The position numbers and the translations under genes were made by a program. 64,000 nucleotides of DNA. Source: Dechloromonas sp. TW-R-39-2 (lineage in GTDB: Bacteria > Pseudomonadota > Gammaproteobacteria > Burkholderiales > Rhodocyclaceae). The stretch spans positions 868,001 through 932,000 of the forward strand of contig NZ_CP045202.1 in the NCBI RefSeq assembly GCF_016864195.1, in the 5' to 3' direction. The notes beneath the pieces were generated by a model. That model did no database searches. It was not told the origin of the DNA and saw nothing but the letters and a program-made list of their open reading frames with translations. Each line of letters starts with the position of its first letter. The first letter of the stretch is position 1. Of this stretch, positions 1 to 64,000 are shown in pieces.

Positions 1-1
1 G

Positions 2-136
2 GCTCGTCCAGCGGCCCCGGCTGCGCCGGCTGGACATGTACCGTCATCGTCCGACGCCGGTTCGAGCCATCCGCCTGCTGCACCGGCATCACCGGCTCGT
101 CCGGCACAGCCGGCCCGGCCTGCTGCGGTCAACTGA
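2..136 (+). CDS. C-terminal tail of an unidentified upstream protein, Pro/Ala-rich (partial)
   Basis: A frame open from the first bases ends at a TGA at 134-136. It encodes about 44 residues made almost entirely of Ala and Pro with some Ser, Arg and Gly, as in a low-complexity C-terminal tail. It is chosen over the other frames because it stops just before the ribosome-binding site of the next gene. The body of the gene lies outside the window, so no function can be given. It could be a chance open frame in GC-rich DNA. Confidence 0.4.
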   Translation, partial: ARPAAPAAPAGHVPSSSDAGSSHPPAAPASPARPAQPARPAAVN

Positions 137-161
137 GTTTTTGGTCGAATTCGAGGTTCGT

Positions 162-2837
162 TTGACGCGTTCCCTGCTGCTTTGCGCAACGACACGCCTG
201 GCTCAGACCCGACGTGCCGAACAACCTGCCGGCCAGTCGGTCTGGCCGACCCGCCCGGCATTGACGCCGGGCCAGTGGCTGGCGACGCTGGCCGATGAAG
301 CCCTGCTGGCCGGGATCGCCGATGTGCCGGCGGTGCTCGACCCTTTCGCCGAACGCCTGCTCTGGGAACGGGTGATTGGCGAATCGCTGACCGAAGCCGC
401 GCCGCTATTCGATTTACCCGGCATGGCCGCATCTGCGGCCGAAGCCCACGCCCTGGCGCGTGTCTGGCAACTGGAACCGGCCGAAGGCGAGCTGTCGGAC
501 GAGGCCCGCCTCTTTCTCGGCTGGCGCCAGACCTTTCTGCAGGCGTGCGCGTCAGGCGGCTGGATCGACCAGGCGGGGTTGCACCGGCAGCTGATCGGCC
601 TGATCGAAGCCGGGCATTTTGCCTTGCCCGAGGCTATTGTCTTCGCCGGTTTTGATCGCTACACGCCGCTTGAGCTGAGTCTGATGGCCGCCTTGCGCGA
701 GCGCGGGGTCCTTGTTGAAAACGAGGCTCTCCCGCCGGTCGACCGCAGCAAGGTCGAGGCGTTGCCCTGTCTCGATGCCGAGGCTGAATGTGCCGCCGTG
801 GCCGCCTGGGCGCGCACCCGGCTGGCCGCCAGCCCGACGGCCCGGCTGGGCATCGTGGCCCCCGACCTGGCCAGCCTGCGCGACACGCTGGCCTTTCAGC
901 TGGACGATGCCCTGCATCCGGCGTTGATTCGCTCGGCGGCCAGCGAAGTGCCGCGTTGCTTCAACTTCTCGCTCGGCCGTACGCTGGCCGATCTGCCGCT
1001 GATCCGGGTCGGGCTCGATCTGCTCGCGCTCGGCAGCAGCCGGGTCAAGGTTGAGCAGCAACGGCTCAGTGCCTTGCTGCTGGCCGGCGGCTGGTCGGCG
1101 GCCGATGCCGAAGCGGATGGCCGCGCCCGGCTCGATGTGGCGATGCGCCGCGACCTGCCGTACTTCACCAACCTGCCGTCGCTCGTCCGGCTGGCTGAGC
1201 GCCTGGCCGACAATGCCGCGCCGCTCTGCCCGCAGACTATTCAGTCGCTGCAGGCTTTCATTGAAACGACCGATCGTCTGGCGCGCAAGCAGCTTCCCGG
1301 CCAGTGGTCCGGCGCCTTCCGCGCTTGCCTGAAAGCCGCCGGCTGGCCGGGCGACCGAGCCTTGTCGAGCCATGAATTCCAGGCCCGGCGAGCGTTCGGC
1401 GAAGTGCTCGATGCCTTTGCCCGGCTCGACGGATTGCTTGGCCCGCTGGCCTTGAATGAAGCGGTGCGGCGTCTGACCCAGCTGTGCCGGCAGCGCATCT
1501 TCCAGCCGGAAACGCGTGGCGAACCGTCGATTCAGGTGCTGGGTGTCCTTGAGAGCGCCGGGCTGGCTTTCGATGCGCTGTGGGTGATGGGGATGAATGA
1601 CGATGTCTGGCCGCCCGCGCCGCGGCCGAATCCCTTGCTCTCGGCTGAAATGCAGCGGGCTGCAGGTGCGGCGCACGCCAGTGCCGAAGTCGAGCTTGAT
1701 TTTGCCCGCCGTGTGCAGGCCCGGTTGATCAGCGCCGCGCCGGAAGTCATCTTTTCTTTTTCGCAGGCCAGCGGCAACCGCATCCTGCGGCCCAGCCCGC
1801 TGATCGCCGAGGTGCCGCGCACGGCTGTCTGTCCGGTCGTCCAGCCAAGCCTGCTGGCGCAAATGGCACAACAGGCCGGGACGCTGGCCCGTCTGGCCGA
1901 TGCCGATGCGCCACCGGTTGCGGCGGGCGAAAAGGTGTCCGGCGGCAGCTGGATTTTGCGGGCGCAGGCGATTTGCCCGGCCTGGGCCTATTTCCAGTTC
2001 CGGCTCGGAGCGCAGGCGATGGAAACGCCAGTCGAAGGGCTCGATCCGGCGGCCCGCGGCACGCTGGTCCATGAGGCGCTCGAAGCTTTCTGGACGAATG
2101 TGCCGAACTCGCAGGCGCTGGCGGCGCTGGATGAGCGTGGCCGACAGCAGGCGATGGCCGATGCCGTGGCCGCCGCCCTGCAAAATTTCGAACTGGCGCG
2201 GCGCATCACCTTGCCGGCCCGTTTCCGTGAACTGGAGGCGGCGCGCCTGGTTCGTCTGCTCGATCTGTGGCTGGCCGTCGAAGCCCGGCGCGGCGTTGAT
2301 TTCGAGGTGCTTGCCTGCGAGCAGCCGGCCGAAGTCGAGATCGAGCAAATCCGGGTCAAAATGATCGTCGACCGCATCGACCGGCTGGCCGACGGCCGAC
2401 AGGTGATCATCGATTACAAGACCGGGGCCAGTATCGATACCAAGAACTGGGCGGCGCAACGCATCACCGAACCGCAACTGCCGATTTATGCCGCGCTGAT
2501 CAACGACGAAGTAGCGGCCGTCGTCTTTGCCAAGGTCCTGCTCGACAAGCCGGCTTTTGCCGGTGTGGCCGAAGAAAAGGACATCCTGCCCGGCGTCCAG
2601 GGCGTCGGCGACGACAAGCAGAAAATCTTCGATCCCGCCGAGTTTCCCGATTGGGTGGCCGTTGTCACGCACTGGCGCGAACGCCTGCATGCCATCGCCC
2701 GCGAGGTCAGGGAAGGGCGCGCCGGCGTCATGCTGGCCGATGAAAAGGCGCTGCAATATTGCGATGTCCTGCCGCTGCTGCGCTTGCCGGAGCGGCGGCG
2801 CCTGCTGGCCGAGGCGCAGGCCGGAGAACAACCATGA
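162..2837 (+). CDS. AddB-like PD-(D/E)XK nuclease, probable DNA repair protein
   Basis: Predicted 891-residue partner of the helicase encoded next door, probably acting in double-strand break end processing. The C-terminal third carries the RecB-type nuclease fold: RGTLVHEALEAF near residue 635, a DRIDRL strand near 735 and the IIDYKTG motif near 750, then QLPIYAAL. An ALWVMGMNDDVWPP segment near 475 is typical of the AddB superfamily inactivated-helicase core. The length fits the 'probable DNA repair protein' family related to AddB. I prefer TTG at 162 because GAGG at 153-156 lies 5 bases before it; an in-frame ATG at 36 would overlap the upstream frame. Its stop overlaps the next ATG (ATGA). 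The cysteine set of iron-sulfur AddB proteins looks incomplete. Confidence 0.85.
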   Translation: MTRSLLLCATTRLAQTRRAEQPAGQSVWPTRPALTPGQWLATLADEALLAGIADVPAVLDPFAERLLWERVIGESLTEAAPLFDLPGMAASAAEAHALARVWQLEPAEGELSDEARLFLGWRQTFLQACASGGWIDQAGLHRQLIGLIEAGHFALPEAIVFAGFDRYTPLELSLMAALRERGVLVENEALPPVDRSKVEALPCLDAEAECAAVAAWARTRLAASPTARLGIVAPDLASLRDTLAFQLDDALHPALIRSAASEVPRCFNFSLGRTLADLPLIRVGLDLLALGSSRVKVEQQRLSALLLAGGWSAADAEADGRARLDVAMRRDLPYFTNLPSLVRLAERLADNAAPLCPQTIQSLQAFIETTDRLARKQLPGQWSGAFRACLKAAGWPGDRALSSHEFQARRAFGEVLDAFARLDGLLGPLALNEAVRRLTQLCRQRIFQPETRGEPSIQVLGVLESAGLAFDALWVMGMNDDVWPPAPRPNPLLSAEMQRAAGAAHASAEVELDFARRVQARLISAAPEVIFSFSQASGNRILRPSPLIAEVPRTAVCPVVQPSLLAQMAQQAGTLARLADADAPPVAAGEKVSGGSWILRAQAICPAWAYFQFRLGAQAMETPVEGLDPAARGTLVHEALEAFWTNVPNSQALAALDERGRQQAMADAVAAALQNFELARRITLPARFRELEAARLVRLLDLWLAVEARRGVDFEVLACEQPAEVEIEQIRVKMIVDRIDRLADGRQVIIDYKTGASIDTKNWAAQRITEPQLPIYAALINDEVAAVVFAKVLLDKPAFAGVAEEKDILPGVQGVGDDKQKIFDPAEFPDWVAVVTHWRERLHAIAREVREGRAGVMLADEKALQYCDVLPLLRLPERRRLLAEAQAGEQP

Positions 2838-5800
2838 ATTTCGCGGTCGACCGCCTTCAAGAAGACGATCTCGCCCGGCAACGGGCGCTGGCCCTGGCCT
2901 CGTTCATTGTCGAAGCCCCAGCCGGGGCCGGCAAGACCGAATTGCTGACGCAACGTTACCTGCGTCTGCTGGCGGTGGTCGACAACCCGGAAGAAGTCCT
3001 GGCGCTGACCTTCACCAATAAGGCAGCGACCGAAATGCGCGACCGTATTCTCGGCAGCCTGGAGCGTGCGGCCAACGGTGAATGGCCCAGCCAGCCGCAC
3101 AAGCAGTTGACTTACGAGCTGGCCAGCGCGGTGCTCAAGCACGATCGCCAGCGGGCCTGGGGGCTGCTCGGCCACCCCGGCCGTTTGCGCATCACGACAA
3201 TCGATGCCTTGTGCGCCAGCCTGGCCCGGCAAATGCCCTATCTCAGCCGCTTCGGCGCCCAGCCCGGCGTCAGTGGCGAGGCCGAGGCGCACTATGCGAC
3301 GGCGGTGCGCCGGACGCTGGAAATGGTCGAAGCCGGCAACGCCGATGCCGAGGTGGTCGCCGCGGCGCTGGCCTTCATGGACAACAATGCCGGTCGGCTG
3401 GAAAAGCTGTTGATCGCCATGCTCAGCCGGCGCGATCAATGGCTGCATCATGCTTCGCGCATCGAGAGCGGCGCGATGAAGGCCGAGGTCGAAGCCGGGT
3501 TTGCCGCACTGGTCGAGCGCGATCTGCAGTGCGTCGCCGAACTGCTCGATACCGGCTGGCAACAACGCCTGATCCCGCTGGCCCGTTTTGCCGCCGCCAA
3601 CGTGCCCGAGCTGCTTGCGCCGCTTGCTGACTGGCAGGTGCCGCTTGAGGCCGCCATCGATGACCTGCCGCGCTGGCAGGCGCTGACCGGCTTGCTGCTG
3701 ACCGGCGGCGGCACCTTGCGCAAGTCGCTGACCAAGAACATCGGCTTCCCGGCCGACAAGCCGTTCAAGCCGCAAAAAGAGGCGATGGTCGAGTTGCTCG
3801 GCGATCTTTCGGCGGTCGCCGGCCTGGAGGCAAAGCTCGGTTTGCTGGCCGATTTGCCGCAGCCGGAATTGAGCGATGCCGAGTGGTCGACCGTGGAATG
3901 CTTCTCGCGCCTGCTCCGGCTGGCCGCCGGGCAGTTGTGGCTGGTTTTCCAGGAATCGGGCGAAGTCGATTTCATCGAGATCGCCGCCCGGGCCGGTCTG
4001 GCGCTGGGCGAGGATGAAGCGCCGACCGATCTGGCCCAGGCGCTCGATTACCGGATCCAGCATTTGCTGGTCGATGAATTCCAGGACACCAGTCCGGGCC
4101 AGGTCAGCCTGATCCGCAAATTGACCCGCGGCTGGATGCCGGATGACGGGCGGACGCTGTTTGTCGTCGGCGATCCGATGCAGTCGATCTACCGCTTCCG
4201 CAAAGCCGATGTCGGGCTTTTCCTGCGTGTCCGCGAAAGCGGTATCGGCGACATCCGCCTGAGCCACCTGCGCCTGTTCCGCAACAATCGCTCTTTCCCC
4301 GGCATTGTCGATTGGGTCAATGCCAGTTTCCCCGACATTTTTCCGCAACAGGACAATCCGGCCTCGGGCGCCGTACGTTATGCCGAGTCGGCGGCGACTC
4401 GGCCGGCTGAGCCGGGCAGCGCGGTGGTCGTGCATCCGGTCATCGAGCAAGCCGGCGTCGATCCCCATGAGGTCGAAGCTGCCCAGGTGCTGGCGCTGAT
4501 CCGCCAGACGCAACAGGCACGGCCGGGCGAGCGCATCGCCGTGCTGGTCCGGGCGCGCAGCCACCTGACCCGCCTGGTCGCCGAAATCCGTCGCCATGCA
4601 CCGGGCTTGCCGTTCCAGGCGGTCGAAATCGAACAGTTGGACGGTCGCCAGCACATCCAGGATCTGCTGACCCTGTTCCATGCCCTGTCGCACCGGGCCG
4701 ACCGGGTCCATTGGCTGGCGGTGCTGCGTGCGCCGTGGTGTGGCCTGACGCTGGCCGACCTGCATCGGCTGGCAGCCGACGATGCCCAGTCCACAATCTG
4801 GCAATTGATGCACGATGAAGCTCGCCTGTCGACCTTGTCGGAGGACGGGCAGCAGCGCCTGCGCCACGTGCGCAGCGTGCTGGCCGAGGCTTTTGCCGGG
4901 CAGGGTCGGCAGCATCCCCGGCGCTGGCTGGAAAGTGTCTGGCTGATGCTGGGCGGGCCGCGCTGCCTGGAGCGCAGCGAGGCATTGGCCGATGTCGCCG
5001 CCTTCTTCGGCCTGGTCGATCAACTGGTCGCCGCCCGCAGCTTGTCGCCGGAAACGCTGGCCGTCCAGGTTGCCGAGCTTTTTGCGCCGCCCGACAGCGA
5101 AGCGGGCGAGAGCCTGCAGATGATGACCATCCACAAGTCGAAGGGGCTGGAATTCGAAACCGTCATCCTGCCCGGCCTGCATCGCACGCCCAAGGTCAAT
5201 GAAAGCAGCCTGTTGCTGTGGGACGAAGTGGTCGATGTCGATGGCCGCGAGCACTTGCTGGTCGCGCCGATCAAGGCCAAGGGCGCCGGTCGGGAAGGTG
5301 CGACAGCCTACGATTTTCTCAAGAAGCTGGAAAGCGAGCGGGCCGCCCACGAAACCGAACGCCTGCTCTACGTCGCGGCGACCCGGGCTATTCGCAGCCT
5401 GCACCTGTTCGGCGTCGCCGAGCCGGATGGTGCAACGGACGACGGACTCAAGCCGCCGGCCGCCAGCACCCTGTTGAAATTGCTCTGGTCCGGCGTGGCG
5501 CAGCCCGTCTTCGCCGCCGCCCTGCAGTCCTTGCCGGCCAGCGAGGCGCCCGGCAGCACCTTCGATCCAGCCGGTTTCATCCCCGACCTGCTGCGTCTGC
5601 CCCGCCCGGAGATGCCGCCGCTGCTGGCCGACGATACCGCGCATGTGCGCCAGCCGGCGCTCAATCCGCTCGACAGCGATGTAGCGGACAGCACGGTGTC
5701 GCTTGAAGCATCGGTCGGCACCCTGATTCACCGGGTACTGGCGCTGATCGTCGATCAGGGATTGCCGGCCTGGTCGGCCGAGCGGGTTGCCTCTCTGGCC

Positions 5801-6247
5801 CCGGCCTATCGCCGCTGGCTGGCGCAGCAGGGGCATGCCGGAGAAGAGGTCGAGAGCGGTGTGGCGCAAGTGCTGGCCGGTTTGCAGCGCACCCTGCGAA
5901 GCGAAACCGGTCGCTGGCTGCTCGGCGATCATCCTGAGTCGGCCGCCGAACAGGCGTGGAGCAGCCTGGCTGTTGTTGCCGCTGCATCAGGCGCCGCCCG
6001 GCCTGTCACGGTCAACCACGTGATCGACCGGATTTTCGTGGCCGACGGCTGGCGCTGGATCATCGACTACAAGACGGTTCGACTGGCCGAGAACGAAGAA
6101 AATGACAGCCTGGTGCGCCGGGCCGAGGGGTTCCGACCCCAGCTGGAGCGTTACGCAGCCCTGTTCGCCGGACAGGCTATCCCGCTGAAACTGGCGATTT
6201 ATTTCCCGCTGCAGGATTGCCTGGTCGAAATTCCGTATTCGGCGTGA
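2834..6247 (+). CDS. UvrD/AddA-like helicase-nuclease
   Basis: A 1137-residue superfamily 1A helicase. The Walker A motif APAGAGKT is near residue 28, Walker B DEFQDTS near 413, the GDPMQSIYRFR motif near 446, MTIHKSKGLEFE near 764 and VAATRA near 846. A C-terminal RecB-type nuclease motif, WIIDYKTVRL, starts at residue 1075. This helicase-plus-nuclease order is that of AddA. The start at 2834 overlaps the stop of the AddB-like gene by four bases, so the two are translationally coupled and probably form one complex that resects DNA ends for RecA. I leave the symbol blank because the AddB partner belongs to a divergent family. Confidence 0.88.
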   Translation: MNFAVDRLQEDDLARQRALALASFIVEAPAGAGKTELLTQRYLRLLAVVDNPEEVLALTFTNKAATEMRDRILGSLERAANGEWPSQPHKQLTYELASAVLKHDRQRAWGLLGHPGRLRITTIDALCASLARQMPYLSRFGAQPGVSGEAEAHYATAVRRTLEMVEAGNADAEVVAAALAFMDNNAGRLEKLLIAMLSRRDQWLHHASRIESGAMKAEVEAGFAALVERDLQCVAELLDTGWQQRLIPLARFAAANVPELLAPLADWQVPLEAAIDDLPRWQALTGLLLTGGGTLRKSLTKNIGFPADKPFKPQKEAMVELLGDLSAVAGLEAKLGLLADLPQPELSDAEWSTVECFSRLLRLAAGQLWLVFQESGEVDFIEIAARAGLALGEDEAPTDLAQALDYRIQHLLVDEFQDTSPGQVSLIRKLTRGWMPDDGRTLFVVGDPMQSIYRFRKADVGLFLRVRESGIGDIRLSHLRLFRNNRSFPGIVDWVNASFPDIFPQQDNPASGAVRYAESAATRPAEPGSAVVVHPVIEQAGVDPHEVEAAQVLALIRQTQQARPGERIAVLVRARSHLTRLVAEIRRHAPGLPFQAVEIEQLDGRQHIQDLLTLFHALSHRADRVHWLAVLRAPWCGLTLADLHRLAADDAQSTIWQLMHDEARLSTLSEDGQQRLRHVRSVLAEAFAGQGRQHPRRWLESVWLMLGGPRCLERSEALADVAAFFGLVDQLVAARSLSPETLAVQVAELFAPPDSEAGESLQMMTIHKSKGLEFETVILPGLHRTPKVNESSLLLWDEVVDVDGREHLLVAPIKAKGAGREGATAYDFLKKLESERAAHETERLLYVAATRAIRSLHLFGVAEPDGATDDGLKPPAASTLLKLLWSGVAQPVFAAALQSLPASEAPGSTFDPAGFIPDLLRLPRPEMPPLLADDTAHVRQPALNPLDSDVADSTVSLEASVGTLIHRVLALIVDQGLPAWSAERVASLAPAYRRWLAQQGHAGEEVESGVAQVLAGLQRTLRSETGRWLLGDHPESAAEQAWSSLAVVAAASGAARPVTVNHVIDRIFVADGWRWIIDYKTVRLAENEENDSLVRRAEGFRPQLERYAALFAGQAIPLKLAIYFPLQDCLVEIPYSA

Positions 6248-6355
6248 AATTGCAGGGAACCGGTTTGCTATTTTGGTGAATGTGCCGGTAATGAGCCATG
6301 TTCGCCGCGATAACCTTGTGGTAACTTGCCCGTTAATCCAGCCAAAGGGGGCGCG

Positions 6356-7105
6356 GTGTTTTTCCGGATGCGCAGTTTCTTCGTGATCGTACTGTTGACG
6401 GTCTGCTGGCCTTTGGCCGGGCTGGCGGGGAGCGAACGAGTCTTGCGTGTTGCCGTCCTCGAAAATTCACCGCCGATGGCCTATCGGGACGAACACGGCG
6501 AACTGACCGGTTTCAGTATCGGGATCATCCAGGCCATTTGCGAAGAAATGCGTACCAAGTGTCTTCTGCAGGTCGTCACCCTGGATCGGACGATCGATGT
6601 GCTGGCCAGCGGTGAAGTTGATATTGCGGCAGTCAGCCTGCTCGATACGCCGGAGCGCCGCCGCCAGATCATTTTCGCCAAACCTTATTTCCGTTCGGTT
6701 TCGCTGTGGTTTGCCAAACCCGGCATCGCACCGGGAGACGCGACCGCCCGTGTCTCTGTGGTCAGCGGTTCGGCCCAGGAGCGTTTCGCCCTGGCACGGC
6801 ACTGGGCGGTCCATACGGTACGCAGCAATGCCGAACTGCTGGCGCCCTTGCGTGCCGGGCAGGCGAATGCCGCGATCGTGCCGATGAGTTCCGGGTTGAA
6901 CCTGGTCAAGCAGCCGGAAATGTCGGCCCTGGCCCTGTCGACCACCGTGATGAACGAGCCTGAACTGGGCGGTGATGCCTCGTTTGGTATTTCCCCGCGG
7001 CGGGCCGAGTTGAAGGAAGAAATCGATGCGGCGCTTGATCGCATCAAACGCAATGGCGCTTATGATCGGATCAATTCCCGGTTTTTGCCTTTCAGGATCA
7101 ATTGA
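6356..7105 (+). CDS. Periplasmic solute-binding protein, SBP_bac_3 type (first of two)
   Basis: A 249-residue exported protein. A hydrophobic signal peptide covers about residues 5-25, followed by LRVAVLENSPPMAYRDEHGELTG, the usual first strand of amino-acid-type binding proteins. GEVDIAAVSLLDTPERR is the hinge-region motif. The GTG at 6356 is preferred because an AAAGGGGG ribosome-binding site ends 5 bases upstream; ATG 6368 is the alternative. The stop codon overlaps the next ATG by one base. No permease or ATPase gene follows. The neighbours are a second binding protein, a diguanylate cyclase and a two-component pair, so a sensory rather than transport role is inferred. The ligand is unknown. 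Confidence 0.82.
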   Translation: MFFRMRSFFVIVLLTVCWPLAGLAGSERVLRVAVLENSPPMAYRDEHGELTGFSIGIIQAICEEMRTKCLLQVVTLDRTIDVLASGEVDIAAVSLLDTPERRRQIIFAKPYFRSVSLWFAKPGIAPGDATARVSVVSGSAQERFALARHWAVHTVRSNAELLAPLRAGQANAAIVPMSSGLNLVKQPEMSALALSTTVMNEPELGGDASFGISPRRAELKEEIDAALDRIKRNGAYDRINSRFLPFRIN

Positions 7106-7872
7106 TGCGTTTCATCTTCTTAATGTTGTGCCTTGCCTGTTCCGCCAGCCTGCTCCAGGCCGCCGAATTGCGCGTCGCAATTCCATCGCAAGATACGACG
7201 GGACGTGCGCATCCGGGAATCATGACGTTCAATCTCGATCTGGCGCAGGAGTTGTGTCGTCGCATCCGCTACAGCTGTGTCACGGTCAACATGCCGTTCA
7301 AGCAGATTTTGCCGGCCGTCGCGCAGGGCGACATCCAGCTGGGTTTCGGCAATTACCTGAAAACGCCGGAGCGTGAGGCACAGGTTAGCTTTTCCGACAG
7401 CATCTGGCAGGCGTCCTCCCGGCTGGTCGGCAAGCCGAAGGCTTACCGACGTTTTGCCACGCCGGCAGGCACAGAATTCTCGCTCGCCACGCTGCGCGGG
7501 GCGACGGTTGTTGCCGTCGAGGGAAGCCGCCAGTTGGCCTACCTCGAACGTATTGCCGCAGCCCAGAAACTGACGGTCAAAGGTGTGCTTTCCCAAGCCG
7601 ATGGGGTGGCCATGTTGCGCAAAGGCGAGGCGGATTTTGGTCTGTTTGTCACACTCATCGTCTATGCTTACCTGACCGAGCAGGGCAGTGAGAAACTGGC
7701 ATTCGTCGGTCCGCCGATGCATGAGCAGGGTTTGGGGGGCAGCGTGCATATCGCTTTGCCCAAGGGAAATGAAGCATTGCGCCGGGCGGTCAATCAAGCC
7801 ATGGCAGCCATGCGTTCCGACGGGAGCTATCACCGCATCGTGCGGCGCTCGTTCCCCTTCAGTCTCGATTAG
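7105..7872 (+). CDS. Periplasmic solute-binding protein, SBP_bac_3 type (second of two)
   Basis: A 255-residue exported paralogue of the preceding gene. The signal peptide is about residues 1-19 ending in LQAAE. LRVAIPSQDTTGRAHPGI opens the first lobe, and QGDIQLGFGNYLKTPERE corresponds to the hinge motif. Both paralogues end in similar tails (…YDRINSRFLPF and …YHRIVRRSFPF). The start ATG at 7105 overlaps the previous stop (TGATG). The next gene starts 9 bases after its stop. The lack of membrane components suggests a binding protein that reports to the downstream signalling proteins. That link is inferred from operon position only. Confidence 0.8.
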   Translation: MRFIFLMLCLACSASLLQAAELRVAIPSQDTTGRAHPGIMTFNLDLAQELCRRIRYSCVTVNMPFKQILPAVAQGDIQLGFGNYLKTPEREAQVSFSDSIWQASSRLVGKPKAYRRFATPAGTEFSLATLRGATVVAVEGSRQLAYLERIAAAQKLTVKGVLSQADGVAMLRKGEADFGLFVTLIVYAYLTEQGSEKLAFVGPPMHEQGLGGSVHIALPKGNEALRRAVNQAMAAMRSDGSYHRIVRRSFPFSLD

Positions 7873-7881
7873 GGTGGGTTC

Positions 7882-9177
7882 GTGATTTTTGGTCCCGATC
7901 ATCGTTTCAGAGGATTCCGTGCCGGGCGATTCTTCGCCTTGCTGGCAGTTTTTTTCGTCTTCAGTTTTGGCGGGATGGTGCTGCTCGTCGGCCTGGATCA
8001 GCAACGCGTGCTCGATGCCACGATGCGTTTGCAGGATCAGACGGTGTCCGAAATCATTCGCCACCAGCGTCTGGCGCGCAATCTTGAACAGCTGCGCCAG
8101 GAAGGCGAGCGCGTCTTTGCCGCCAGCACGCCGCAGGCCCGGCAGCGTGCGATGTTCGTCGTGGCGCTGGTCGCCAGCCATCCGAGCGTGCTCGAGCATC
8201 CGAAATCGGCCGAACTGGCCCGCCAGACCGAAATGTTCCTGAGCAACGCCCTGTCCCAATCGACCGATAACGCGGCCATCCTCGGTGCTTATTACGAAGA
8301 GTGGGGGCGTTACGCCGCCCGGCTCAGCGTGCTGGTCGATGATGTCTCGATCCAGGGCGTCAATCTGGTCAATACCGACTTGAATGAAGTGGCCGCCACG
8401 ATGCGTCTGGCACGCTACAAACTGGCGGCGGCGCTCGGGCTGGTCGGCCTGTTCCTGCTGATCTTCCTGATCCTGTTGCGCCAGCATCTGATTCACCCCC
8501 TGCAAGTCATCGACCGCACCCTGTCCACCCTGAATGTCGATTCGCCGCCGCCGGTTTTCGATCCCTCGGCAATGAGCGAAATCCAGGCCGTCGAAGAGGC
8601 CATCGGCGAGTTGCACGCCTCGCTGCTCGAAAACGAAACGGCCAGGGTTTCGCTTGAACTGCTGGCCAACCAGGACGGCCTGACCGGGCTCTACAACCGG
8701 CGTCATTTCATGTCGCTGGCCGAAGCCGAAGTGGTCCGGGCGCAGCGCTACCAGCGTTCGGTGGTGGTCGGCATGGCCGATCTGGATAATTTCAAGAAGC
8801 TCAACGATACCTACGGGCATGCCGCTGGCGATGCCGTGCTGCGTGCGCTGGCGGCCCTGATGCGCGACAGCTTCCGGCAGTCCGATCTGGTCTGCCGCTA
8901 CGGTGGGGAGGAGTTTGCCTTCGTCTTCCCGGAAAGCTCGCAGGCCGAGGCACACGTGCTGTCCGAGCGTTTCCGCCGGCGCTGCGCTTCCTTCGATATT
9001 CTCTTGCCGGACGGTCGCGAAGTCTGCGTCACGACCAGCATCGGTCTGGCCGATGCCAGCGAATCGTCGCTCGAAGACGCCTTGCGGCGGGCCGATGCAG
9101 CACTCTACGAAGCCAAGCGCCTGGGCCGGAACCAGGTCGTGCTGGCCGAGGCCATGACCCCGGAATCCGGGGCCTGA
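7882..9177 (+). CDS. Membrane-anchored diguanylate cyclase (GGDEF)
   Basis: A 431-residue enzyme expected to make cyclic di-GMP from two GTP. There is a transmembrane helix at about residues 15-35, a periplasmic helical domain to about 175, a second membrane helix at about 177-197, a HAMP-like linker, and a C-terminal GGDEF domain. The active-site motif is GGEEF at 341-345. The allosteric inhibition site RxxD is present as RQSD at 332-335, five residues upstream, so product feedback is expected. The start is GTG at 7882. It sits in one operon with two periplasmic binding proteins and a two-component pair, which may supply its input signal. Confidence 0.9.
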   Translation: MIFGPDHRFRGFRAGRFFALLAVFFVFSFGGMVLLVGLDQQRVLDATMRLQDQTVSEIIRHQRLARNLEQLRQEGERVFAASTPQARQRAMFVVALVASHPSVLEHPKSAELARQTEMFLSNALSQSTDNAAILGAYYEEWGRYAARLSVLVDDVSIQGVNLVNTDLNEVAATMRLARYKLAAALGLVGLFLLIFLILLRQHLIHPLQVIDRTLSTLNVDSPPPVFDPSAMSEIQAVEEAIGELHASLLENETARVSLELLANQDGLTGLYNRRHFMSLAEAEVVRAQRYQRSVVVGMADLDNFKKLNDTYGHAAGDAVLRALAALMRDSFRQSDLVCRYGGEEFAFVFPESSQAEAHVLSERFRRRCASFDILLPDGREVCVTTSIGLADASESSLEDALRRADAALYEAKRLGRNQVVLAEAMTPESGA

Positions 9178-9180
9178 TTG

Positions 9181-9849
9181 ATGCAAGTGCTGATTGTCGA
9201 AGACGATCGTCCGATCGCCGAGAACCTGTACGATTTTCTGGAAGCACGCGGCCACCAGTGCGATTTTGCCGCCTCGCTGGCCGAGGCGCGGCGCATCATC
9301 GCCGAATCGACTCTCGATGTTGTCCTGCTCGACCGCAACCTGCCGGATGGCGATGGCGCCGACTTGGTACGCAGCCTGCGGGCTGCCGGCGAAATGCTGC
9401 CGGTTTTGCTGTTGACCGCGAGAGATACGCTGGACGACAAGCTCGACGGCTTCGATGCCGGGGCCGATGACTATCTGATCAAGCCGTTCGCCCTCAAGGA
9501 AGTCGAGGCCCGTTTACTGGCCCTGCAACGTCGTCGTGCGCCGCGTAACGAGAGTGAGCGCTTGCAGCAGGGGCGGCTGAGTTTCGATCCGGCGGCGCAG
9601 GAGGTCTGCATCGATCAGGTGGCGCTTCGCCTGCCGCCCAAGGCGATCCGTTTGGTCACGATGCTGCTGCAACAGCCGAACCGGGTCTTTTCGCGGCGCG
9701 AACTGGAGGTCGCCGTCTGGGGGCAGGCCCAGGAGTCGAGCGACAACCTGCGCAGCATCCTGCACACGGTACGCAAGGCGATTGGCGCGAGCGGTGCCGT
9801 TGAAATCGTCAATATGCACGGATTGGGCTACAAGCTTGTTTGCCACTGA
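9181..9849 (+). CDS. OmpR/TctD-family response regulator
   Basis: A 222-residue transcription factor. The N-terminal receiver domain has the acidic pocket E7-D8-D9, the phosphoacceptor D51 in LLDRNLPDGDG, and a Lys in DDYLIKPF. The C-terminal half is a winged-helix DNA-binding domain (about 125-220) with RVFSRRELEVAVWG. ATG 9181 directly follows the TGA of the cyclase gene. The sensor kinase gene follows 13 bases later. The pair resembles TctD/TctE and QseB/QseC systems, but targets and signal cannot be read from the sequence. Confidence 0.9.
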   Translation: MQVLIVEDDRPIAENLYDFLEARGHQCDFAASLAEARRIIAESTLDVVLLDRNLPDGDGADLVRSLRAAGEMLPVLLLTARDTLDDKLDGFDAGADDYLIKPFALKEVEARLLALQRRRAPRNESERLQQGRLSFDPAAQEVCIDQVALRLPPKAIRLVTMLLQQPNRVFSRRELEVAVWGQAQESSDNLRSILHTVRKAIGASGAVEIVNMHGLGYKLVCH

Positions 9850-9862
9850 GTCGGTGCCGAGC

Positions 9863-11146
9863 ATGCGTTTCCGGGTGGCCGCGGCGGTGGCGGCACTGGC
9901 CTTGCTGGTCATCCTGGCCCAGTCGGTGGCGATGTTCAGCCTGTTCGAGGAAAAAGAAGAGGAATTCATCGAAAGCCTGATCACCCAGCAAATCGCACAC
10001 AGCATGGAAGTCTGGGCCAGCGCTCCGGAGGCGGCCTATCCGCACACGCCGGACATGCAGTTGTTCCGGATTGCCAAGGGCGATGCCCTGCCTGCCAGCT
10101 TGCCCGGCCCGATCCGGCAACTGGCGGTCGGCAATCATGAGCTCTACCTCGATGGACGCGAGTTTCATGTCGCGGTACGCGACGATCCGCAAGCCCGGTT
10201 CATCCTGGTCTACGACGTGGACGACCATGAAAACCGCTTGCGCGGACTGCGCCTGATTACCCTGACGGCCGCCGTCCTGCTCGCCTTGCTCGTCTTGCTG
10301 GTGACCTACGTGCTGGCCGGGCGCGTCGTTGTCCGCCTGGAACACCTTGCCCGGCGGGTAGCCAACGGCTCCCCCGGCTCCCTGGTCGAACCTGGCATGG
10401 AGCGCGAGTTGCTGGCCATTGCGCATGCCGTCGACGGTTACCGGGCGCAGCAGGAAGCGCAGCTTGAGCGCGAAAGGGATTTTGCCGCACACCTGTCGCA
10501 CGAACTGCGCACGCCGCTCACCGCGATTCGTACCGATGCCGAAATGCTGGCCAGCCAGCCGGACCTCCCGGCCGGGGTCGGCAAACGCGCTTTACGCATG
10601 ATGGGCAGCGTCGACCGTGTCACTGCGCTGGCCGGCAGTCTGTTGCTGCTGGCCCGCGAAGCGCAGCCGGCCCTGCCGGAAAAGGTGCTGCTGCACGAAG
10701 CCGTGCAGGGCGTCTGGGATGCCTTGCAGCGGGCCACGCCGAGCCCGCTTGAATTGACCCTCGATGTGCCGGCCGAATGTGTCGTGCTGGCCGATCCATC
10801 GTTGCTCGATCTGGTTCTGCGCAATGTGTTCGACAACGCCCTGCGCCACAGCCGGGCTGTGGCAGATGGATGCATTGTTTGCCGGCTGGACGGCACCCGC
10901 TTGTCGATTATCGATTGCGGCGATGGCTTTGCACCTGCCGAGCTGGCACACGTTTTCGAACGCTTCTACAAGGGGGCGCAAGGTGGGCACGGTCTAGGCC
11001 TGGCGCTGGTCGATCATGTCTGCCGGGCGACCGGCTGGCGGGTGGCGGCGCAAAATGCAGCAGACGGTGGGGGCGAAGTGACGATCGATTTCGGCGCTGC
11101 GCTTGAAGTCTCCGGACAGACCGGTTTTTTGTCGTCTACTCACTAA
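9863..11146 (+). CDS. Sensor histidine kinase, partner of the upstream regulator
   Basis: A 427-residue inner-membrane kinase. The first membrane helix is about residues 3-24, a short periplasmic sensor covers about 25-130, and the second helix is near 133-155. The dimerisation/phosphoacceptor helix has HLSHELRTPLT with H213. The ATPase domain shows the N box FDNALRHS, G1 DCGDGFAP, and G2 GHGLGLALV. I take ATG 9863, whose product starts with MRFRVAAAV; in-frame TTG 9836 would overlap the regulator gene. A conventional intramembrane-sensing TctE-like architecture. Confidence 0.87.
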   Translation: MRFRVAAAVAALALLVILAQSVAMFSLFEEKEEEFIESLITQQIAHSMEVWASAPEAAYPHTPDMQLFRIAKGDALPASLPGPIRQLAVGNHELYLDGREFHVAVRDDPQARFILVYDVDDHENRLRGLRLITLTAAVLLALLVLLVTYVLAGRVVVRLEHLARRVANGSPGSLVEPGMERELLAIAHAVDGYRAQQEAQLERERDFAAHLSHELRTPLTAIRTDAEMLASQPDLPAGVGKRALRMMGSVDRVTALAGSLLLLAREAQPALPEKVLLHEAVQGVWDALQRATPSPLELTLDVPAECVVLADPSLLDLVLRNVFDNALRHSRAVADGCIVCRLDGTRLSIIDCGDGFAPAELAHVFERFYKGAQGGHGLGLALVDHVCRATGWRVAAQNAADGGGEVTIDFGAALEVSGQTGFLSSTH

Positions 11147-11202
11147 AACATCACGCCCGGTCGGCTAAAGTGGCGGCATCTTTTTGCCAACGGTTACCGA
11201 TC

Positions 11203-13104
11203 ATGATGTTTCGTGCCCTGAACGGATCCGCCATGCGACTTTGGGGCCTGACCGCCCTGCTGGCCATGGCCGTATTTTTTGTCACCCGCTGCGTGCTGTT
11301 TGCCCAGTCCGTACTGGTCAGTGATCAGTCATTCAGCGTTCTGCTCGGTGGCTTGGCGCTGGGTTCCTGGCGCGATATTCCGGCCGCCGCCGTGGTTGCT
11401 TCGCCGTGGCTGCTCTTCGAGCTGCTGCTCAAGCCGAGCTGGCGCGACCGCCTGCGTCGTCCGCTGTTCGGGTTGTACATCTTCACGCTGCTTTTCGTCG
11501 GCGTATCCGAAGGCATCTTCTGGGACGAATTCAGCGTCCGCTTCAATTTCATCGCACTCGATTACCTGGTTTTCACCACCGAAGTCATCGGCAACATCCG
11601 TGAATCCTATCCGGTCGGCAAGATCGTCGCCGCACTGCTCGCCCTCTCGGCGCTGATCTTCTGGGCGCTGCGTCGTCCGTTCAAATCCGCCGTGACCGCT
11701 GAAGCACCGCGCCGCAGCCAGTTTGCCTGGGGCCTCAGCCTGCTGGTGCTGGTCTGGGTCGTGGCCTACAAGATGGCCCCGCCCGAATTTTCACCGAACA
11801 ACTTTGCCAACGAACTGGCCGACAACGGCTGGCGCAGTTTCCTCTGGGCAGCACGGCAGAACAAGCTGGATTACCGCCAGTTCTACGCCACCCGGCCGGA
11901 TGCCGAAGTGATGGCCGACCTGCAGCGTCTGTCCGGCCACAGCCAGGTCAGCGCAACACTCGATGCCGGGCAAAAGGCCGCCTACAAACCGGTGAAAGCC
12001 GGTGGCAAGCAGCCGAACGTCGTCGTCGTGATGATGGAAAGCATGTCCGCCGAGTACATGGCGACTTTCGGCAACACCGAAAACCTGACCCCGAACCTCG
12101 ACCGGCTGGCCGGTGAAGGGCTGTTGTTCACGCATCTCTATGCCGCCGGCACCCGGACGGTTCGCGGTCTGGAAGCGCTGTCGGCCGCCTTGCCGCCGCT
12201 GCCCGGCAAGTCGGTCGTGCGTTGGCCGGACATCACGCGCCTCAACACGCTGGGCAGCGTGCTCGCCGCGCGTGGCTGGGCGCCGCACTTCCTCTACGGC
12301 GGCTACGGCATGTTCGACAACATGAATGGCTTCTTCGGCGCGCAGGGCTACAAGGTGACCGACCGGACCAATTTCCAGGATGGCCTGGTCCAGTTCGAAA
12401 ACATCTGGGGGGTGGCCGATGAACACCTGTTCGATCAGGTGCTGATCGACATGGACAAGGACGCCGCTGCCGGCAAGCCGTTCTACGCCCACATCATGAC
12501 TGCCTCCAACCACATTCCCTTCACTTACCCGGATGGCCGGATCGACATTCCATCGCCGGGCAAGCGCAACGGGGGCGTCAAGTACGCAGACTTCGCGGTC
12601 GGCCGCTTCATGGAAATGGCGCGCAAGAAAGACTGGTTCGACAACACCATCTTCCTGTTTGTCGCCGACCACTGCGCAAGCAGCGCCGGCAAGAGCAAGA
12701 TCCCGGTTCATCGCTACCATATCCCGGCCATCGTCTATGCACCCAAGCTGGTCGCCCCGAAGAAGGTCGATACGCTGGCCAGCCAGATCGATCTGGCCCC
12801 GACGCTGCTAGCCATGCTCGGCCTGCAAGGCGACGACCGCTTCATCGGGCGCGACATTTTGAGTACGCCGCCGGCAGAAGGCCGGGCCCTGCTGTCGACC
12901 TACCAGAACCTGGGCTACCTGAAGGGCGACACGATGACCGTGCTGCAGCCCAAGCGCAAGATCGAGACTTTCCGGATCAGTGCCGACGGCAAGGATGCAC
13001 AATTGATCCCGACCGATGCGCAGCAGGCCAGCGAGGCCGTCGCCTACTTCCAGGGCGCCGCCCTGTTGATGGAAAAGCACGGCACCAACGGCAGCGCCCG
13101 CTAG
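11203..13104 (+). CDS. LTA-synthase-like sulfatase-fold phosphotransferase
   Basis: About 633 residues. Roughly five N-terminal membrane helices (to about residue 190) are followed by an extracytoplasmic alkaline-phosphatase/sulfatase domain starting near 270 with NVVVVMMESMSAEYM. The segment GTRTVRGLEALS near 316-327 holds the expected catalytic threonine. HIMTASNHIPF and FVADHCA supply further metal ligands. In gram-negatives such proteins usually move phosphoglycerol or similar groups onto envelope glycans. The PAP2 phosphatase and diacylglycerol kinase that follow would recycle the diacylglycerol produced, which supports a phospholipid donor. Start choice among 11203, 11206 and 11233 is uncertain. 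Confidence 0.82.
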   Translation: MMFRALNGSAMRLWGLTALLAMAVFFVTRCVLFAQSVLVSDQSFSVLLGGLALGSWRDIPAAAVVASPWLLFELLLKPSWRDRLRRPLFGLYIFTLLFVGVSEGIFWDEFSVRFNFIALDYLVFTTEVIGNIRESYPVGKIVAALLALSALIFWALRRPFKSAVTAEAPRRSQFAWGLSLLVLVWVVAYKMAPPEFSPNNFANELADNGWRSFLWAARQNKLDYRQFYATRPDAEVMADLQRLSGHSQVSATLDAGQKAAYKPVKAGGKQPNVVVVMMESMSAEYMATFGNTENLTPNLDRLAGEGLLFTHLYAAGTRTVRGLEALSAALPPLPGKSVVRWPDITRLNTLGSVLAARGWAPHFLYGGYGMFDNMNGFFGAQGYKVTDRTNFQDGLVQFENIWGVADEHLFDQVLIDMDKDAAAGKPFYAHIMTASNHIPFTYPDGRIDIPSPGKRNGGVKYADFAVGRFMEMARKKDWFDNTIFLFVADHCASSAGKSKIPVHRYHIPAIVYAPKLVAPKKVDTLASQIDLAPTLLAMLGLQGDDRFIGRDILSTPPAEGRALLSTYQNLGYLKGDTMTVLQPKRKIETFRISADGKDAQLIPTDAQQASEAVAYFQGAALLMEKHGTNGSAR

Positions 13105-13113
13105 GCTTGCAAC

Positions 13114-13848
13114 ATGTCGCGGCGCTGGTTTCTCGGTCATGCAGCCTGGCTGGCGGGCAGCGCCCTGGTGCTGCTCGTTGTGTTCGAGCAAACCGGGCTG
13201 GACCTCACCCTGGCGCGTCCGTTCTACGACGCCGCCGTGCATGATTTTCCGCTCCGCCAGCATTGGTTGTTCGCACCGGTTTTTTACTACGGCTTCAAGT
13301 TCGCCGTGCTGTCGAGCGCCGTCTTTGCCGCCGTCGGCTGTCTGCTCTGCCTGAGCGGCAAGGCTGACTGGTTGCCGAAGCGTGCGGCGGCGCTGGCCCT
13401 GCTCGGGCTGATCCTGATTCCCTCGGCGGTGGCCTTGCTCAAACTCAATACCAACCGGCATTGCCCGTGGGATCTTGCCGAGTTCGGCGGGTTTGCCCCC
13501 TACCTCGGGCTGCTGGCCGAAATGCCGGGCGATATCGTGCGTGGCGTCTGTTTCCCGGCTTCGCATGCGGCGACCGGCTTCATGTGGCTGGCCCCGGCGC
13601 TGGCCCTGCATGCTGTTTCACCGCACTGGTCGCGTCGCGCCATCTGGCTGGCCTTGTTGCTTGGCACGGTGATGGGCCTGACCCGTCAGGCCCAGGGCGG
13701 GCATTTCATTTCACATACCTTGTGGTCGGCCTGGCTGGCCTGGGCGATCACGCTGGCCCTGGCCGCCGGGCTTGGCCTCGGCCGTGCCTCAACTGCTCGG
13801 CCAGAGCACGCAGGCCCAGATCGCCGCGGCGTTGAACAGGCTCAGTAA
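13114..13848 (+). CDS. PAP2-family membrane phosphatase
   Basis: A 244-residue integral membrane protein. The three acid-phosphatase motifs are visible: LKLNTNRHCPWDL, FPASHAATGF (PASH in place of the usual PSGH) and TRQAQGGHFISHTLWSAW. This variant belongs to lipid phosphatase/phosphotransferase relatives acting on undecaprenyl or phosphatidyl phosphates, or on lipid A. It starts 9 bases after the sulfatase-like gene, so they are probably co-transcribed. Its last 60 bases overlap the 3' end of the opposing dgkA. The exact substrate is unknown. Confidence 0.8.
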   Translation: MSRRWFLGHAAWLAGSALVLLVVFEQTGLDLTLARPFYDAAVHDFPLRQHWLFAPVFYYGFKFAVLSSAVFAAVGCLLCLSGKADWLPKRAAALALLGLILIPSAVALLKLNTNRHCPWDLAEFGGFAPYLGLLAEMPGDIVRGVCFPASHAATGFMWLAPALALHAVSPHWSRRAIWLALLLGTVMGLTRQAQGGHFISHTLWSAWLAWAITLALAAGLGLGRASTARPEHAGPDRRGVEQAQ

Positions 13849-14169
13849 CACCGCCGCACTGCCCATGTCCTTGGCCCGCTTGGCCAACTCGTGTTTTTCC
13901 GGCGAAGCCTTGTCCACCACCGCCTCGACGGCAGAGTTCAGGATTTCGACAATCAGGATCAGGATGATGCTGCCGATCAGAAGGGCGCGGTCGACACCGG
14001 TTTTTGCCAGAAAAAGGGCCAGCGGAACGGCCACGATGGCGAGCAGCACTTCTTCACGAAAAGCCGCCTCATTCTTCCACGCAGCCCCGAGGCCGTCGCG
14101 CGAATAGCCGAGGGCGTTCCACAGCCGGACAAAGCCCTTTTTTCCCTTGAATTGACTGGCGTCGCTCAT
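13789..14169 (-). CDS. dgkA: Diacylglycerol kinase
   Basis: A 126-residue trimeric membrane kinase that phosphorylates diacylglycerol to phosphatidic acid with ATP. The family signature is clear: [17 protein letters not shown] in the N-terminal amphipathic region, then [32 protein letters not shown] with the catalytic Glu and metal-binding residues, and three membrane helices. The ATG at 14169 overlaps the uvrA stop by four bases, so translation is coupled to uvrA. The 3' end runs 60 bases into the oppositely read PAP2 gene. It likely returns diacylglycerol released by the neighbouring phosphoglycerol-transferase-like enzyme. Confidence 0.92.
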
Positions 14170-16991
14170 GATTTTCTGTCGAGTAATGGTTTGAGGAAGC
14201 GGCCGGTATGGCTGGCCTTGCACTTGGCGACCTGCTCAGGCGTGCCGGCGGCCAGAATCCGCCCGCCGCCGTCGCCGCCCTCCGGCCCGAGATCGACAAT
14301 CCAGTCGGCGGTCTTGATCACATCGAGATTGTGTTCGATGACGACGATGGTATTGCCGTTGGTCGCCAGCCGCTGCAGCACGCTGAGCAGCATCTCGATA
14401 TCCTGGAAATGCAGGCCGGTGGTCGGTTCGTCGAGGATGTACAGGGTCCGTCCGGTGTCGCGCTTGGACAGTTCGAGCGCCAGTTTGACGCGCTGTGCTT
14501 CGCCGCCCGACAGCGTCGTTGCGCTCTGGCCAAGCGTGATGTAACTCAGGCCGACATCGACCAGTGTCTGCAACTTGCGGGCGATGACCGGCACGGCATC
14601 GAAAAACTCACGCGCCTGCTCGACCGTCATGCCGAGAATGTCGTGGATGTTCTTGCCCTTGTAGTTGATTTCCAGCGTTTCGCGGTTGTAGCGCTTGCCG
14701 TGGCAAACGTCGCACGGCACGTAGATGTCGGGCAGGAAATGCATCTCGACCTTGATCATGCCGTCACCCTGGCACGCCTCGCAGCGCCCGCCCTTGACGT
14801 TGAAGCTGAAGCGGCCCGGCCCGTAGCCGCGGGCGCGCGATTCCGGGACCTGCGAAAAAAGATCGCGGATCGGCGTCAGCAGGCCGGTGTAAGTCGCCGG
14901 GTTGGAGCGCGGCGTGCGGCCGATCGGCGCCTGATCGACGTTGATTACCTTGTCGAACAGTTCCAGCCCGGAAATTTCCTGGTGTGGCGCCGGTTCGCTG
15001 GTCGAACCGTAAAGGTGGCGGGCGGCCGCGGCGTACAGCGTATCGTTGATCAGCGTCGACTTGCCCGAGCCGGAAACGCCGGTAATGCAGGTGAGCAGGC
15101 CGCCGGGAATCTCCAGCGTGACATCCTTGAGGTTGTTGCCGTAGGCGCCGACCACTTTGAGCTGTTTGTCGGGATTTTGTGGTCGACGCGATTTCGGGAG
15201 CGAAATCGAGCGGCGCCCGGACAGGTAGTCGCCGGTCATCGACAGCGGATTGGCCGCCACCTCGGCCGGCGTGCCTTCGGCGACGATGGAACCGCCATGC
15301 ACCCCGGCACCGGGGCCGATATCGATCACGTAATCGGCGGCGCGGATGGCGTCTTCGTCATGCTCGACGACGAGTACGGTATTGCCCATGTCGCGCAGGT
15401 TCTTCAGCGTTTCGAGCAGTCGGTCGTTGTCGCGCTGATGCAGGCCGATCGACGGTTCATCGAGCACATACATCACGCCGGTCAGCCCCGAGCCGATCTG
15501 CGAAGCCAGCCGAATGCGCTGCGCCTCGCCGCCCGATAGCGTTTCGGCCGAACGTTCGAGGCACAGGTAATCGAGGCCGACATTGATCAGGAAGGAGAGG
15601 CGGGCGGTGATTTCCTTGAGGATCTTGTCGGCGACCTGCGCCTTGGCGCCGGTCAGCGTCAGGCAATTGAAGTAATTGCGCGCCTCGCCGAGCGGCAGGC
15701 GGCTGATTTCGTGCAGCGTCTTGGCGCCGACCCGGACGTGGCGCGCCTCAACCCGCAGGCGCGTGCCGCCGCATTGCGGGCAGCCGGTGTTGCTGATGTA
15801 TTTCGACAGTTCCTCGCGCACCGCCTGCGAATCGCTGCCGCGATAACGTCGCTCAAGATTGGGGATGATGCCTTCGAAGGTGTGGCTGCGGTCGAAGCGC
15901 GTGCCCTTGTCGTTGAGATAGCGGAAATTGATTTCAGTCGCGCCGGAACCGTACAGGATCAGCTGGCGCACCGCCTCGGAAAGTTGCTCGAAAGGCGTGT
16001 CGACCGAGAAATCGTAATGCGCGGCAATCGATTCGATGATCTGGAAATAAAACTGGTTCTTCTTGTCCCAGCCGCGAATGGCGCCGCCGGCCAGCGACAG
16101 CGCCGGATTGGTGACGACCCGCTTGGGATCGAAAAACTGGATCACGCCCAGTCCGTCGCACTTCGGGCAGGCGCCCATCGGATTGTTGAACGAGAAAAGA
16201 CGCGGCTCCAGCTCCTGCAAGGCAAACGAGCAGACCGGGCAGGCAAACTTGGCGGAGAACATGTGTTCCGTGCCGCTGTCCATTTCCAGCGCCATGGCCC
16301 GGCCCTCGGCATGGCGCAAGGCGGTTTCGAACGATTCGGCCAGGCGCTGGCGCATGTCGTCGCGCACCTTGAGGCGGTCGACCACGACATCGACATTGTG
16401 TTTCTGCGACTTGGCCAGCTTCGGCACATCGTCGATCTCATACACCGTGCCGTCGACCCGCACCCGCGCAAAACCCTGGGCGCGCAGTTCGGCAAACAGA
16501 TCAACCTGCTCGCCCTTGCGATTGGCTACCACCGGCGCCAGGATCATCAGCTTGGTTTCAGCCGGCAGGGCCAGTACGGTATCGACCATCTGCGACACCG
16601 TTTGCGCTTCGAGCGGCTGATTGTGGTCCGGGCAATACGGCGTACCGGCGCGGGCGAAGAGCAGGCGCAGGTAATCGTGGATTTCGGTGACCGTGCCGAC
16701 GGTTGAACGCGGGTTGTGCGAGGTTGCCTTCTGCTCGATGGAAATGGCCGGCGACAAGCCTTCGATCAGATCGACATCCGGCTTTTCCATCAACTGCAGG
16801 AATTGCCGGGCGTAGGCCGAGAGCGATTCGACGTAGCGGCGCTGCCCCTCGGCATACAAGGTATCGAAGGCCAGCGACGATTTGCCCGAGCCGGAAAGCC
16901 CGGTGATCACGATCAGCTGATCGCGCGGCAGGTCGAGGTTGATGTTCTTCAGATTGTGGGTGCGCGCACCACGAATGCGGATGGTTTCCAT
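14166..16991 (-). CDS. uvrA: Excinuclease ABC subunit A
   Basis: The 941-residue damage-recognition ATPase of nucleotide excision repair, full length. Two ABC modules are present: Walker [15 protein letters not shown] near residue 32 and [14 protein letters not shown] near 640, each with an LSGGEAQR signature. The zinc modules show CPVC…CPKC near 253-285 and CEACQGDG…CDVC near 740-770. The start ATG at 16991 gives [17 protein letters not shown], the canonical N-terminus. It is divergent from the MFS/ssb genes with one lipoprotein gene between, and it is followed by dgkA with a four-base overlap. Confidence 0.97.
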
Positions 16992-17096
16992 CGCTGTTCT
17001 AACCGGCTGGGGTGAAAGCGGGAACTATACGCAAAACAGCCGGCGATTGCACCGTCAAACTGTATGAACATACAGCTTGGCGGTGCCGCCGGACGA

Positions 17097-17714
17097 TCAG
17101 CGCTGCGCAGCGCTGAAGCTTTCCTGCTCGATCAGCCACTGGCCGTCGATCAGGCGGAACTGCAGAGTCTTGACCCCGCTGTCGGTCTTGCTGTTCGAGC
17201 GATATTGCTGCGTGAAGCTGGCGCTGACCCGCTGCGCATCAAGTTGGCGAATATCGGCCCGGCCAAGCGTCAGCTCGATTTCGCCGGCCTTGCCGATGAC
17301 GCGCTGGCGTGCTGCCTGCCAGCGGGCCGGGCTGCTTTCGCCGGCCTTGAAACCCGGCGCGTAGAACGCCAGGTAAGCCGGCACGTCGCGGCTGGCCCAG
17401 GCTTGCCGCCAAGCGGCCAGCTGGCTGCGCACCGCCTCTTGCGGGTCGGGCATGGCGGCTGGCGCTGCACGGGGCTGCAGCGGCGCAGCCGGTGCTTCGC
17501 TGGCGCGGGCCGGGGGCGGTGCCGCGAACGTGGTTTGCGGTGGTGCATCGCCCGGCATTTCGGGCGGCGGCTTGATCTGCGTGCGTGTCGAGGCCGGCGC
17601 TTCCGGCGCGTCGAACAGGTAGGAACGCGTGCTGCTGCAGCCGCTCGTGCCGGCAACGACCAGCAGTAAAGCGGCAAGCAGCGTGCTGCGATTTTTCTGT
17701 GAAGACTGTCCCAT
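17097..17714 (-). CDS. Lipoprotein with C-terminal NTF2/SnoaL-like domain
   Basis: A 205-residue predicted lipoprotein: a hydrophobic leader ending in VVAGTSGCSS, then a Pro/Ala-rich linker (about residues 40-95), then a compact domain from about 100 with QLAAWRQAWASRDVPAYLAFYAPGF and a final strand GQWLIEQESF. This domain matches the NTF2-like module found attached to envelope proteins such as Cds6-type L,D-transpeptidase partners. ATG 17714 is preceded by a GGGGGTG ribosome-binding site. It lies alone between uvrA and the MFS gene. Function unknown; an envelope or cell-wall role is only a guess. Confidence 0.75.
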   Translation of the reverse strand: MGQSSQKNRSTLLAALLLVVAGTSGCSSTRSYLFDAPEAPASTRTQIKPPPEMPGDAPPQTTFAAPPPARASEAPAAPLQPRAAPAAMPDPQEAVRSQLAAWRQAWASRDVPAYLAFYAPGFKAGESSPARWQAARQRVIGKAGEIELTLGRADIRQLDAQRVSASFTQQYRSNSKTDSGVKTLQFRLIDGQWLIEQESFSAAQR

Positions 17715-17870
17715 GGTGTCACCCCCATTCCGTGTGAGGCTTGCAGCATATACGATCAGGATATTTTCGGCTGAACGCCGTGCCGCGCGCCGTGTCTTTA
17801 TGCCGGAAGCGCGATTCAAACCTGCTAATATTGCCGCCTTCGCTGCAATGCAACAAAGGTTGTTCCGCTG

Positions 17871-19079
17871 ATGTCCATTCCCGCTGACCGCATGAGTCCC
17901 GAAGAGCGCCGCGCCGGTGCTTCGCTGGCTTCCATCTTCGCCCTGCGCATGCTTGGGCTGTTCCTGATCCTGCCGGTCTTCTCCGTTTATGCCAAGACCC
18001 TGCCGGGCGGCGACAACCTGGCGCTGGTTGGTTTTGCGCTGGGCGCCTACGGCCTGACCCAGGCCATTTTCCAGATTCCCTACGGCATTGCCTCCGACAT
18101 CTTCGGGCGTAAGCCAGTCATTGTCATCGGCCTGCTGATTTTTGCGCTGGGCAGCTTTGTCGCCGCCTGGGCGCCGGACATGAACTGGATCATCGTCGGT
18201 CGGGTTTTGCAGGGCGCCGGGGCGATTTCCGCCGCCGTCACCGCGCTGGCCGCCGACCTGACGCGGGAAGAACACCGCACCAAGGTCATGGCCATGATCG
18301 GCTCGTCGATCGGCCTGGTCTTTGCGCTCTCGCTGGTTGGCGCACCGATCCTTTACGGCTGGATCGGCATGGGCGGCCTGTTCTGCATGACCGGCGGGCT
18401 GGCGCTGGCCGCCATCATCCTGCTGCTCAAGGCCGTGCCGCCCGCCCCACCAACCAACGGCCATGAAAAGCTGCCGCTGCGCCGGGTGATTTTCGACAAG
18501 GATCTGCTGCGCCTCAACCTCGGCATCTTCGTGCTGCATATCGTGCAAATGGCCATGTTCGTCGTTCTGCCGCATGCGCTGGTCGACCACGGCGGGCTGG
18601 AAGCCGCCTCGCACTGGAAGGTTTATCTGCCTGCCGTGCTGGTTTCGTTTGCCGTGATGATTCCGGCGATCATCGCCGCCGAGCGCAAGGACAAGATGCG
18701 CCCGATCTTCCGCGCCGCCATCGGCCTGCTGGCCATCGTTCAAATCGGCCTGCTGTTTTTCGGCCAGAGTTTGTGGACGCTCTCGCTCTGGCTGCTGCTC
18801 TTTTTTGTCGCCTTCAATGTGCTGGAAGCCACGCTGCCGTCGCTCGTTTCGCGCACGGCACCGGCTGCGGCCAAAGGCGCTGCGCTGGGCGTTTACAACA
18901 CGACGCAGGCCATCGGCCTGTTCATCGGCGGCGCAGCCGGCGGTTATGTGGCGCAAAATTTCGGTGATAATGCGGTTTTTGCGACCGCCGCCGTCCTGGC
19001 TGTTATCTGGCTGGTCGTTGCAAACTCAATGAATTTTCCGCGGCCGCGCACAGCGCCGGCAGCGACCCAAACTGTTTAG
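17871..19079 (+). CDS. MFS transporter
   Basis: A 402-residue, 12-helix major facilitator protein. The loop 2-3 signature appears as GIASDIFGRKPVIVIG and the helix 5 antiporter-type motif as GPILYGWIG-like (VGAPILYGWIG). N- and C-halves are separated by a charged loop (residues about 190-215). YajR-type relatives carry an extra C-terminal domain, which is absent here. The substrate cannot be deduced. The order uvrA (divergent), MFS, ssb is common in betaproteobacteria. ssb begins 12 bases after its stop. Confidence 0.85.
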   Translation: MSIPADRMSPEERRAGASLASIFALRMLGLFLILPVFSVYAKTLPGGDNLALVGFALGAYGLTQAIFQIPYGIASDIFGRKPVIVIGLLIFALGSFVAAWAPDMNWIIVGRVLQGAGAISAAVTALAADLTREEHRTKVMAMIGSSIGLVFALSLVGAPILYGWIGMGGLFCMTGGLALAAIILLLKAVPPAPPTNGHEKLPLRRVIFDKDLLRLNLGIFVLHIVQMAMFVVLPHALVDHGGLEAASHWKVYLPAVLVSFAVMIPAIIAAERKDKMRPIFRAAIGLLAIVQIGLLFFGQSLWTLSLWLLLFFVAFNVLEATLPSLVSRTAPAAAKGAALGVYNTTQAIGLFIGGAAGGYVAQNFGDNAVFATAAVLAVIWLVVANSMNFPRPRTAPAATQTV

Positions 19080-19091
19080 GAGAAAAGGGTA

Positions 19092-19565
19092 ATGGCATCG
19101 GTAAACAAGGTGATTCTCGTCGGTAACCTGGGCAAGGACCCGGAAGTTCGCTACACCGCCAGCGGCGAAGCCATGTGCAACTTCACCCTGGCCACGACCG
19201 AATCCTGGCGCGACAAGGCGAGCGGCGAAAAGAAGGAACTGACCGAATGGCACCGCATTTCCTTCTTCGGCAAGCTGGCTGAAATCGCCGGCCAATACCT
19301 CAAAAAAGGCTCGCAGGTTTATGTCGAAGGCAGCCTGCGCACCCGCAAATGGACCGACAAGGATGGCCAGGAGCGTTACACCACCGAAATTCGCGGTGCT
19401 GAAATGACCATGCTTGGCTCGCGTCAAGGCATGGGCGCCCCGGCCTCGTCGGGCGGCGGCGGTGGCGGCGGTTACGACAACGAACCGGATTACTCGCCGG
19501 CCCCGGCCCGCGCCAACAAGCCGAAACCTTCGTTCGACGATCTCGGCGACGACATTCCGTTCTGA
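19092..19565 (+). CDS. ssb: Single-stranded DNA-binding protein
   Basis: A 157-residue SSB. The OB fold opens with [19 protein letters not shown] and continues to about residue 110. A Gly-rich flexible linker (about 115-140) leads to the acidic tip [10 protein letters not shown], which recruits repair and replication partners. The gene has a GGAGAAAAGGG ribosome-binding site before ATG 19092 and is followed by a strong intrinsic terminator. Length and tip match housekeeping SSB rather than plasmid forms. Confidence 0.97.
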
Positions 19566-19591
19566 AGTACACCTGGTTTTAAAAAGTAAAT

Positions 19592-19630
19592 AAAGCCCGG
19601 TAACCGTAATGGTTACCGGGCTTTTTCTTT
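19592..19630 (+). terminator. Intrinsic terminator after ssb
   Basis: A perfect 14-bp stem, AAAGCCCGGTAACC at 19592-19605 with its complement at 19611-19624, has a 5-base loop and is followed by a T-rich run (TTCTTT). It ends the MFS-ssb transcript. On the opposite strand it lies beyond the abiEii stop and may also stop that transcript. Confidence 0.93.
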
Positions 19631-19717
19631 GTTTCGCAAAGGTCACAGTTAAGGCTATGTGCCATTAGAAACGTATATGGGAAGGTGTGTTCCGGGAGGT
19701 GTTTTTGTGTACGTGGC

Positions 19718-20704
19718 CTATGCAACCTTGCCATTGATGGCTTTTTCAAGGGCATCCAGTTGCTCCACGATGTCTGCAAAAAGTGGAATTTGGCCGAAGA
19801 TCATGTTGGCCATTGCGCGGTAATCAGCGGATACCGTTGCCAATACAGCATCACCGGGCAACAAGCGCAAGCTGCCTGGCGTGGCAAGATCGTAGCGCGC
19901 CCAAGCGCGTGGATAGAACCGTTGCTTGAACTCGACAACGTTGGCCAGTAAGGCTCGATTGGCGAGGGCTGTCACCTGTACCGGTGAGTCTGCCATCCGG
20001 GCCAGGTCGTAGTAATGGCGTGAATAGCGGGATGGCTGCGGCGTACCATCAGGACGATGCGCCTCCTGATGCAGGATGGTTGCCTTCTCCCAGAAAGTTC
20101 GCTCTGCACTGATCACCCGCACCGCCACTTCGCGCCGGTCAAACAAACCGGGAAACGCTTCTGCTGCATAAGCCGTAATCGTACGATTTTCATGTGGCAG
20201 CCAAGCAGCCAGCGGGCCAATTTCCAGCCTTACCTCGGGGCGCAAGTAGGTATCGGCAAAAGCCGCCGGATAGCGTACTTCGATCACATGCGGATCATCC
20301 TCGCCGATCCGGCATTCGGCGATACCGGCCAATGCCGTCGATAGTTCAGTCAGCAAGGGGCCGGCAATGTAAGCCTTGGCCTGCTCATTGATTGCTTCGT
20401 TGAATGCTGTTTGCCGGCTTTTCGAACGTTCGGCCAGCGGGTCGTCGTTGCCGAGCACCCGCCAGTCAAGAATCAGGTCGATATCTTCTGAAAACCGCTC
20501 GATCAAGCCATAAACCTTGGACAGGCTGGTACCCCCCTTGAACATCAGCAATCGAGCCAAGTTCGGTGTGGAAAACAGGCGGTCGAGGACCCAGGTTACC
20601 CAGAAATCCTTTTCAACCACTGCTGGCGTCATGCGAAGGCGGGCCGCTGCTTCAGAAAAGAGCTCGCGGCGTTGCGTGGCCGAAAGTTGAGCAACTTTCT
20701 TCAT
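19718..20704 (-). CDS. AbiEii/AbiGii-type nucleotidyltransferase toxin
   Basis: A 328-residue DNA-polymerase-beta-like nucleotidyltransferase. The signature FKGGTSLSKVYGLIERFSEDIDL (about residues 58-80) is the GG(T/A)-Lys…SxDxD core of the AbiEii family, type IV toxin-antitoxin toxins; some family members modify tRNA ends. Downstream motifs include the conserved TFWEKATILH segment. ATG 20704 overlaps the antitoxin stop (ATGA), so the pair is coupled. Such modules can give abortive phage resistance or stabilise nearby DNA. The gene flanks a horizontally acquired polysaccharide cassette. Confidence 0.88.
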   Translation of the reverse strand: MKKVAQLSATQRRELFSEAAARLRMTPAVVEKDFWVTWVLDRLFSTPNLARLLMFKGGTSLSKVYGLIERFSEDIDLILDWRVLGNDDPLAERSKSRQTAFNEAINEQAKAYIAGPLLTELSTALAGIAECRIGEDDPHVIEVRYPAAFADTYLRPEVRLEIGPLAAWLPHENRTITAYAAEAFPGLFDRREVAVRVISAERTFWEKATILHQEAHRPDGTPQPSRYSRHYYDLARMADSPVQVTALANRALLANVVEFKQRFYPRAWARYDLATPGSLRLLPGDAVLATVSADYRAMANMIFGQIPLFADIVEQLDALEKAINGKVA

Positions 20705-21321
20705 TCGCCGACCTCCTCGCAAACCTGCTTGATAATCTGCAAAATCCAGCCGCTGACAGTTCGCGTATCGTTGAGTACGGCATGGTGCAGCCTGGTTGGC
20801 AACCAGCGGCGCAGGGTATCGACAACAGTTGCATCTACCCGCTCCTTGCCGAGCGCCTTCAGTGCCTGGACCAGAAGGCCGCTCTCGCGAAATTTGAAAC
20901 CGACATCCTTGAGCGGCGCCTTGCGAAAAGCCAGTACCTGTGGGCTATCTTCGCCAACCGGGTACTCTCGGCTCGGCCCGTCGGAAAGATAGACCCAGCG
21001 GCCTGGCACCTGTGTCGACAGGCCGAGCATGTTAAGAGCCGCCTCGCCTGAGGGTTGAATTCGCCAATTGAATTTGCGCGCCAGCGCCTCCGCAACTTGA
21101 TCGATATCCGGGCTCAAGTTCTGGCCGAGTAGATCGCTGTAGCGCGGGTAATCATAAACCCCGTGGCAGACGCGACGAATCCGCCCCGAGCGGGCCAGCG
21201 TGGATAGCGCCTGATGGATATTGGTTTCACCAAAACCAGCAATAAAATCTGTTTTTGTAAATGCCCAACCCCTGCCGCGCCCATATATCCTGGAAAGTAT
21301 CTTTTGTTCAATGGCTTGCAT
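20701..21321 (-). CDS. AbiEi-like antitoxin (DUF6088 family)
   Basis: A 206-residue protein with an N-terminal winged-helix domain (about 1-75: ILSRIYGRGRGWAFTKTDFI…ALSTLARSGRIRRVCHGVYDYP) and a C-terminal antitoxin domain containing IQPSGEAALNMLGLSTQVP. Position and coupling to the AbiEii gene identify the role. Family antitoxins repress their own promoter by binding inverted repeats. A perfect 16-bp inverted repeat starts 15 bases upstream of this start codon, consistent with that. Confidence 0.87.
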   Translation of the reverse strand: MQAIEQKILSRIYGRGRGWAFTKTDFIAGFGETNIHQALSTLARSGRIRRVCHGVYDYPRYSDLLGQNLSPDIDQVAEALARKFNWRIQPSGEAALNMLGLSTQVPGRWVYLSDGPSREYPVGEDSPQVLAFRKAPLKDVGFKFRESGLLVQALKALGKERVDATVVDTLRRWLPTRLHHAVLNDTRTVSGWILQIIKQVCEEVGE

Positions 21322-21335
21322 TAATCGAAGGATAG

Positions 21336-21375
21336 TTATTTTTCAGGAAAAAACCAGTGTTTTCCTGAAAAATAA
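21336..21375. promoter_or_regulatory. Perfect 16-bp inverted repeat upstream of the AbiE operon (candidate operator)
   Basis: TTATTTTTCAGGAAAA at 21336-21351 is repeated as its exact complement at 21360-21375 with an 8-base spacer. It lies just upstream of the leftward antitoxin gene. AbiEi proteins are known to bind paired inverted repeats in their own promoter, so an autoregulatory operator is the simplest reading. It has no T-run polarity that would make it a clear terminator. Confidence 0.7.
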
Positions 21376-21752
21376 AGCAATTCGAATGCGCTTGTTTGGT
21401 GACCAGGCATGGCGCAATACGACGGGCGATCTCCCGGTGAGATGTTTTTCTGCCAAGATATCTCGCTGAATACATATTTTTGCCGTAACGCGACAACTCC
21501 CCCCAAAATCAGCCCTCGTTGCCCGGCAAGCTTTAACCGGTCGATTGTCTGTTTTCCCCTGAAAAGCATATGAAATATCACCATGGTGATAGGGTTTTAT
21601 GCCCCAATGCTGCGCTGCACGATATTTCTTTATCATTGTGGCGGGAAATGGGAAAATCGCGCGGTCGACCGCGCTAATCAGCTGATTTCAATGGGGGAAG
21701 GTCGACGTCAATACCAAGCACACAACTCATAAAACTTGCTGAATTCGAATTC
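21376..21752. other. Gene-poor spacer between AbiE operon and the polysaccharide cluster
   Basis: No convincing coding frame is present. The segment holds a TTTTCCCCTGAAAAGCATATG stretch at 21552-21572 that resembles one at 37492-37511, and two adjacent perfect palindromes at 21659-21687. The promoter for fcl must lie here. No JUMPstart/ops element was recognised. Confidence 0.6.
21659..21687. repeat. Adjacent palindromes, left member of a pair bracketing the polysaccharide cluster
   Basis: GCGCGGTCGACCGCGC (21659-21674) is a perfect 16-bp palindrome. One base later AATCAGCTGATT (21676-21687) is a perfect 12-bp palindrome. A degenerate copy of the same arrangement, GCGGTCGACCGC then AATCGGCTAATT, occurs at 33170-33196 at the far end of the cluster. 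It may be a recombination or mobile-element trace, or a protein-binding site. Confidence 0.55.
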
Positions 21753-22817
21753 ATGTCGTCATCCAACGCACAAACCAAAATCTACGTAGCCGGTCATCGC
21801 GGCATGGTCGGCTCGGCCATCGTTCGCCAACTCAAGGCTGCCGGGCAGCAAAGCATTGTCACCCGCACCCATGCCGAGCTCGATCTGACCAACCAGGCTG
21901 CGGTCGACGCCTTTTTTGCCGCAGAAAAGCCGACGCAGGTGTACCTCGCCGCAGCCAAGGTCGGCGGCATCTACGCCAACAACACTTACCCGGCCCAGTT
22001 CATCTACGAAAACTTGATGATCCAGGCCAACATCATTCAGTCGGCCCACGCCCATGGCGTGCAAAAGCTGCTCTTTCTCGGCTCCAGCTGCATCTACCCC
22101 AAAGCCGTTGCCCAGCCGATGCGTGAAGACGCGCTGCTGACCGGCGTGCTCGAAGCCACCAACGAGCCTTACGCCATTGCCAAGATTGCCGGCATCAAGC
22201 TGTGCGAAAGCTACAACCGCCAATACGGCCGCGACTACCGCAGCGTGATGCCGACCAACCTCTACGGCCCCGGCGACAACTACCACCTGGCCAACAGCCA
22301 CGTGCTGCCGGCGATGATCCGCAAGTTTCACCTGGCCAAGCTGGCCCGGGCCGGCGACCTTGCCGGCATTGAAGCCGACCAGCAACGCAAGGGCGAAATC
22401 CCGGCCGATATTTGCCAAATGATCGGCTTTAACGCGGTCGACCGCAGCATCAGCCCCAAAACCAGCGTAACGCTCTGGGGCACCGGCACACCGTACCGCG
22501 AGTTTCTGCACGTGGACGACATGGCCGCCGCCAGCATCTTCGTGATGAACCTGGACAAAGCCGGTTACGACGCCAACACCCAGCCCATGCTCAGCCATAT
22601 CAACGTGGGCTACGGCAGCGACCTGACAATCAGGGAAGCCGCCCAACTGGTGGCCGAGGTGGTGGGCTATACCGGCAATATCGAATTCGACACCAGCAAG
22701 CCGGACGGCACCTTCCGCAAACTGATGGACAGCAGCCGTCTCGAAACACTGGGCTGGAAAGCCCGCATCGATCTCAAGCAAGGCTTGCAGCAAGCCTATG
22801 CGGATTACCAGGCCTGA
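21753..22817 (+). CDS. fcl: GDP-L-fucose synthase
   Basis: A 354-residue short-chain-dehydrogenase-fold epimerase/reductase that converts GDP-4-keto-6-deoxymannose to GDP-L-fucose with NADPH. The nucleotide motif is [11 protein letters not shown] (about 14-24), the catalytic Ser/Cys stretch is SSCIYP near 107, and the Tyr-Lys pair is in [10 protein letters not shown] near 141. It is somewhat longer than the usual ~320 residues because of an insertion near 200-235. It works with gmd, which lies 1.2 kb downstream, separated by a toxin-antitoxin-like pair. First gene of the cluster. Confidence 0.93.
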
Positions 22818-22873
22818 TCGTGAAGTTGGCCGAGGCATCACTGGCTCCCCTCGTTATTCCGATAGGGATCATT

Positions 22874-22907
22874 CCCGTTTCGGGTATGATTAACCCCAAT
22901 ATGGGTT
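22874..22907. promoter_or_regulatory. Palindrome-rich promoter of the first MNT/HEPN pair
   Basis: CCCGTTTCGGG at 22874-22884, a TATGAT -10-like hexamer at 22885-22890 and AACCC-N6-GGGTT at 22892-22907 lie within 35 bases. GGGT-N7-ACCC also pairs across the -10. This looks like an operator over the promoter of the downstream gene, which encodes an N-terminal winged-helix domain. Autoregulation is inferred; no -35 element is obvious. Confidence 0.55.
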
Positions 22908-22927
22908 TTTTAAAAGGGGGCGGTGCA

Positions 22928-23521
22928 ATGCACAAAGACGGTTTGGGCAATGCCTTGTTTTCGATTACGCAGCAACGCGTACTCGGCTATCTATTTGGGC
23001 AGCCTGAGCGAACATTTTTTGCCAATGAACTGATTGCCTTGACGGGTGGCGGTACAGGTGCAGTACAACGGGAATTGAAGCGCCTGGAAAATAGCGGTTT
23101 GCTCCGTATCGAACGGCGTGGAAATCAAAAACACTACCAGGCCAACCCGGCTTCACCGATTTATCAGGAGCTTTGTGGCATCGTACAAAAAACCTTCGGT
23201 CTTGCCGGGCCATTGCGTGAAGCACTCGCCGAGTTTGGTGCGGAGATACGGGCAGCTTTTATCTATGGCTCTGTAGCCAAGAAAACCGACAGTGCGAGCA
23301 GCGATGTTGATCTGATGATCATCAGCGAAACACTGGCTTATGCCGACCTTTACGCTCGCGTGTCGCAGGTTGAAAACTTCCTCGGGCGGCAGATCAATCC
23401 AACGCTTTACAGCACAGCCGAAATACAACAGAGGGCAAGCAGCGACAACGCCTTCATCGTTCGAGTTTTGAGTCAGCCGAAAATCTGGCTCATAGGAGAC
23501 GAGCATGTCATCGCCCCTTGA
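22928..23521 (+). CDS. Winged-helix/MNT nucleotidyltransferase (putative antitoxin)
   Basis: A 197-residue fusion. Residues about 8-75 form a winged-helix domain (QQRVLGYLFGQPERTFFANEL, then GAVQRELKRLENSGLL). The C-terminal half has the minimal nucleotidyltransferase motif FIYGSVAKKTDSASSDVDLMII. ATG 22928 is preceded by an AAAGGGGG ribosome-binding site. The stop overlaps the next gene by 17 bases. The arrangement matches MNT/HEPN modules, where the nucleotidyltransferase modifies and silences the HEPN toxin. The winged helix makes it a likely autorepressor. It interrupts the fcl-gmd pair. Confidence 0.8.
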   Translation: MHKDGLGNALFSITQQRVLGYLFGQPERTFFANELIALTGGGTGAVQRELKRLENSGLLRIERRGNQKHYQANPASPIYQELCGIVQKTFGLAGPLREALAEFGAEIRAAFIYGSVAKKTDSASSDVDLMIISETLAYADLYARVSQVENFLGRQINPTLYSTAEIQQRASSDNAFIVRVLSQPKIWLIGDEHVIAP

Positions 23522-23936
23522 AAAACTCGCTACGCAAACAGGCAGCCTTGTATTTGAGCCAAAAGATGAAAATGAAACACGAGGGCTCATCAAGTCGGGC
23601 AAAACCCGTCTGCAAGACGCACAAAATGGCGACCTGTCGTTAGAGAGCAGATTTGATCTCGCTTACAACGCAGCCCACGCACTCTGCCTTGCCGCCCTGA
23701 GGCAGCAAGACTTTCGCGCAAAGAACCGTTACATCGTGTTTCAGGTTTTGCCCCATACATTGGGGCTGGGGCCAACGGTGTGGCGCATTCTTGCCAAGTG
23801 CCACGATATGCGGAATCTCTCAGAATACGAAGGAGATATCAGCATCAATGCGCGAATCGTTATTGATTTAATCGATGCGGCAAATCAAGTACTCACCGCA
23901 CTTGAAAAACTCGTCGATCAAAAGATAAAACCGTGA
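23505..23936 (+). CDS. HEPN-like protein paired with the MNT gene (putative toxin)
   Basis: A 143-residue all-alpha protein: [19 protein letters not shown] is the typical HEPN helix 1-2 segment, and [13 protein letters not shown] near 108-120 marks the helix 3 region. The canonical R-x4-H RNase motif is not obvious here, unlike in the second HEPN gene at 33827. It may therefore be catalytically altered or use another site. It overlaps the MNT gene by 17 bases. Inferred toxin or stress RNase; evidence is pairing and fold-like pattern only. Confidence 0.68.
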
Positions 23937-23985
23937 CAAAAAGTCACGCATTAGTAATAGCCGATCAACAAATGGAAAATCAACC

Positions 23986-25119
<1,134 letters not shown>

Positions 25120-25129
25120 TATCGGTCAG

Positions 25130-26371
25130 ATGATTAAGAAGCTAAATATTTTATCGAGCATATTTTTGCGAGGAGGGGGGGCAATATTTGCCCTCTTTTT
25201 GCAAATTTGGATAGTTAAAAACTACGGTGGAGATAACTACGGCAAGTATGTTTTGTTTTTAACGGTCTGTTCTTTGCTTTTGATATTTTCAAAATCAGGA
25301 GTTGAGGTTAATGTATTAAAAAATACAGCGATAAATATATCAAACAATAAAAATACAGATGGGTTGTTAATTAGTGGGCTGGTGTTCGTGTTAATAACAT
25401 CAGTAGTGGTTGTAAGTGGAGTGATATATTTTGATGGCTTATTTGGTTTTTATATAGCGGACAAAAAATTTGGCGCTATAAATATATGGGCGTGTGTTTT
25501 TTTTCAGTGTGGGTATTACGTTTATCTTGGTTGGCTAAGAGGTGCGCGTAAATTTTTAAAAGCTGATTTTCTTGAAATGCTAGTCAAGAATGTGCTGCTA
25601 TTTTTGGTGTTATATTTAGCTGTTTTTTTTGGATGGGGCGATAACCTCATATCTTTTTTTGTTGTCTCGTTATTGCTGTTTTTGGTAAGCGTTTTTTTGT
25701 CTTCCAAGGTTTCGATTGGAAAATTAGATAAATCCGAATTTGTAATGGTAGGTTCGAAGTACTTTGACTTTCTGATTTTGGGAGTTACAGGCTTTGTTTT
25801 CTTTCAGTTGGATACCTTAATTCTCGGAGCCTACTTAAGCGATTTTGAAGTAGGTGCCTACAATATGGTTTGTAATTTTGTAAGATTAATTATATTTGTC
25901 CCAATGGTTGTTGCATCACAGATGCAACCTAATGCTGCAGCGTACTATGCGCAAGGCGACTATAAAAAGTTAACTAAAATTTTTGTTCGGGCTCTTGGTG
26001 TGGGAGTGAGTTCAGCCGTCCTAGCCTATCTGTTTTTATGCATTTATGGTTCAAATATTCTTGGTATGGTCAATGAGAAATATTCATTTGCGGTTGATGT
26101 AATTTATTACCTTGGTGCGGCGCATTTGGTTAATTCGATAGTGCTTATTACGTCTTCAGTTTTAGTTGTGATAAATAAGTCACGATTGGCGATGCTTGCA
26201 CAGCTGGTTTCAGGGGGGGTCGTATTTGCCTTGTACTTGTTATTAATACCAATATATGGAATGGTAGGTGCAGCAATATCTGTTTTTGTTGGTTTGATTA
26301 TGGTTTTATTTTTGTATTTTGCATCATATTTAAATGGAGTTCGCAGTGCTTTCCGTCTACCCAAGGTTTAG
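25130..26371 (+). CDS. Polysaccharide flippase (Wzx-like)
   Basis: A 413-residue multi-helix membrane protein of the MATE/MVF-type oligosaccharide flippase superfamily, expected to move undecaprenyl-linked repeat units across the inner membrane. It opens with the typical MIKKLNILSSIFLRGGGAIFALFLQIWIVKNYGG pattern, and GAYNMVCNFVRLIIFVPMVVASQMQP is characteristic of mid-protein Wzx. ATG 25130 is chosen because the longer frame overlaps gmd. From here the DNA is clearly AT-rich with many T-runs, marking the start of the foreign cassette. Confidence 0.85.
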   Translation: MIKKLNILSSIFLRGGGAIFALFLQIWIVKNYGGDNYGKYVLFLTVCSLLLIFSKSGVEVNVLKNTAINISNNKNTDGLLISGLVFVLITSVVVVSGVIYFDGLFGFYIADKKFGAINIWACVFFQCGYYVYLGWLRGARKFLKADFLEMLVKNVLLFLVLYLAVFFGWGDNLISFFVVSLLLFLVSVFLSSKVSIGKLDKSEFVMVGSKYFDFLILGVTGFVFFQLDTLILGAYLSDFEVGAYNMVCNFVRLIIFVPMVVASQMQPNAAAYYAQGDYKKLTKIFVRALGVGVSSAVLAYLFLCIYGSNILGMVNEKYSFAVDVIYYLGAAHLVNSIVLITSSVLVVINKSRLAMLAQLVSGGVVFALYLLLIPIYGMVGAAISVFVGLIMVLFLYFASYLNGVRSAFRLPKV

Positions 26372-27245
26372 TAAGTTAGATTTTATATTCTTCAGGCTCC
26401 TCGGGCCCGGATTGGGGAACTTGTTATTTCCTTGGGCTCGGGCGAAAATATTTGCGATGAAAAACAATTGCACGTTTATTACACCAACGTGGCCCCAGTT
26501 TAAAGTCGGACCTATTATTCGGAATGAGCCTGATAAAAGATTTTACACGGGTATGTTTCGTCCAGGTGTTTCTGAGGTTGGCGGCTTTGTCAAGTGTAAG
26601 AGAATTGTAATCGATAGAAAAATTCCGGAATCATCTATTGGTAAGGCTAGAGCTGGAGATATGATTGTTTTTGAGGGGTTAGGCGATTATTTTATGGATT
26701 TAATCGGCTATTCATCATTTTTAAAAAGCGAGTTTAAAAAAATATTAATTAGCAGTAATAATATTGATTCGCTTATGGATAAGTTAAATCCAAGAAAAAG
26801 TATTGCCGTGCACGTTCGATTTGGTGACTTTAAAGTGCCCACAGTATCTGATCTAGATAATGAAGTTAGAAATATCAGAATTCCAATTGAGTGGTATGTC
26901 GCTATCGTTAATCAACTCAACACTCACTACTCTGGTCAAGTGAAATTTAATGTATTTTCAGATGCGTCTGATTTTGAGTTAAGCCCCTTGCTCAGCTTGG
27001 ATAATGTTTCTAGAGCATTAGGTGGAAATGCGGCTGAGGATATCCTCCTAATATCTGAACATGCATGCTTAATTGCATCGGCTTCGACATTTAGCATGTG
27101 GGGAGCATTCTTGGGGCAAATGCCAAGTATTTGGTATAAAGGATTAAAGCAGCAGTCCTTGAATGACAACTCTCAATGGGAGATTGAGGTTGGAATGTCA
27201 GATCAAATAGCCCCTATATTTATAGAAAATATTAAGTATGAATAA
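26334..27245 (+). CDS. Putative fucosyltransferase (GT11-like)
   Basis: A 303-residue cytoplasmic protein. GPGLGNLLFPWARAKIFA (about 24-41) resembles the G-G-L-G-N-Q-x-F motif of alpha-1,2-fucosyltransferases, and VHVRFGDFK near 157 resembles their HxRRGD GDP-fucose-binding motif. VFSDASDFE and SEHACLIASASTFSMWGA correspond to later conserved blocks. The match is divergent, but GDP-fucose genes in the same cluster supply the expected donor. The start overlaps the flippase by 38 bases. A related GT-B sugar transferase is the alternative. Confidence 0.68.
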   Translation: MEFAVLSVYPRFSKLDFIFFRLLGPGLGNLLFPWARAKIFAMKNNCTFITPTWPQFKVGPIIRNEPDKRFYTGMFRPGVSEVGGFVKCKRIVIDRKIPESSIGKARAGDMIVFEGLGDYFMDLIGYSSFLKSEFKKILISSNNIDSLMDKLNPRKSIAVHVRFGDFKVPTVSDLDNEVRNIRIPIEWYVAIVNQLNTHYSGQVKFNVFSDASDFELSPLLSLDNVSRALGGNAAEDILLISEHACLIASASTFSMWGAFLGQMPSIWYKGLKQQSLNDNSQWEIEVGMSDQIAPIFIENIKYE

Positions 27246-28446
27246 TATTCTACACAGAATCCCATGGTTTGTTTTGCAAGGGGGTGTTCTGTCTATTGGA
27301 TTTTCAGCATACAGAGATATCGGAGCAACTATATACGATATATTCTTTTTGGGCGCTGTTGCGATTTGGGTTTTATTTGGATTTCTTGGGTTCTCATTTA
27401 AAAATTTGAGCCCATTAGTTGGTGCTGGATTCCTAGCGTGCTTGTCCGGGTTTTTTATTTCAGATTTGTTTTCTGGCTATGTTTTTGATTCTTTAGTTCA
27501 GTTGTCAAAATTTTGTTTTTCATTTTTGGTTTTTTACTTGTGTCTGCCTATGTTGGTTAATTCGCAAGTACGTTTTTTTAATTTGATGTATGTATTAATG
27601 CTATCCGGAGCGATAAGTGGCATAGGGTCATTATTGCAAGCAACTATTGGTATTGGGAGTTTGGGGGGGCTTGAGCAATATGGTCGGATGACGGGATTTA
27701 CAGAGCATCCAAATGAACTTGGTTTTCATTGTGCAATGGCATGTTTTGTATGCATATATATATTCCAGAATTCAAATTCAGCTCTTAAGACAACGGCATG
27801 CGCAATTAGTTTTTTGTTGTCGATGATTGGGCTGGTTCTTTCATCTTCAATGACGTCTGTTGGTGCGCTATTGGTTGCAATATTTATCTTAACATTTTAT
27901 GAGTATAAAGATAAAAATTACATTTTTATAAAACAGTTGTTTTTTGTAGCCTTGGTTTCGATTTTTTGTGTGAGCTTATTTGCTGTTATTGGTGGCGAAA
28001 ACAATATTGTAGATAGAATTGTCGGGCAAAAAGATTTGTCAACAGAGGAGGGGACTTTAGGTCTTCGATTTATTGTTTATGAGTTAGCTGTTGAGGATAT
28101 TATAAATAATCCATTTGTTGGCGTAGGCAACTCAGACGAAGTTACTCTGTCATTGCTTGGTGATTACGTCCACAATATATTCCTTCGGTCTTTTAGAGAA
28201 GGAGGGATTCTCTCTTTTATCGGTATGCTTGGTATTTTTGCAGGAAGTTTCTCAAGCCTTTACGAAAAAACAGGTAATCCATGGTTACTTAAGTCTCGCA
28301 AGTACATGATTGCAATTTTCGCTTTGATACTTATAAGTGTTTCATTGTCTCCCGCCCTTTTTCAGCGAATTGTTTGGCTTTCTTTTGGCGTTTGTTTTTC
28401 ATACTATGCATTGGTGGTTAGATTTAAATTGGGCTTTAAAATATAA
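27238..28446 (+). CDS. O-antigen polymerase / ligase-like membrane protein (Wzy-like)
   Basis: A 402-residue protein with about 10-12 membrane helices. It has the large periplasmic loop typical of Wzy/WaaL proteins, including TGFTEHPNELGFH near 151-163 and VGVGNSDEV…YVHNIFLRSFREGG near 296-325. With the adjacent flippase it defines a Wzx/Wzy-dependent pathway. Wzy and WaaL cannot be told apart by sequence alone; position in the cluster favours the polymerase. AT-rich. Confidence 0.75.
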   Translation: MNNILHRIPWFVLQGGVLSIGFSAYRDIGATIYDIFFLGAVAIWVLFGFLGFSFKNLSPLVGAGFLACLSGFFISDLFSGYVFDSLVQLSKFCFSFLVFYLCLPMLVNSQVRFFNLMYVLMLSGAISGIGSLLQATIGIGSLGGLEQYGRMTGFTEHPNELGFHCAMACFVCIYIFQNSNSALKTTACAISFLLSMIGLVLSSSMTSVGALLVAIFILTFYEYKDKNYIFIKQLFFVALVSIFCVSLFAVIGGENNIVDRIVGQKDLSTEEGTLGLRFIVYELAVEDIINNPFVGVGNSDEVTLSLLGDYVHNIFLRSFREGGILSFIGMLGIFAGSFSSLYEKTGNPWLLKSRKYMIAIFALILISVSLSPALFQRIVWLSFGVCFSYYALVVRFKLGFKI

Positions 28447-28448
28447 AA

Positions 28449-29408
28449 ATGTGCCGAGCGGTCTTTAATATAATATTTTTCGCATTTCTTTGTGGGGCGT
28501 GTGATTGCAAATCTGAAGAGCCTCCATTCGAGGTTAAAAGTGCTGGGTTTTCCACGCTGACTTACTCCCTTAACTATATTTGTGAACAAAAGTCTAGTGA
28601 CCGATTGTTTGAGTTTAGGTTTTTTGGATGGAAATATAATAAAGATAATGATTATCTTGATGAGAATGGAAATCTTGTTGTAAGTGGAAGTAAAAAATTT
28701 GCGAATGGACATTTGGCAACAGCAACCCTAGATCAGAATGATCATGATTCATATGTCGGAACAGTTTTTAAGGGGGGGGCGTATTTTGAAATTGAGTTTA
28801 AATTCGACCCGTCAACTGTTAATACAAAAAATGGATGGCCATCGTTTTGGGCTATACCAATTGTTAATAACGGGAAAAAATTCGCCGGGTTGACTTGGCC
28901 TGGTGCCGCCGATAAATACGCAAATACTGTTGAAATAGATATATTCGAGTATAACCAATCAAATAAATTTTACTATGGTGGTGGTTTTCATAATTGGTAT
29001 GGTGTCTACAATGAAACGTGCGTTCCAAATTTCTGTAGATATTCAATTCCTACGCGTGATAGTAAAAGATTTCCGGGTTTGTTTTTTGATTTTTCTAAAT
29101 TTCATAGGTACGGATTACTATGGGTGCCCGCTACATCTTCAAGGCAAGGTAGCGCAACGTTTTTTGTTGATTCACATAAAGTAGGCATGGGGGTTACTTG
29201 GGATTATCGAGTTGATGATGATTTCGATTTGAAAAAATGGGAAAAAGGGTTTTCATCTATTGATCGCGAAAAATATATGCTTATTGTTGGAACCGGGTAT
29301 GAACAACCACTTACAATTCGTTCTTTGAAGGTTTGGCAGAAGAATATGGATGGAAAAGAACAAATTAAATCCGATTTGATTGAGAATAAAAATTTAGTCT
29401 GTTTTTAA
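28449..29408 (+). CDS. GH16-like glycan-active lipoprotein
   Basis: A 319-residue exported protein. A short leader ends in FFAFLCGAC, a lipobox, so it should be a lipoprotein. The rest looks like a concanavalin-A-like jelly roll: GHLATATL, YFEIEFKFDP, WPSFWAIP, and VEIDIFEYN. The motif EIDIFE at 162-167 fits the GH16 catalytic E-x-D-x-(x)-E signature with two glutamates. WDYRVDDDF and IRSLKVWQ are late strands. It could trim or transglycosylate the surface polysaccharide made by this cluster. It is unusual inside a Wzx/Wzy cluster. Two bases separate it from the polymerase gene. Confidence 0.72.
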   Translation: MCRAVFNIIFFAFLCGACDCKSEEPPFEVKSAGFSTLTYSLNYICEQKSSDRLFEFRFFGWKYNKDNDYLDENGNLVVSGSKKFANGHLATATLDQNDHDSYVGTVFKGGAYFEIEFKFDPSTVNTKNGWPSFWAIPIVNNGKKFAGLTWPGAADKYANTVEIDIFEYNQSNKFYYGGGFHNWYGVYNETCVPNFCRYSIPTRDSKRFPGLFFDFSKFHRYGLLWVPATSSRQGSATFFVDSHKVGMGVTWDYRVDDDFDLKKWEKGFSSIDREKYMLIVGTGYEQPLTIRSLKVWQKNMDGKEQIKSDLIENKNLVCF

Positions 29409-29409
29409 T

Positions 29410-30351
29410 ATGCTAATAGAAAATATATCGGTTCTTTTGGTTCTGTTTAAGAGGCCTGAATCTACAAGGGAGATTTTGAATTTCCTACTTAATTCTGGCG
29501 TTAGAAATTTATATATATCAATTGACTGTGCCCGCCCTCATGTTAAGGGTGAGGTTGAATTGGTTGAGCAAGTGAAATGTGTGGTTCACGAATTCTCGTC
29601 AAGATTTAATATAAAAACTCTTCTGGCGTCTAGAAATAATGGCGCAGGATTTGGAGTCTATTCATCAATAAATTGGTTTTTTGAAAATGTTGAAGAGGGT
29701 GTGATTATTGAAGATGACTGCCTACCCGCCGAAGGATTTCTAGAGTTTTGCAAGCGTGGTCTACATGAATACAGAACAAATAGGGAGGTTGGCTTTATTT
29801 CAGGGTGCCAGTTTGATAAACAGGTGCCAATGGACCAAGTTTGTTACACCATGATTCCGGTTACTTGGGGATGGGCAACATGGAAAGATAGGTGGATAGG
29901 TTTTGATCGAGATATTTCGAAATATGGCTTTTTGCAGCGCTTTCGGCTGATTAGTTCAATATCGTTGCCATGGAAGCAGCTAGGATATTTTTTGTTGTTG
30001 TTTAAATTGGCTGATCAACAAAAAATGAATGCATGGGATGTCCAATGGTGTTTGTACAATTGGGTTCTTCGGAGATATTCAATTTGCCCTCCTGGGATGC
30101 TAATTAAATATCTTGGGGTTGATTCAGTTGCAACTCACACATCGAAAGAAGTGCATTTGAATGCTATTAGACCGATAAAATTAAATGTTGCTGCATTGGA
30201 CTATTCAATCGGTAATTTGCACCGTGCTTCTGATACTAAAATTGCAGCAGCTGTTCATGGTGCGGGTGGCGCCTTTAGGTTACTAAGAATGTTTGTTTCT
30301 ATCTTTGTTCCAAGAACTCTGTTCTTTTCTATTAGGAAGTTTTTCCGATGA
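29410..30351 (+). CDS. GT-A-type glycosyltransferase
   Basis: A 313-residue cytoplasmic protein. NISVLLVLFKRPESTREIL and RNNGAGFGVYSSINWFF are typical of nucleotide-diphospho-sugar transferases. GVIIEDDCLPAEGFLEF supplies the metal-binding acidic motif (EDD), and TWGWATWKDRW is a hallmark of a bacterial family related to GT2. No membrane helix is evident except weak hydrophobic C-terminal stretches. Sugar specificity is unknown. It lies one base after the GH16-like gene. Confidence 0.78.
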   Translation: MLIENISVLLVLFKRPESTREILNFLLNSGVRNLYISIDCARPHVKGEVELVEQVKCVVHEFSSRFNIKTLLASRNNGAGFGVYSSINWFFENVEEGVIIEDDCLPAEGFLEFCKRGLHEYRTNREVGFISGCQFDKQVPMDQVCYTMIPVTWGWATWKDRWIGFDRDISKYGFLQRFRLISSISLPWKQLGYFLLLFKLADQQKMNAWDVQWCLYNWVLRRYSICPPGMLIKYLGVDSVATHTSKEVHLNAIRPIKLNVAALDYSIGNLHRASDTKIAAAVHGAGGAFRLLRMFVSIFVPRTLFFSIRKFFR

Positions 30352-30875
30352 TTGGTTCTGCTTCACCTGAGTCTGCTAGACCGATTCCCGGCTTTCTTCA
30401 TCCATTAAGGTTATTTTTGAGGTGGGTTAGATTTGTTTTAATAAAATATCAGTCTCTTGGTAAGGATATAAGGGTTGGTAGAGGAACATATTTTGGTGCT
30501 AAGTGTATTGTGCATCCACCGGAGTTTTGTGTCGTTGCTGATAGGGTTTCTATTGGGCGCGAATTTTTCTTACAGGTTAATTGTACGATTGGTGAAGATA
30601 CATTGATTTCATCAAGAGTTTCAATGGTGGGGAATGATCATGATTTTTCTGATAGAAAAAAAACTGTTTATTCTGGAAAGCGTTTGCCCCCATGCAAGGT
30701 AGTGGTAGGTAGAGATTGTTTGGTTGGTCACGGTGTTACGGTGGTTGGTAATATTCACATTGGTGATGGAGTAATTGTTGGCGCTGGGTCGGTGGTCACT
30801 AAAGATCTGCCTGAGTACACTATTTGCGTCGGTAATCCAGCAAAGCCAATCAAGGGGCGATATGACTGCAAATAA
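30348..30875 (+). CDS. Hexapeptide-repeat acetyltransferase (left-handed beta helix)
   Basis: A 175-residue protein of the WbbJ/LacA acyltransferase family, expected to acetylate a polysaccharide sugar using acetyl-CoA. Repeated I-G-x-x-x hexapeptides run from about residue 45 to 165: VSIGREFFLQ, CTIGEDTLISSRV, VVVGRDCLVGHGVTVVGNIHIGDGVIVGAGSVV. The catalytic His is probably in GNDHDFSDRKK. It overlaps both neighbours by a few bases, so it is translationally coupled. Confidence 0.85.
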   Translation: MIGSASPESARPIPGFLHPLRLFLRWVRFVLIKYQSLGKDIRVGRGTYFGAKCIVHPPEFCVVADRVSIGREFFLQVNCTIGEDTLISSRVSMVGNDHDFSDRKKTVYSGKRLPPCKVVVGRDCLVGHGVTVVGNIHIGDGVIVGAGSVVTKDLPEYTICVGNPAKPIKGRYDCK

Positions 30876-31950
30876 TATTTTACTTCTTCAGACAGCGATT
30901 GGAGATTATAGGCAGGCATTCCTCGAAGAGGTGTTTAGCAGACTTGGTGATCGATTTTCTATAATGTGTGGTGATAGGTATTTTGAATCGTCTCTCATAA
31001 CGGGTATTAAGAAGCCAATTGTTTATTCTAGTGTAAATAATTGTTTTGTTTTAAATCGTCGTTTTTTGTTTCAGTGGCGGGCGGTATTTCCTGCTGTAAT
31101 GGCTGATGTGGTTGTCTTGGAATTGAATCCCAGAATAATAACAAATTGGATTGTTGTGTTTTTGCGAAAAATTTTTGGCAAGAAAACAATTTTTTGGGGG
31201 CATGCTTGGCCAAGGAAGGGTATCAGTTCTCACAGTGATGTTATTAGATCATTGATGCGCGCATTAAGCGATGTTCTCATCGTTTATACAGAAACTCAAA
31301 AGTCGCAGTTGCAAAAATATGGATTTGATTCTGGCCGCTTGATTGCTGCGCCCAATGCGCTATATAGAAAGCAGCAAATGCAATCAGTTGTTTCTAATAG
31401 AGATTCATTTATTTATGTGGGGCGATTGGTTGAGTCTAAAAAGATTCTTCTCGCCATTAAATCATTTTCTTTAATAAAAAATAGAAATATCGATGCCAAA
31501 CTGCTTATTGTTGGTGATGGCCCGCTTAGAAGTGAGTGTGAAAATTTGGTTTCACGCTTAGGATTAAATGAATGCGTTTTGTTTTTTGGTCACATTTCTG
31601 ACGAGTTAGAACTTGCTAAATTGTATAGTAGGTCAGTCAGTAGTTTGTCACCTGGCTACATCGGTTTGTCTATTACTCAAAGTTTAGGTTTTGGTGTTCC
31701 AGTTGTTATTTCAAGAGATGAGCCTCATGCACCTGAAATTGAGGCCGCAGTTGAGGGTGAAAATTGTATTTTTTTTGATACTGATTCAGAACAATCATTA
31801 GCTGATTCTATGATTTTGATTTGGAACGAAAGAAACAAATGGGCTGATTCAGCTGCTAAAATATCAGACAGTTGTAAAAATAATTATTCGGCTGAAATAA
31901 TGGCGGATCGTTTCGTTGATGCGCTCAATAGGTGCGGCTTAGCCGTATGA
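30862..31950 (+). CDS. GT4-family glycosyltransferase
   Basis: A 362-residue GT-B enzyme. The donor-site half shows FIYVGRLVESKKILLAIKSF near 185, LLIVGDGPLRSECENL, and SPGYIGLSITQSLGFGVPVVISRDEPHAPEIEA, where the E-x7-E retaining GT4 motif is partly altered. ATG 30862 overlaps the acetyltransferase gene by 14 bases; longer readings would run deep into it. AT-rich. Sugar and linkage unknown. Confidence 0.78.
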   Translation: MTANNILLLQTAIGDYRQAFLEEVFSRLGDRFSIMCGDRYFESSLITGIKKPIVYSSVNNCFVLNRRFLFQWRAVFPAVMADVVVLELNPRIITNWIVVFLRKIFGKKTIFWGHAWPRKGISSHSDVIRSLMRALSDVLIVYTETQKSQLQKYGFDSGRLIAAPNALYRKQQMQSVVSNRDSFIYVGRLVESKKILLAIKSFSLIKNRNIDAKLLIVGDGPLRSECENLVSRLGLNECVLFFGHISDELELAKLYSRSVSSLSPGYIGLSITQSLGFGVPVVISRDEPHAPEIEAAVEGENCIFFDTDSEQSLADSMILIWNERNKWADSAAKISDSCKNNYSAEIMADRFVDALNRCGLAV

Positions 31951-33194
31951 GGATACTTTGTGTATCGTTGAATTTTTTTCCGGAGTTAACCGGAATTGGC
32001 AAATACTCCGGTGAAATGGTTGCGTGGCTTTCTTTACAAGGTCATGAACTCCATATTGTTACTACGCCACCTTATTACCCTGTATGGCGTGTCTCTGAGG
32101 GCTATTCGGCGAATGCTTATCAAATAGAGCCGCTTGGGGGGAGCCTTGTTTATCGTTGCCCCCTTTGGGTTCCCTCGCTGCCTGGTGGTTTGAAGCGTCT
32201 AATCCACTTGGCCAGCTTTGCTCTTTCCAGTCTGCCGATCATGCTGCGCCAGATTTTCTGGAAGCCCGATGTGGTCTGGATGGTGGCGCCGGCTTTCTTT
32301 TGTGCGCCTGGAACGTGGTTGACCGCGAAACTCTCCGGTGCGCCGGCCTGGATTCATGTTCAGGATTACGAGGTGGATGCCGCTTTTGATCTGGGCTTGC
32401 TCAAGGGCAAGTTGTTGCGCCGCATGGTGCTGGCTGTTGAGCGTTGGATGTTCCAGCGCTTTGATGTGGTGTCCACCATTTCTCACCGCATGCTGGAAAG
32501 AGCGGCAGACAAGGGCGTTGCTGCGAACCGGCTGGTTTTGTTTCCCAATTGGGTGGATATCTCTTCGGTTCGCCCCGAGATGCGCTGTGATGATTTTCGG
32601 GCTGAGTTGGGTGCCGCGCCCGATCAGGTGATTGCGCTGTATTCCGGCAATATGGGCGGCAAGCAGGGGTTGGAAATTCTGGCGCAGGCTGCGGCCTTGC
32701 TGCAGGCCAATCTCCGGCTGTTGTTCGTTTTCTGCGGCAATGGGGCTGGCCGGGCTGATCTGATGGCGCAATGCGCTGGTTTGCCCAATGTGCGCTTCCT
32801 CGATCTGCAGCCCTTGGAAAAGTTGGGGGCCATGCTGGCTTCGGCAGATATTCACCTGTTGCCGCAACGGGCCGATGCGGCGGATTTGGTCATGCCCAGC
32901 AAGTTGACCGGGATGCTGGCCAGTGGCCGTGCGGTGGTTGCTACCGCGCATGTCGGCACAGAGGTGGCGCGGGTGGTCGAGGGCTGCGGTCTGGTTGTGC
33001 CGCCGGAAAACCCCCGTGCCTTTGCCGATGCGATTGCTGCGCTGGCCGACGATGCCGAGATGCGCCAGCGTTATGGCGTGGCGGCACGGTGCTATGCCGA
33101 AGAAAATCTGGACAAGGAAACGGTGTTGCGACGGTTTGAGGCGGAGTTGATCAAATTGGCCCAAAAGTCGCGGTCGACCGCAGCAATCGGCTAA
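31947..33194 (+). CDS. WcaI-like GT4 glycosyltransferase
   Basis: A 415-residue glycosyltransferase resembling colanic-acid WcaI, which transfers fucose in that pathway. The N-terminus MRILCVSLNFFPELTGIGKYSGEM and TTPPYYPVWRV are diagnostic. The donor domain has ALYSGNMGGKQGLEILAQA near 230 and PSKLTGMLASGRAVVATAHVGTEVARVV near 325. ATG 31947 overlaps the previous stop (ATGA). The first ~200 bases are AT-rich like the cassette, and the rest is GC-rich like the chromosome. The change near 32150 suggests a recombination breakpoint within the gene. It ends the polysaccharide cluster. Confidence 0.87.
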   Translation: MRILCVSLNFFPELTGIGKYSGEMVAWLSLQGHELHIVTTPPYYPVWRVSEGYSANAYQIEPLGGSLVYRCPLWVPSLPGGLKRLIHLASFALSSLPIMLRQIFWKPDVVWMVAPAFFCAPGTWLTAKLSGAPAWIHVQDYEVDAAFDLGLLKGKLLRRMVLAVERWMFQRFDVVSTISHRMLERAADKGVAANRLVLFPNWVDISSVRPEMRCDDFRAELGAAPDQVIALYSGNMGGKQGLEILAQAAALLQANLRLLFVFCGNGAGRADLMAQCAGLPNVRFLDLQPLEKLGAMLASADIHLLPQRADAADLVMPSKLTGMLASGRAVVATAHVGTEVARVVEGCGLVVPPENPRAFADAIAALADDAEMRQRYGVAARCYAEENLDKETVLRRFEAELIKLAQKSRSTAAIG

Positions 33195-33196
33195 TT
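33170..33196. repeat. Degenerate right copy of the bracketing palindrome pair
   Basis: GCGGTCGACCGC at 33170-33181 is a perfect palindrome and is followed by AATCGGCTAATT at 33185-33196. This matches the order and sequence of the pair at 21659-21687 with small changes. It overlaps the last codons of the WcaI-like gene. Part of the match, GTCGACCGCAGC, also appears as ordinary Val-Asp-Arg-Ser codons elsewhere in the window, so chance is possible. Confidence 0.4.
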
Positions 33197-33197
33197 T

Positions 33198-33493
33198 GCT
33201 TATCGGTTGCGGTTGGCGGTGCGGGAGCAATGGAGCAGCCGTGAACTTGAGCGACAGTTTAAGACTGCCTTGTTTGAGCGTACGGTGCTTGGTCCGGCAA
33301 AAATGTCAGCAGTGCTGTCACAAATTCATCCAGAGGCATTGAGTGTGTTCAAGGATAGTTATGTGCTGGATTTGCTGTTCTTTCACCGGGGGCTGATTGT
33401 CTGGTCGCCATTGAATTGAAAATTGGCCGCTTTGAACCTGAATATTTGGGGAAGCGGGCTGCGCATGAAATTGGCTGGTTTGATTTGACTTAG
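33198..33493 (+). pseudogene. Remnant of a DUF1016/YhcG-type PDDEXK nuclease gene
   Basis: Two in-order fragments in different frames. The first (33198 to about 33397) reads LRLAVREQWSSRELERQ and FKDSYVLDLLFFHRGL, matching the N-terminal helical part joined directly to the nuclease strand FFHRGL of the family. The second (33398-33493) reads CLVAIELKIGRFEPEYLGK, the continuation of the nuclease core, in another frame. The middle of the protein is deleted and the end is truncated, so it is non-functional. It sits directly after the polysaccharide cluster. Confidence 0.8.
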
Positions 33494-33524
33494 AATTGGC
33501 CTGGTTAATTTTGGGAGTGGTGTG

Positions 33525-33830
33525 ATGCGCTTGAGTAAATTCGAGGGTGAAACCTTGGTACAGGCCGCACGAATTTCTTTTGAGCCAGATGCCGTTGTGC
33601 GCTTGTTTGGTTCGCGTCTTGATGATGCAGGCCGGGGGGGCGACATTGATTTGCTGGTTGAAACCCGCATGACGGATGCCCGCCTGATTGCGCAGGCGCA
33701 TACCCGCTTCTTGTCTTTTGTTTATGCTCGGCTTGGTGAGCAAAAAATTGACCTCTTGATTGATTTTCCAACTCGGCAACAGGATGCGCCAATTTATGCG
33801 ATTGCCCGTAGGGAGGGCGTATTGCTATGA
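33525..33830 (+). CDS. MNT-type nucleotidyltransferase antitoxin
   Basis: A 101-residue minimal nucleotidyltransferase. The core motif is VRLFGSRLDDAGRGGDIDLLVE, that is GS…DxD, and QKIDLLIDFP supplies the third acidic residue. It corresponds to the MntA-type antitoxin that adds AMP to a HEPN toxin. The stop overlaps the next ATG (ATGA). Start chosen at ATG 33525; GTG 33522 is adjacent. Second such pair in this window, not closely similar to the one at 22928. Confidence 0.85.
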   Translation: MRLSKFEGETLVQAARISFEPDAVVRLFGSRLDDAGRGGDIDLLVETRMTDARLIAQAHTRFLSFVYARLGEQKIDLLIDFPTRQQDAPIYAIARREGVLL

Positions 33831-34300
33831 CAGATGTAATCTTGCTTCGCTTGCTGGATGCTTGGCGTCAATGTGAACGGCATTTGCATCATCTTCACCA
33901 TGCGCTAGCGGCAATTACCCCGTTGTTGCCTGTGTCGCCGGATAGGGTTGCAGCGATGGATGACGAGACTGTGCAGGATTGGGATCAGTTCATTCTGCGT
34001 TTTACCAAACTGCAGGATGCCATGGGCGCGCGCTTGTACCCGGCTTTGTTGGCTTATCTTCAAGAGCCTTATGAGGACCGGCCCATGTTGGATAAGTTAC
34101 ATCGTCTGGAAAAGCTGGCTTTTCTCGAATCTGTGGATGAGTGGCATACGTTGCGGGCAGTCAGAAACCACTTTGCCCATGATTACCCTGAGGATGATGC
34201 TTTGAAGGCGGCTTATTTGAATGAGGCGGTCGGGGCCGTACAAATATTGAATGCATTGCTGGCTCGTGTTGAGCCGGTCATCCAGCCCCTGCTCAAATAG
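33827..34300 (+). CDS. HEPN-domain toxin (HepT-like)
   Basis: A 157-residue helical protein with the RNase motif R-x4-H seen as RNHFAH in LRAVRNHFAHDYP near residue 106. Preceding helices contain DWDQFILRFTKLQDAMGARLYPALLAY, typical of the HEPN fold. Paired and translationally coupled with the upstream nucleotidyltransferase gene. Members of this type VII toxin-antitoxin family cleave RNA and are silenced by polyadenylylation of a Tyr next to the motif; here HDYP places a Tyr two residues after the His. Confidence 0.85.
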   Translation: MTDVILLRLLDAWRQCERHLHHLHHALAAITPLLPVSPDRVAAMDDETVQDWDQFILRFTKLQDAMGARLYPALLAYLQEPYEDRPMLDKLHRLEKLAFLESVDEWHTLRAVRNHFAHDYPEDDALKAAYLNEAVGAVQILNALLARVEPVIQPLLK

Positions 34301-34311
34301 GCCGCGAAGCT

Positions 34312-34341
34312 TTGTAGTACACAATTTTTAGCGTACTACAA
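34312..34341. repeat. Inverted repeat after the second HEPN gene
   Basis: TTGTAGTAC at 34312-34320 pairs perfectly with GTACTACAA at 34333-34341, with a 12-base spacer, and TTTT follows. It could be a weak terminator for the toxin gene or an operator upstream of the HDOD gene. No further gene is visible between 34301 and the HDOD start. Confidence 0.5.
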
Positions 34342-34531
34342 TTTTAATTGTCATTTTACGGTGGGTGATGGGGGTAATCGCTGAGGTGGGGCTGCGTCAG
34401 CGATGGCCTGCCCGATGAAATTTTCGGGCTAAAATGCGCGCTGATCCTGCGCCCGCGTTCTTGTATTGATGGCTCAGGTTCAAGTGGCCGATGCAGCTTG
34501 CATCGCACCGATTGCCGTCAAGGATAAAGAC

Positions 34532-35380
34532 ATGTCCAACGCTACTACTTTCAAGATTCTCGAAGACATCGCCCGTGATCTGTCGGGGGAGGAAATCACC
34601 TTCCCGACTTTTCTCGATATCACCTTCCAGGTGCGCACCGCGCTGAAAGACCCGAATCTGAGCGTCGAGCAACTGGCCAAGCTGGTCGGGGCCGAGCCGC
34701 TGATGAGCGCCAAGATCATTCGCATGTCCAATTCGGTGGCGCTCAATCCTTCCGGGCGCGAGATCGCCGATGTGAAGAGCGCGATTGTCCGGGTGGGGAT
34801 GGAGGCGGTGCGTACGGTGTCGTTTGCGGTGGCCATGGAGCAGTTGCTCAAGTCCAAGCAGATGCATGCCTTTGAGGATATTTCGAAGAAGCTCTGGGAG
34901 CATTCTTCGCATGTGGCGGCGTTGTGCCGCGTGCTGGCGCGCAAGCTGGCCAAGATCAATGGCGACGAGGCGATGTTTGCCGGTCTGGTGCATGACCTCG
35001 GCGTCTTCTATTTGATGTCGCGGGCGGCCAATTTCCCCGAGATCGCCAATGACCGCCCCGAGCTGCACGCGCTGCTGGTCGATTGGCACGACAACATCGG
35101 CCACGCGCTGCTTTCGGCGCTGGGTCTGCCGGAATCGGTGGTGACGGCGGTGCAGGAGCACGAAACGGATCGGCCGATCACCGAGATCAAGACTTTGTCC
35201 GAGGTGCTTTATGTCGCCAACAAGATCGCCAACCGTTCGGCGTGCTGGCGCGATACCTCGCTGAGTGGCGCGGTCGACACCTCGATGCTGGATGAAATTT
35301 TCGATCCGGCCATGCTGGCCGAAATCATCGAAGAGTCGCAGGAAGAAGTTCAGTCGCTGAAATCGGCGCTGGGTGGCTAA
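34532..35380 (+). CDS. HDOD-domain signalling protein
   Basis: A 282-residue protein dominated by an HDOD domain (about 25-230): ITFPTFLDITFQVRTALKDPNLSVEQLAKLVGAEPLMSAKIIRMSNS, then LWEHSSHVAALCRVLARKL and FAGLVHDLGVFYL. HDOD proteins are HD-like, mostly without metal catalysis, and act as scaffolds in cyclic-nucleotide or motility signalling. I choose ATG 34532 because AAGGA lies about 7 bases upstream; ATG 34469 would add 21 residues. Single gene upstream of kup. Confidence 0.82.
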   Translation: MSNATTFKILEDIARDLSGEEITFPTFLDITFQVRTALKDPNLSVEQLAKLVGAEPLMSAKIIRMSNSVALNPSGREIADVKSAIVRVGMEAVRTVSFAVAMEQLLKSKQMHAFEDISKKLWEHSSHVAALCRVLARKLAKINGDEAMFAGLVHDLGVFYLMSRAANFPEIANDRPELHALLVDWHDNIGHALLSALGLPESVVTAVQEHETDRPITEIKTLSEVLYVANKIANRSACWRDTSLSGAVDTSMLDEIFDPAMLAEIIEESQEEVQSLKSALGG

Positions 35381-35467
35381 TGTTTTGGCGGTCCGGCCGA
35401 TGATCGGCGGGCCGAAGTTTGCACCATGTTCAGAGCGATTTGAGTCGCCGGTGTTTCAAGGGGTTTT

Positions 35468-37363
35468 ATGAGCAGTAGTCACGATATGGCCGTCGATGCG
35501 ACTGGCAAGCGTCTTGCCGGTCTGGCCCTGGCCGCCCTCGGGGTGGTTTATGGCGACATCGGCACCAGCCCGCTGTATGCGGTGAAAGAGGTTTTTGCCG
35601 GCAATCATCCGATTCCGGTCACCGAAGCCAATATTTTCGGCAGCCTCTCGCTCTTCTTCTGGGCGCTGATCATCATTGTTTCGATCAAATACGTCATCTT
35701 CATCATGCGGGCCGACAACCGGGGTGAAGGCGGGGTGATGGCGATGATCGCGCTGGCCTTGCACGATGCGCAGGGCAAACCGTGGCAGATGAAGGCGATC
35801 ATGATCGTCGGCATCCTCGGCGCGGCGATGTTCTACGGCGACGGTATGGTGACGCCGGCGATGTCGGTGCTTTCAGCGGTCGAGGGGCTGGAGGTGATTA
35901 CCCCGGCGCTCAAGTCTTTTGTGATTCCAATCACCATGCTGGTGCTGTTCGGCCTGTTTTTTGTCCAGCGCAGCGGTACGGCGGTGGTCGGCGCGTTTTT
36001 CGGGCCGATCATGGTGCTGTGGTTTGCAACGCTGGCTTTGCTCGGGATCAACAGCATCGTTGAACATCCGGCCATTCTCTCGGCAATGAACCCGGCTTAC
36101 GGGCTGGAGTTCCTCTTCGCCAACAAGGCCATGGCGCTGGTGGCGATGGGTAATGTGGTGCTGGCGGTGACCGGTGCCGAGGCGCTCTATGCCGATATGG
36201 GGCATTTTGGCCGCAAGCCTATCCAGCGTGCCTGGTTTGCCTTTGTACTGCCGGCGCTGGTGCTCAATTATTTCGGTCAGGGCGCGTTGATCCTGGCCGA
36301 GCCGGAAGCTGCGGCCAACCCATTCTTCCATCTCGCGCCGGATTGGGCGCTGGTGCCGCTGGTCGGCCTGGCCACGGTGGCGACGGTGATTGCTTCGCAG
36401 GCGGTGATTTCCGGCGCGTTCTCGGTGACGCGTCAGGCCATGCAACTGGGCTTCGTGCCGCGCATGGAGGTGCAGCACACGTCCGACAAGGAAGCCGGCC
36501 AGATCTACCTGCCGGCGGTTAACTGGGGCTTGATGGCAGCGGTGATGATCCTCGTGCTCGGCTTCAAGTCGTCGAACAATCTGGCCGCAGCCTACGGTAT
36601 TGCGGTGACCGGCGATATGGTGATCACCTCGTTGCTCGCCACGGTGGTCGTCGCCCGTTCGTGGAAGTGGGGCTGGACGCGCGCCGTGCTGCTGTTCTCG
36701 TGCTTTCTGTCGGTCGAGCTGGTGTTTCTGGCCGCCAACATTCTCAAAATTCCTGATGGCGGCTGGTTCCCGCTGGTCGCCGGGATGGGCGTCTTCATCC
36801 TGATGACCACCTGGAAGCGTGGCCGCCAGTTGCTGGCCGACCGTCTCAAGGGCGAAAGGCTGGAACTGTCGATGTTCATCGAGTCGCTGGCTTCGTCGAT
36901 GCCGACGCGCGTCGCAGGCACCTCGGTCTTTCTCAATGCCGACCCCAAGGGCGTGCCGCATGCCCTGCTGCATAACCTGATGCACAACAAGGTGCTGCAT
37001 GAGCGCGTGGTGCTCGTTTCGGTGCAGTTCTTCGACGTGCCTTACGTGCCGGATATCGACCGGATCGAAGTGCGCCAGTTGAAGGAGAATTTCTGGAGCG
37101 TGGTGATCCAGTACGGCTTCAAGGATGAGCCGGATATTCCCGAGGCGCTGCAGCTCTGTGCCGATTCGGGGCTGGAATTCAATTCGCTCGAAACCTCGTA
37201 TTTCATCGGCCGCGAAACGCTGATCCCGCGTCTGGGTTCCGAAATGGCCTTCTGGCGCGAGAAAATCTTCATCGCCATGTTCCGCAACGCCGGCTCGGCA
37301 ACCGCCTTCTTCAAGATCCCGAGCAACCGGGTGGTCGAACTGGGGACTCAGGTGGTTTTGTAA
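35468..37363 (+). CDS. kup: Low-affinity potassium transporter Kup (copy 1)
   Basis: A 631-residue K+/H+ symporter of the KUP/HAK family. About 12 membrane helices start with [19 protein letters not shown], the family signature, and include [12 protein letters not shown] and [20 protein letters not shown] cytoplasmic C-terminal domain ends in [21 protein letters not shown] 35468 has an AAGGGG ribosome-binding site. A strong terminator follows. A second complete copy lies at 55506-57371 on the other strand and ends in the same motif. Confidence 0.95.
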   Translation: MSSSHDMAVDATGKRLAGLALAALGVVYGDIGTSPLYAVKEVFAGNHPIPVTEANIFGSLSLFFWALIIIVSIKYVIFIMRADNRGEGGVMAMIALALHDAQGKPWQMKAIMIVGILGAAMFYGDGMVTPAMSVLSAVEGLEVITPALKSFVIPITMLVLFGLFFVQRSGTAVVGAFFGPIMVLWFATLALLGINSIVEHPAILSAMNPAYGLEFLFANKAMALVAMGNVVLAVTGAEALYADMGHFGRKPIQRAWFAFVLPALVLNYFGQGALILAEPEAAANPFFHLAPDWALVPLVGLATVATVIASQAVISGAFSVTRQAMQLGFVPRMEVQHTSDKEAGQIYLPAVNWGLMAAVMILVLGFKSSNNLAAAYGIAVTGDMVITSLLATVVVARSWKWGWTRAVLLFSCFLSVELVFLAANILKIPDGGWFPLVAGMGVFILMTTWKRGRQLLADRLKGERLELSMFIESLASSMPTRVAGTSVFLNADPKGVPHALLHNLMHNKVLHERVVLVSVQFFDVPYVPDIDRIEVRQLKENFWSVVIQYGFKDEPDIPEALQLCADSGLEFNSLETSYFIGRETLIPRLGSEMAFWREKIFIAMFRNAGSATAFFKIPSNRVVELGTQVVL

Positions 37364-37384
37364 CTCGGCCAGTTGCCGCTTGCG

Positions 37385-37426
37385 AAAGCCCCTCGGAAAA
37401 CGGTTGTTTTCCGAGGGGCTTTTTTT
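37385..37426 (+). terminator. Intrinsic terminator after kup copy 1
   Basis: AAAGCCCCTCGGAAAAC (37385-37401) pairs perfectly with 37406-37422 across a 4-base loop and ends in a run of seven T. A textbook rho-independent terminator 21 bases after the kup stop. Confidence 0.95.
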
Positions 37427-37501
37427 ATGGACGAAATTTTCTTAACTATTTGAATTATTAGTGTTTTCAGGACAAATCAAGGGCGTCATTGTTTTTCCTG
37501 A

Positions 37502-37660
37502 AAAAACATATGTGCCGAGTTCAAATGCAACAAGGCTAAATTCACCGAGTGCGTCAATGCTGTATTCAGCGTGATTGAAGAACGCCTTCCCCATTTCGGT
37601 TTCGACCAGATCAAGGTTTTCCCGGCACGGGTCAGGGATTTGCTGGACACGTTGCGATAG
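37502..37660 (+). pseudogene. Unidentified C-terminal gene fragment (possible transposase remnant)
   Basis: An open frame without a start codon, 53 codons long including the stop (TAG 37658-37660). It reads KCNKAKFTECVNAVFSVIEE and then LPHFGFDQIKVFPARVRDLL. The pattern resembles the C-terminal end of a DDE-type transposase, but I cannot name the family. A TTTTCAGG / CCTGAAAA inverted pair (37464-37471 and 37497-37504) lies just upstream. No full-length gene is present, so it is treated as debris. The segment from 37427 to 37501 holds no gene. Confidence 0.45.
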
Positions 37661-37662
37661 CG

Positions 37663-37698
37663 CAAAAAAAAACGCCGAAGATTTCTCTTCGGCGTTTT
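37663..37698 (-). terminator. Intrinsic terminator after the universal stress protein gene
   Basis: AAAACGCCGAAGA at 37669-37681 pairs with TCTTCGGCGTTTT at 37686-37698 over a 4-base loop. On the minus strand the hairpin is followed by a T-run (the A-run at 37663-37670). It ends the lactate permease-usp transcript. Confidence 0.9.
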
Positions 37699-37715
37699 GT
37701 CTTCAGGCTACAGGA

Positions 37716-38165
37716 TTACAGCCGGACCATCAGCAGCGAGGTGTGGGCAATCCGCACCAGGTTTTCAGCCACCGAGCCGACCAGCAGGCGGGCAAAGCCG
37801 CGCCGGCCGTGGGTGCCGACAATGATCAGGTCGGCACCGAAAGCTTCGGCGCCATGTGCGATCTGTTCGGCAACGCGCAGGTCGGTCGCTTCCAGCAGGC
37901 GGGTTTCGGTGTTGACGCCGGCGGCGGCAGCCAGCTTGCCGGCGTTGTCGAGCAGGGCTTGCGAGCTGTCGCGAATGGCTTGCTTGGTGCGGTCGACATC
38001 GATGTAGCTGCCCAATCCCATGCCGTGCTGGGCGAGCAGGCTTTCATCGGCAGCGTGGGCAATGCACAGCGCGGCGTTGCTGGTCTTGGCCAACTGGATG
38101 GCTTCGTCCAGCGCCTTTTGCGAGGTCGGGCTGTCGTCGATGGCGACGAAGATTTTCTGATACAT
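37716..38165 (-). CDS. Universal stress protein (UspA family)
   Basis: A 149-residue single-domain USP. It opens with MYQKIFVAIDDSPTSQKALDEAIQLA and ends with the ATP-binding signature LIIVGTHGRRGFARLLVGSVAENLVRIAHTSLLMVRL, which contains the G-x2-G-x9-G-(S/T) pattern. ATP binding is therefore expected. The gene starts 14 bases after the lactate permease stop on the same strand, so the two form an operon. Its link to lactate use is not established. Confidence 0.92.
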   Translation of the reverse strand: MYQKIFVAIDDSPTSQKALDEAIQLAKTSNAALCIAHAADESLLAQHGMGLGSYIDVDRTKQAIRDSSQALLDNAGKLAAAAGVNTETRLLEATDLRVAEQIAHGAEAFGADLIIVGTHGRRGFARLLVGSVAENLVRIAHTSLLMVRL

Positions 38166-38179
38166 GTTGCGTCTCCGGA

Positions 38180-39916
38180 TCAGTGGGGAATCATGGCCGT
38201 GAAGGGCCAGACGTAGGCTTGCAGCGTGATGAAAACACCCATCAGGCTGGCCAGTGCAATCGAGTGGAAGAAGACGTAGCGCAGGATCTCGCCTTCATGG
38301 CCGTACCAGTGGGTGGCGGTGGAGGCGACGACGATGGATTGTGCGTCGACCATCTTGCCCATCACGCCGCCGGAGGTGTTGGCAGCAGCCATCAGTACCG
38401 GCGAGATGCCGAGTTGTTCGGCGGTGGTCCGTTGCAGGCCGCCGAAGAGCACGTTGGAGGCGGTGTCGGAACCGGTCAGCGCTACACCCAGCCAGCCCAG
38501 GAAGGTGCCGAAGAAGGGATAGAACACGCCGGTGAAGGCGAAGGCCAGGCCGAGCGAGGCGTCGATGCCGGCGAAGCGGGTCAGGTAGCCGAGCGAGAGC
38601 ATGGCGACAATGGTGGTCAGCGAGTAGCGCACCATCCAGATCGTCTTGCCGTATTGCTTGGCCAGTTGCAGCGGCCCGTAGCCCATCAGCAGGCCAGCCA
38701 GGATGGCGGAGAGGAAAATGCCGGAGCCGGTGGTGGTGAACCAGTTCAGCTTGTAGGCGGCTTCTTCCTTCTTCACTTTTGGAACGACCGGCGGCACTTT
38801 TTCGATCTTCTCGTGGATGTCTTCAAACTTGAAAACCGGGGCGAGGAAGGTGTTGCCGGTTACTTTCGGCTGTCCCTTGGCGTCGAGCACTTGCTGGCCG
38901 TTTTCAAGCACCGGCACGGTATCGACTGCCTTCTTGAATTCCGGCAGACCCCAGATGAAGACGAACACGGTGAGCACGATCCACGGCATCCAGGCGCGGC
39001 GAACAGCGGCGGCGCCGTGTTGTTGCGGGATGTCGCCGGCTTCCGGATGGGCTTCGCCGCCGTCGGCTTCATGGCCGACCAGCTTGGCGGAGGTCCAGAC
39101 CTTCTTCGGCTTCCATACCTTGAGGAAGCCGACCAGGGCGCCCATCGAAACCAGCGAGGCGATCACGTCGACCAGCATCGGGCCGTGGTAGTTGGAAACC
39201 AGGAACTGGGTGATGGCGAAGGAGCCGCCAGCCACGACAATCGCCGGCCAGATCTGCATCATGCCCTTGCGACCGGCAAAGGCCCAGATCAGCCAGAACG
39301 GAACGAGCAGCGAGAAGAAGGGCAGCTGACGGCCAACCATCGAGGAGAGCAGCATTTCATCCAGGCCGGTGACCTTGGCCAGCGTGATGATCGGCGTGCC
39401 GAGCGCGCCGTAGGCAACCGGGGCGGTGTTGGCGATCAGGGCCAGGCCGGAGGCGGCGAGCGGCGAAAAGCCGAGGCCGATCAGCACGGCGCCGGTCACG
39501 GCGACCGGGGTGCCGAAGCCGGCAGCACCTTCGAAGAAGGCGCCGAAGCAGAAGGCGATCAGCAGCAGTTGCAGGCGGCGGTCATCGGTGATGCCGGCGA
39601 TTGAGTCCTGCAGCACCTTGAAGGAACCGTTTTCCGTGGTCAGACGGTGCAGGAAGATGATGTTCAGGACGATCCAGCCAATCGGCACGAGGCCGTTGAC
39701 AGCGCCGAACAGCGCGGCATCGCCCGCCATGTTGGCCGGCATGTGGAAGCCGAAAACGGCGATGAGCAGCGCAGAAACCAGCGCGAGGATGGCGGCGACA
39801 TGCGCCTTGACGTGGAAGAAAGCCAGTGCGGCGAGCATGACGACGACCGGAACGGACGCCAGAAGCGCGGACAGCCCGATGCTGCCCAATGGATCGTAAA
39901 TTTGTTGCCAAACCAT
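38180..39916 (-). CDS. lldP: L-lactate permease
   Basis: A 578-residue LctP/LldP family symporter with 12 or more membrane helices, importing L-lactate, D-lactate or glycolate with protons. Family blocks include FFEGAAGFGTPVAVTGAVLIGLGFSP, APVAYGALGTPIITLA, and GVALTGSDTASNVLFGGLQ. A hydrophilic insert with EKIEKVPPVVPKVKKEEAAY near 375-395 splits the helices. ATG 39916. Two GntR/LldR-like palindromes lie upstream, suggesting lactate-responsive repression. No lactate dehydrogenase gene is in the window. Confidence 0.92.
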   Translation of the reverse strand: MVWQQIYDPLGSIGLSALLASVPVVVMLAALAFFHVKAHVAAILALVSALLIAVFGFHMPANMAGDAALFGAVNGLVPIGWIVLNIIFLHRLTTENGSFKVLQDSIAGITDDRRLQLLLIAFCFGAFFEGAAGFGTPVAVTGAVLIGLGFSPLAASGLALIANTAPVAYGALGTPIITLAKVTGLDEMLLSSMVGRQLPFFSLLVPFWLIWAFAGRKGMMQIWPAIVVAGGSFAITQFLVSNYHGPMLVDVIASLVSMGALVGFLKVWKPKKVWTSAKLVGHEADGGEAHPEAGDIPQQHGAAAVRRAWMPWIVLTVFVFIWGLPEFKKAVDTVPVLENGQQVLDAKGQPKVTGNTFLAPVFKFEDIHEKIEKVPPVVPKVKKEEAAYKLNWFTTTGSGIFLSAILAGLLMGYGPLQLAKQYGKTIWMVRYSLTTIVAMLSLGYLTRFAGIDASLGLAFAFTGVFYPFFGTFLGWLGVALTGSDTASNVLFGGLQRTTAEQLGISPVLMAAANTSGGVMGKMVDAQSIVVASTATHWYGHEGEILRYVFFHSIALASLMGVFITLQAYVWPFTAMIPH

Positions 39917-39928
39917 TCTTTAACCCCT

Positions 39929-39941
39929 TTGGTCATACCAA
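39929..39941. promoter_or_regulatory. LldR/GntR-like operator, promoter-proximal
   Basis: TTGGTCATACCAA is a near-perfect palindrome (TTGGT-N3-ACCAA) starting 13 bases upstream of the lactate permease start. It matches the TTGGT…ACCAA core bound by LldR-type GntR repressors. A second site lies about 147 bases upstream, as in known two-operator lactate promoters. Confidence 0.65.
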
Positions 39942-40075
39942 TCGGCTGTTATTAAAGCCATCCTGGTATGTGTGCATTAAATAAAATCACCCGTTTTTAT
40001 TGGCTGCTGCGGGTGTTTCAAAAATTTGCTACGAAAGAATCTTCATCTGCTACATGCGAATTCGGAAAACGGTAA

Positions 40076-40090
40076 ATTGGTAATACCAAT
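40076..40090. promoter_or_regulatory. LldR/GntR-like operator, distal
   Basis: ATTGGTAATACCAAT is a perfect 7+1+7 palindrome about 160 bases upstream of the lactate permease start. Together with the site at 39929 it would allow looping or cooperative repression. The remaining part of 39917-40347 shows no gene; a TGGTATG half-site lies near 39963. Confidence 0.7.
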
Positions 40091-40347
40091 AATCCGGGCG
40101 ACCAGAAGCTTACCGAAGGTTGGCAATGGTTTGAATTAGGGATTGCCCGATGTTTTGATCGTCGGCTGTCTTGCGGCTGGACGATCAGGGGCGGCGCTGC
40201 TGACGGGCGGCGGATTCGGCCCGGATTGATGCGGCGCAGGAGGGGAAACCCTTGCGGGAAAACCCCACGTGGAGTGCGCCATTAATTGGTCTAAAGTGCG
40301 CGAATGCTTGCTGCTTGAGCGTTACCGGGCTTTAGGTTCAATTCATC

Positions 40348-40482
40348 ATGAATATTGTTTTAATTACGCTGGCCGGCGTTGTCGTCGTGGTTGCCATTGT
40401 CTGGCTATCGTTGCGCGACAAAAAACTGCGCGCGCCGCTGGATACGCCAAGGCCGGCGCCGCACTCCGCTCGCAAGCCCTGA
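40348..40482 (+). CDS. Small single-helix membrane peptide, 44 residues
   Basis: The frame ATG 40348 to TGA 40482 encodes MNIVLITLAGVVVVVAIVW, then a basic patch LRDKKLR and a Pro/Ala-rich tail. One strong membrane helix followed by positive charge predicts a cytoplasmic-tail topology. The ribosome-binding site is weak (AGG about 12 bases upstream). Nothing is known of its function. It lies between the divergent lactate permease promoter and the convergent adenylyltransferase gene. Confidence 0.5.
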   Translation: MNIVLITLAGVVVVVAIVWLSLRDKKLRAPLDTPRPAPHSARKP

Positions 40483-40591
40483 GCCAGCAGCATGGCCGCA
40501 CCCCGGCCATGCCATATCGAACCATCTGACCGCAGCCCGGCAGGTCGGCCGCTCAGGAAAACACCCGTCGCCGAACCGTATTTCCCCTGGC

Positions 40592-41080
40592 TTATAGCCG
40601 GCGAATCTTTTCGAGCAGGGCGGTGGTCGATTTCTGGTGGATGAAGGGGATTGAGTGGACACTGCCGCCCCAACCGCGAACTTCGTTGCAGCCGACAATT
40701 TTTTCGACCGGCCAGTCGCCGCCCTTGACCAGGATTTCCGGGCGGCATTCGAGGATGCGCTGGAGCGGGGTGTCTTCGTCGAACCAGGTGACCAGTGCGA
40801 CACAGCCGAGTGAGGCCATCACGGCGAGGCGGTCTTCCAGCGCGTTGACTGGGCGGTCGTCGCCTTTGCCGAGGCGCTTGACCGAGGCGTCGCTGTTCAG
40901 TGCGACAACCATGCTGGTGCCGAGGGCTGCGGCTTGCGCCAGATAGGTGACATGGCCGCGGTGCAGGATGTCGAAGCAGCCGTTGGTGAAGACGAGCGGA
41001 CGGGCGATTTGGGCGGCTCGCGCGGTCAACTCGCCGGGCGGGCAGATTTTCGATTCGAAATTCGGGGCGGCGTAGGTCAT
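40592..41080 (-). CDS. rfaE2: D-glycero-beta-D-manno-heptose 1-phosphate adenylyltransferase
   Basis: A 162-residue stand-alone version of the C-terminal half of HldE. It makes ADP-heptose for the LPS inner core from heptose-1-phosphate and ATP. The nucleotidyltransferase motif is LVFTNGCFDILHRGHVTYL near residues 28-46, ALNSDASVKRLGKG follows, and FIHQKSTTALLEKIRRL ends the protein. The kinase half (rfaE1) is not in the window. The symbol is used for the split form. Confidence 0.93.
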   Translation of the reverse strand: MTYAAPNFESKICPPGELTARAAQIARPLVFTNGCFDILHRGHVTYLAQAAALGTSMVVALNSDASVKRLGKGDDRPVNALEDRLAVMASLGCVALVTWFDEDTPLQRILECRPEILVKGGDWPVEKIVGCNEVRGWGGSVHSIPFIHQKSTTALLEKIRRL

Positions 41081-41203
41081 GGCGGGTCCGGCAGTGTGAA
41101 CAGGTCGCCATTTTAGAGGTATCGACCTTGCTGCGGCGCAGAGTCACGTTAGAATCGCGCATCATTTTTAACGGCAGTTCCTTGTTTTGAAGGAGGTTCA
41201 TCT

Positions 41204-41779
41204 ATGTCCGGTCACGGTTTTCATGTTCACGGCCCACACGATCACGAAGTCGAACACGTTGCCCAGCATGGCGGCGACAGCTTTACTTCCCGGCTGGCGG
41301 TGCTGACCGCGTTGCTGTCTACGGTGGGTGCCATTTTTGGTTACATGGGCGGGCATTCGCAGAATTCGGCGCTGCTCTACAAGAACGAGGCGGCGATCCA
41401 GAAAACCTCGGCGTCGAACCAGTGGAATTATTACCAGGCCAAGAGCAACAAGCAGAATCTGGCCGAGCTTTCGATCACGCTGACGACCGGTGAGAACCAG
41501 GAGAAGTTCAAGGCGGCGGTCGAGCGTTACAAGAAGGAAAAGGAAGAAATCAAGGCCGAGGCCGACAAGCTGGAAGATGCCGCCAAGGAAGCCGACAAGA
41601 AGAGCGAGGCCGAAATGCACGTGCATGAGCGCTGGGCGCTGGCCACGACGCTGCTCCAGATCGCCATTGCGCTGTCGGCCATTACCCTGCTGACGCGCAA
41701 GCGCTGGCTGCTTGTCGGGGTTTACGGCTCGACCGCGCTGGGGCTGGTGGTCGGGGTGATGGGTTATCTCCACCTTTGA
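41204..41779 (+). CDS. DUF4337 membrane protein
   Basis: A 191-residue protein with a His-rich cytoplasmic N-terminus (HGFHVHGPHDHEVEHVAQHG), one membrane helix near 28-48, a long charged coiled-coil (about 85-135, rich in Lys and Glu), and two C-terminal helices near 145-190. This order is that of the DUF4337 family, of unknown function. The ribosome-binding site AAGGAGG is very strong, suggesting high expression. The histidine-rich start could bind metal, but that is a guess. Confidence 0.82.
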   Translation: MSGHGFHVHGPHDHEVEHVAQHGGDSFTSRLAVLTALLSTVGAIFGYMGGHSQNSALLYKNEAAIQKTSASNQWNYYQAKSNKQNLAELSITLTTGENQEKFKAAVERYKKEKEEIKAEADKLEDAAKEADKKSEAEMHVHERWALATTLLQIAIALSAITLLTRKRWLLVGVYGSTALGLVVGVMGYLHL

Positions 41780-41786
41780 CGGCGTG

Positions 41787-43253
41787 ATGCCGATGCGCCG
41801 GACACTGTTGTCCCTGGGGGCCGTCGCGCTGCTTGCGCTCAGCGGCTGTGCCAGCTTGCCGGGCGAGGGGGCGGGCGGCTTGCCGCGTGTCTGGACGCAG
41901 TTGGGGCCGGAGGGCGAAGTTTCGCTGCGGGCGATTGTCGCAGCGCATGAAAATTGCCCGTTGGCCGAGGTCGACCGTAGCATCCAGCCAATGCACTGGC
42001 GGGCGCGTCCTGGCGGCGGGCAGGGCGATGCGGCGAATCCCGCGTTTGATCCGCCGTTTGCTGTGGCAGCCTGCGAGCTAATCTTGCCGCCGGGGGCGCG
42101 CGAGGTGCGTGTCGCCGGGCAGGCGGTTGCCTTGCCCGTTGCTTCGCCGCAGCGCATCGTCGTGCTCGGCGATACCGGCTGTCGGATCAAGGTGCCAGCC
42201 AAGGGCAACGGCGATCCGATCCAGGATTGCACCGATCCGCAGGCCTGGCCGTGGGCCGATATTGCTGCCGCAGCGGCGGCCACCCGGCCGGATCTGGTGA
42301 TTCACGTCGGCGATTACCATTACCGCGAAGTCTGCGACGACCCGGAACGTTGCCAGCCCCTGCGCGACAAGGGCGTTGTCGTGACCTACGGCTGGGCCGG
42401 CTGGAATGCCGATTTCTTCAAGCCGGCGGCGCCTTTGCTGGCAGCGGCGCCGTGGGTCTTTGTGCGCGGCAATCACGAAAATTGCGATCGGGCTGGTGAA
42501 GGCTGGATGCGCTTTCTGTCGCCGCTGCCTTATGTTGCGTGCGCCAACCAGCGTTTCCGTTCGGCATCGCGTTCGGTGCTGGGCAATAATTTCACGGCCG
42601 AGGCTTACCGGATTCCGCTGTCGCCGGAGCTGGCGCTGGTCGTGGCCGACAATTCGGGCCATGAGGATTACCGCCCGGCCAGTGCCACGCCGGAAGATGT
42701 GGCGACTTTCGAGCAGACGCTCAAGGTGCTGCAGGCTGCCCCGGTCGACCAGAAAATCTGGCTGCTTTCGCACAAGCCGGTGTGGTACGACCTGCTCGGC
42801 CCTGCGGTGCAGCCGAATGCCTTCCAGACGGTGCTCAAGAGAACCGTGCCGGCCAATCTGCAGGTGTCGTTTGCCGGCCACCAGCATGCTTTCGCGACCT
42901 ACAACTTCGCGCCGGCCAGCGATCCGCAATATCTGGCCGGACGACCGGCGCAGGTGATTGTCGGGGGCGGCGGCACGCAACTCGAATCGCTCGATCCTCA
43001 GTCACCGTTCTTCGAGGGGCGCGGCGCGGCCGGCAGCAAAGAGCGGATGCGTCCGGATGGCCGTACTTATGACGGGGTAGCGGCGCAAAGCGGCATCCTG
43101 CTCAACCGTTACAGCTTTCTGGTGCTCGAACGCGATGCCGAGGGCTGGGCCGGGCGCGTGCTGGATACGCAGGGCGGCCTGATCAGCCGTTGCCGATTGA
43201 GCGGCGGGGGCAAGGAAATGGCTTGCAGTTTCCCCGGTCAACCAGCGAATTAA
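41787..43253 (+). CDS. Metallophosphoesterase lipoprotein
   Basis: A 488-residue predicted lipoprotein with the leader LLALSGCASLPG. The calcineurin-like phosphoesterase motifs appear in order: VLGDTGC near 128, HVGDYHY near 175, VRGNHENC near 228, LLSHKPVWYD near 328 and FAGHQHAF near 357. All metal ligands seem present, so it is probably an active phosphatase or nuclease in the periplasm or on the outer membrane. Its stop overlaps the end of the convergent regulator gene by four bases. Start ATG 41787, with ATG 41793 as alternative. Confidence 0.83.
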   Translation: MPMRRTLLSLGAVALLALSGCASLPGEGAGGLPRVWTQLGPEGEVSLRAIVAAHENCPLAEVDRSIQPMHWRARPGGGQGDAANPAFDPPFAVAACELILPPGAREVRVAGQAVALPVASPQRIVVLGDTGCRIKVPAKGNGDPIQDCTDPQAWPWADIAAAAAATRPDLVIHVGDYHYREVCDDPERCQPLRDKGVVVTYGWAGWNADFFKPAAPLLAAAPWVFVRGNHENCDRAGEGWMRFLSPLPYVACANQRFRSASRSVLGNNFTAEAYRIPLSPELALVVADNSGHEDYRPASATPEDVATFEQTLKVLQAAPVDQKIWLLSHKPVWYDLLGPAVQPNAFQTVLKRTVPANLQVSFAGHQHAFATYNFAPASDPQYLAGRPAQVIVGGGGTQLESLDPQSPFFEGRGAAGSKERMRPDGRTYDGVAAQSGILLNRYSFLVLERDAEGWAGRVLDTQGGLISRCRLSGGGKEMACSFPGQPAN

Positions 43254-44194
43254 GCCGAATTTGCCACCAGATTCGGCGCTGAATTCTGTGCCGCATTTGC
43301 CGTTCGCCACGCCTGGAGCGCAAGCACGGCGGCTTCCAGGCTGGTGAGCAGTTCGATTCCCGCCTGGCTTGGTAGCCGGGCAACGCCTGCGCCGCCAGCC
43401 CAGAGCGCCGTCGTGCCGGGGAGCAGGTGGCGCAATTGCTGCAGCAGGGCGGGTGTCTGGCGGGCAGGATAGGCGATCGAAAACGACAGCGCCACGATAT
43501 CGGCCCGATGGGCCGCCGCCGCCCGGCTGATCTCGGAGAGCGGCATTTCGGTACCGAGTGGAATGCATTCGGCCCCTTCCAGCGCGAGCAGGGCTTCGAC
43601 CATGAGCAGGCCGAGAACATGCTGCTCCTCGGGCACGCTGGTCAGCAGCACGCGCGGTGCCAGCCGGCTGCTCGGCAGGCCGGCGATGGCCTGGCGCAAC
43701 AGGCGCTTGGTCAGTTCGGTGAACAGGTGTTCCTCGAAGACCTCGAAGCTGCCATCTTCCCAGGCTTCGCCGACGCGACAGGTGAGCGGTGCCACCGTGT
43801 CCTGGACAAAACGCTGCAACCCTTGCCGCCCGAGGCGCTGCTGCATCGCCTGCTGATAGGCGATACCGTCGTGCTGTTTGATCAGGGCGAGCAGTTCGGC
43901 CAGCTCCGCGCTGTCGGCCTGCGCCGTCCGGTGCTGTTCCTTGGCCCGGCGCGGGCTTAGCGTGGCCAGCTCTTCGCTGCTGGCCGGAATCAGCTTGCCG
44001 GGGCGATGCCCTTGATCCATCAGGCGTTTTATCAGGCGCAGGCGTTCGACCTGTTCGCCCGGATAGCAGCGTTCGCCGTTGCTGTCGCGACTTGGCATCG
44101 GGAAGCCATAGCGCCTTTCCCACATCCGCAGCACATCCTTGGAGAGGCCGGTTTCGCGCTCGACGGCGGCAATATTGAAATCCAGTGGATTCAT
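43250..44194 (-). CDS. litR: MerR-type regulator with cobalamin-binding domain (CarH/LitR family photoreceptor)
   Basis: A 314-residue repressor. Residues 1-70 are a MerR DNA-binding domain (LSKDVLRMWERRYGFP). A helical bundle follows with the family's W-x9-EH motif (W145, E155, H156), then a B12-binding Rossmann domain with ExHxxG as EQHVLG (H192 is the likely lower cobalt ligand). CarH/LitR proteins bind DNA with adenosylcobalamin in the dark and let go in light. The residue after W145 is Glu; in Thermus CarH it is His132, which ligates cobalt after photolysis. The gene is divergent from a photo-oxidative stress operon. ATG 44194 is chosen from MNPLDFNIAAVE. Confidence 0.88.
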   Translation of the reverse strand: MNPLDFNIAAVERETGLSKDVLRMWERRYGFPMPSRDSNGERCYPGEQVERLRLIKRLMDQGHRPGKLIPASSEELATLSPRRAKEQHRTAQADSAELAELLALIKQHDGIAYQQAMQQRLGRQGLQRFVQDTVAPLTCRVGEAWEDGSFEVFEEHLFTELTKRLLRQAIAGLPSSRLAPRVLLTSVPEEQHVLGLLMVEALLALEGAECIPLGTEMPLSEISRAAAAHRADIVALSFSIAYPARQTPALLQQLRHLLPGTTALWAGGAGVARLPSQAGIELLTSLEAAVLALQAWRTANAAQNSAPNLVANSA

Positions 44195-44288
44195 ATTTGT
44201 CCTGAACAAATGTTAGACAAAGCATTGACAAATCAAATTTTCAGCCCTATCTTACGAACAAATCTTAATTTTGTCTAGGACAAATCAA
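44195..44288. promoter_or_regulatory. Divergent promoters with two sets of 11-bp direct repeats (CarH-type operator)
   Basis: Rightward promoter: TTGACA (44225-44230), 17 bases, TATCTT (44248-44253). Leftward promoter: TAGACA (complement of 44272-44277), 17 bases, TAAGAT (complement of 44249-44254), so the two -10 boxes coincide. Three contiguous 11-bp repeats, GAACAAATGTT, AGACAAAGCAT and TGACAAATCAA, fill 44204-44236 and the last overlaps the rightward -35. A second set at 44256-44266 and 44278-44288, with a degenerate middle unit, covers the leftward -35. CarH is known to bind 11-bp direct repeats. Confidence 0.8.
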
Positions 44289-44298
44289 GGAGTTGTCG

Positions 44299-44856
44299 AT
44301 GATCTCAGTTCTCAAGCGCTGGATGGGTATTGCCGGATTGTTGTCGGTCGGTGTGGTCCCAGCGGCGGATGCCAGCCAGTGCCCGGATTTGCTCAACCAT
44401 AGTTTTGCCGGCTTGCAGGATGGCAAGCCACAGTCGCTTTGCCAGTATCAGGGCAAGGTGATCCTGGTGGTCAATACGGCCAGTTATTGCGGGTTCACCA
44501 GCCAGTACGATGGCCTGGAAAAACTGTATGCCCGGCTGAAGGACAAGGGGTTGGTGGTGCTGGGCTTTCCGTCGAACGATTTTGGCGAGCAGGAGCCGGG
44601 CGGCAGCAAGGAAATCGCCGATTTTTGCCGCCTGACTTATGGCGTCGATTTCCCGATGCTGGCCAAGTCGTCGGTCAAGGGCAAGGCGGCCAATCCCTTT
44701 TATTTGAAGCTGGCTGAAATCACAGGCAGCCGGCCGCGCTGGAATTTCCACAAATACCTGATCAATCGCGATGCCACGCAGGTGCTTTCCTTCGGCAGCA
44801 TGACCGCGCCGGATGACAAGGAACTGCTGGCCAGAATCGACGCGTTTCTCAAATAA
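44299..44856 (+). CDS. Exported glutathione peroxidase-family protein
   Basis: A 185-residue thiol peroxidase with a signal peptide (residues about 1-26, ending in PAADAS). The peroxidatic Cys is C64 in NTASYCGFTSQY, GFPSNDFGEQEPG contains the conserved Gln, and WNFHKYLI the Trp-Asn. It reduces lipid or hydrogen peroxides in the periplasm. AAGGAG at 44287-44292 sets ATG 44299. First gene of the operon under the divergent B12-type regulator, consistent with defence against photo-oxidative lipid damage. Confidence 0.9.
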   Translation: MISVLKRWMGIAGLLSVGVVPAADASQCPDLLNHSFAGLQDGKPQSLCQYQGKVILVVNTASYCGFTSQYDGLEKLYARLKDKGLVVLGFPSNDFGEQEPGGSKEIADFCRLTYGVDFPMLAKSSVKGKAANPFYLKLAEITGSRPRWNFHKYLINRDATQVLSFGSMTAPDDKELLARIDAFLK

Positions 44857-44886
44857 GCATCCCCATCCTTTTACGGAGCCCCGACC

Positions 44887-45687
44887 ATGAATGCCCCAGA
44901 TAACTTTTTCCTGCCCGACGTGCAGTCGACCGCAGACACGCGCCGTCTGGCCATTCAGAGCGTCGGCGTCAAGGGTTTGCGCTATCCGCTGCAACTGGAA
45001 ACGGCCAGCGGCGAAACGCAGAGCACCGTCGCCAGCCTGACGATGACGGTTGGCTTGCCGCCCGAGGTCAAGGGTACGCACATGTCGCGCTTCGTCGAAC
45101 TGCTCGAAAGCCGCAGTACCGCGCTGAGCCAGGCCGGGCTGTTCGGCATGCTCGACGAAATGCTGCTCCGGCTCGATGCCGCGAGCGGCCGCATCGAACT
45201 GGCTTTCCCGTATTTCATCAAGAAGAAAGCGCCGGTTTCCGGCGTTGAAAGCCTGCTTGACTACGATGCGACCCTGATTGCCGAGCAACTGGCCGGGCAG
45301 CCGCCAAGCCTGACGCTGCGGGTTGTTGCGGCGGTGACCAGCCTGTGTCCGTGTTCGCGCAAGATTTCGGATTACGGCGCGCACAACCAGCGTTCGCACA
45401 TCACGCTGGAGACGCGTTTGCGCGCGCCGATGGCGATCGAGGAACTGGTTCGTCTGGCCGAAGAGGAGGCTTCCTGCGAGGTTTTCGGCTTGCTCAAGCG
45501 GCCGGATGAAAAGTGGGTGACTGAACGGGCCTACGACAATCCGAAGTTTGTCGAAGACCTGGTGCGCGACATCGCGCTGCGCTTGATGCGCGAGCCGCGC
45601 ATCGGGCAGTGGAAGGTGATTTCCGAGAACTTCGAATCGATCCACAACCATTCGGCCTATGCCGAATTGTCCGGTACGAACGACTGA
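44887..45687 (+). CDS. folE2: GTP cyclohydrolase FolE2
   Basis: A 266-residue GCYH-IB enzyme that converts GTP to dihydroneopterin triphosphate, the first step to folate and pterins. Motifs include GTHMSRFVELLE and the metal-binding Cys in VTSLCPCSRKISDYGAHNQRS near 154. FolE2 works with metals other than zinc. FolE-type genes recur in LitR-controlled light-induced operons, perhaps to make a pterin cofactor or photolyase antenna. It starts 30 bases after the peroxidase gene. Confidence 0.94.
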   Translation: MNAPDNFFLPDVQSTADTRRLAIQSVGVKGLRYPLQLETASGETQSTVASLTMTVGLPPEVKGTHMSRFVELLESRSTALSQAGLFGMLDEMLLRLDAASGRIELAFPYFIKKKAPVSGVESLLDYDATLIAEQLAGQPPSLTLRVVAAVTSLCPCSRKISDYGAHNQRSHITLETRLRAPMAIEELVRLAEEEASCEVFGLLKRPDEKWVTERAYDNPKFVEDLVRDIALRLMREPRIGQWKVISENFESIHNHSAYAELSGTND

Positions 45688-45697
45688 GAGGCGCGCC

Positions 45698-47008
45698 ATG
45701 ACCCGAAAGCATCGTATCGCCGTGGTCGGTGCCGGTATTTCCGGCCTGGCCAGCGCCTGGCTGCTCAGCCGGAATCATGAAGTGACCCTGTTCGAAGCCG
45801 CGGACTACCTCGGTGGTCACACCAACACGGTCGACGTGACGCTGGAGGGTAAAACGCACCCGGTCGATACCGGTTTCCTGGTGTTCAACGACCAGACCTA
45901 TCCCAACCTGATCGCCCTGTTCGAGTTGCTGGGGGTGGATAGCGTCGAAACCGAAATGTCGTTTGCCGTCAGTCTGGAAAAGCCGGATCTGGAATGGGCC
46001 GGGAGCAATCTGGCGACCGTTTTCGGGCAGAAGCGCAATCTGCTCCGGCGCTCTTTCTGGGCCATGCTGGCCGACATTCTCCGCTTCAACCGCGAGAGTC
46101 AGGCCTGGCTTGTTTCGTTCCAGGACGATCAGCGCAGCCTGCGCGATTTCCTGACCGAAGGTCGTTATTCGCCGGCTTTTTCGGATTGGTATCTGCTGCC
46201 GATGGCCGCGGCGATCTGGTCGTGTCCGACTGGTCAGATGCTCGACATGCCGTTGTCCACCTTCATCCGTTTTTGTCGCAACCATGGCTTGCTGCAGGTC
46301 TTCGACCGCCCGACGTGGCGCACGGTGCAGGGCGGCGGACGGGCTTACGTCAGGAAAGTAGCGGAACAACTCGACGATGTGCGCCTGGCCTGCCCGGTCA
46401 GCGCCGTGAGTCGCGAGGCGGGCCAGTTGCGCGTCGTGCATGCCGGCGGCAGCGAATTGTTCGACCGCGTGGTGATGGCCTGTCACAGCGATCAGGCGCT
46501 GGCGATTCTTGGCATGGCGGCGAGCGATATGCAGCGCGAGATATTGTCGGCGATTCGTTACCAGCCGAACCGCGCCGTGTTGCATACCGACCGCGCCTTG
46601 CTGCCGCGCGATGAAAAGCTGTGGTCGGCGTGGAATTACTTTTCCGGCAGCGGTGCGCCGGGCGAGCAGCCGGTTGGCGTTTCCTACCTGATCAACAAGC
46701 TGCAGCCCCTGCCGTTCAAGACGCCGGTCGTCGTCACGCTCAACCCGGCGCGCGAGCCCGATTCGGCCAAAATCATTGCCGAGTTCGATTATGCCCACCC
46801 GATTTTCGATGGTCCGGCGATTGCCGCCCAACGTCGTCTGGCGCATGTCCAGGGCGAAAACGGGATCTGGCTGGCCGGTGCCTGGGGAAGCTATGGCTTC
46901 CATGAAGACGGTTTGAAGTCGGCCTTGCGGGTCGCCAACAGCATGGGCATTGCCGCGCCGTGGCAGATGGCGCCGCAAGCGGTCGAGCGCGAACTCGACA
47001 CTGTTTGA
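45698..47008 (+). CDS. FAD-dependent amine-oxidase-like oxidoreductase (UfaD/RSP_1091-like)
   Basis: A 436-residue flavoprotein. The dinucleotide motif VVGAGISGLASAWLL is at about 9-23, followed by HEVTLFEAADYLGGHTNTV. The C-terminal FAD segment is GIWLAGAWGSYGFHEDGLKSA. This family is consistently next to DUF1365 and a cyclopropane-synthase-like methyltransferase. In Rhodobacter a related gene set lies in the singlet-oxygen regulon and is tied to furan fatty acid synthesis. A lipid desaturase or oxidase role is inferred from that. ATG 45698 lies 10 bases after the folE2 stop. Confidence 0.85.
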   Translation: MTRKHRIAVVGAGISGLASAWLLSRNHEVTLFEAADYLGGHTNTVDVTLEGKTHPVDTGFLVFNDQTYPNLIALFELLGVDSVETEMSFAVSLEKPDLEWAGSNLATVFGQKRNLLRRSFWAMLADILRFNRESQAWLVSFQDDQRSLRDFLTEGRYSPAFSDWYLLPMAAAIWSCPTGQMLDMPLSTFIRFCRNHGLLQVFDRPTWRTVQGGGRAYVRKVAEQLDDVRLACPVSAVSREAGQLRVVHAGGSELFDRVVMACHSDQALAILGMAASDMQREILSAIRYQPNRAVLHTDRALLPRDEKLWSAWNYFSGSGAPGEQPVGVSYLINKLQPLPFKTPVVVTLNPAREPDSAKIIAEFDYAHPIFDGPAIAAQRRLAHVQGENGIWLAGAWGSYGFHEDGLKSALRVANSMGIAAPWQMAPQAVERELDTV

Positions 47009-47018
47009 GCCGACGACC

Positions 47019-47786
47019 ATGGCACAGCTTCCGCAACTGTTCATCGGCCACGTGATGCACCGGCGCTTGCGTCCGGCGGTCAATGCCTTCGTTTATCCGG
47101 TGTTTTACGTGCAGTTGCCGCTGCACGACCTGGCGGCGGCAAATAGCCGGTTTTTTGCGGTCGACCGCAGCAATCTGCTCAGTTTCCGGCGCCAGGACCA
47201 TGGGCCGCGCGATGGCAGCGAGCTGCTGCCATGGATTCAGCAATTGCTTCGCCAGCGCGGTTTGCCGGATGACGGCGAGATCACGCTGCAATGTTTCCCG
47301 CGCCTGATGGGTTATGTCTTCAATCCGGTCAGTTTCTGGTTTTGCCGCGACCGCAGCGGGGCGCTGGTTGCCGTTCTGGCTGAGGTGCGCAATACCTTCG
47401 GCGGGCGCCACGAATACCTGCTGCACAACGCGGATGGCTCCCCCTTGCTCGATGGACAGGAAATCAGGGCGAGCAAGGCGTTTCATGTCTCGCCTTTCTG
47501 CGACATCGAAGGCGCTTATCGCTTCCGTTTTCATCTTGACCGTCCGGTGCCGCTGGTGCGTATCGATTACGACGATGCCGAGGGTGAATTGCTGCTCACC
47601 TCGATTTCCGGCAAGCCGCGCGGCTGGTCTGCCCCGGCTTTGCTCGGAGCCTGTCTGCGCATGCCTTTTCTGACGCTGGGCGTGATGCTGCGCATCCACT
47701 GGCAAGCCTTGAAACTCTGGTTGAAAGGGGTGCCTTTCCTCGGCGCCCATCCCGTCCAACCTCCCTTGCAGGAGCCGCTGAAATGA
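47019..47786 (+). CDS. DUF1365 protein
   Basis: A 255-residue protein of the DUF1365 family. Conserved blocks are LFIGHVMHRRLRPAVNAFVYPVFYV at the N-terminus, FPRLMGYVFNPVSFWFCRD near 100, EVRNTFGGRHEYLL near 125 and KAFHVSPFCDIEGAYRF near 155. The biochemical role is unproven; genetics in alphaproteobacteria link it to modified fatty acids and to turnover of the singlet-oxygen anti-sigma factor. Its stop overlaps the methyltransferase start (ATGA), so the two are coupled. Confidence 0.9.
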   Translation: MAQLPQLFIGHVMHRRLRPAVNAFVYPVFYVQLPLHDLAAANSRFFAVDRSNLLSFRRQDHGPRDGSELLPWIQQLLRQRGLPDDGEITLQCFPRLMGYVFNPVSFWFCRDRSGALVAVLAEVRNTFGGRHEYLLHNADGSPLLDGQEIRASKAFHVSPFCDIEGAYRFRFHLDRPVPLVRIDYDDAEGELLLTSISGKPRGWSAPALLGACLRMPFLTLGVMLRIHWQALKLWLKGVPFLGAHPVQPPLQEPLK

Positions 47787-48976
47787 ACCAAACCCTGACG
47801 CTGGGCCGTAGCAGCGGCCTGAACCGCGATACCCGACTGGTTTTCGAATTGCTCGAAAAGATCAGCGGAGGCGTGCTTGAAATTCGTTTGCCGGACGGCT
47901 CCTGCGCCCTGTTTGGCGAGGGCGAGCCGGGCGTGACGATGCAGGTGCACGATGAAGCGATGTTCGGCCAGATTCTGGCGCGGGGCGATATCGGCCTGGC
48001 CGAAGCCTATCTCGACGGGGCCTGGGATTCGCCTGACATTACCGGGCTGCTCGGCCTGCTGGCGCGCAACCGCGATGTGCTCAAGAAGGCGGTTTATGGC
48101 TCGTGGCGCGGTCTGGCGGCGGCGCGTATCCGGCACTGGCTGAACCGCAACAGCAAGGCGGGCAGCAAGCGCAACATCATGGCGCATTACGATCTCGGCA
48201 ACGATTTCTACAAGCTCTGGCTCGATCCGGGCATGAGCTATTCGAGCGCGTTGTTCCGGGCCGGTGAAGTCGACCGCATCGATGACCTCGAAGCGGCCCA
48301 GGCGGCCAAGTACCGCCGCATCCTGCAGCACCTGCATGCCGAACCCGGCCAGCGGGTGCTCGAAATCGGCTGCGGTTGGGGCGGTTTTGCCGAGGAAGCC
48401 GTGGCCGAAGGCTTGGCCGTGACCGGTCTGACGCTGTCGCCAGCCCAGTTGGCATGGGCGCAAAAACGCGTGCCGCAGGCCGATCTCCGGCTGCAGGATT
48501 ACCGCGATACGAAGGAGCGTTTCGACCATGTCGTGTCGATCGAAATGTTCGAAGCCGTCGGCGAGCGTTTCTGGCCAGGCTATTTCAAGACCGTGGCCGC
48601 TGCGCTCAAGCCGGGTGGCCGGGCGGTGATCCAGAGCATCACGATTCGCGACGACCTGTTTGCCAGCTACCGCAAGGGAACCGATTTCATCCAGCAGTAT
48701 GTTTTCCCCGGCGGCATGCTGCCCTCGCGCAGCGCTTTCCGTAGCGCGGCAGCGCGTGCCGGGCTGGTCGTGCGCGGTGAATACGCGTTCGGCGAGGATT
48801 ACGCCCGCACCCTGGCCGAGTGGCGTCATGCCTTCGAAGCCCACTGGCCGCAGATTGCCGCACTGGGTTTTGACGAGCCTTTCCGTCGTTTGTGGCGGAT
48901 GTATCTCTGCTATTGCGAGGCCGGTTTCCTGGCCGGGAATGTCGATGTCGTCCAGTTCGAACTGGCCCATCGCTGA
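47783..48976 (+). CDS. Cyclopropane-fatty-acid-synthase-like SAM methyltransferase
   Basis: A 397-residue enzyme that should transfer a methylene or methyl group from SAM to the double bond of phospholipid acyl chains. An N-terminal lipid-binding domain (about 1-115) precedes the Rossmann methyltransferase with HYDLGNDFYKLWLDPGMSYSSALF near 134 and VLEIGCGWGGFAEEA near 192. Its pairing with the flavoprotein and DUF1365 genes suggests it makes methylated-unsaturated intermediates, as UfaM does for furan fatty acids, rather than simple cyclopropanes. This is inference; a plain cfa is the alternative. Confidence 0.9.
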   Translation: MNQTLTLGRSSGLNRDTRLVFELLEKISGGVLEIRLPDGSCALFGEGEPGVTMQVHDEAMFGQILARGDIGLAEAYLDGAWDSPDITGLLGLLARNRDVLKKAVYGSWRGLAAARIRHWLNRNSKAGSKRNIMAHYDLGNDFYKLWLDPGMSYSSALFRAGEVDRIDDLEAAQAAKYRRILQHLHAEPGQRVLEIGCGWGGFAEEAVAEGLAVTGLTLSPAQLAWAQKRVPQADLRLQDYRDTKERFDHVVSIEMFEAVGERFWPGYFKTVAAALKPGGRAVIQSITIRDDLFASYRKGTDFIQQYVFPGGMLPSRSAFRSAAARAGLVVRGEYAFGEDYARTLAEWRHAFEAHWPQIAALGFDEPFRRLWRMYLCYCEAGFLAGNVDVVQFELAHR

Positions 48977-48989
48977 GCCGCCGCAGACC

Positions 48990-49550
48990 ATGGCTGAAGC
49001 AGCCTGTCGCGGTCAACAGCTGGACGGACGGCAAAACCGCAGTTTCTCGGCCGTGCGACGCAGCCTGCTGCTCGTGCTGGCCGCCGCGCCGCTGGCCGGC
49101 TTTGCCGCGAGCGATCCGACGGCCGGGCTGAAACGCTGGGGAAGCGGGGAGTTCCGCCGCTTCGGTTTCCTGGTCTACGAGGCCACCTTGTGGGCCGCCG
49201 CCGATCCGGTCCAGCCGCCGCTCGCCTTGCGCCTGACCTACAAGCGCAATATCGCCGGGCTGGCGATTGCCGAAGCAAGCATCAAGGAAATCCGCAACCT
49301 CGGCATCGGTGATGCGCCGACCCTGAAACGCTGGGGTGAGCAACTGGCTGCGCTGTTTCCCGATGTCAAACCGGGCGACCGGATTGTCGGCCATTACCAG
49401 CCGGATGCGGCCCGGTTCTATTTCAATGAACGCCTGATCGGGAAAATCGATGAGCCGCTCTTCGCGCGTGCCTTTTTCGGCATCTGGCTGGATGCCGGCA
49501 CCAGCGCGCCGGAACTGCGCACGGCGTTGCTCAAGCCGCCGGCCGACTGA
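48990..49550 (+). CDS. Exported chalcone-isomerase-like protein
   Basis: A 186-residue exported protein. A Tat/Sec-like leader with RRSLLLVLAAAPLAGFAA ends near residue 40, and the mature part is a chalcone isomerase-like fold: FRRFGFLVYEATLWA, ALRLTYKRNIAGLAIAEASIKEIRNLG, DRIVGHYQPDAARFYFNERLIGKI and FARAFFGIWLDAGTSAPELRTALL. Non-plant members of this fold bind fatty acids. That fits an operon of lipid-modifying genes. The start codon is uncertain; a shorter form beginning at VRRSLLL is possible. Confidence 0.78.
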   Translation: MAEAACRGQQLDGRQNRSFSAVRRSLLLVLAAAPLAGFAASDPTAGLKRWGSGEFRRFGFLVYEATLWAAADPVQPPLALRLTYKRNIAGLAIAEASIKEIRNLGIGDAPTLKRWGEQLAALFPDVKPGDRIVGHYQPDAARFYFNERLIGKIDEPLFARAFFGIWLDAGTSAPELRTALLKPPAD

Positions 49551-49551
49551 G

Positions 49552-50775
49552 ATGCATGGCGGCCGCGTCCTGTCGTACGGCCTGCTCGGCCTGCCGCTGG
49601 CCTTTGCCGCCTTGCCGGTCTATGTCCATGTGCCGCATTTTTATGCCGAGACAACCGGCCTGTCGCTCGCCGTGCTTGGCGCCATTTTGCTGGCTGCCCG
49701 CTTGCTCGATGCCGGCATCGATCCCTGGCTCGGCTGGCTGGCCGACCGTGTTTCGCGGCCGCGCATGGTGGCCATCGCACTGTTGCCTTTCGCCCTCGGC
49801 TTCGTTGCCTTGCTCAATCCGCCGGGTGTCGCCCCGGCCTTCTGGCTGCTCGCATCGCTGGCCCTGACCTACCTGGGTTTTTCGGCGGCCAGCGTGGCCT
49901 ACCAGGCGTGGGGGACGGATGTCGGGACTGATTCTGCGCTGCGTACCCGGTTGACCGCAGCACGCGAGGGATTCGGCCTGCTCGGCGTTGTCCTGGCGGC
50001 GGCTCTGCCTGCGCTGCTGGCCAGCGATTCGAGTCAGGGCGTTGCCCGGTTGGGCTGGGTTTTTCTTCCGCTGTTGATGGTCGCCGCAGCGATCACCTTT
50101 GCTACGCATGCGGCGGCCCGTCCGCAACCTACCGTAGCGCAGCCCTTGCTGCCCAGCCTGCGCCGTGTCTTGGCCGATCAGCCTTTCCGTCGCTTGCTGC
50201 TGGTCTTTGTCGCTAATGGGATTGCCGCCGCCTTGCCGGCCACGCTGTTCCTGTTTTTCGTCGCCGATATCCTGCTGCAGCCCCAGGCCGGCGGCCCCTT
50301 GCTGGCGGTTTATTTCATCGCCGGGGCAGTTTCCTTGCCCTTTTGGGTCCGGCTGGCTGCTCGTTTCGGACGGGTTACCGCCTGGCTGGGGGCGATGGTG
50401 TTGTCGATCCTGGCTTTTGCCGGAGCCAGCCTGATCGGGCCGGGCGACCTGGCCGGGTTTGCCGTGATCTGCGTTGCCTCCGGGCTGGCGCTGGGCGCCG
50501 ACCTGGCTTTGCCGGCGGCGATGGCGGCCGATCTCGGCGAACGCCAGGGACAAGCGGGCGCTTGCTTCGGCGTCTGGAATTTCGTCGCCAAGCTGAATCT
50601 CGCGCTGGCCGCCGGTCTTTCCCTGCCCCTGCTGGCGATGCTGGGCTATCAACCGGGCAGCGGCACCGGGCTTGCCGCCCTGAGCCTTGCCTATGCGCTG
50701 CTGCCGCTGGCCTTCAAATCACTGGCCGGGCTGCTGCTTTGGCGCTGGCGTCATTCATTGGAGATTGCATCATGA
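49552..50775 (+). CDS. MFS transporter, GPH-symporter-like
   Basis: A 407-residue, 12-helix transporter. LLAARLLDAGIDPWLGWLADRVSRPR is the loop 2-3 motif of the glycoside-pentoside-hexuronide:cation symporter group. A member of this group also sits in the related Rhodobacter operon. In a lipid-modifying operon it may flip or move lipids (MelB-like lysolipid transporters are in this group), but that is speculation. It begins one base after the previous stop and overlaps the next start by four bases. Confidence 0.82.
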   Translation: MHGGRVLSYGLLGLPLAFAALPVYVHVPHFYAETTGLSLAVLGAILLAARLLDAGIDPWLGWLADRVSRPRMVAIALLPFALGFVALLNPPGVAPAFWLLASLALTYLGFSAASVAYQAWGTDVGTDSALRTRLTAAREGFGLLGVVLAAALPALLASDSSQGVARLGWVFLPLLMVAAAITFATHAAARPQPTVAQPLLPSLRRVLADQPFRRLLLVFVANGIAAALPATLFLFFVADILLQPQAGGPLLAVYFIAGAVSLPFWVRLAARFGRVTAWLGAMVLSILAFAGASLIGPGDLAGFAVICVASGLALGADLALPAAMAADLGERQGQAGACFGVWNFVAKLNLALAAGLSLPLLAMLGYQPGSGTGLAALSLAYALLPLAFKSLAGLLLWRWRHSLEIAS

Positions 50776-51305
50776 AACTACTGGCCGCCCTCTTTCTTTC
50801 GCTCGGCCTGAGCGGCTGTGCTTCGACCGGTGTCGAGCAATACCGTAGCGAACAGCCGGAGCTCGACCTGAAAACCTACCTCAACGGCACGCTCGACGCC
50901 TGGGGTGTCTTTCAGGGGCGCTCCGGCGAGGTCAAGAAACGCTTCCATGTGGTGATCGACGCCCGGTGGAGCGGCGATACCGGCGTGCTCGACGAAAACT
51001 TCACATGGTCGGACGGCACCGTCTCGCGCCGGGTATGGACCTTGAAGCGGCAGCCGGATGGTAGTTACCGCGGCACGGCCGACGATGTCGTTGGCGAGGC
51101 GATCGGCGAGCTGGCTGGCAATGCCTTGCGCTGGCGCTATGTGCTGGCCTTGCCGGTTGATGGCAAGGTGATCCACGTTGATTTTGATGACTGGATGTTC
51201 CTGATCGACGACACGGTGATGCTCAACCGCTCCTACATGACGAAATGGGGCTTCAACCTCGGTGAGGTGACGCTCAGTTTCGTCAAGCGGCAGGCCCGGC
51301 AATGA
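50772..51305 (+). CDS. DUF3833 lipoprotein
   Basis: A 177-residue lipoprotein with leader LFLSLGLSGCAST. The mature domain is a beta-rich DUF3833 module: YLNGTLDAWGVFQGRSGEVKKRFHVVI, FTWSDGTVSRRVWTLK, NALRWRYVLALPVDGKVIHVDFDDWMFLIDD and MTKWGFNLGEVTLSF. The fold is lipocalin-like, suited to binding lipids at the outer membrane. It is recurrent in this operon type. Both ends overlap neighbouring genes by four bases. Confidence 0.88.
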   Translation: MKLLAALFLSLGLSGCASTGVEQYRSEQPELDLKTYLNGTLDAWGVFQGRSGEVKKRFHVVIDARWSGDTGVLDENFTWSDGTVSRRVWTLKRQPDGSYRGTADDVVGEAIGELAGNALRWRYVLALPVDGKVIHVDFDDWMFLIDDTVMLNRSYMTKWGFNLGEVTLSFVKRQARQ

Positions 51306-52057
51306 ACCCAAAAATCAGCGAGTGGCAGGGCAAGCGCGTCTGGCTGGTTGGCGCGTCGAGCGGCATCGGTGCAGCCATGGCGCACGAGCTGGCGCGGCGG
51401 GGTACGCGGCTTGCCGTCTCGGCTCGCAGCCTCGACAAACTGACGGCGCTCGGCGTGGCCGGTGCGCTGCTGCTGCCGTGCGATGCGACCGACCGTGAGG
51501 CGCTGGCCGTGGCCCGGCAAACGCTGCTTGATTGCTGGGGCGGCGTCGACCTGGTGGTTTATCTGGCTGGCGATTATGTGCCGATGCGGGCCGACGATTT
51601 CGATCTGGCGGTTGCCGAGCGGGTGCTGGCGGTCAATTTCAACGCCGCGCTGCGCCTCGCGGCAACGGTCTTGCCGGATCTCCGCGCTGGCGGCGGTATC
51701 GCCTTCGTTGCCAGCGTGGCCGGTTATCGCGGCTTGCCCAAGGCTTTGTGCTACGGCCCGGGCAAGGCCGCCTTGATCCATTTTGCCGAGGTGTTGCACC
51801 TCGACCTGCTGGCGCGAGGTATCGGTGTCTGGCTGATCAATCCGGGCTTTGTCGCCACCCAATTGACGGCCCAAAACGATTTCGCCATGCCCGCCTTGCT
51901 GACACCGGAACAAGCCGCGATTGCTGCGGTCGACGGGTTTCGCAGCGGACATTTCGAAATTCATTTCCCGAAACGCTTCACCCTGATCATGAAGCTTTTG
52001 GCCCACTTGCCTTACTGCTGGTATTTCCCGCTGATTCGCCGTTTGACCGGAGGTTGA
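51302..52057 (+). CDS. Short-chain dehydrogenase/reductase
   Basis: A 251-residue classical SDR. The cofactor motif is VGASSGIGAAMAHELARRG near residues 14-32, the CDATDREA acidic site follows, and the catalytic Ser and Tyr-x3-Lys are in FVASVAGYRG and LCYGPGKAAL. The C-terminus is hydrophobic (LLAHLPYCWYFPLIRRL), so it may contact membranes. An SDR is also part of the comparable Rhodobacter singlet-oxygen operon. Substrate unknown. Confidence 0.88.
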   Translation: MNPKISEWQGKRVWLVGASSGIGAAMAHELARRGTRLAVSARSLDKLTALGVAGALLLPCDATDREALAVARQTLLDCWGGVDLVVYLAGDYVPMRADDFDLAVAERVLAVNFNAALRLAATVLPDLRAGGGIAFVASVAGYRGLPKALCYGPGKAALIHFAEVLHLDLLARGIGVWLINPGFVATQLTAQNDFAMPALLTPEQAAIAAVDGFRSGHFEIHFPKRFTLIMKLLAHLPYCWYFPLIRRLTGG

Positions 52058-52058
52058 A

Positions 52059-52481
52059 ATGAAACACGAGGCCTTGATTGCCTTCTTCCAGACCCTGTCG
52101 CCGGAAAGTGTGGCTCGGTTTCCGGCGTTCTACACCGAGAATGCCTTTTTCAAGGACCCGTTCAACGAAGTGCGCGGTCTACCGGCCATCCAGCACATTT
52201 TCAGTCACATGTTCAAACAGGTCGATGAGCCTCGTTTCGTGGTCACCGAGCGGGTGGTCGATGAGGGCGGCGCGATGCTGGTCTGGGAGTTCTGCTTTCG
52301 GGTGCGTCTCTGGGGCAGGGGTGAGACGCAGATGATGCGCGGTGTTTCGCATCTGCGTTTCGATCCGGATGGGCGGGTCAATTACCACCGCGACTACTGG
52401 GATACGGCCGAAGAGCTGTATGTCAAATTGCCGGCCATCGGCTTGCTGATGCGCGGTTTGCGGCGGGTGCTGGCAGCCTGA
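52059..52481 (+). CDS. NTF2/SnoaL-like protein
   Basis: A 140-residue single-domain protein. FFQTLSPESVARFPAFYTENAFFKDPFNEVRGLPAIQHIFSHMF is the typical helical opening of a SnoaL-like cone fold, and HLRFDPDGRVNYHRDYWDTAEELY closes it. Members often bind small hydrophobic ligands. It is the last gene of the operon that begins with the peroxidase. About 97 bases follow before the next gene. Confidence 0.85.
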   Translation: MKHEALIAFFQTLSPESVARFPAFYTENAFFKDPFNEVRGLPAIQHIFSHMFKQVDEPRFVVTERVVDEGGAMLVWEFCFRVRLWGRGETQMMRGVSHLRFDPDGRVNYHRDYWDTAEELYVKLPAIGLLMRGLRRVLAA

Positions 52482-52578
52482 ACGGGGTTGCGGCAGCCGG
52501 CCATGAAATGCTGTCAGGATGAAACGGCGACAATGTTGTAAAATCTACAAATCATCCATTTTCATGGAAAGTTCTAAC

Positions 52579-53415
52579 ATGTTCGGTCGCTCCCTGCTTG
52601 TGGCGCTTGTCTGTCTGGTTCCGGCATTGGCCTTCGCGCAAAATGCGGTTTATCGATTTTCTCCGGTCAATCAGTGGGATATCAACAAGACGGCAGCGTA
52701 TTGGAATCCGATCATCAAGTATGTCAGCGAGCAAAGCGGCGTCAGGCTTGAGCTGAAAATCGGCCGGACATCGGCCGATACGACGGCTTATGTGCTGGCC
52801 AAGGAAGTCGAATTCGTCTTTTCCAACCATTTGTTCAGCCCCGAGCGCGAGAAGCTGGGCTGGAAAGTTTTCGGCCGGCGCTGGACGCCGCCGCTGCAAG
52901 GGCAGATTGCGGTCCCGGCCGATTCGCCGATCACCCGGGTGGAAGAGCTGAAAGGCCAGGAGGTTGCGTTTGCCGGGCCGGAAGCATTCATCGGCTACAA
53001 GGTGACGCAGGGGTATCTGCAGGCCAGGAATATCGAGGTCAAGGCGCTTTTTGCCGGCAACCAGAATGCGGCGTTTGCCCAGATGTTTGCCGGCAAGGCC
53101 AAGGCGGTCGGGAGCAATTCAGCCTTGATCGATGGTTATTCGGCCAAGGAAGGCAAAAAGTTTCGTGTCTTGTGGACATCCGAGAGCTACCACGATCTGG
53201 CCCTGATGGCCTCGAGCAAGGTGCCGGAAAAAGATCTCAAGGCGGTTGCCTCGGCATTCGTCGGCATGCATCGCGACCCGGTCGGCAAGGCCATCCTGCT
53301 CAAGGCCTCGCAGGAGGTCGGTCTTGATCCGCAAGCCTATTTCCTGCCTGCCACGGGTGCCGACTATGCTTCCTACCGCCGGTTCTATCAGACGGTGCCG
53401 GCTACCCCGCACTGA
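52579..53415 (+). CDS. PhnD-like periplasmic binding protein
   Basis: A 278-residue exported protein of the phosphate/phosphonate-binding PhnD family. The signal peptide runs to LAFAQNA near residue 23, followed by YRFSPVNQWDINKTAAYWNPII. Lobe motifs include EVEFVFSNHLFSPE and VAFAGPEAFIGYKVTQGYLQ. GGAAAG at 52566-52571 supports ATG 52579 over ATG 52564. No permease or ATPase genes accompany it, and a hybrid kinase gene starts 9 bases after its stop. It is therefore more likely the periplasmic sensor for that kinase. Confidence 0.82.
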   Translation: MFGRSLLVALVCLVPALAFAQNAVYRFSPVNQWDINKTAAYWNPIIKYVSEQSGVRLELKIGRTSADTTAYVLAKEVEFVFSNHLFSPEREKLGWKVFGRRWTPPLQGQIAVPADSPITRVEELKGQEVAFAGPEAFIGYKVTQGYLQARNIEVKALFAGNQNAAFAQMFAGKAKAVGSNSALIDGYSAKEGKKFRVLWTSESYHDLALMASSKVPEKDLKAVASAFVGMHRDPVGKAILLKASQEVGLDPQAYFLPATGADYASYRRFYQTVPATPH

Positions 53416-53424
53416 GTTCCGATC

Positions 53425-55491
53425 ATGAAGCTGCTGCGCTACTGCTTGCCGAGGTCGCTGATTGCGCGGGTCTACGCCTTGTATTCGGCGACCTTGCTGC
53501 TTTTTGTCGGTAGCGGCCTGATCCTGTTTTATCAATACCAGTACAACGAAGCGATCGAAGAGGCGCAGCGTTCGGCGACGATGCTGATCGAAGTGGCGGC
53601 CCAGGTTGTCTCGGATAGCGTGGTGATCGGCGATTACGACACCATCCAGCGCACGCTGGATAAATCGATCATGCGCTCCCAGTTTTCTTCCGCCAAGTTC
53701 ATCGATCTGGAGGGCGGAGTGATCAAGAGCGAAAACACCTCGATTCCGCCGACGCATGCACCGGGCTGGCTGCAGGAGGGGATTGCCGAGCAGCTTTACG
53801 ATGTCAATCGGACCATTTCGGTTGGCGGGGCGGATTACGGCGTGTTGCGCCTGGCGTTTTCCGTCGATTTGATTGCCGATGGCCTGTGGCACTTGATTCG
53901 GGCGGCCGTGGCGCTTGCCCTGGTCAGCTTGCTGGGCGGCTTGTTGCTGATCTGGTTTCCGCTTCGCCACTGGCTCGGGGCGCTGAAGCGGGTCGGTGCT
54001 TTCGAACGCGACTTCCCGTCGGCGGGTAATGCAGCCGGCAATGCGGCGGAGGCGGCCTTGATCGATGATGTACCGCTTGAATTCCGCCCCGCATTCGAGT
54101 TGCTGCAGCGGACGGCGAACAGCTTGCGCAGCGAGTTGGCGGCTCGTGAACAAGCCCTGAAATCGTTGCGGGAAATTGTGGCCAGCCTGCTGCATGTCAG
54201 CGAAGTGGATGGGCGGGATGGTTCGGAGGATATTGCCGCGCTGTCGCGCGTCATTGCCCGGGTGATTGCCGAACGCGAAGTCAGCCGCCTGGAGCTGGAG
54301 CAGGCGAAGGAGGCGGCCGAGTTTGCCAATCGGGCGAAGAGCGAGTTTCTTGCCAACATGAGCCACGAAATCCGTACGCCGATGAACGGCATTATCGGGA
54401 TGACCGGTCTGGTGCTCGATTCCCGGCTGGATAGCGAGCAGCGGGAATTGCTCGATATCGTCAAGGCTTCTTCCGAATCGCTGCTGACTATCATCAACGA
54501 CATCCTCGATTTTTCGAAAATCGAGGCCGGCATGTTGTCGGTTGAACTGATTTCCTGCAATTTGCAGCAGGCGGTGCAGGAGACGATTCAGTCGATGGCG
54601 TTGCGCGCCAGTGAAAAGCGGCTGGTGCTGCGGACCGAGATCAGCCCGCAGTTGCCGGAAGACTTTGTGTCCGACCCGGTGCGTTTTCGCCAGATTGTCG
54701 TCAATCTGCTGGGCAATGCCATCAAATTCACCGAGCAGGGCGAGGTTGTTCTCTCGGTTTCGATGCTTGAACCGGCCGGTGCGCCGCGCATGTTGTGTTT
54801 TGCCGTGCGTGATACCGGGATCGGGATTCCGCCGGAAAGAGTGGCACATGTCTTTGATCCCTTTACCCAGGCTGATGGTTCGACGACCCGCAAGTATGGC
54901 GGGACGGGGCTGGGCTTGAGCATTACGCGTCGTCTGGTTGAGTTGCTGGGCGGCGAATTGGCAGTGGAGAGTACGCCTGGGGTCGGCAGTCGTTTTTATT
55001 TCACCTTGCCGGCGCCGGCCAGGGAAGGGGCGACGGTGTCGTCACCGGACTTGCCAGGGTTGGCGGTGCCGCCTGAGCCGCAGGCCGAGGCGGCGGACTT
55101 GCCTGGGCTGGCGGTGCTGCTGGTCGAGGACAATCCGGTTAACCAGAAGCTGGCGATCATGTTGCTTGAGCGCCGGGGTTACTGCGTGACGCTGGCCGAA
55201 AACGGGTTGCAGGCGATTGAAACGCTGGCCGGGCAATCGTTCGCGGTGGTCCTGATGGACATGCAGATGCCGGTGATGGACGGGATTGAAGCGGCGCGCC
55301 TGATTCGGGCGGCCGAGCGTACCGGACATCGCCCGCCGGTGCCGATCATCGCGATGACGGCCAATGCCATGCAGGGCGACCGGGAGCGCTGCATCGAGGC
55401 TGGCATGGATGACTACATTACCAAACCGATCAGGGCCGAGCAGTTGTTCGAGCGCCTGAGTCACTGGACGCGACCCGGCGCATCGTCCTGA
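53425..55491 (+). CDS. Hybrid sensor histidine kinase with receiver domain
   Basis: A 688-residue inner-membrane protein. Helix 1 is about residues 15-37, the periplasmic sensor covers about 38-150, and helix 2 about 155-185. A HAMP-like linker and coiled-coil lead to [16 protein letters not shown] with phosphoacceptor H314. The ATPase part has the N box [11 protein letters not shown], and [19 protein letters not shown] receiver domain follows with phosphoacceptor D612 in [12 protein letters not shown] and Lys in DDYITKPI. No Hpt domain or output regulator is nearby. Its input is probably the PhnD-like protein. Confidence 0.92.
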
Positions 55492-55505
55492 GCGCCGGTC
55501 GGCGT

Positions 55506-57371
55506 TCAGATCACCAGTTGTGTGCCCAGTTCGACCACGCGATTGGTCGGTATCTTGAAAAAGTCGCTGGCGCTGGTCGCATTCTTCGACATGACGGCAA
55601 ACAGGCGCGCGCGTGGCTGGGAAAACTTTCTGGTCAGTGCCGGAACGATGGTTTCACGAGACAGGTAGAAGGTCGTTTCCATCAGGTCGAAGCGTTCTCC
55701 AAAGCGTTTGCATTGCTCCAGCGCACCCGGCACATCCGGGCTTTCCATGAAGCCGTAGCGCACGATCAGGCGCTTGAAGCCCTTGCTCATGTCGTGAATG
55801 AAGATGCGGTCCAGGTCGTTCACGTAAGGTGTGTCGGTGGTCTGGATAGTCAGCAGGATGACGCGGTCGTGCAGTACCTGGTTGTGTTTCAGGTTGTGCA
55901 GCAGGGCAGCCGGCACGCCTTCCTTGGAACTGGTCATGAAGACGGCCGTGCCGTTGATCCGGTGCACGTCGTCGATGGCATTGATGAAGTCGTCCATCGG
56001 GATGCTTTGCTTGGCCATTTCCTGCGAAACCAGGCGTCGACCGCGACGCCAGGTGGTCAGCACGGTAAAGGAGATGATGCCCATGGCAATCGGGAACCAG
56101 CCGCCTTCGGGAATCTTGATTGCGTTGGCGGCAAAGAAGGCGATATCGACGGCGAGCATCAGGCCGGCGACCAGACCGACGACCAGCATGTTCCAGCGCC
56201 ACATCAGGACCATCACGAAAGCGACGAGAATGGTGTCGATCAGCATGGTACCGGTGACGGCAATACCGTAGGCCGCCGCCAGGTTGGAAGAGTTCTTGAA
56301 GCCGATGACCAGGGCAACGACGGCGAGATAGAGTGTCCAGTTGGTGAAGGGAACGTAGATCTGGCCTTCTTCCTGGCCCGAGGTGTGCACGATCTGCATG
56401 CGTGGCAACAGCCCCATCTGGATCGATTGGCGGGCGACGGAGAAGGCGCCTGAAATGACCGCCTGCGAGGCAATGACGGTGGCTGCCGTGGCCAGGATGA
56501 CCATCGGGATCAAGGCCCAGTCGGGTGCCAGGTGAAAGAAGGGGCTGGCAATCGCCTCTGGTTCGGCAAGCAGCAGTGCGCCCTGGCCGAAGTAGTTGAG
56601 GACCAGGGCCGGCATGACGAAACCAAACCAGGCGAGACGAATCGGGAAGCGTCCGAAATGCCCCATATCGGTATACAGCGCTTCGCCGCCGGTGACGGCC
56701 AGCACGACCGAACCGAGAGCGAGGAAGGCCAGGGCGGGGTGGGTCTGGATGAAGTGGAAAGCGTAGGTTGGCAACAGGGCCAGCAGCACGCTCGGGTTGT
56801 GCAGGATTTCCAGCGCGCCGAGCACGCCGAGAATGCCGAACCAGGCGACCATGATCGGGCCGAAGAACATGCCGACGGTACCGGTGCCGCGTTTCTGGAT
56901 GAAGAACAGGACGGTGATGATGGTCAGCGTGATCGGGATGACATAAGGGGTGAGTTTCGGTGTGATCAGTTCCATGCCTTCGACGGCGGAAAGCACCGAA
57001 ATGGCCGGGGTGATCATGCTGTCGCCGTAAAACAGCGCGGCGGCAAAAATGCCGAGCAGGGTAATCACCCAGGAGACGCGGGGATTTTTGGCTCGTTCGG
57101 TAATCAGCGCCAGCAAGGCGAGCGAGCCGCCTTCGCCCCGGTTGTCGGCCCGCATGATGATCGCGACGTATTTGACCGAGACTAGCGCGACGATCGACCA
57201 GAAGACCATCGACAGGATGCCGAGGATGTTTTCCGGGGTGACCGGAATCGGGTGGTGGCCGTTGAAGATTTCTTTCAGGGCATAGAGCGGACTGGTGCCG
57301 ATGTCGCCGAAGACCACGCCGATGGCGGCAACGGTGATTGCCGGAAGTGCTGCTTTTGAATGTGCTGTCAT
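55506..57371 (-). CDS. kup: Low-affinity potassium transporter Kup (copy 2)
   Basis: A 621-residue KUP-family transporter. It carries the same signatures as copy 1: [19 protein letters not shown] at the N-terminus, [15 protein letters not shown], and an ending [18 protein letters not shown]. The central membrane region is strongly similar; the cytoplasmic C-terminal domain is the most divergent part. The gene converges with the hybrid kinase gene with a 14-base gap. ATG 57371 has GGGG upstream. The 220-base spacer 57372-57591 shows no gene or clear element. Confidence 0.95.
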
Positions 57372-57591
57372 GATTTCCCCGATGCGCCTTGGGCGCTATT
57401 TTTGCTGCCCGTCCGCGTGCTTTTGCCAGCTTTCGGGTCAGTCAAAGAATCTAGCACTTTGCCGGCATGTTTGATATCGCCGGGCGGCTATGACGAGGCA
57501 TTAAAGTGAGCGGATTTGCGTAAAACGCAGCTTTCACGGCGCTGTAACATCGGCCGGCTAGTGTGCCTGCCCATTGGCATGTTACGGCGGG

Positions 57592-58500
57592 ATGAAAGTG
57601 CGCTTACAGACACCTTGGTTCAGGCGGGGAGTGCTTGCGGTGCTGGTCGGAATCGGGCTTTCTGCCTGCTCGCCGCGCCAGCTGGTCGTTGGTAGCCTGG
57701 CGGATGAACTGGCCAGCCCGGCGTTGGGTAATGAAACCGATCTGATCCTGCTGCGCGACGCAGCACCGTTTCATCTCAAGTTGTCGGAAACGGTTTTGCA
57801 CCAGCAGCCGGGACATCGAGCCCTGGCCGAAGCCGTGGCGGCTGGATTCACGCAATACGCCTATGCATTCCTGGCCTTTGACGCCGACCGGATCGAGGCG
57901 ACCGATGCTGGTGCCGCCGAGCGACTGCGCCGCCGGGCCGCCGGGCTTTATGCGCGAGCCCATCGCCATGCGATGACGGCGCTTGAAATCAGCCAGCCCG
58001 GTTTGACTGCGGTATTGGCCGGCAGCACGCCGGGCGGTACCTTGCACATCGAGCCGGCCCAGGTCGGCCTGGCTTATTGGGCTGCAGCTTCCTGGGGCGG
58101 CTGGATTTCCTTGAGCAAGGATGAGCCTGATGTCGTGGCTGATTTGCCGCAGGCCATTCGTCTGACCGAGGCCGCCTGGCGTGTCGATCCCACCTGGGGG
58201 CAGGGGGCGCTGAGTGGCCTGATGGGCAGCTTCGAGGCGGCCCGTCCGGGGGGGAGCCCGGTGCTGGCCTTGCGCTATTTCGACCAGGCTATTCGCGACT
58301 CTGGCGGCACCGGCGCTGCGGCGCTGGTCGCCAAAGCCGAGGGCTACGCCTTGCCGGGCGGCGATCGTCCGATGTTCGAAGTCTTGCTCCGGCAGGCGCT
58401 GGCCATCCGGGAGGCCGCGGGCAGCCCACTGGCCGTGCAAAACGAAGTGATGCGTCAGCGCGCTGCCTGGTTGTTGAGCAAGGCTGACGATCTGTTCTGA
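57592..58500 (+). CDS. TRAP transporter TatT-family lipoprotein
   Basis: A 302-residue lipoprotein: leader LVGIGLSACSPRQ, then a helical repeat domain of TPR-like character. Family blocks include LLRDAAPFHLKLSETVLHQQPGHRALAEAVAAGFTQYAYAF and AYWAAASWGGWISLSKDEPDVVADLPQA. TatT proteins form ring assemblies with a partner binding protein in T-component TRAP systems and may help lipid or hydrophobic-ligand uptake. The binding protein and fused permease genes follow directly. ATG 57592 chosen over the upstream start at 57574. Confidence 0.88.
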   Translation: MKVRLQTPWFRRGVLAVLVGIGLSACSPRQLVVGSLADELASPALGNETDLILLRDAAPFHLKLSETVLHQQPGHRALAEAVAAGFTQYAYAFLAFDADRIEATDAGAAERLRRRAAGLYARAHRHAMTALEISQPGLTAVLAGSTPGGTLHIEPAQVGLAYWAAASWGGWISLSKDEPDVVADLPQAIRLTEAAWRVDPTWGQGALSGLMGSFEAARPGGSPVLALRYFDQAIRDSGGTGAAALVAKAEGYALPGGDRPMFEVLLRQALAIREAAGSPLAVQNEVMRQRAAWLLSKADDLF

Positions 58501-58524
58501 ATGACGAAAACAAGCGGAGAGAAA

Positions 58525-59529
58525 ATGAACAACAAATGGATCGCACTGCTTCTGGGCGGATTGCTGGCATGCCATGTGTGGGGCGCCGACAAGCAGTTGA
58601 AGATTGGCACTCTGGCACCGAAAAATTCGCTCTATCACCGCCAGTTGATGACTTTGGGCGAAACCTGGCGGACGGCCCAGGGCGGGGGGGCGAAGTACCT
58701 GGTTTATCCCGATGGCAGTCAGGGCGGAGAAACCGACATGGTGCGCCGGATGCGCATCGGCCAGTTGCAGGGCGGGCTGCTCTCGGTGGTGGGGTTGCGC
58801 GAGATCGAGCCGTCGATTGCTGCGCTGCAGGCCATGCCGCTGATGTTCAACAGTTGGGATGAGGTCGATTACGTGCGCGAAAAAATGCGCCCGGCGATGG
58901 AGAAAAAATTCTTCGACAAGGGATTTGTCGTATTGGCCTGGGGCGATGCCGGCTGGGTGCGGTTTTTCTCAAAGGCGCCAGGGCTGCGGCCGGATGACTA
59001 CAAGAAGATGAAGTTTTTTGCCTGGGGCAGCGAACTCGAGCAGCAGGAGATCATGAAGAATCTCGGCTATACGCCGGTGCCGCTGGAAACCGGCGATATC
59101 CTGCCGGCCATCCAGACGGGCATGATCAACGCGGTGCCATCGACGCCCTATTTCGCGCTGGCCACCCAGATCTATAACAGTGCGCCGAACATGCTCGATC
59201 TCAACTGGGCGCCGATTGTCGGGGCCTTGGTGGTGACTCGCAAATCCTGGGATGAAATGTCACCCGAGGTGCAGGCCCAGGTTCGCGAGGCCGGTGAAAA
59301 GGCCGGCGCGCAAATCCGGGCCCGGGCGCGTCAGGAGGTTGATGAGGCGGTCGAGGCGATGAAAAAACGGGGTCTTGCGGTCAACACCCCAAATCCGGAA
59401 CAAATGAAGGAGTGGCAGGCGCTGGCGGCCCAGCTTTATCCCAAGGTGCGGGGCAAGATGGTGCCGGCCGAGACTTTCGACGAGGTCGTTGGCCACCTCA
59501 AAACCTATCGCAACGGTAAAGGCAAGTAA
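58525..59529 (+). CDS. TRAP transporter substrate-binding protein (DctP family)
   Basis: A 334-residue exported binding protein. The signal peptide is about residues 1-21 (…ACHVWGAD), followed by LKIGTLAPKNSLYHRQLM. The hallmark loop QAMPLMFNSWDEVDYV and the ligand-Arg region FAWGSELEQQEIMKNLGYTPV are visible. GGAGAG four to five bases upstream supports ATG 58525 rather than 58501. It pairs with the TatT gene before it and the fused permease after it. Substrate unknown; organic acids or hydrophobic compounds are possible. Confidence 0.9.
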   Translation: MNNKWIALLLGGLLACHVWGADKQLKIGTLAPKNSLYHRQLMTLGETWRTAQGGGAKYLVYPDGSQGGETDMVRRMRIGQLQGGLLSVVGLREIEPSIAALQAMPLMFNSWDEVDYVREKMRPAMEKKFFDKGFVVLAWGDAGWVRFFSKAPGLRPDDYKKMKFFAWGSELEQQEIMKNLGYTPVPLETGDILPAIQTGMINAVPSTPYFALATQIYNSAPNMLDLNWAPIVGALVVTRKSWDEMSPEVQAQVREAGEKAGAQIRARARQEVDEAVEAMKKRGLAVNTPNPEQMKEWQALAAQLYPKVRGKMVPAETFDEVVGHLKTYRNGKGK

Positions 59530-59532
59530 GCG

Positions 59533-61350
59533 ATGCCCGGCATCTTGCCTCGCCTGGGGCGTTTTGACGAATGGCTGGCCTCGGCTGCGCTCGGCTTGAT
59601 GTTGCTGATTCCCCTGCTCGAAATGGGACTGCGTCCCGTGTTCGGCCAGGGGATCGAGAATGCGCCTTTGCTGGTCCAGCATCTGGGCCTGGTGCTGGCC
59701 ATGTTCGGCGCCTTGCTGGCCGAGCGCGGCGGACACCTCAGTACGCTCGGCAGCGGACTGGCTGCTTCGGGCAACCGCCGCGTGCAGGCCTCCGCTCAGG
59801 CTTTTGCCCGGGTCAGTTCTGCGCTCCTTTGCGGGATGTTGGCCGAAGCGTGCTGGCGCTTCGTGGCGAGCGAGATGGAGGCTCCCCGCGACCTGGCGTA
59901 CGGCATTCCCGGCTGGCTGGTCCAACTGGCGATGCCGTTCGGCTTTGCCTGGCTTGGTTTGAGAATGGCCGCCCGTCTGTCGTCAAAAACCGTTCCGCGC
60001 GCCCTGGGGGCGGTGCTCCTGCCGCTCGGCGGCTTCTGCTTTGCGCGCTATTTTGACGGCGCGACCCTGCCGGTCTGGCCGTTTGTCTGCTGGCTGCTGG
60101 CGATTCTCTGGTGCGGGGCTCCCGTCTTTGCCGTGCTTGGCGGGCTGGCGCTGGCGCTCTTCTGGATGGACGGCCAGCCGCTGGCCTCGGTTCCGCTGAG
60201 TCATTACCAGATTACTGTTAATCCATCGTTGCCGGCGCTGCCCCTGTTTACGCTGGCCGGCTTGCTCTTCGCCCGGACCGGTGCGGCCGGGCGGCTTGGT
60301 CATCTGTTCCGCTCGCTGTTCGGTGGCGGTGTCAGCGGTACGGCCATTGCGGCGGCTGTCCTCTGCTCGTTTTTCACGGCCTTTACCGGCGGCAGCGGGG
60401 TGACCATCCTGGCGCTGGGCGGCTTGCTCTTGCCCTTGCTCAACCAGGCCGGGTTCCCCGAGCGGCGGGGCATCAGTCTGGTGACCAGCGCCAGTGCGCT
60501 GGGTGTCCTGCTGGCGCCATCGGTGCCTTTGATCATGTACGCCATCATTGCCCGCGTGCCGATCAACACCCTGTTCCTCGCCGGTCTGTTGCCGGCGGTC
60601 GTGATGGTCGGCTGCCTGCTGCTGATCGGGGGTTATCTGAAAACCAGGACTGTCGCGGTCAACGCCGTTCCGCGTGCCGGTTTTGCAGAAATACGAGCCG
60701 CTGCCTGGGCGGCCAAATGGGAAATCCTGGCCCCTTTCGTGGCGATCGGTTCGCTCGTTGGAGGCGTTGCGACACCGACCGAAAGTGCCGCCCTGACGGC
60801 GCTTTACGCCTTGCTGACCCAGTCGATGGCGCATCGCGAGCTTGACTGGCCGCTCTTGCGCCAGGCGCTGGCCCACTGTGCCGAAGTGATTGGCGGCATC
60901 ATGCTGATCCTTGGCATGGCCTTGGGGCTGACCAATTTCCTGGTCGATGCCGGCGTTCCCGATGCGGCGATCGACTGGGTTCAGTCGATGCTGCCGAACA
61001 AGCTGGCCTTCCTGGTGGCACTGAACCTGTTCCTGCTGCTGGCCGGGGCGTTGATGGAAATTTATGCCGCGATTATCGTGCTGGTGCCGCTGTTATTGCC
61101 GGTTGCACTGGCTTACGGGATTGATCCGGTGCACTTCGGGGTGATTTTCCTGGCCAATATCGAGATGGGTTTTCTCTGTCCGCCGGCCGGGATGAACCTT
61201 TATTTTGCTTCGGCCATGTTCGATAAGCCGATTCGCTACGTGGCGGCTTCCGTTCTGCCGGCGGTCGCTGCCATGTTTGCCGGGGCGCTGCTGATTTCGC
61301 TGGTGCCAGGGCTGGCGACCTGGTTGCCGGGGCTGGCCGGCATGCGTTAG
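59533..61350 (+). CDS. TRAP transporter fused small/large permease (DctQM)
   Basis: A 605-residue inner-membrane protein. The first ~180 residues are the four-helix DctQ part (FDEWLASAALGLMLLIPLLEMGLRPVFGQG). The rest is the DctM part with LPLFTLAGLLFARTGAAGRL, FTAFTGGSGVTILALGGLLLP, TPTESAALTALYALL and NIEMGFLCPPAGMNLYFAS. It uses a Na+ or proton gradient to import the ligand delivered by the binding protein. Start three bases after the previous stop. Confidence 0.93.
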   Translation: MPGILPRLGRFDEWLASAALGLMLLIPLLEMGLRPVFGQGIENAPLLVQHLGLVLAMFGALLAERGGHLSTLGSGLAASGNRRVQASAQAFARVSSALLCGMLAEACWRFVASEMEAPRDLAYGIPGWLVQLAMPFGFAWLGLRMAARLSSKTVPRALGAVLLPLGGFCFARYFDGATLPVWPFVCWLLAILWCGAPVFAVLGGLALALFWMDGQPLASVPLSHYQITVNPSLPALPLFTLAGLLFARTGAAGRLGHLFRSLFGGGVSGTAIAAAVLCSFFTAFTGGSGVTILALGGLLLPLLNQAGFPERRGISLVTSASALGVLLAPSVPLIMYAIIARVPINTLFLAGLLPAVVMVGCLLLIGGYLKTRTVAVNAVPRAGFAEIRAAAWAAKWEILAPFVAIGSLVGGVATPTESAALTALYALLTQSMAHRELDWPLLRQALAHCAEVIGGIMLILGMALGLTNFLVDAGVPDAAIDWVQSMLPNKLAFLVALNLFLLLAGALMEIYAAIIVLVPLLLPVALAYGIDPVHFGVIFLANIEMGFLCPPAGMNLYFASAMFDKPIRYVAASVLPAVAAMFAGALLISLVPGLATWLPGLAGMR

Positions 61351-61367
61351 CGCAAGGCCGGGGTCTT

Positions 61368-61422
61368 CATTGCGAACTGCGCGGCAAGAGGCTTGCCGGA
61401 TTGCCGCGCGCGGTTCGCAATG
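61368..61422. repeat. Long imperfect hairpin between converging genes (REP-like or terminator)
   Basis: CATTGCGAACTGCGCGGCAA at 61368-61387 pairs with 61401-61422 with one mismatch and a two-base bulge, enclosing a 13-base loop. The CATTGCGAAC start recalls widespread proteobacterial REP-type palindromes. It lies between the convergent TRAP permease and BON genes and could end both transcripts, though no long T-run follows. Confidence 0.6.
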
Positions 61423-61438
61423 AGTTTTCTACGGTTGT

Positions 61439-62107
61439 TTAACGCGTTTCAACCGGCGCCGTCTGGGCCGGTGCCGTGCGGGCGCCGCCGGGGGCGCTGC
61501 TGTCGATCCGGCGAACGTCGGCGTCGCTGACGACTTCCATCACATTGACCACCTTGCGTACGCCGTCGGTCGTGCGGGCGATGGCGACGGCAACCTTGGC
61601 TTCGCGTTCGGTGACGATGCCCATCAGGTAGGCGATGCCGGCTTCGGTGACAACCTTGATGTGGTTGGCCGAGAGCTGGTTCGAGTCGACCAGGCGAGCT
61701 TTCAGCTTGGAGGTGATGTAGGCGTCGTTGCTGCGATTGCCGAGGGCTGAGGCCGGTGCGATGGCCAGCTCGTTGAACACTTCGCGTACACCTTCGAGCT
61801 TGCCGGTTTGTTCTCCGACGATGGCCTTGGCTTCTTCGCTCGAAACCTCGCCGGTAATCAGCACGCGGCGGTTGTAGGCCGTGTAGTTGATATGGGCCAG
61901 GGCCTTGTATTTTTCGGGAACGGCCTGGGCGGCCTTCCATTCGGTCGTTTCGTCGTCCGTCTGGGTGCCGGTCGAGCGGCGGTCGTGGGCGCTCATCACG
62001 CCGGCCGCAGCGCCGGTGGCGATGACCGCCGGAATGCAGCCCTGGAGCATCGGCAGGGCCAGAATCAGGGCGGCGGCGCCGAGGCCGAGTTTGAATTTAT
62101 GCATCAT
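61439..62107 (-). CDS. BON-domain outer-membrane lipoprotein (DolP/YraP-like)
   Basis: A 222-residue lipoprotein: leader [12 protein letters not shown], then two BON domains (about 60-130 and 135-205) with [23 protein letters not shown] and [34 protein letters not shown]. DolP maintains outer-membrane integrity in E. coli, where the order rsmI-lpoA-yraN-diaA-dolP is comparable. Two adjacent ATG codons (62107, 62104) follow GGAGG; the second has the better spacing. The first overlaps the isomerase stop. Confidence 0.88.
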
Positions 62108-62694
62108 TCACCTCCGAGGAGCAGGGCGTCGATCCCATCGCACAGGCAATGGATGACCAGCAGGTGGGTTTCCTGGATGCGTGCCGTCCGGTCGGCCGGA
62201 ACGCACAGATGGATGTCGTCGTCGCGCAGCATTTCGCCGATCAGGCCGCCGCCTTTGCCGGTCAGTGCGACCACGATCATGTCGGCATCGTGCGCCGCCT
62301 TGATCGCTTCGATCACGTTGGCCGAATTGCCGGAGGTGGAAATGGCGAGCAGTACGTCGCCGGCGTGGCCGAGACCGCGTACTTGCTTGGAGAAAATCTG
62401 GTTGAACGAGTAATCGTTGCCGACGGCCGTCAGGATCGAGCTGTCGGTGGTCAGTGCGATGGCCGCCAGTTCCTGGCGCTCCGCTTCAAAACGTCCGATC
62501 AGTTCGGCTGCGAAATGCTGGGAGTCTCCCGCCGAGCCGCCGTTGCCGCAGGCGAGAATCTTGCCGCCGTTGATCAGGCTGTTGAACAGGGTTTCGATGC
62601 CGGCAGCAATCGGGGCGGCCATCATCTCGATGGCGTCGAGCTTGGTGTGGGCACTGTCTTCGAAATGCTTGGCAACGCGGGCGATGAGATCCAT
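62104..62694 (-). CDS. SIS-domain phosphosugar isomerase (GmhA/DiaA family)
   Basis: A 196-residue SIS protein. [22 protein letters not shown] near 49-70 and [21 protein letters not shown] near 113-133 are the sugar-phosphate-binding loops. It is annotated as phosphoheptose isomerase in many relatives, but the position between YraN and BON genes is that of diaA, a DnaA-binding initiator factor. Both roles share the fold, and sequence reading alone cannot choose. A heptose adenylyltransferase elsewhere in the window shows heptose LPS is made. Confidence 0.88.
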
Positions 62695-62734
62695 ATTTTT
62701 AGCTGGTTGGGGCTGGTAACCGGGTCATTCTACA

Positions 62735-63097
62735 TCACAGCTCGGCGAAGACCTCGAACTCGACCCGGCGCCATGGGTCGGCTTCGTCGCGCAGGCGCGA
62801 AATGCGGGCGAGCAGGCGATCGCCTTGGTCCATCGCCGCGGCGACCGGACGGTTTTCGGCTCGCGGGACGTAGCCCAGCTTGTGGCCGCGCCATTCAACC
62901 CGAATGGCGTTGGGATCGTGCCGGTTGCCCGGTTCGCGGATCAGGGCCAGTCGATCGCCGACCTTCATCTCGCGCCAGCGTTCGTCGACCGCGTAATACT
63001 GGCTGCCGGCCAGTGGCGAACTCTGGATCAGCATGTGCAGTGAGTCGGCATGCGCCATGCCAAGCCAGAGGAGGTTAAGCGTCAGCAGAAAACGCAT
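62735..63097 (-). CDS. Exported HIRAN-domain protein
   Basis: A 120-residue protein. The first 18 residues (MRFLLTLNLLWLGMAHAD) form a signal peptide. The rest is a HIRAN domain: AVDERWREMKVGDRLALIREPGNRHDPNAIRVEWRGHKLGYVPRAENRPVAAAMDQG, with the diagnostic N-R-x-D-P-N-A-I and LGYVPR blocks. HIRAN usually binds DNA ends in nuclear or cytoplasmic repair proteins, so export is unexpected. The start overlaps the yraN end by 23 bases. Confidence 0.82.
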   Translation of the reverse strand: MRFLLTLNLLWLGMAHADSLHMLIQSSPLAGSQYYAVDERWREMKVGDRLALIREPGNRHDPNAIRVEWRGHKLGYVPRAENRPVAAAMDQGDRLLARISRLRDEADPWRRVEFEVFAEL

Positions 63098-63446
63098 GGC
63101 GGACCCATTCGAGATGCTTCTCGTCAAGCCGGTCGAGCAGGATGCAGTCGAAACGGCAATCGCACTCGGGCTTGCCAGCGAGGTAATGCCGGGCCGCCAG
63201 AATGATGCGCCGCTGCTTGCTGGTGGTGATGCTGGCACCGGCGCCGCCGAAGTCGCTGCGGCTGCGCAGGCGGACTTCGACAAAGACCAGTGTCGAACCG
63301 TCGCGACAGATCAGGTCGATTTCTCCGCCGCGAATCCGGAAATTGCGTTCGAGAATGCGTAGACCGTGGCGTTCCAGCACGCGAGCCGCCAGTGTTTCGG
63401 CTTCGCGCCCTCGCTGGGTGGTGGTATCGTCTGTTTTTGCCCGCAT
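63075..63446 (-). CDS. YraN/UPF0102 family nuclease-fold protein
   Basis: A 123-residue protein with a PD-(D/E)XK-like core: GREAETLAARVLERHGLRILERNFR, then GEIDLICRDGSTLVFVEVRLRS. The D and E-x-(K/R) positions are visible in EIDLI and VEVR, with Arg where the catalytic Lys often is. Family function is unproven; genomic context links it to replication or envelope. It is divergent from rsmI with only 9 bases between start codons, so the promoters must overlap the coding regions. Confidence 0.9.
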   Translation of the reverse strand: MRAKTDDTTTQRGREAETLAARVLERHGLRILERNFRIRGGEIDLICRDGSTLVFVEVRLRSRSDFGGAGASITTSKQRRIILAARHYLAGKPECDCRFDCILLDRLDEKHLEWVRHAFSADA

Positions 63447-63455
63447 GCCGGAAAA

Positions 63456-64000
63456 ATGACAAAAGAATATGCCGAATTGTATGTCGTCCCGACCCCGCTT
63501 GGGAACCTTGCCGATCTGACGCGTCGAGCCGAAGAGATTTTGCGCACGGTGCCCTGGGTTGCCGCCGAAGATACCCGGCACAGCGGCCCCTTGCTCAAGC
63601 AACTGGGCTCGCAGGCCCGGACGCTGCCGGCGCACCAGCACAATGAGCATGAGGCCGCTGCCCGGATTGTCGAGCGCCTGCAGGCGGGCGAGGCCGTGGC
63701 GCTGATTTCCGATGCGGGTACGCCGGGTATTTCCGATCCGGGGGCGCGCGTCGTTGCGGCGGTGCGGGCGGCGGGGTGCAAGGTTGTGCCTTTGCCGGGG
63801 CCGTGTGCGGCGACAACGGCTTTGTCGGCCTCCGGCCTGCTCGATGAGCATTTTTTGTTTTATGGATTTCTGCCCAGCAAGGGTGGGCAGCGCCGCCAGG
63901 CCATCGAGGCTTTGCGCGAATACCCTTGTGCGCTGGTTTTTTACGAGGCGCCGCACCGCATCCTCGAAACGGTGGCCGACCTCGCGGCAGTGCTCGGCGA
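63456..64000 (+). CDS. rsmI: 16S rRNA cytidine-1402 2'-O-methyltransferase (partial, runs off the window)
   Basis: The frame from ATG 63456 stays open to the window end, giving 181 residues of a protein usually about 280-300 long. It starts MTKEYAELYVVPTPLGNLADLTRRAEEIL, then AAEDTRHSGPLLKQLG, NEHEAAARIVERL, LISDAGTPGISDPGARVV and PLPGPCAATTALSASGL, all hallmarks of the tetrapyrrole-methylase-like RsmI. It uses SAM to methylate C1402 in the ribosomal P site. GGAAAA precedes the start. Confidence 0.95.
   Translation, partial: MTKEYAELYVVPTPLGNLADLTRRAEEILRTVPWVAAEDTRHSGPLLKQLGSQARTLPAHQHNEHEAAARIVERLQAGEAVALISDAGTPGISDPGARVVAAVRAAGCKVVPLPGPCAATTALSASGLLDEHFLFYGFLPSKGGQRRQAIEALREYPCALVFYEAPHRILETVADLAAVLG

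Follow-up and report, generated by a model that had tools for sequence, protein, structure and literature searches.

Genes and promoters of the divergent region

The locus lies in a 64,000-nucleotide stretch of DNA, referred to here as the window, and its features are collected in Table 1. A gene for a B12-type regulator and a putative operon that starts with gpx stand back to back, with 104 bp between their start codons. This intergenic region has a G+C content of 34%, compared with 59% for the window.

A consensus scan of positions 43900-44600 detected exactly two promoters, TTGACA-N17-TATCTT on the plus strand (44225/44253, 10/12 matches) and TAGACA-N17-TAAGAT on the minus strand (44277/44249, 9/12 matches); shuffled sequences gave a mean of 0.4. 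Both had been named in an earlier sequence-only reading, and the scan also agrees with two of its further claims: that the two -10 boxes coincide at 44248-44254 and that the third of three repeats overlaps the -35 of the promoter facing the peroxidase operon. If transcription begins 7 bp past each -10, the rule given in PMC12825309, the start sites are predicted at about 44260 (+) and 44242 (-), 18 bp apart. In bidirectional promoters with a symmetric -10, PMC12825309 describes start-site distances of about 10, 18 or 23 bp, of which 18 is the commonest. The exact string TTGACA-N17-TATCTTA, counted genome-wide at any position, was matched in 27 of the 36 genomes sampled from the window's genus (the window's own genome among them) and in 1 of 24 genomes of the order; the reversed control matched 3 of the 60 genomes in the two sets together.

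Table 1. Features of the regulator-gpx locus, in window coordinates.
Feature	Position	Strand	Basis or remark
CarH/LitR-type regulator: MerR HTH, B12-binding_2 and B12-binding	43250..44194	-	Pfam, NCBIfam, fold
Left inverted-repeat box TTTGTCC-T-GAACAAA, TTTGTCCTGAACAAA	44196..44210	.	one mismatch to consensus
Three tandem 11-bp repeats nnnnTnnACAn	44199..44231	+	TGAACA 44203, TAGACA 44214, TTGACA 44225; motif as described in PMC9304148
-35 TTGACA of forward (gpx operon) promoter, doubling as third repeat	44225..44230	+	promoter scan
-10 TATCTT of forward promoter, 17-bp spacer	44248..44253	+	promoter scan
-10 TAAGAT of regulator promoter, coincident with forward -10	44249..44254	-	promoter scan
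GAACAAA element after -10	44256..44262	+	22 bp in register with GGACAAA of right box
Right inverted-repeat box TTTGTCT-A-GGACAAA, TTTGTCTAGGACAAA	44270..44284	.	no mismatch to consensus
-35 TAGACA of regulator promoter, within right box	44272..44277	-	promoter scan
Glutathione peroxidase (gpx), first gene of putative operon	44299..44856	+	PF00255
GTP cyclohydrolase FolE2 (folE2)	44887..45687	+	profile matches
FAD amine-oxidase-type protein, UfaD-like	45659..47008	+	domain; putative role from description in PMC7380195
DUF1365 protein, UfaO-like	46998..47786	+	domain; description in PMC7380195
SAM-dependent fatty acyl methylase type (CMAS), UfaM-like	47783..48976	+	domain; description in PMC7380195
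Chalcone-isomerase-like protein	48981..49550	+	PF16036
MFS_2 transporter, start uncertain	49537..50775	+	Pfam; scanned as 49450-50775
DUF3833 protein, start uncertain	50772..51305	+	profile match
Short-chain dehydrogenase (SDR)	51302..52057	+	Pfam
SnoaL-like protein	52059..52481	+	Pfam

Direct repeats and inverted-repeat boxes

The CarH repeat motif described in PMC9304148 is nnnnTnnACAn, with the core TnnACA. Three contiguous 11-mers fit it without mismatch: GTCCTGAACAA (44199-44209), ATGTTAGACAA (44210-44220) and AGCATTGACAA (44221-44231). They are the repeats previously placed at 44204-44214, 44215-44225 and 44226-44236 for their common GACAAA/GAACAAA, read in another frame. Three TnnACA cores at 11-bp spacing occur once in the window and in 0 of 100 shuffles. 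The single match in the 3.46-Mb genome is the present site; the reversed-pattern control also gave one.

The conserved unit, however, is a 15-bp inverted repeat, TTTGTCYNRGACAAA, which is present twice and flanks the common -10 (Table 1). Its consensus over relatives is TTTGTC[CT]N[GA]GACAAA. The earlier second set of repeats, at 44256-44288, stood in part. Its GAACAAA element after the -10 is real, being conserved at 83-94% per base among the 47 non-redundant loci whose boxes are as far apart as those of the window, and the opposing -35 is covered. A clean direct repeat is not found there: GAACAAA (44256-44262) and GGACAAA (44278-44284) lie 22 bp apart on the plus strand, both lack the T of TnnACA, and the opposite-strand half-site TTTGTCT stands between them. 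A minus-strand array TCGACA-TTGATT-TAGACA (44299-44272), in 11-bp register in the window, was absent from the relatives' consensus and was rejected; only its TAGACA is claimed.

A regulon elsewhere in the window's own genome was considered and rejected. With up to two mismatches the box matched 15 places, compared with 18 for the control, and with 0-1 mismatch it matched only the two boxes of the present site. Pairs of ACAAA at 11 bp gave 13 matches genome-wide and 7 in the control, and no other site stood above the control. Two of the 13 are the present repeats, and one is a further pair on the minus strand at window 15165-15180. Among the other ten, viewed in context, three (L223, L224 and L233) lie near apparent gene starts, and none has a box. 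A box-like site with two mismatches inside the regulator gene (43796-43810) may be due to chance.

Ordinary promoter similarity might account for such strings, as the intergenic DNA is AT-rich in a GC-richer window and contains TTGACA-like sequences. Nevertheless, the triple repeat arose in 0 of 20,000 shuffles of the AT-rich 104 bp, and two boxes likewise in 0. The conservation and co-occurrence described below also argue strongly against a coincidence, which we consider scarcely credible.

Conservation and spacing of the boxes in relatives

Among the 150 family genomes searched, 60 contained the regulator, with 63 matches in total. Fifty-nine matches were examined, leaving aside G040, which starts at a contig end, and weaker second copies in G065, G071 and G108. 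The upstream regions measured up to 380 bp each, and some of the counts include a box inside the first gene. Boxes with at most two mismatches numbered at least two in 50 regions, one in 7 and none in 2, whereas two boxes were found in 0 of 5900 shuffled regions and one in 0.34%. The repeats are thus conserved upstream of regulator orthologues, a check that the sequence-only reading had itself proposed. A pair 55-90 bp apart was present in 51/59 orthologous regions when up to three mismatches were accepted.

The set was then enlarged by 80 loci and 15 class-level loci, the window's own being dropped; 150 of 154 loci were kept after removal of near-duplicates. A box pair with at most two mismatches was present in 108 of these non-redundant loci and lacking in 42. 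The distance between the paired boxes was 62-64 bp in 52 loci and 72-75 bp in 52, and never 65-71 bp. The individual distances were 63 (41 loci), 74 (47), 62 (4), 64 (7), 73 (2), 75 (2), 72, 77 and 86 (1 each) and 42 (2). The two modes therefore differ by 11 bp, the step of one repeat. On a FastTree tree of the regulators (103 labelled rows, without branch support), the distance classes switch at least 7 times. The forward promoter keeps a fixed offset from the right box, with TTGAC in 92/105 loci, TAnnnT in 93/105 and both in 90/105, so that the 11-bp shift falls on the left box.

The boxes are also oriented. The centre base is A in 103 of 108 right boxes and T in 85 of 108 left boxes, so that the TnnACA reading mostly points to the common -10 from both sides. 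The right box provides the reverse -35, T(A/G)GACA, in all 51 paired family loci. Box pairs with the same spacing were found outside the family, for example in Ramlibacter, Noviherbaspirillum and class-level genomes (regulators near 44-51% identity); other loci, the two of Massilia among them, had no box pair. Two distant class-level homologues (L214 and L216, about 31% identity) have box-like pairs 42 bp apart, not 63 or 74, and the [DE]xHxxG motif is absent from their matched part.

These data bear on a literal Thermus-type operator, in which one tetramer on 44199-44231 would control the forward promoter and the right-hand sequence would be minor. Such an operator is suggested by the three TnnACA repeats without mismatch, of which the third coincides with the -35, as described for TtCarH in PMC9304148. 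However, conservation is as strong for the right box as for the left one, as its centre base indicates, and the right box carries the reverse -35. In addition, the middle repeat is TnnACA in 36/47 of the 74-bp loci, and the 63-bp layout has no room for it. TnnACA stands at all three positions (left, middle and -35) in 35 of the 47 loci with a 74-bp distance, and at both the left and the -35 position in 21 of the 41 loci with a 63-bp distance. We regard this arrangement as very unlikely. The direct-repeat operator of the sequence-only reading thus holds for TnnACA at 11-bp spacing over the -35, but the widely conserved unit is the inverted-repeat box pair. A description by direct repeats alone was rejected as incomplete, since conservation extends to the outward half-sites.

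Since the regulator belongs to the MerR superfamily, the site could also be that of a MerR-type activator realigning a badly spaced promoter. Both spacers, however, are 17 bp, the forward geometry is kept in the 90 loci mentioned above, and the boxes lie outside the spacer; this is highly improbable. According to PMC12825309, a 17-bp spacer is already optimal. With such spacers on both sides no MerR-type realignment is needed, so that occlusion of both -35s would be the simplest reading.

Co-occurrence of box and regulator

Of the 60 regulator-bearing family genomes, 51 contained the exact box and 9 did not; of the 90 genomes without the regulator, 2 contained it (Fisher test 4e-28, kinship ignored). 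The reversed-box control was found in one genome, G067. In the two exceptions, G045 and G056, a relaxed regulator search gave partial matches only (E 3e-6 and 2e-18, respectively), and both have an exact box without a full-length regulator match (L098 and L097). The box of G045 precedes gpx, with TTGACA 12 bp further on; there, the regulator may have been lost or may be missing from the draft.

The gpx operon and other box-bearing genes

The genes downstream of gpx and folE2 include three that resemble the genes of furan fatty acid synthesis, carried out by UfaD, UfaO and UfaM in Rhodobacter according to PMC7380195. They are called Ufa-like here by their domains and neighbourhood, without alignment to the Rhodobacter proteins. 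Among 18 of the 59 loci, fetched at 8-14 kb, 15 had all three Ufa-type genes close to the regulator, 7 had gpx there and 7 had folE2.

Twenty-three box-bearing stretches away from a regulator match were also taken among the matches listed; one of them, L104, is the main operator on a contig end. Their genes were called by a simple script, and one or two per site were scanned. Five of these 23 listed stretches (L096, L101, L105, L108 and L112) had a photolyase, cryptochrome or DPRP gene directly beside the box or one gene further away. Other genes in the same set were gpx (2), fasciclin (2), DUF3429 (3) and chemoreceptors (2), and about half of the stretches had no evident light link. Together, the operon and the photolyase genes that stand at a box in certain relatives suggest a regulon for light or photo-oxidative stress. 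Against such a regulon, the single PF03441 photolyase gene of the window's genome has no box within three mismatches and no TnnACA pair. At L091 and L109, exact boxes lie beside chemoreceptor (MCP) genes, which would suggest light-controlled taxis if they are functional.

In some relatives of the 63-bp class (L027, L029, L030, L037, L044, L047, L049 and similar loci), a small ORF comes first in the operon. Those listed are 67-116 aa long, with an N-terminal hydrophobic stretch and the motif V-x-D-K ... HR; none of the four tested matched a Pfam family above cut-off. A third box lies in frame inside this ORF, in the best case as F-V-Q-D-K. Its wobble bases look held for the DNA, as the codon before Val ends in T in 7/7 and Lys is AAA in 6/6; Lys is AAA in 11/36 in the regulators of the same loci. 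The strict motif was fitted by only 7 of 52 loci.

CarH/class I LitR homology of the regulator

By its domains, motifs and fold, the regulator is a homologue of CarH and class I LitR, in agreement with the divergent CarH-type regulator proposed earlier. MerR_1, B12-binding_2 and B12-binding were all matched above the Pfam cut-off, and the best NCBIfam match was the CarH equivalog NF052513, at 118.6 bits and so far below its cut-off of 400. The nearest solved chains were 3whp and 5c8d, both CarH (E 1e-27). A structure predicted with a pLDDT of 91 retrieved full-length TtCarH on top of the fold search (E 1e-17). The TM-score over the full length was only about 0.53 because the domains sit differently, and for the cobalamin-binding domain it reached 0.84 (by target). 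Among the 50 fold matches listed, 48 were CarH entries and 2 were photocobilins. Unlike class II LitR, the protein has both B12-binding domains, and no TGTACA was seen by eye in the intergenic sequence.

The motifs W-x9-EH, which caps the adenosyl group, [DE]xHxxG (axial His) and GxxW were present in all 59 orthologues. In the published photoreceptor signature (GxxW, EH, GxxH, GxxxP), GxxxP was found in 58/59 and GxxH in 5/59; the window's protein lacks GxxH. Cys210, in the cobalamin-binding domain, is present in 54/59 orthologues, and the Thermus CarH residue aligned with it is Ala. It is a possible extra ligand. The genome encodes a cobalamin adenosyltransferase, which makes AdoB12 plausible as the cofactor.

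The position of TtCarH His132, the residue after W, holds M (22), L (15), E (10), V (4), T (3), A (2), I (2) or F (1) in the orthologues, and H in 0/59; H occurred in 3 of a further 96 loci. His132 is the light-state (bis-His) ligand of Thermus CarH. The position is variable elsewhere, and other light-responsive domains lack the His too (PMC11796333). Its loss in all 59 orthologues means that the Thermus light mechanism cannot simply be transferred; it weakens that mechanism and yet leaves light control possible.

The same operator and regulator might thus answer a signal other than light, the B12-binding domain sensing the cobalamin form or redox state and light acting little or not at all for want of the His132 switch. 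In addition to the missing residue, targets like gpx fit general oxidative stress. Furthermore, the TtCarH H132A variant was mostly tetrameric in the light in one study, which cites an earlier report of disassembly (PMC10442372). On the other hand, CtMerR, in which the corresponding residue is Arg, nevertheless dissociates from tetramer to monomer in the light (PMC11796333). The W and EH pocket residues are kept in 59/59 orthologues, and photolyase/cryptochrome-type genes stand at a box in the five listed loci of relatives mentioned above. Altogether, we consider a signal other than light rather unlikely.

Proposed mechanism

We think it probable that the adjacent CarH/class I LitR-type regulator has its operator here, over a bidirectional promoter, with AdoB12-dependent repression in both directions in the dark and release in the light. 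Counting against this are the missing His132, the low GxxH count, the NCBIfam score under the CarH cut-off, the photolyase gene without a box, the lack of other sites above control in this genome, the regulator-bearing genomes and loci without boxes, and the many box sites of relatives with no evident light link. The sequence-only reading was right in the main: its single control region over both promoters is supported, and its light switch is plausible. The architecture is better captured as a pair of inverted-repeat boxes, set in 11-bp phase over a bidirectional promoter.

The two boxes, with the half-site GGACAAA, lie on either side of the common symmetric -10. The left box runs on to the forward -35 in 11-bp phase, with an additional TnnACA repeat in between at the present site, and the minus-strand half-site of the right box is the reverse -35. 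In the dark, the AdoB12-bound regulator, as one or more oligomers, would occupy the boxes and both -35s, excluding RNA polymerase in both directions. The regulator would thereby repress its own gene together with the gpx-folE2-UfaD/O/M-type operon, presumably transcribed as one unit. Light would break the Co-C bond, the oligomer would let go and both directions would be released.

In a wider picture, which we hold tentatively and at slightly under an even chance, these regulators form a mainly betaproteobacterial B12-photoreceptor branch without the His132 switch. Each would govern a bidirectional promoter via two boxes whose distance varies by whole 11-bp repeats only. One light event would then free, in both directions at once, the photoreceptor gene and a protection regulon with membrane (furan fatty acid) and peroxide functions and, in some relatives, photolyase. 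Such a system would link B12 photoreceptors with bidirectional promoters and with genes of the furan-fatty-acid type, and it offers a concrete operator with a spacing rule testable in vitro. It also provides a large natural set of CarH-type proteins without His132, a set relevant to the question of how the CarH oligomer comes apart in the light. If true, about 40% of the sampled family genomes (60/150) may carry such a regulator, relatives such as Accumulibacter, Dechloromonas and Zoogloea among them.

Comparison with known systems

The closest known system is CarH of Thermus thermophilus (PDB 5C8D/5C8E/5C8F), which has the same domain order, fold, W-x9-EH and axial-His motif. Its operator, as described in PMC9304148, likewise has the -35 inside one of its 11-bp TnnACA repeats. 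It consists of three tandem 11-bp repeats, whereas two inverted-repeat boxes lie on a bidirectional promoter here. Moreover, Thermus CarH has His132 and is associated with carotenoid genes, in contrast to the absence of His132 and the gpx/folE2/Ufa-type genes of the present locus.

The CarH operators of Myxococcales (M. xanthus, Cystobacter, Sorangium) likewise have 11-bp repeats and a -35 inside a repeat (PMC9304148). As here, inverted repeats are described for M. xanthus, and overlapping divergent promoters under one site have been proposed for Sorangium (PMC9304148). The Myxococcales operators control carotenoid genes, and the present box sequence, the common -10 and the 63/74 rule were not encountered in PMC9304148.

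For class II LitR/LOV of Pseudomonas (PplR, PmlR2), PMC9758184 describes comparable light-induced genes, namely phrB, ufaM, folE, cryB, an SDR and an FAD oxidoreductase, with sites that lie over the -35 and beyond the transcription start. Class II LitR differs in having only one of the two B12-binding domains, LOV partners and the site TGTACA-N12-TGTACA.

The bidirectional promoters of E. coli have a common symmetric -10 as well, and the 18 bp predicted here is their commonest start distance (PMC12825309). One of them is known to be closed in both directions by a repressor, AcrR (PMC12825309). They differ in that they are not known to have a B12 or light regulator; their MerR-family case, SoxR, activates one side and blocks the other.

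In the open-licence literature, as covered by titles and the starts of abstracts, no description of the box or of a B12-type LitR operator in these bacteria was found. The furan-fatty-acid genes of Rhodobacter sphaeroides are under a singlet-oxygen-responsive sigma/anti-sigma pair. This ChrR/sigma-E system includes UfaD, UfaO (DUF1365) and UfaM-type genes (PMC7380195), like the present operon. Unlike in R. sphaeroides, the Ufa-type genes here stand beside a B12-type regulator.
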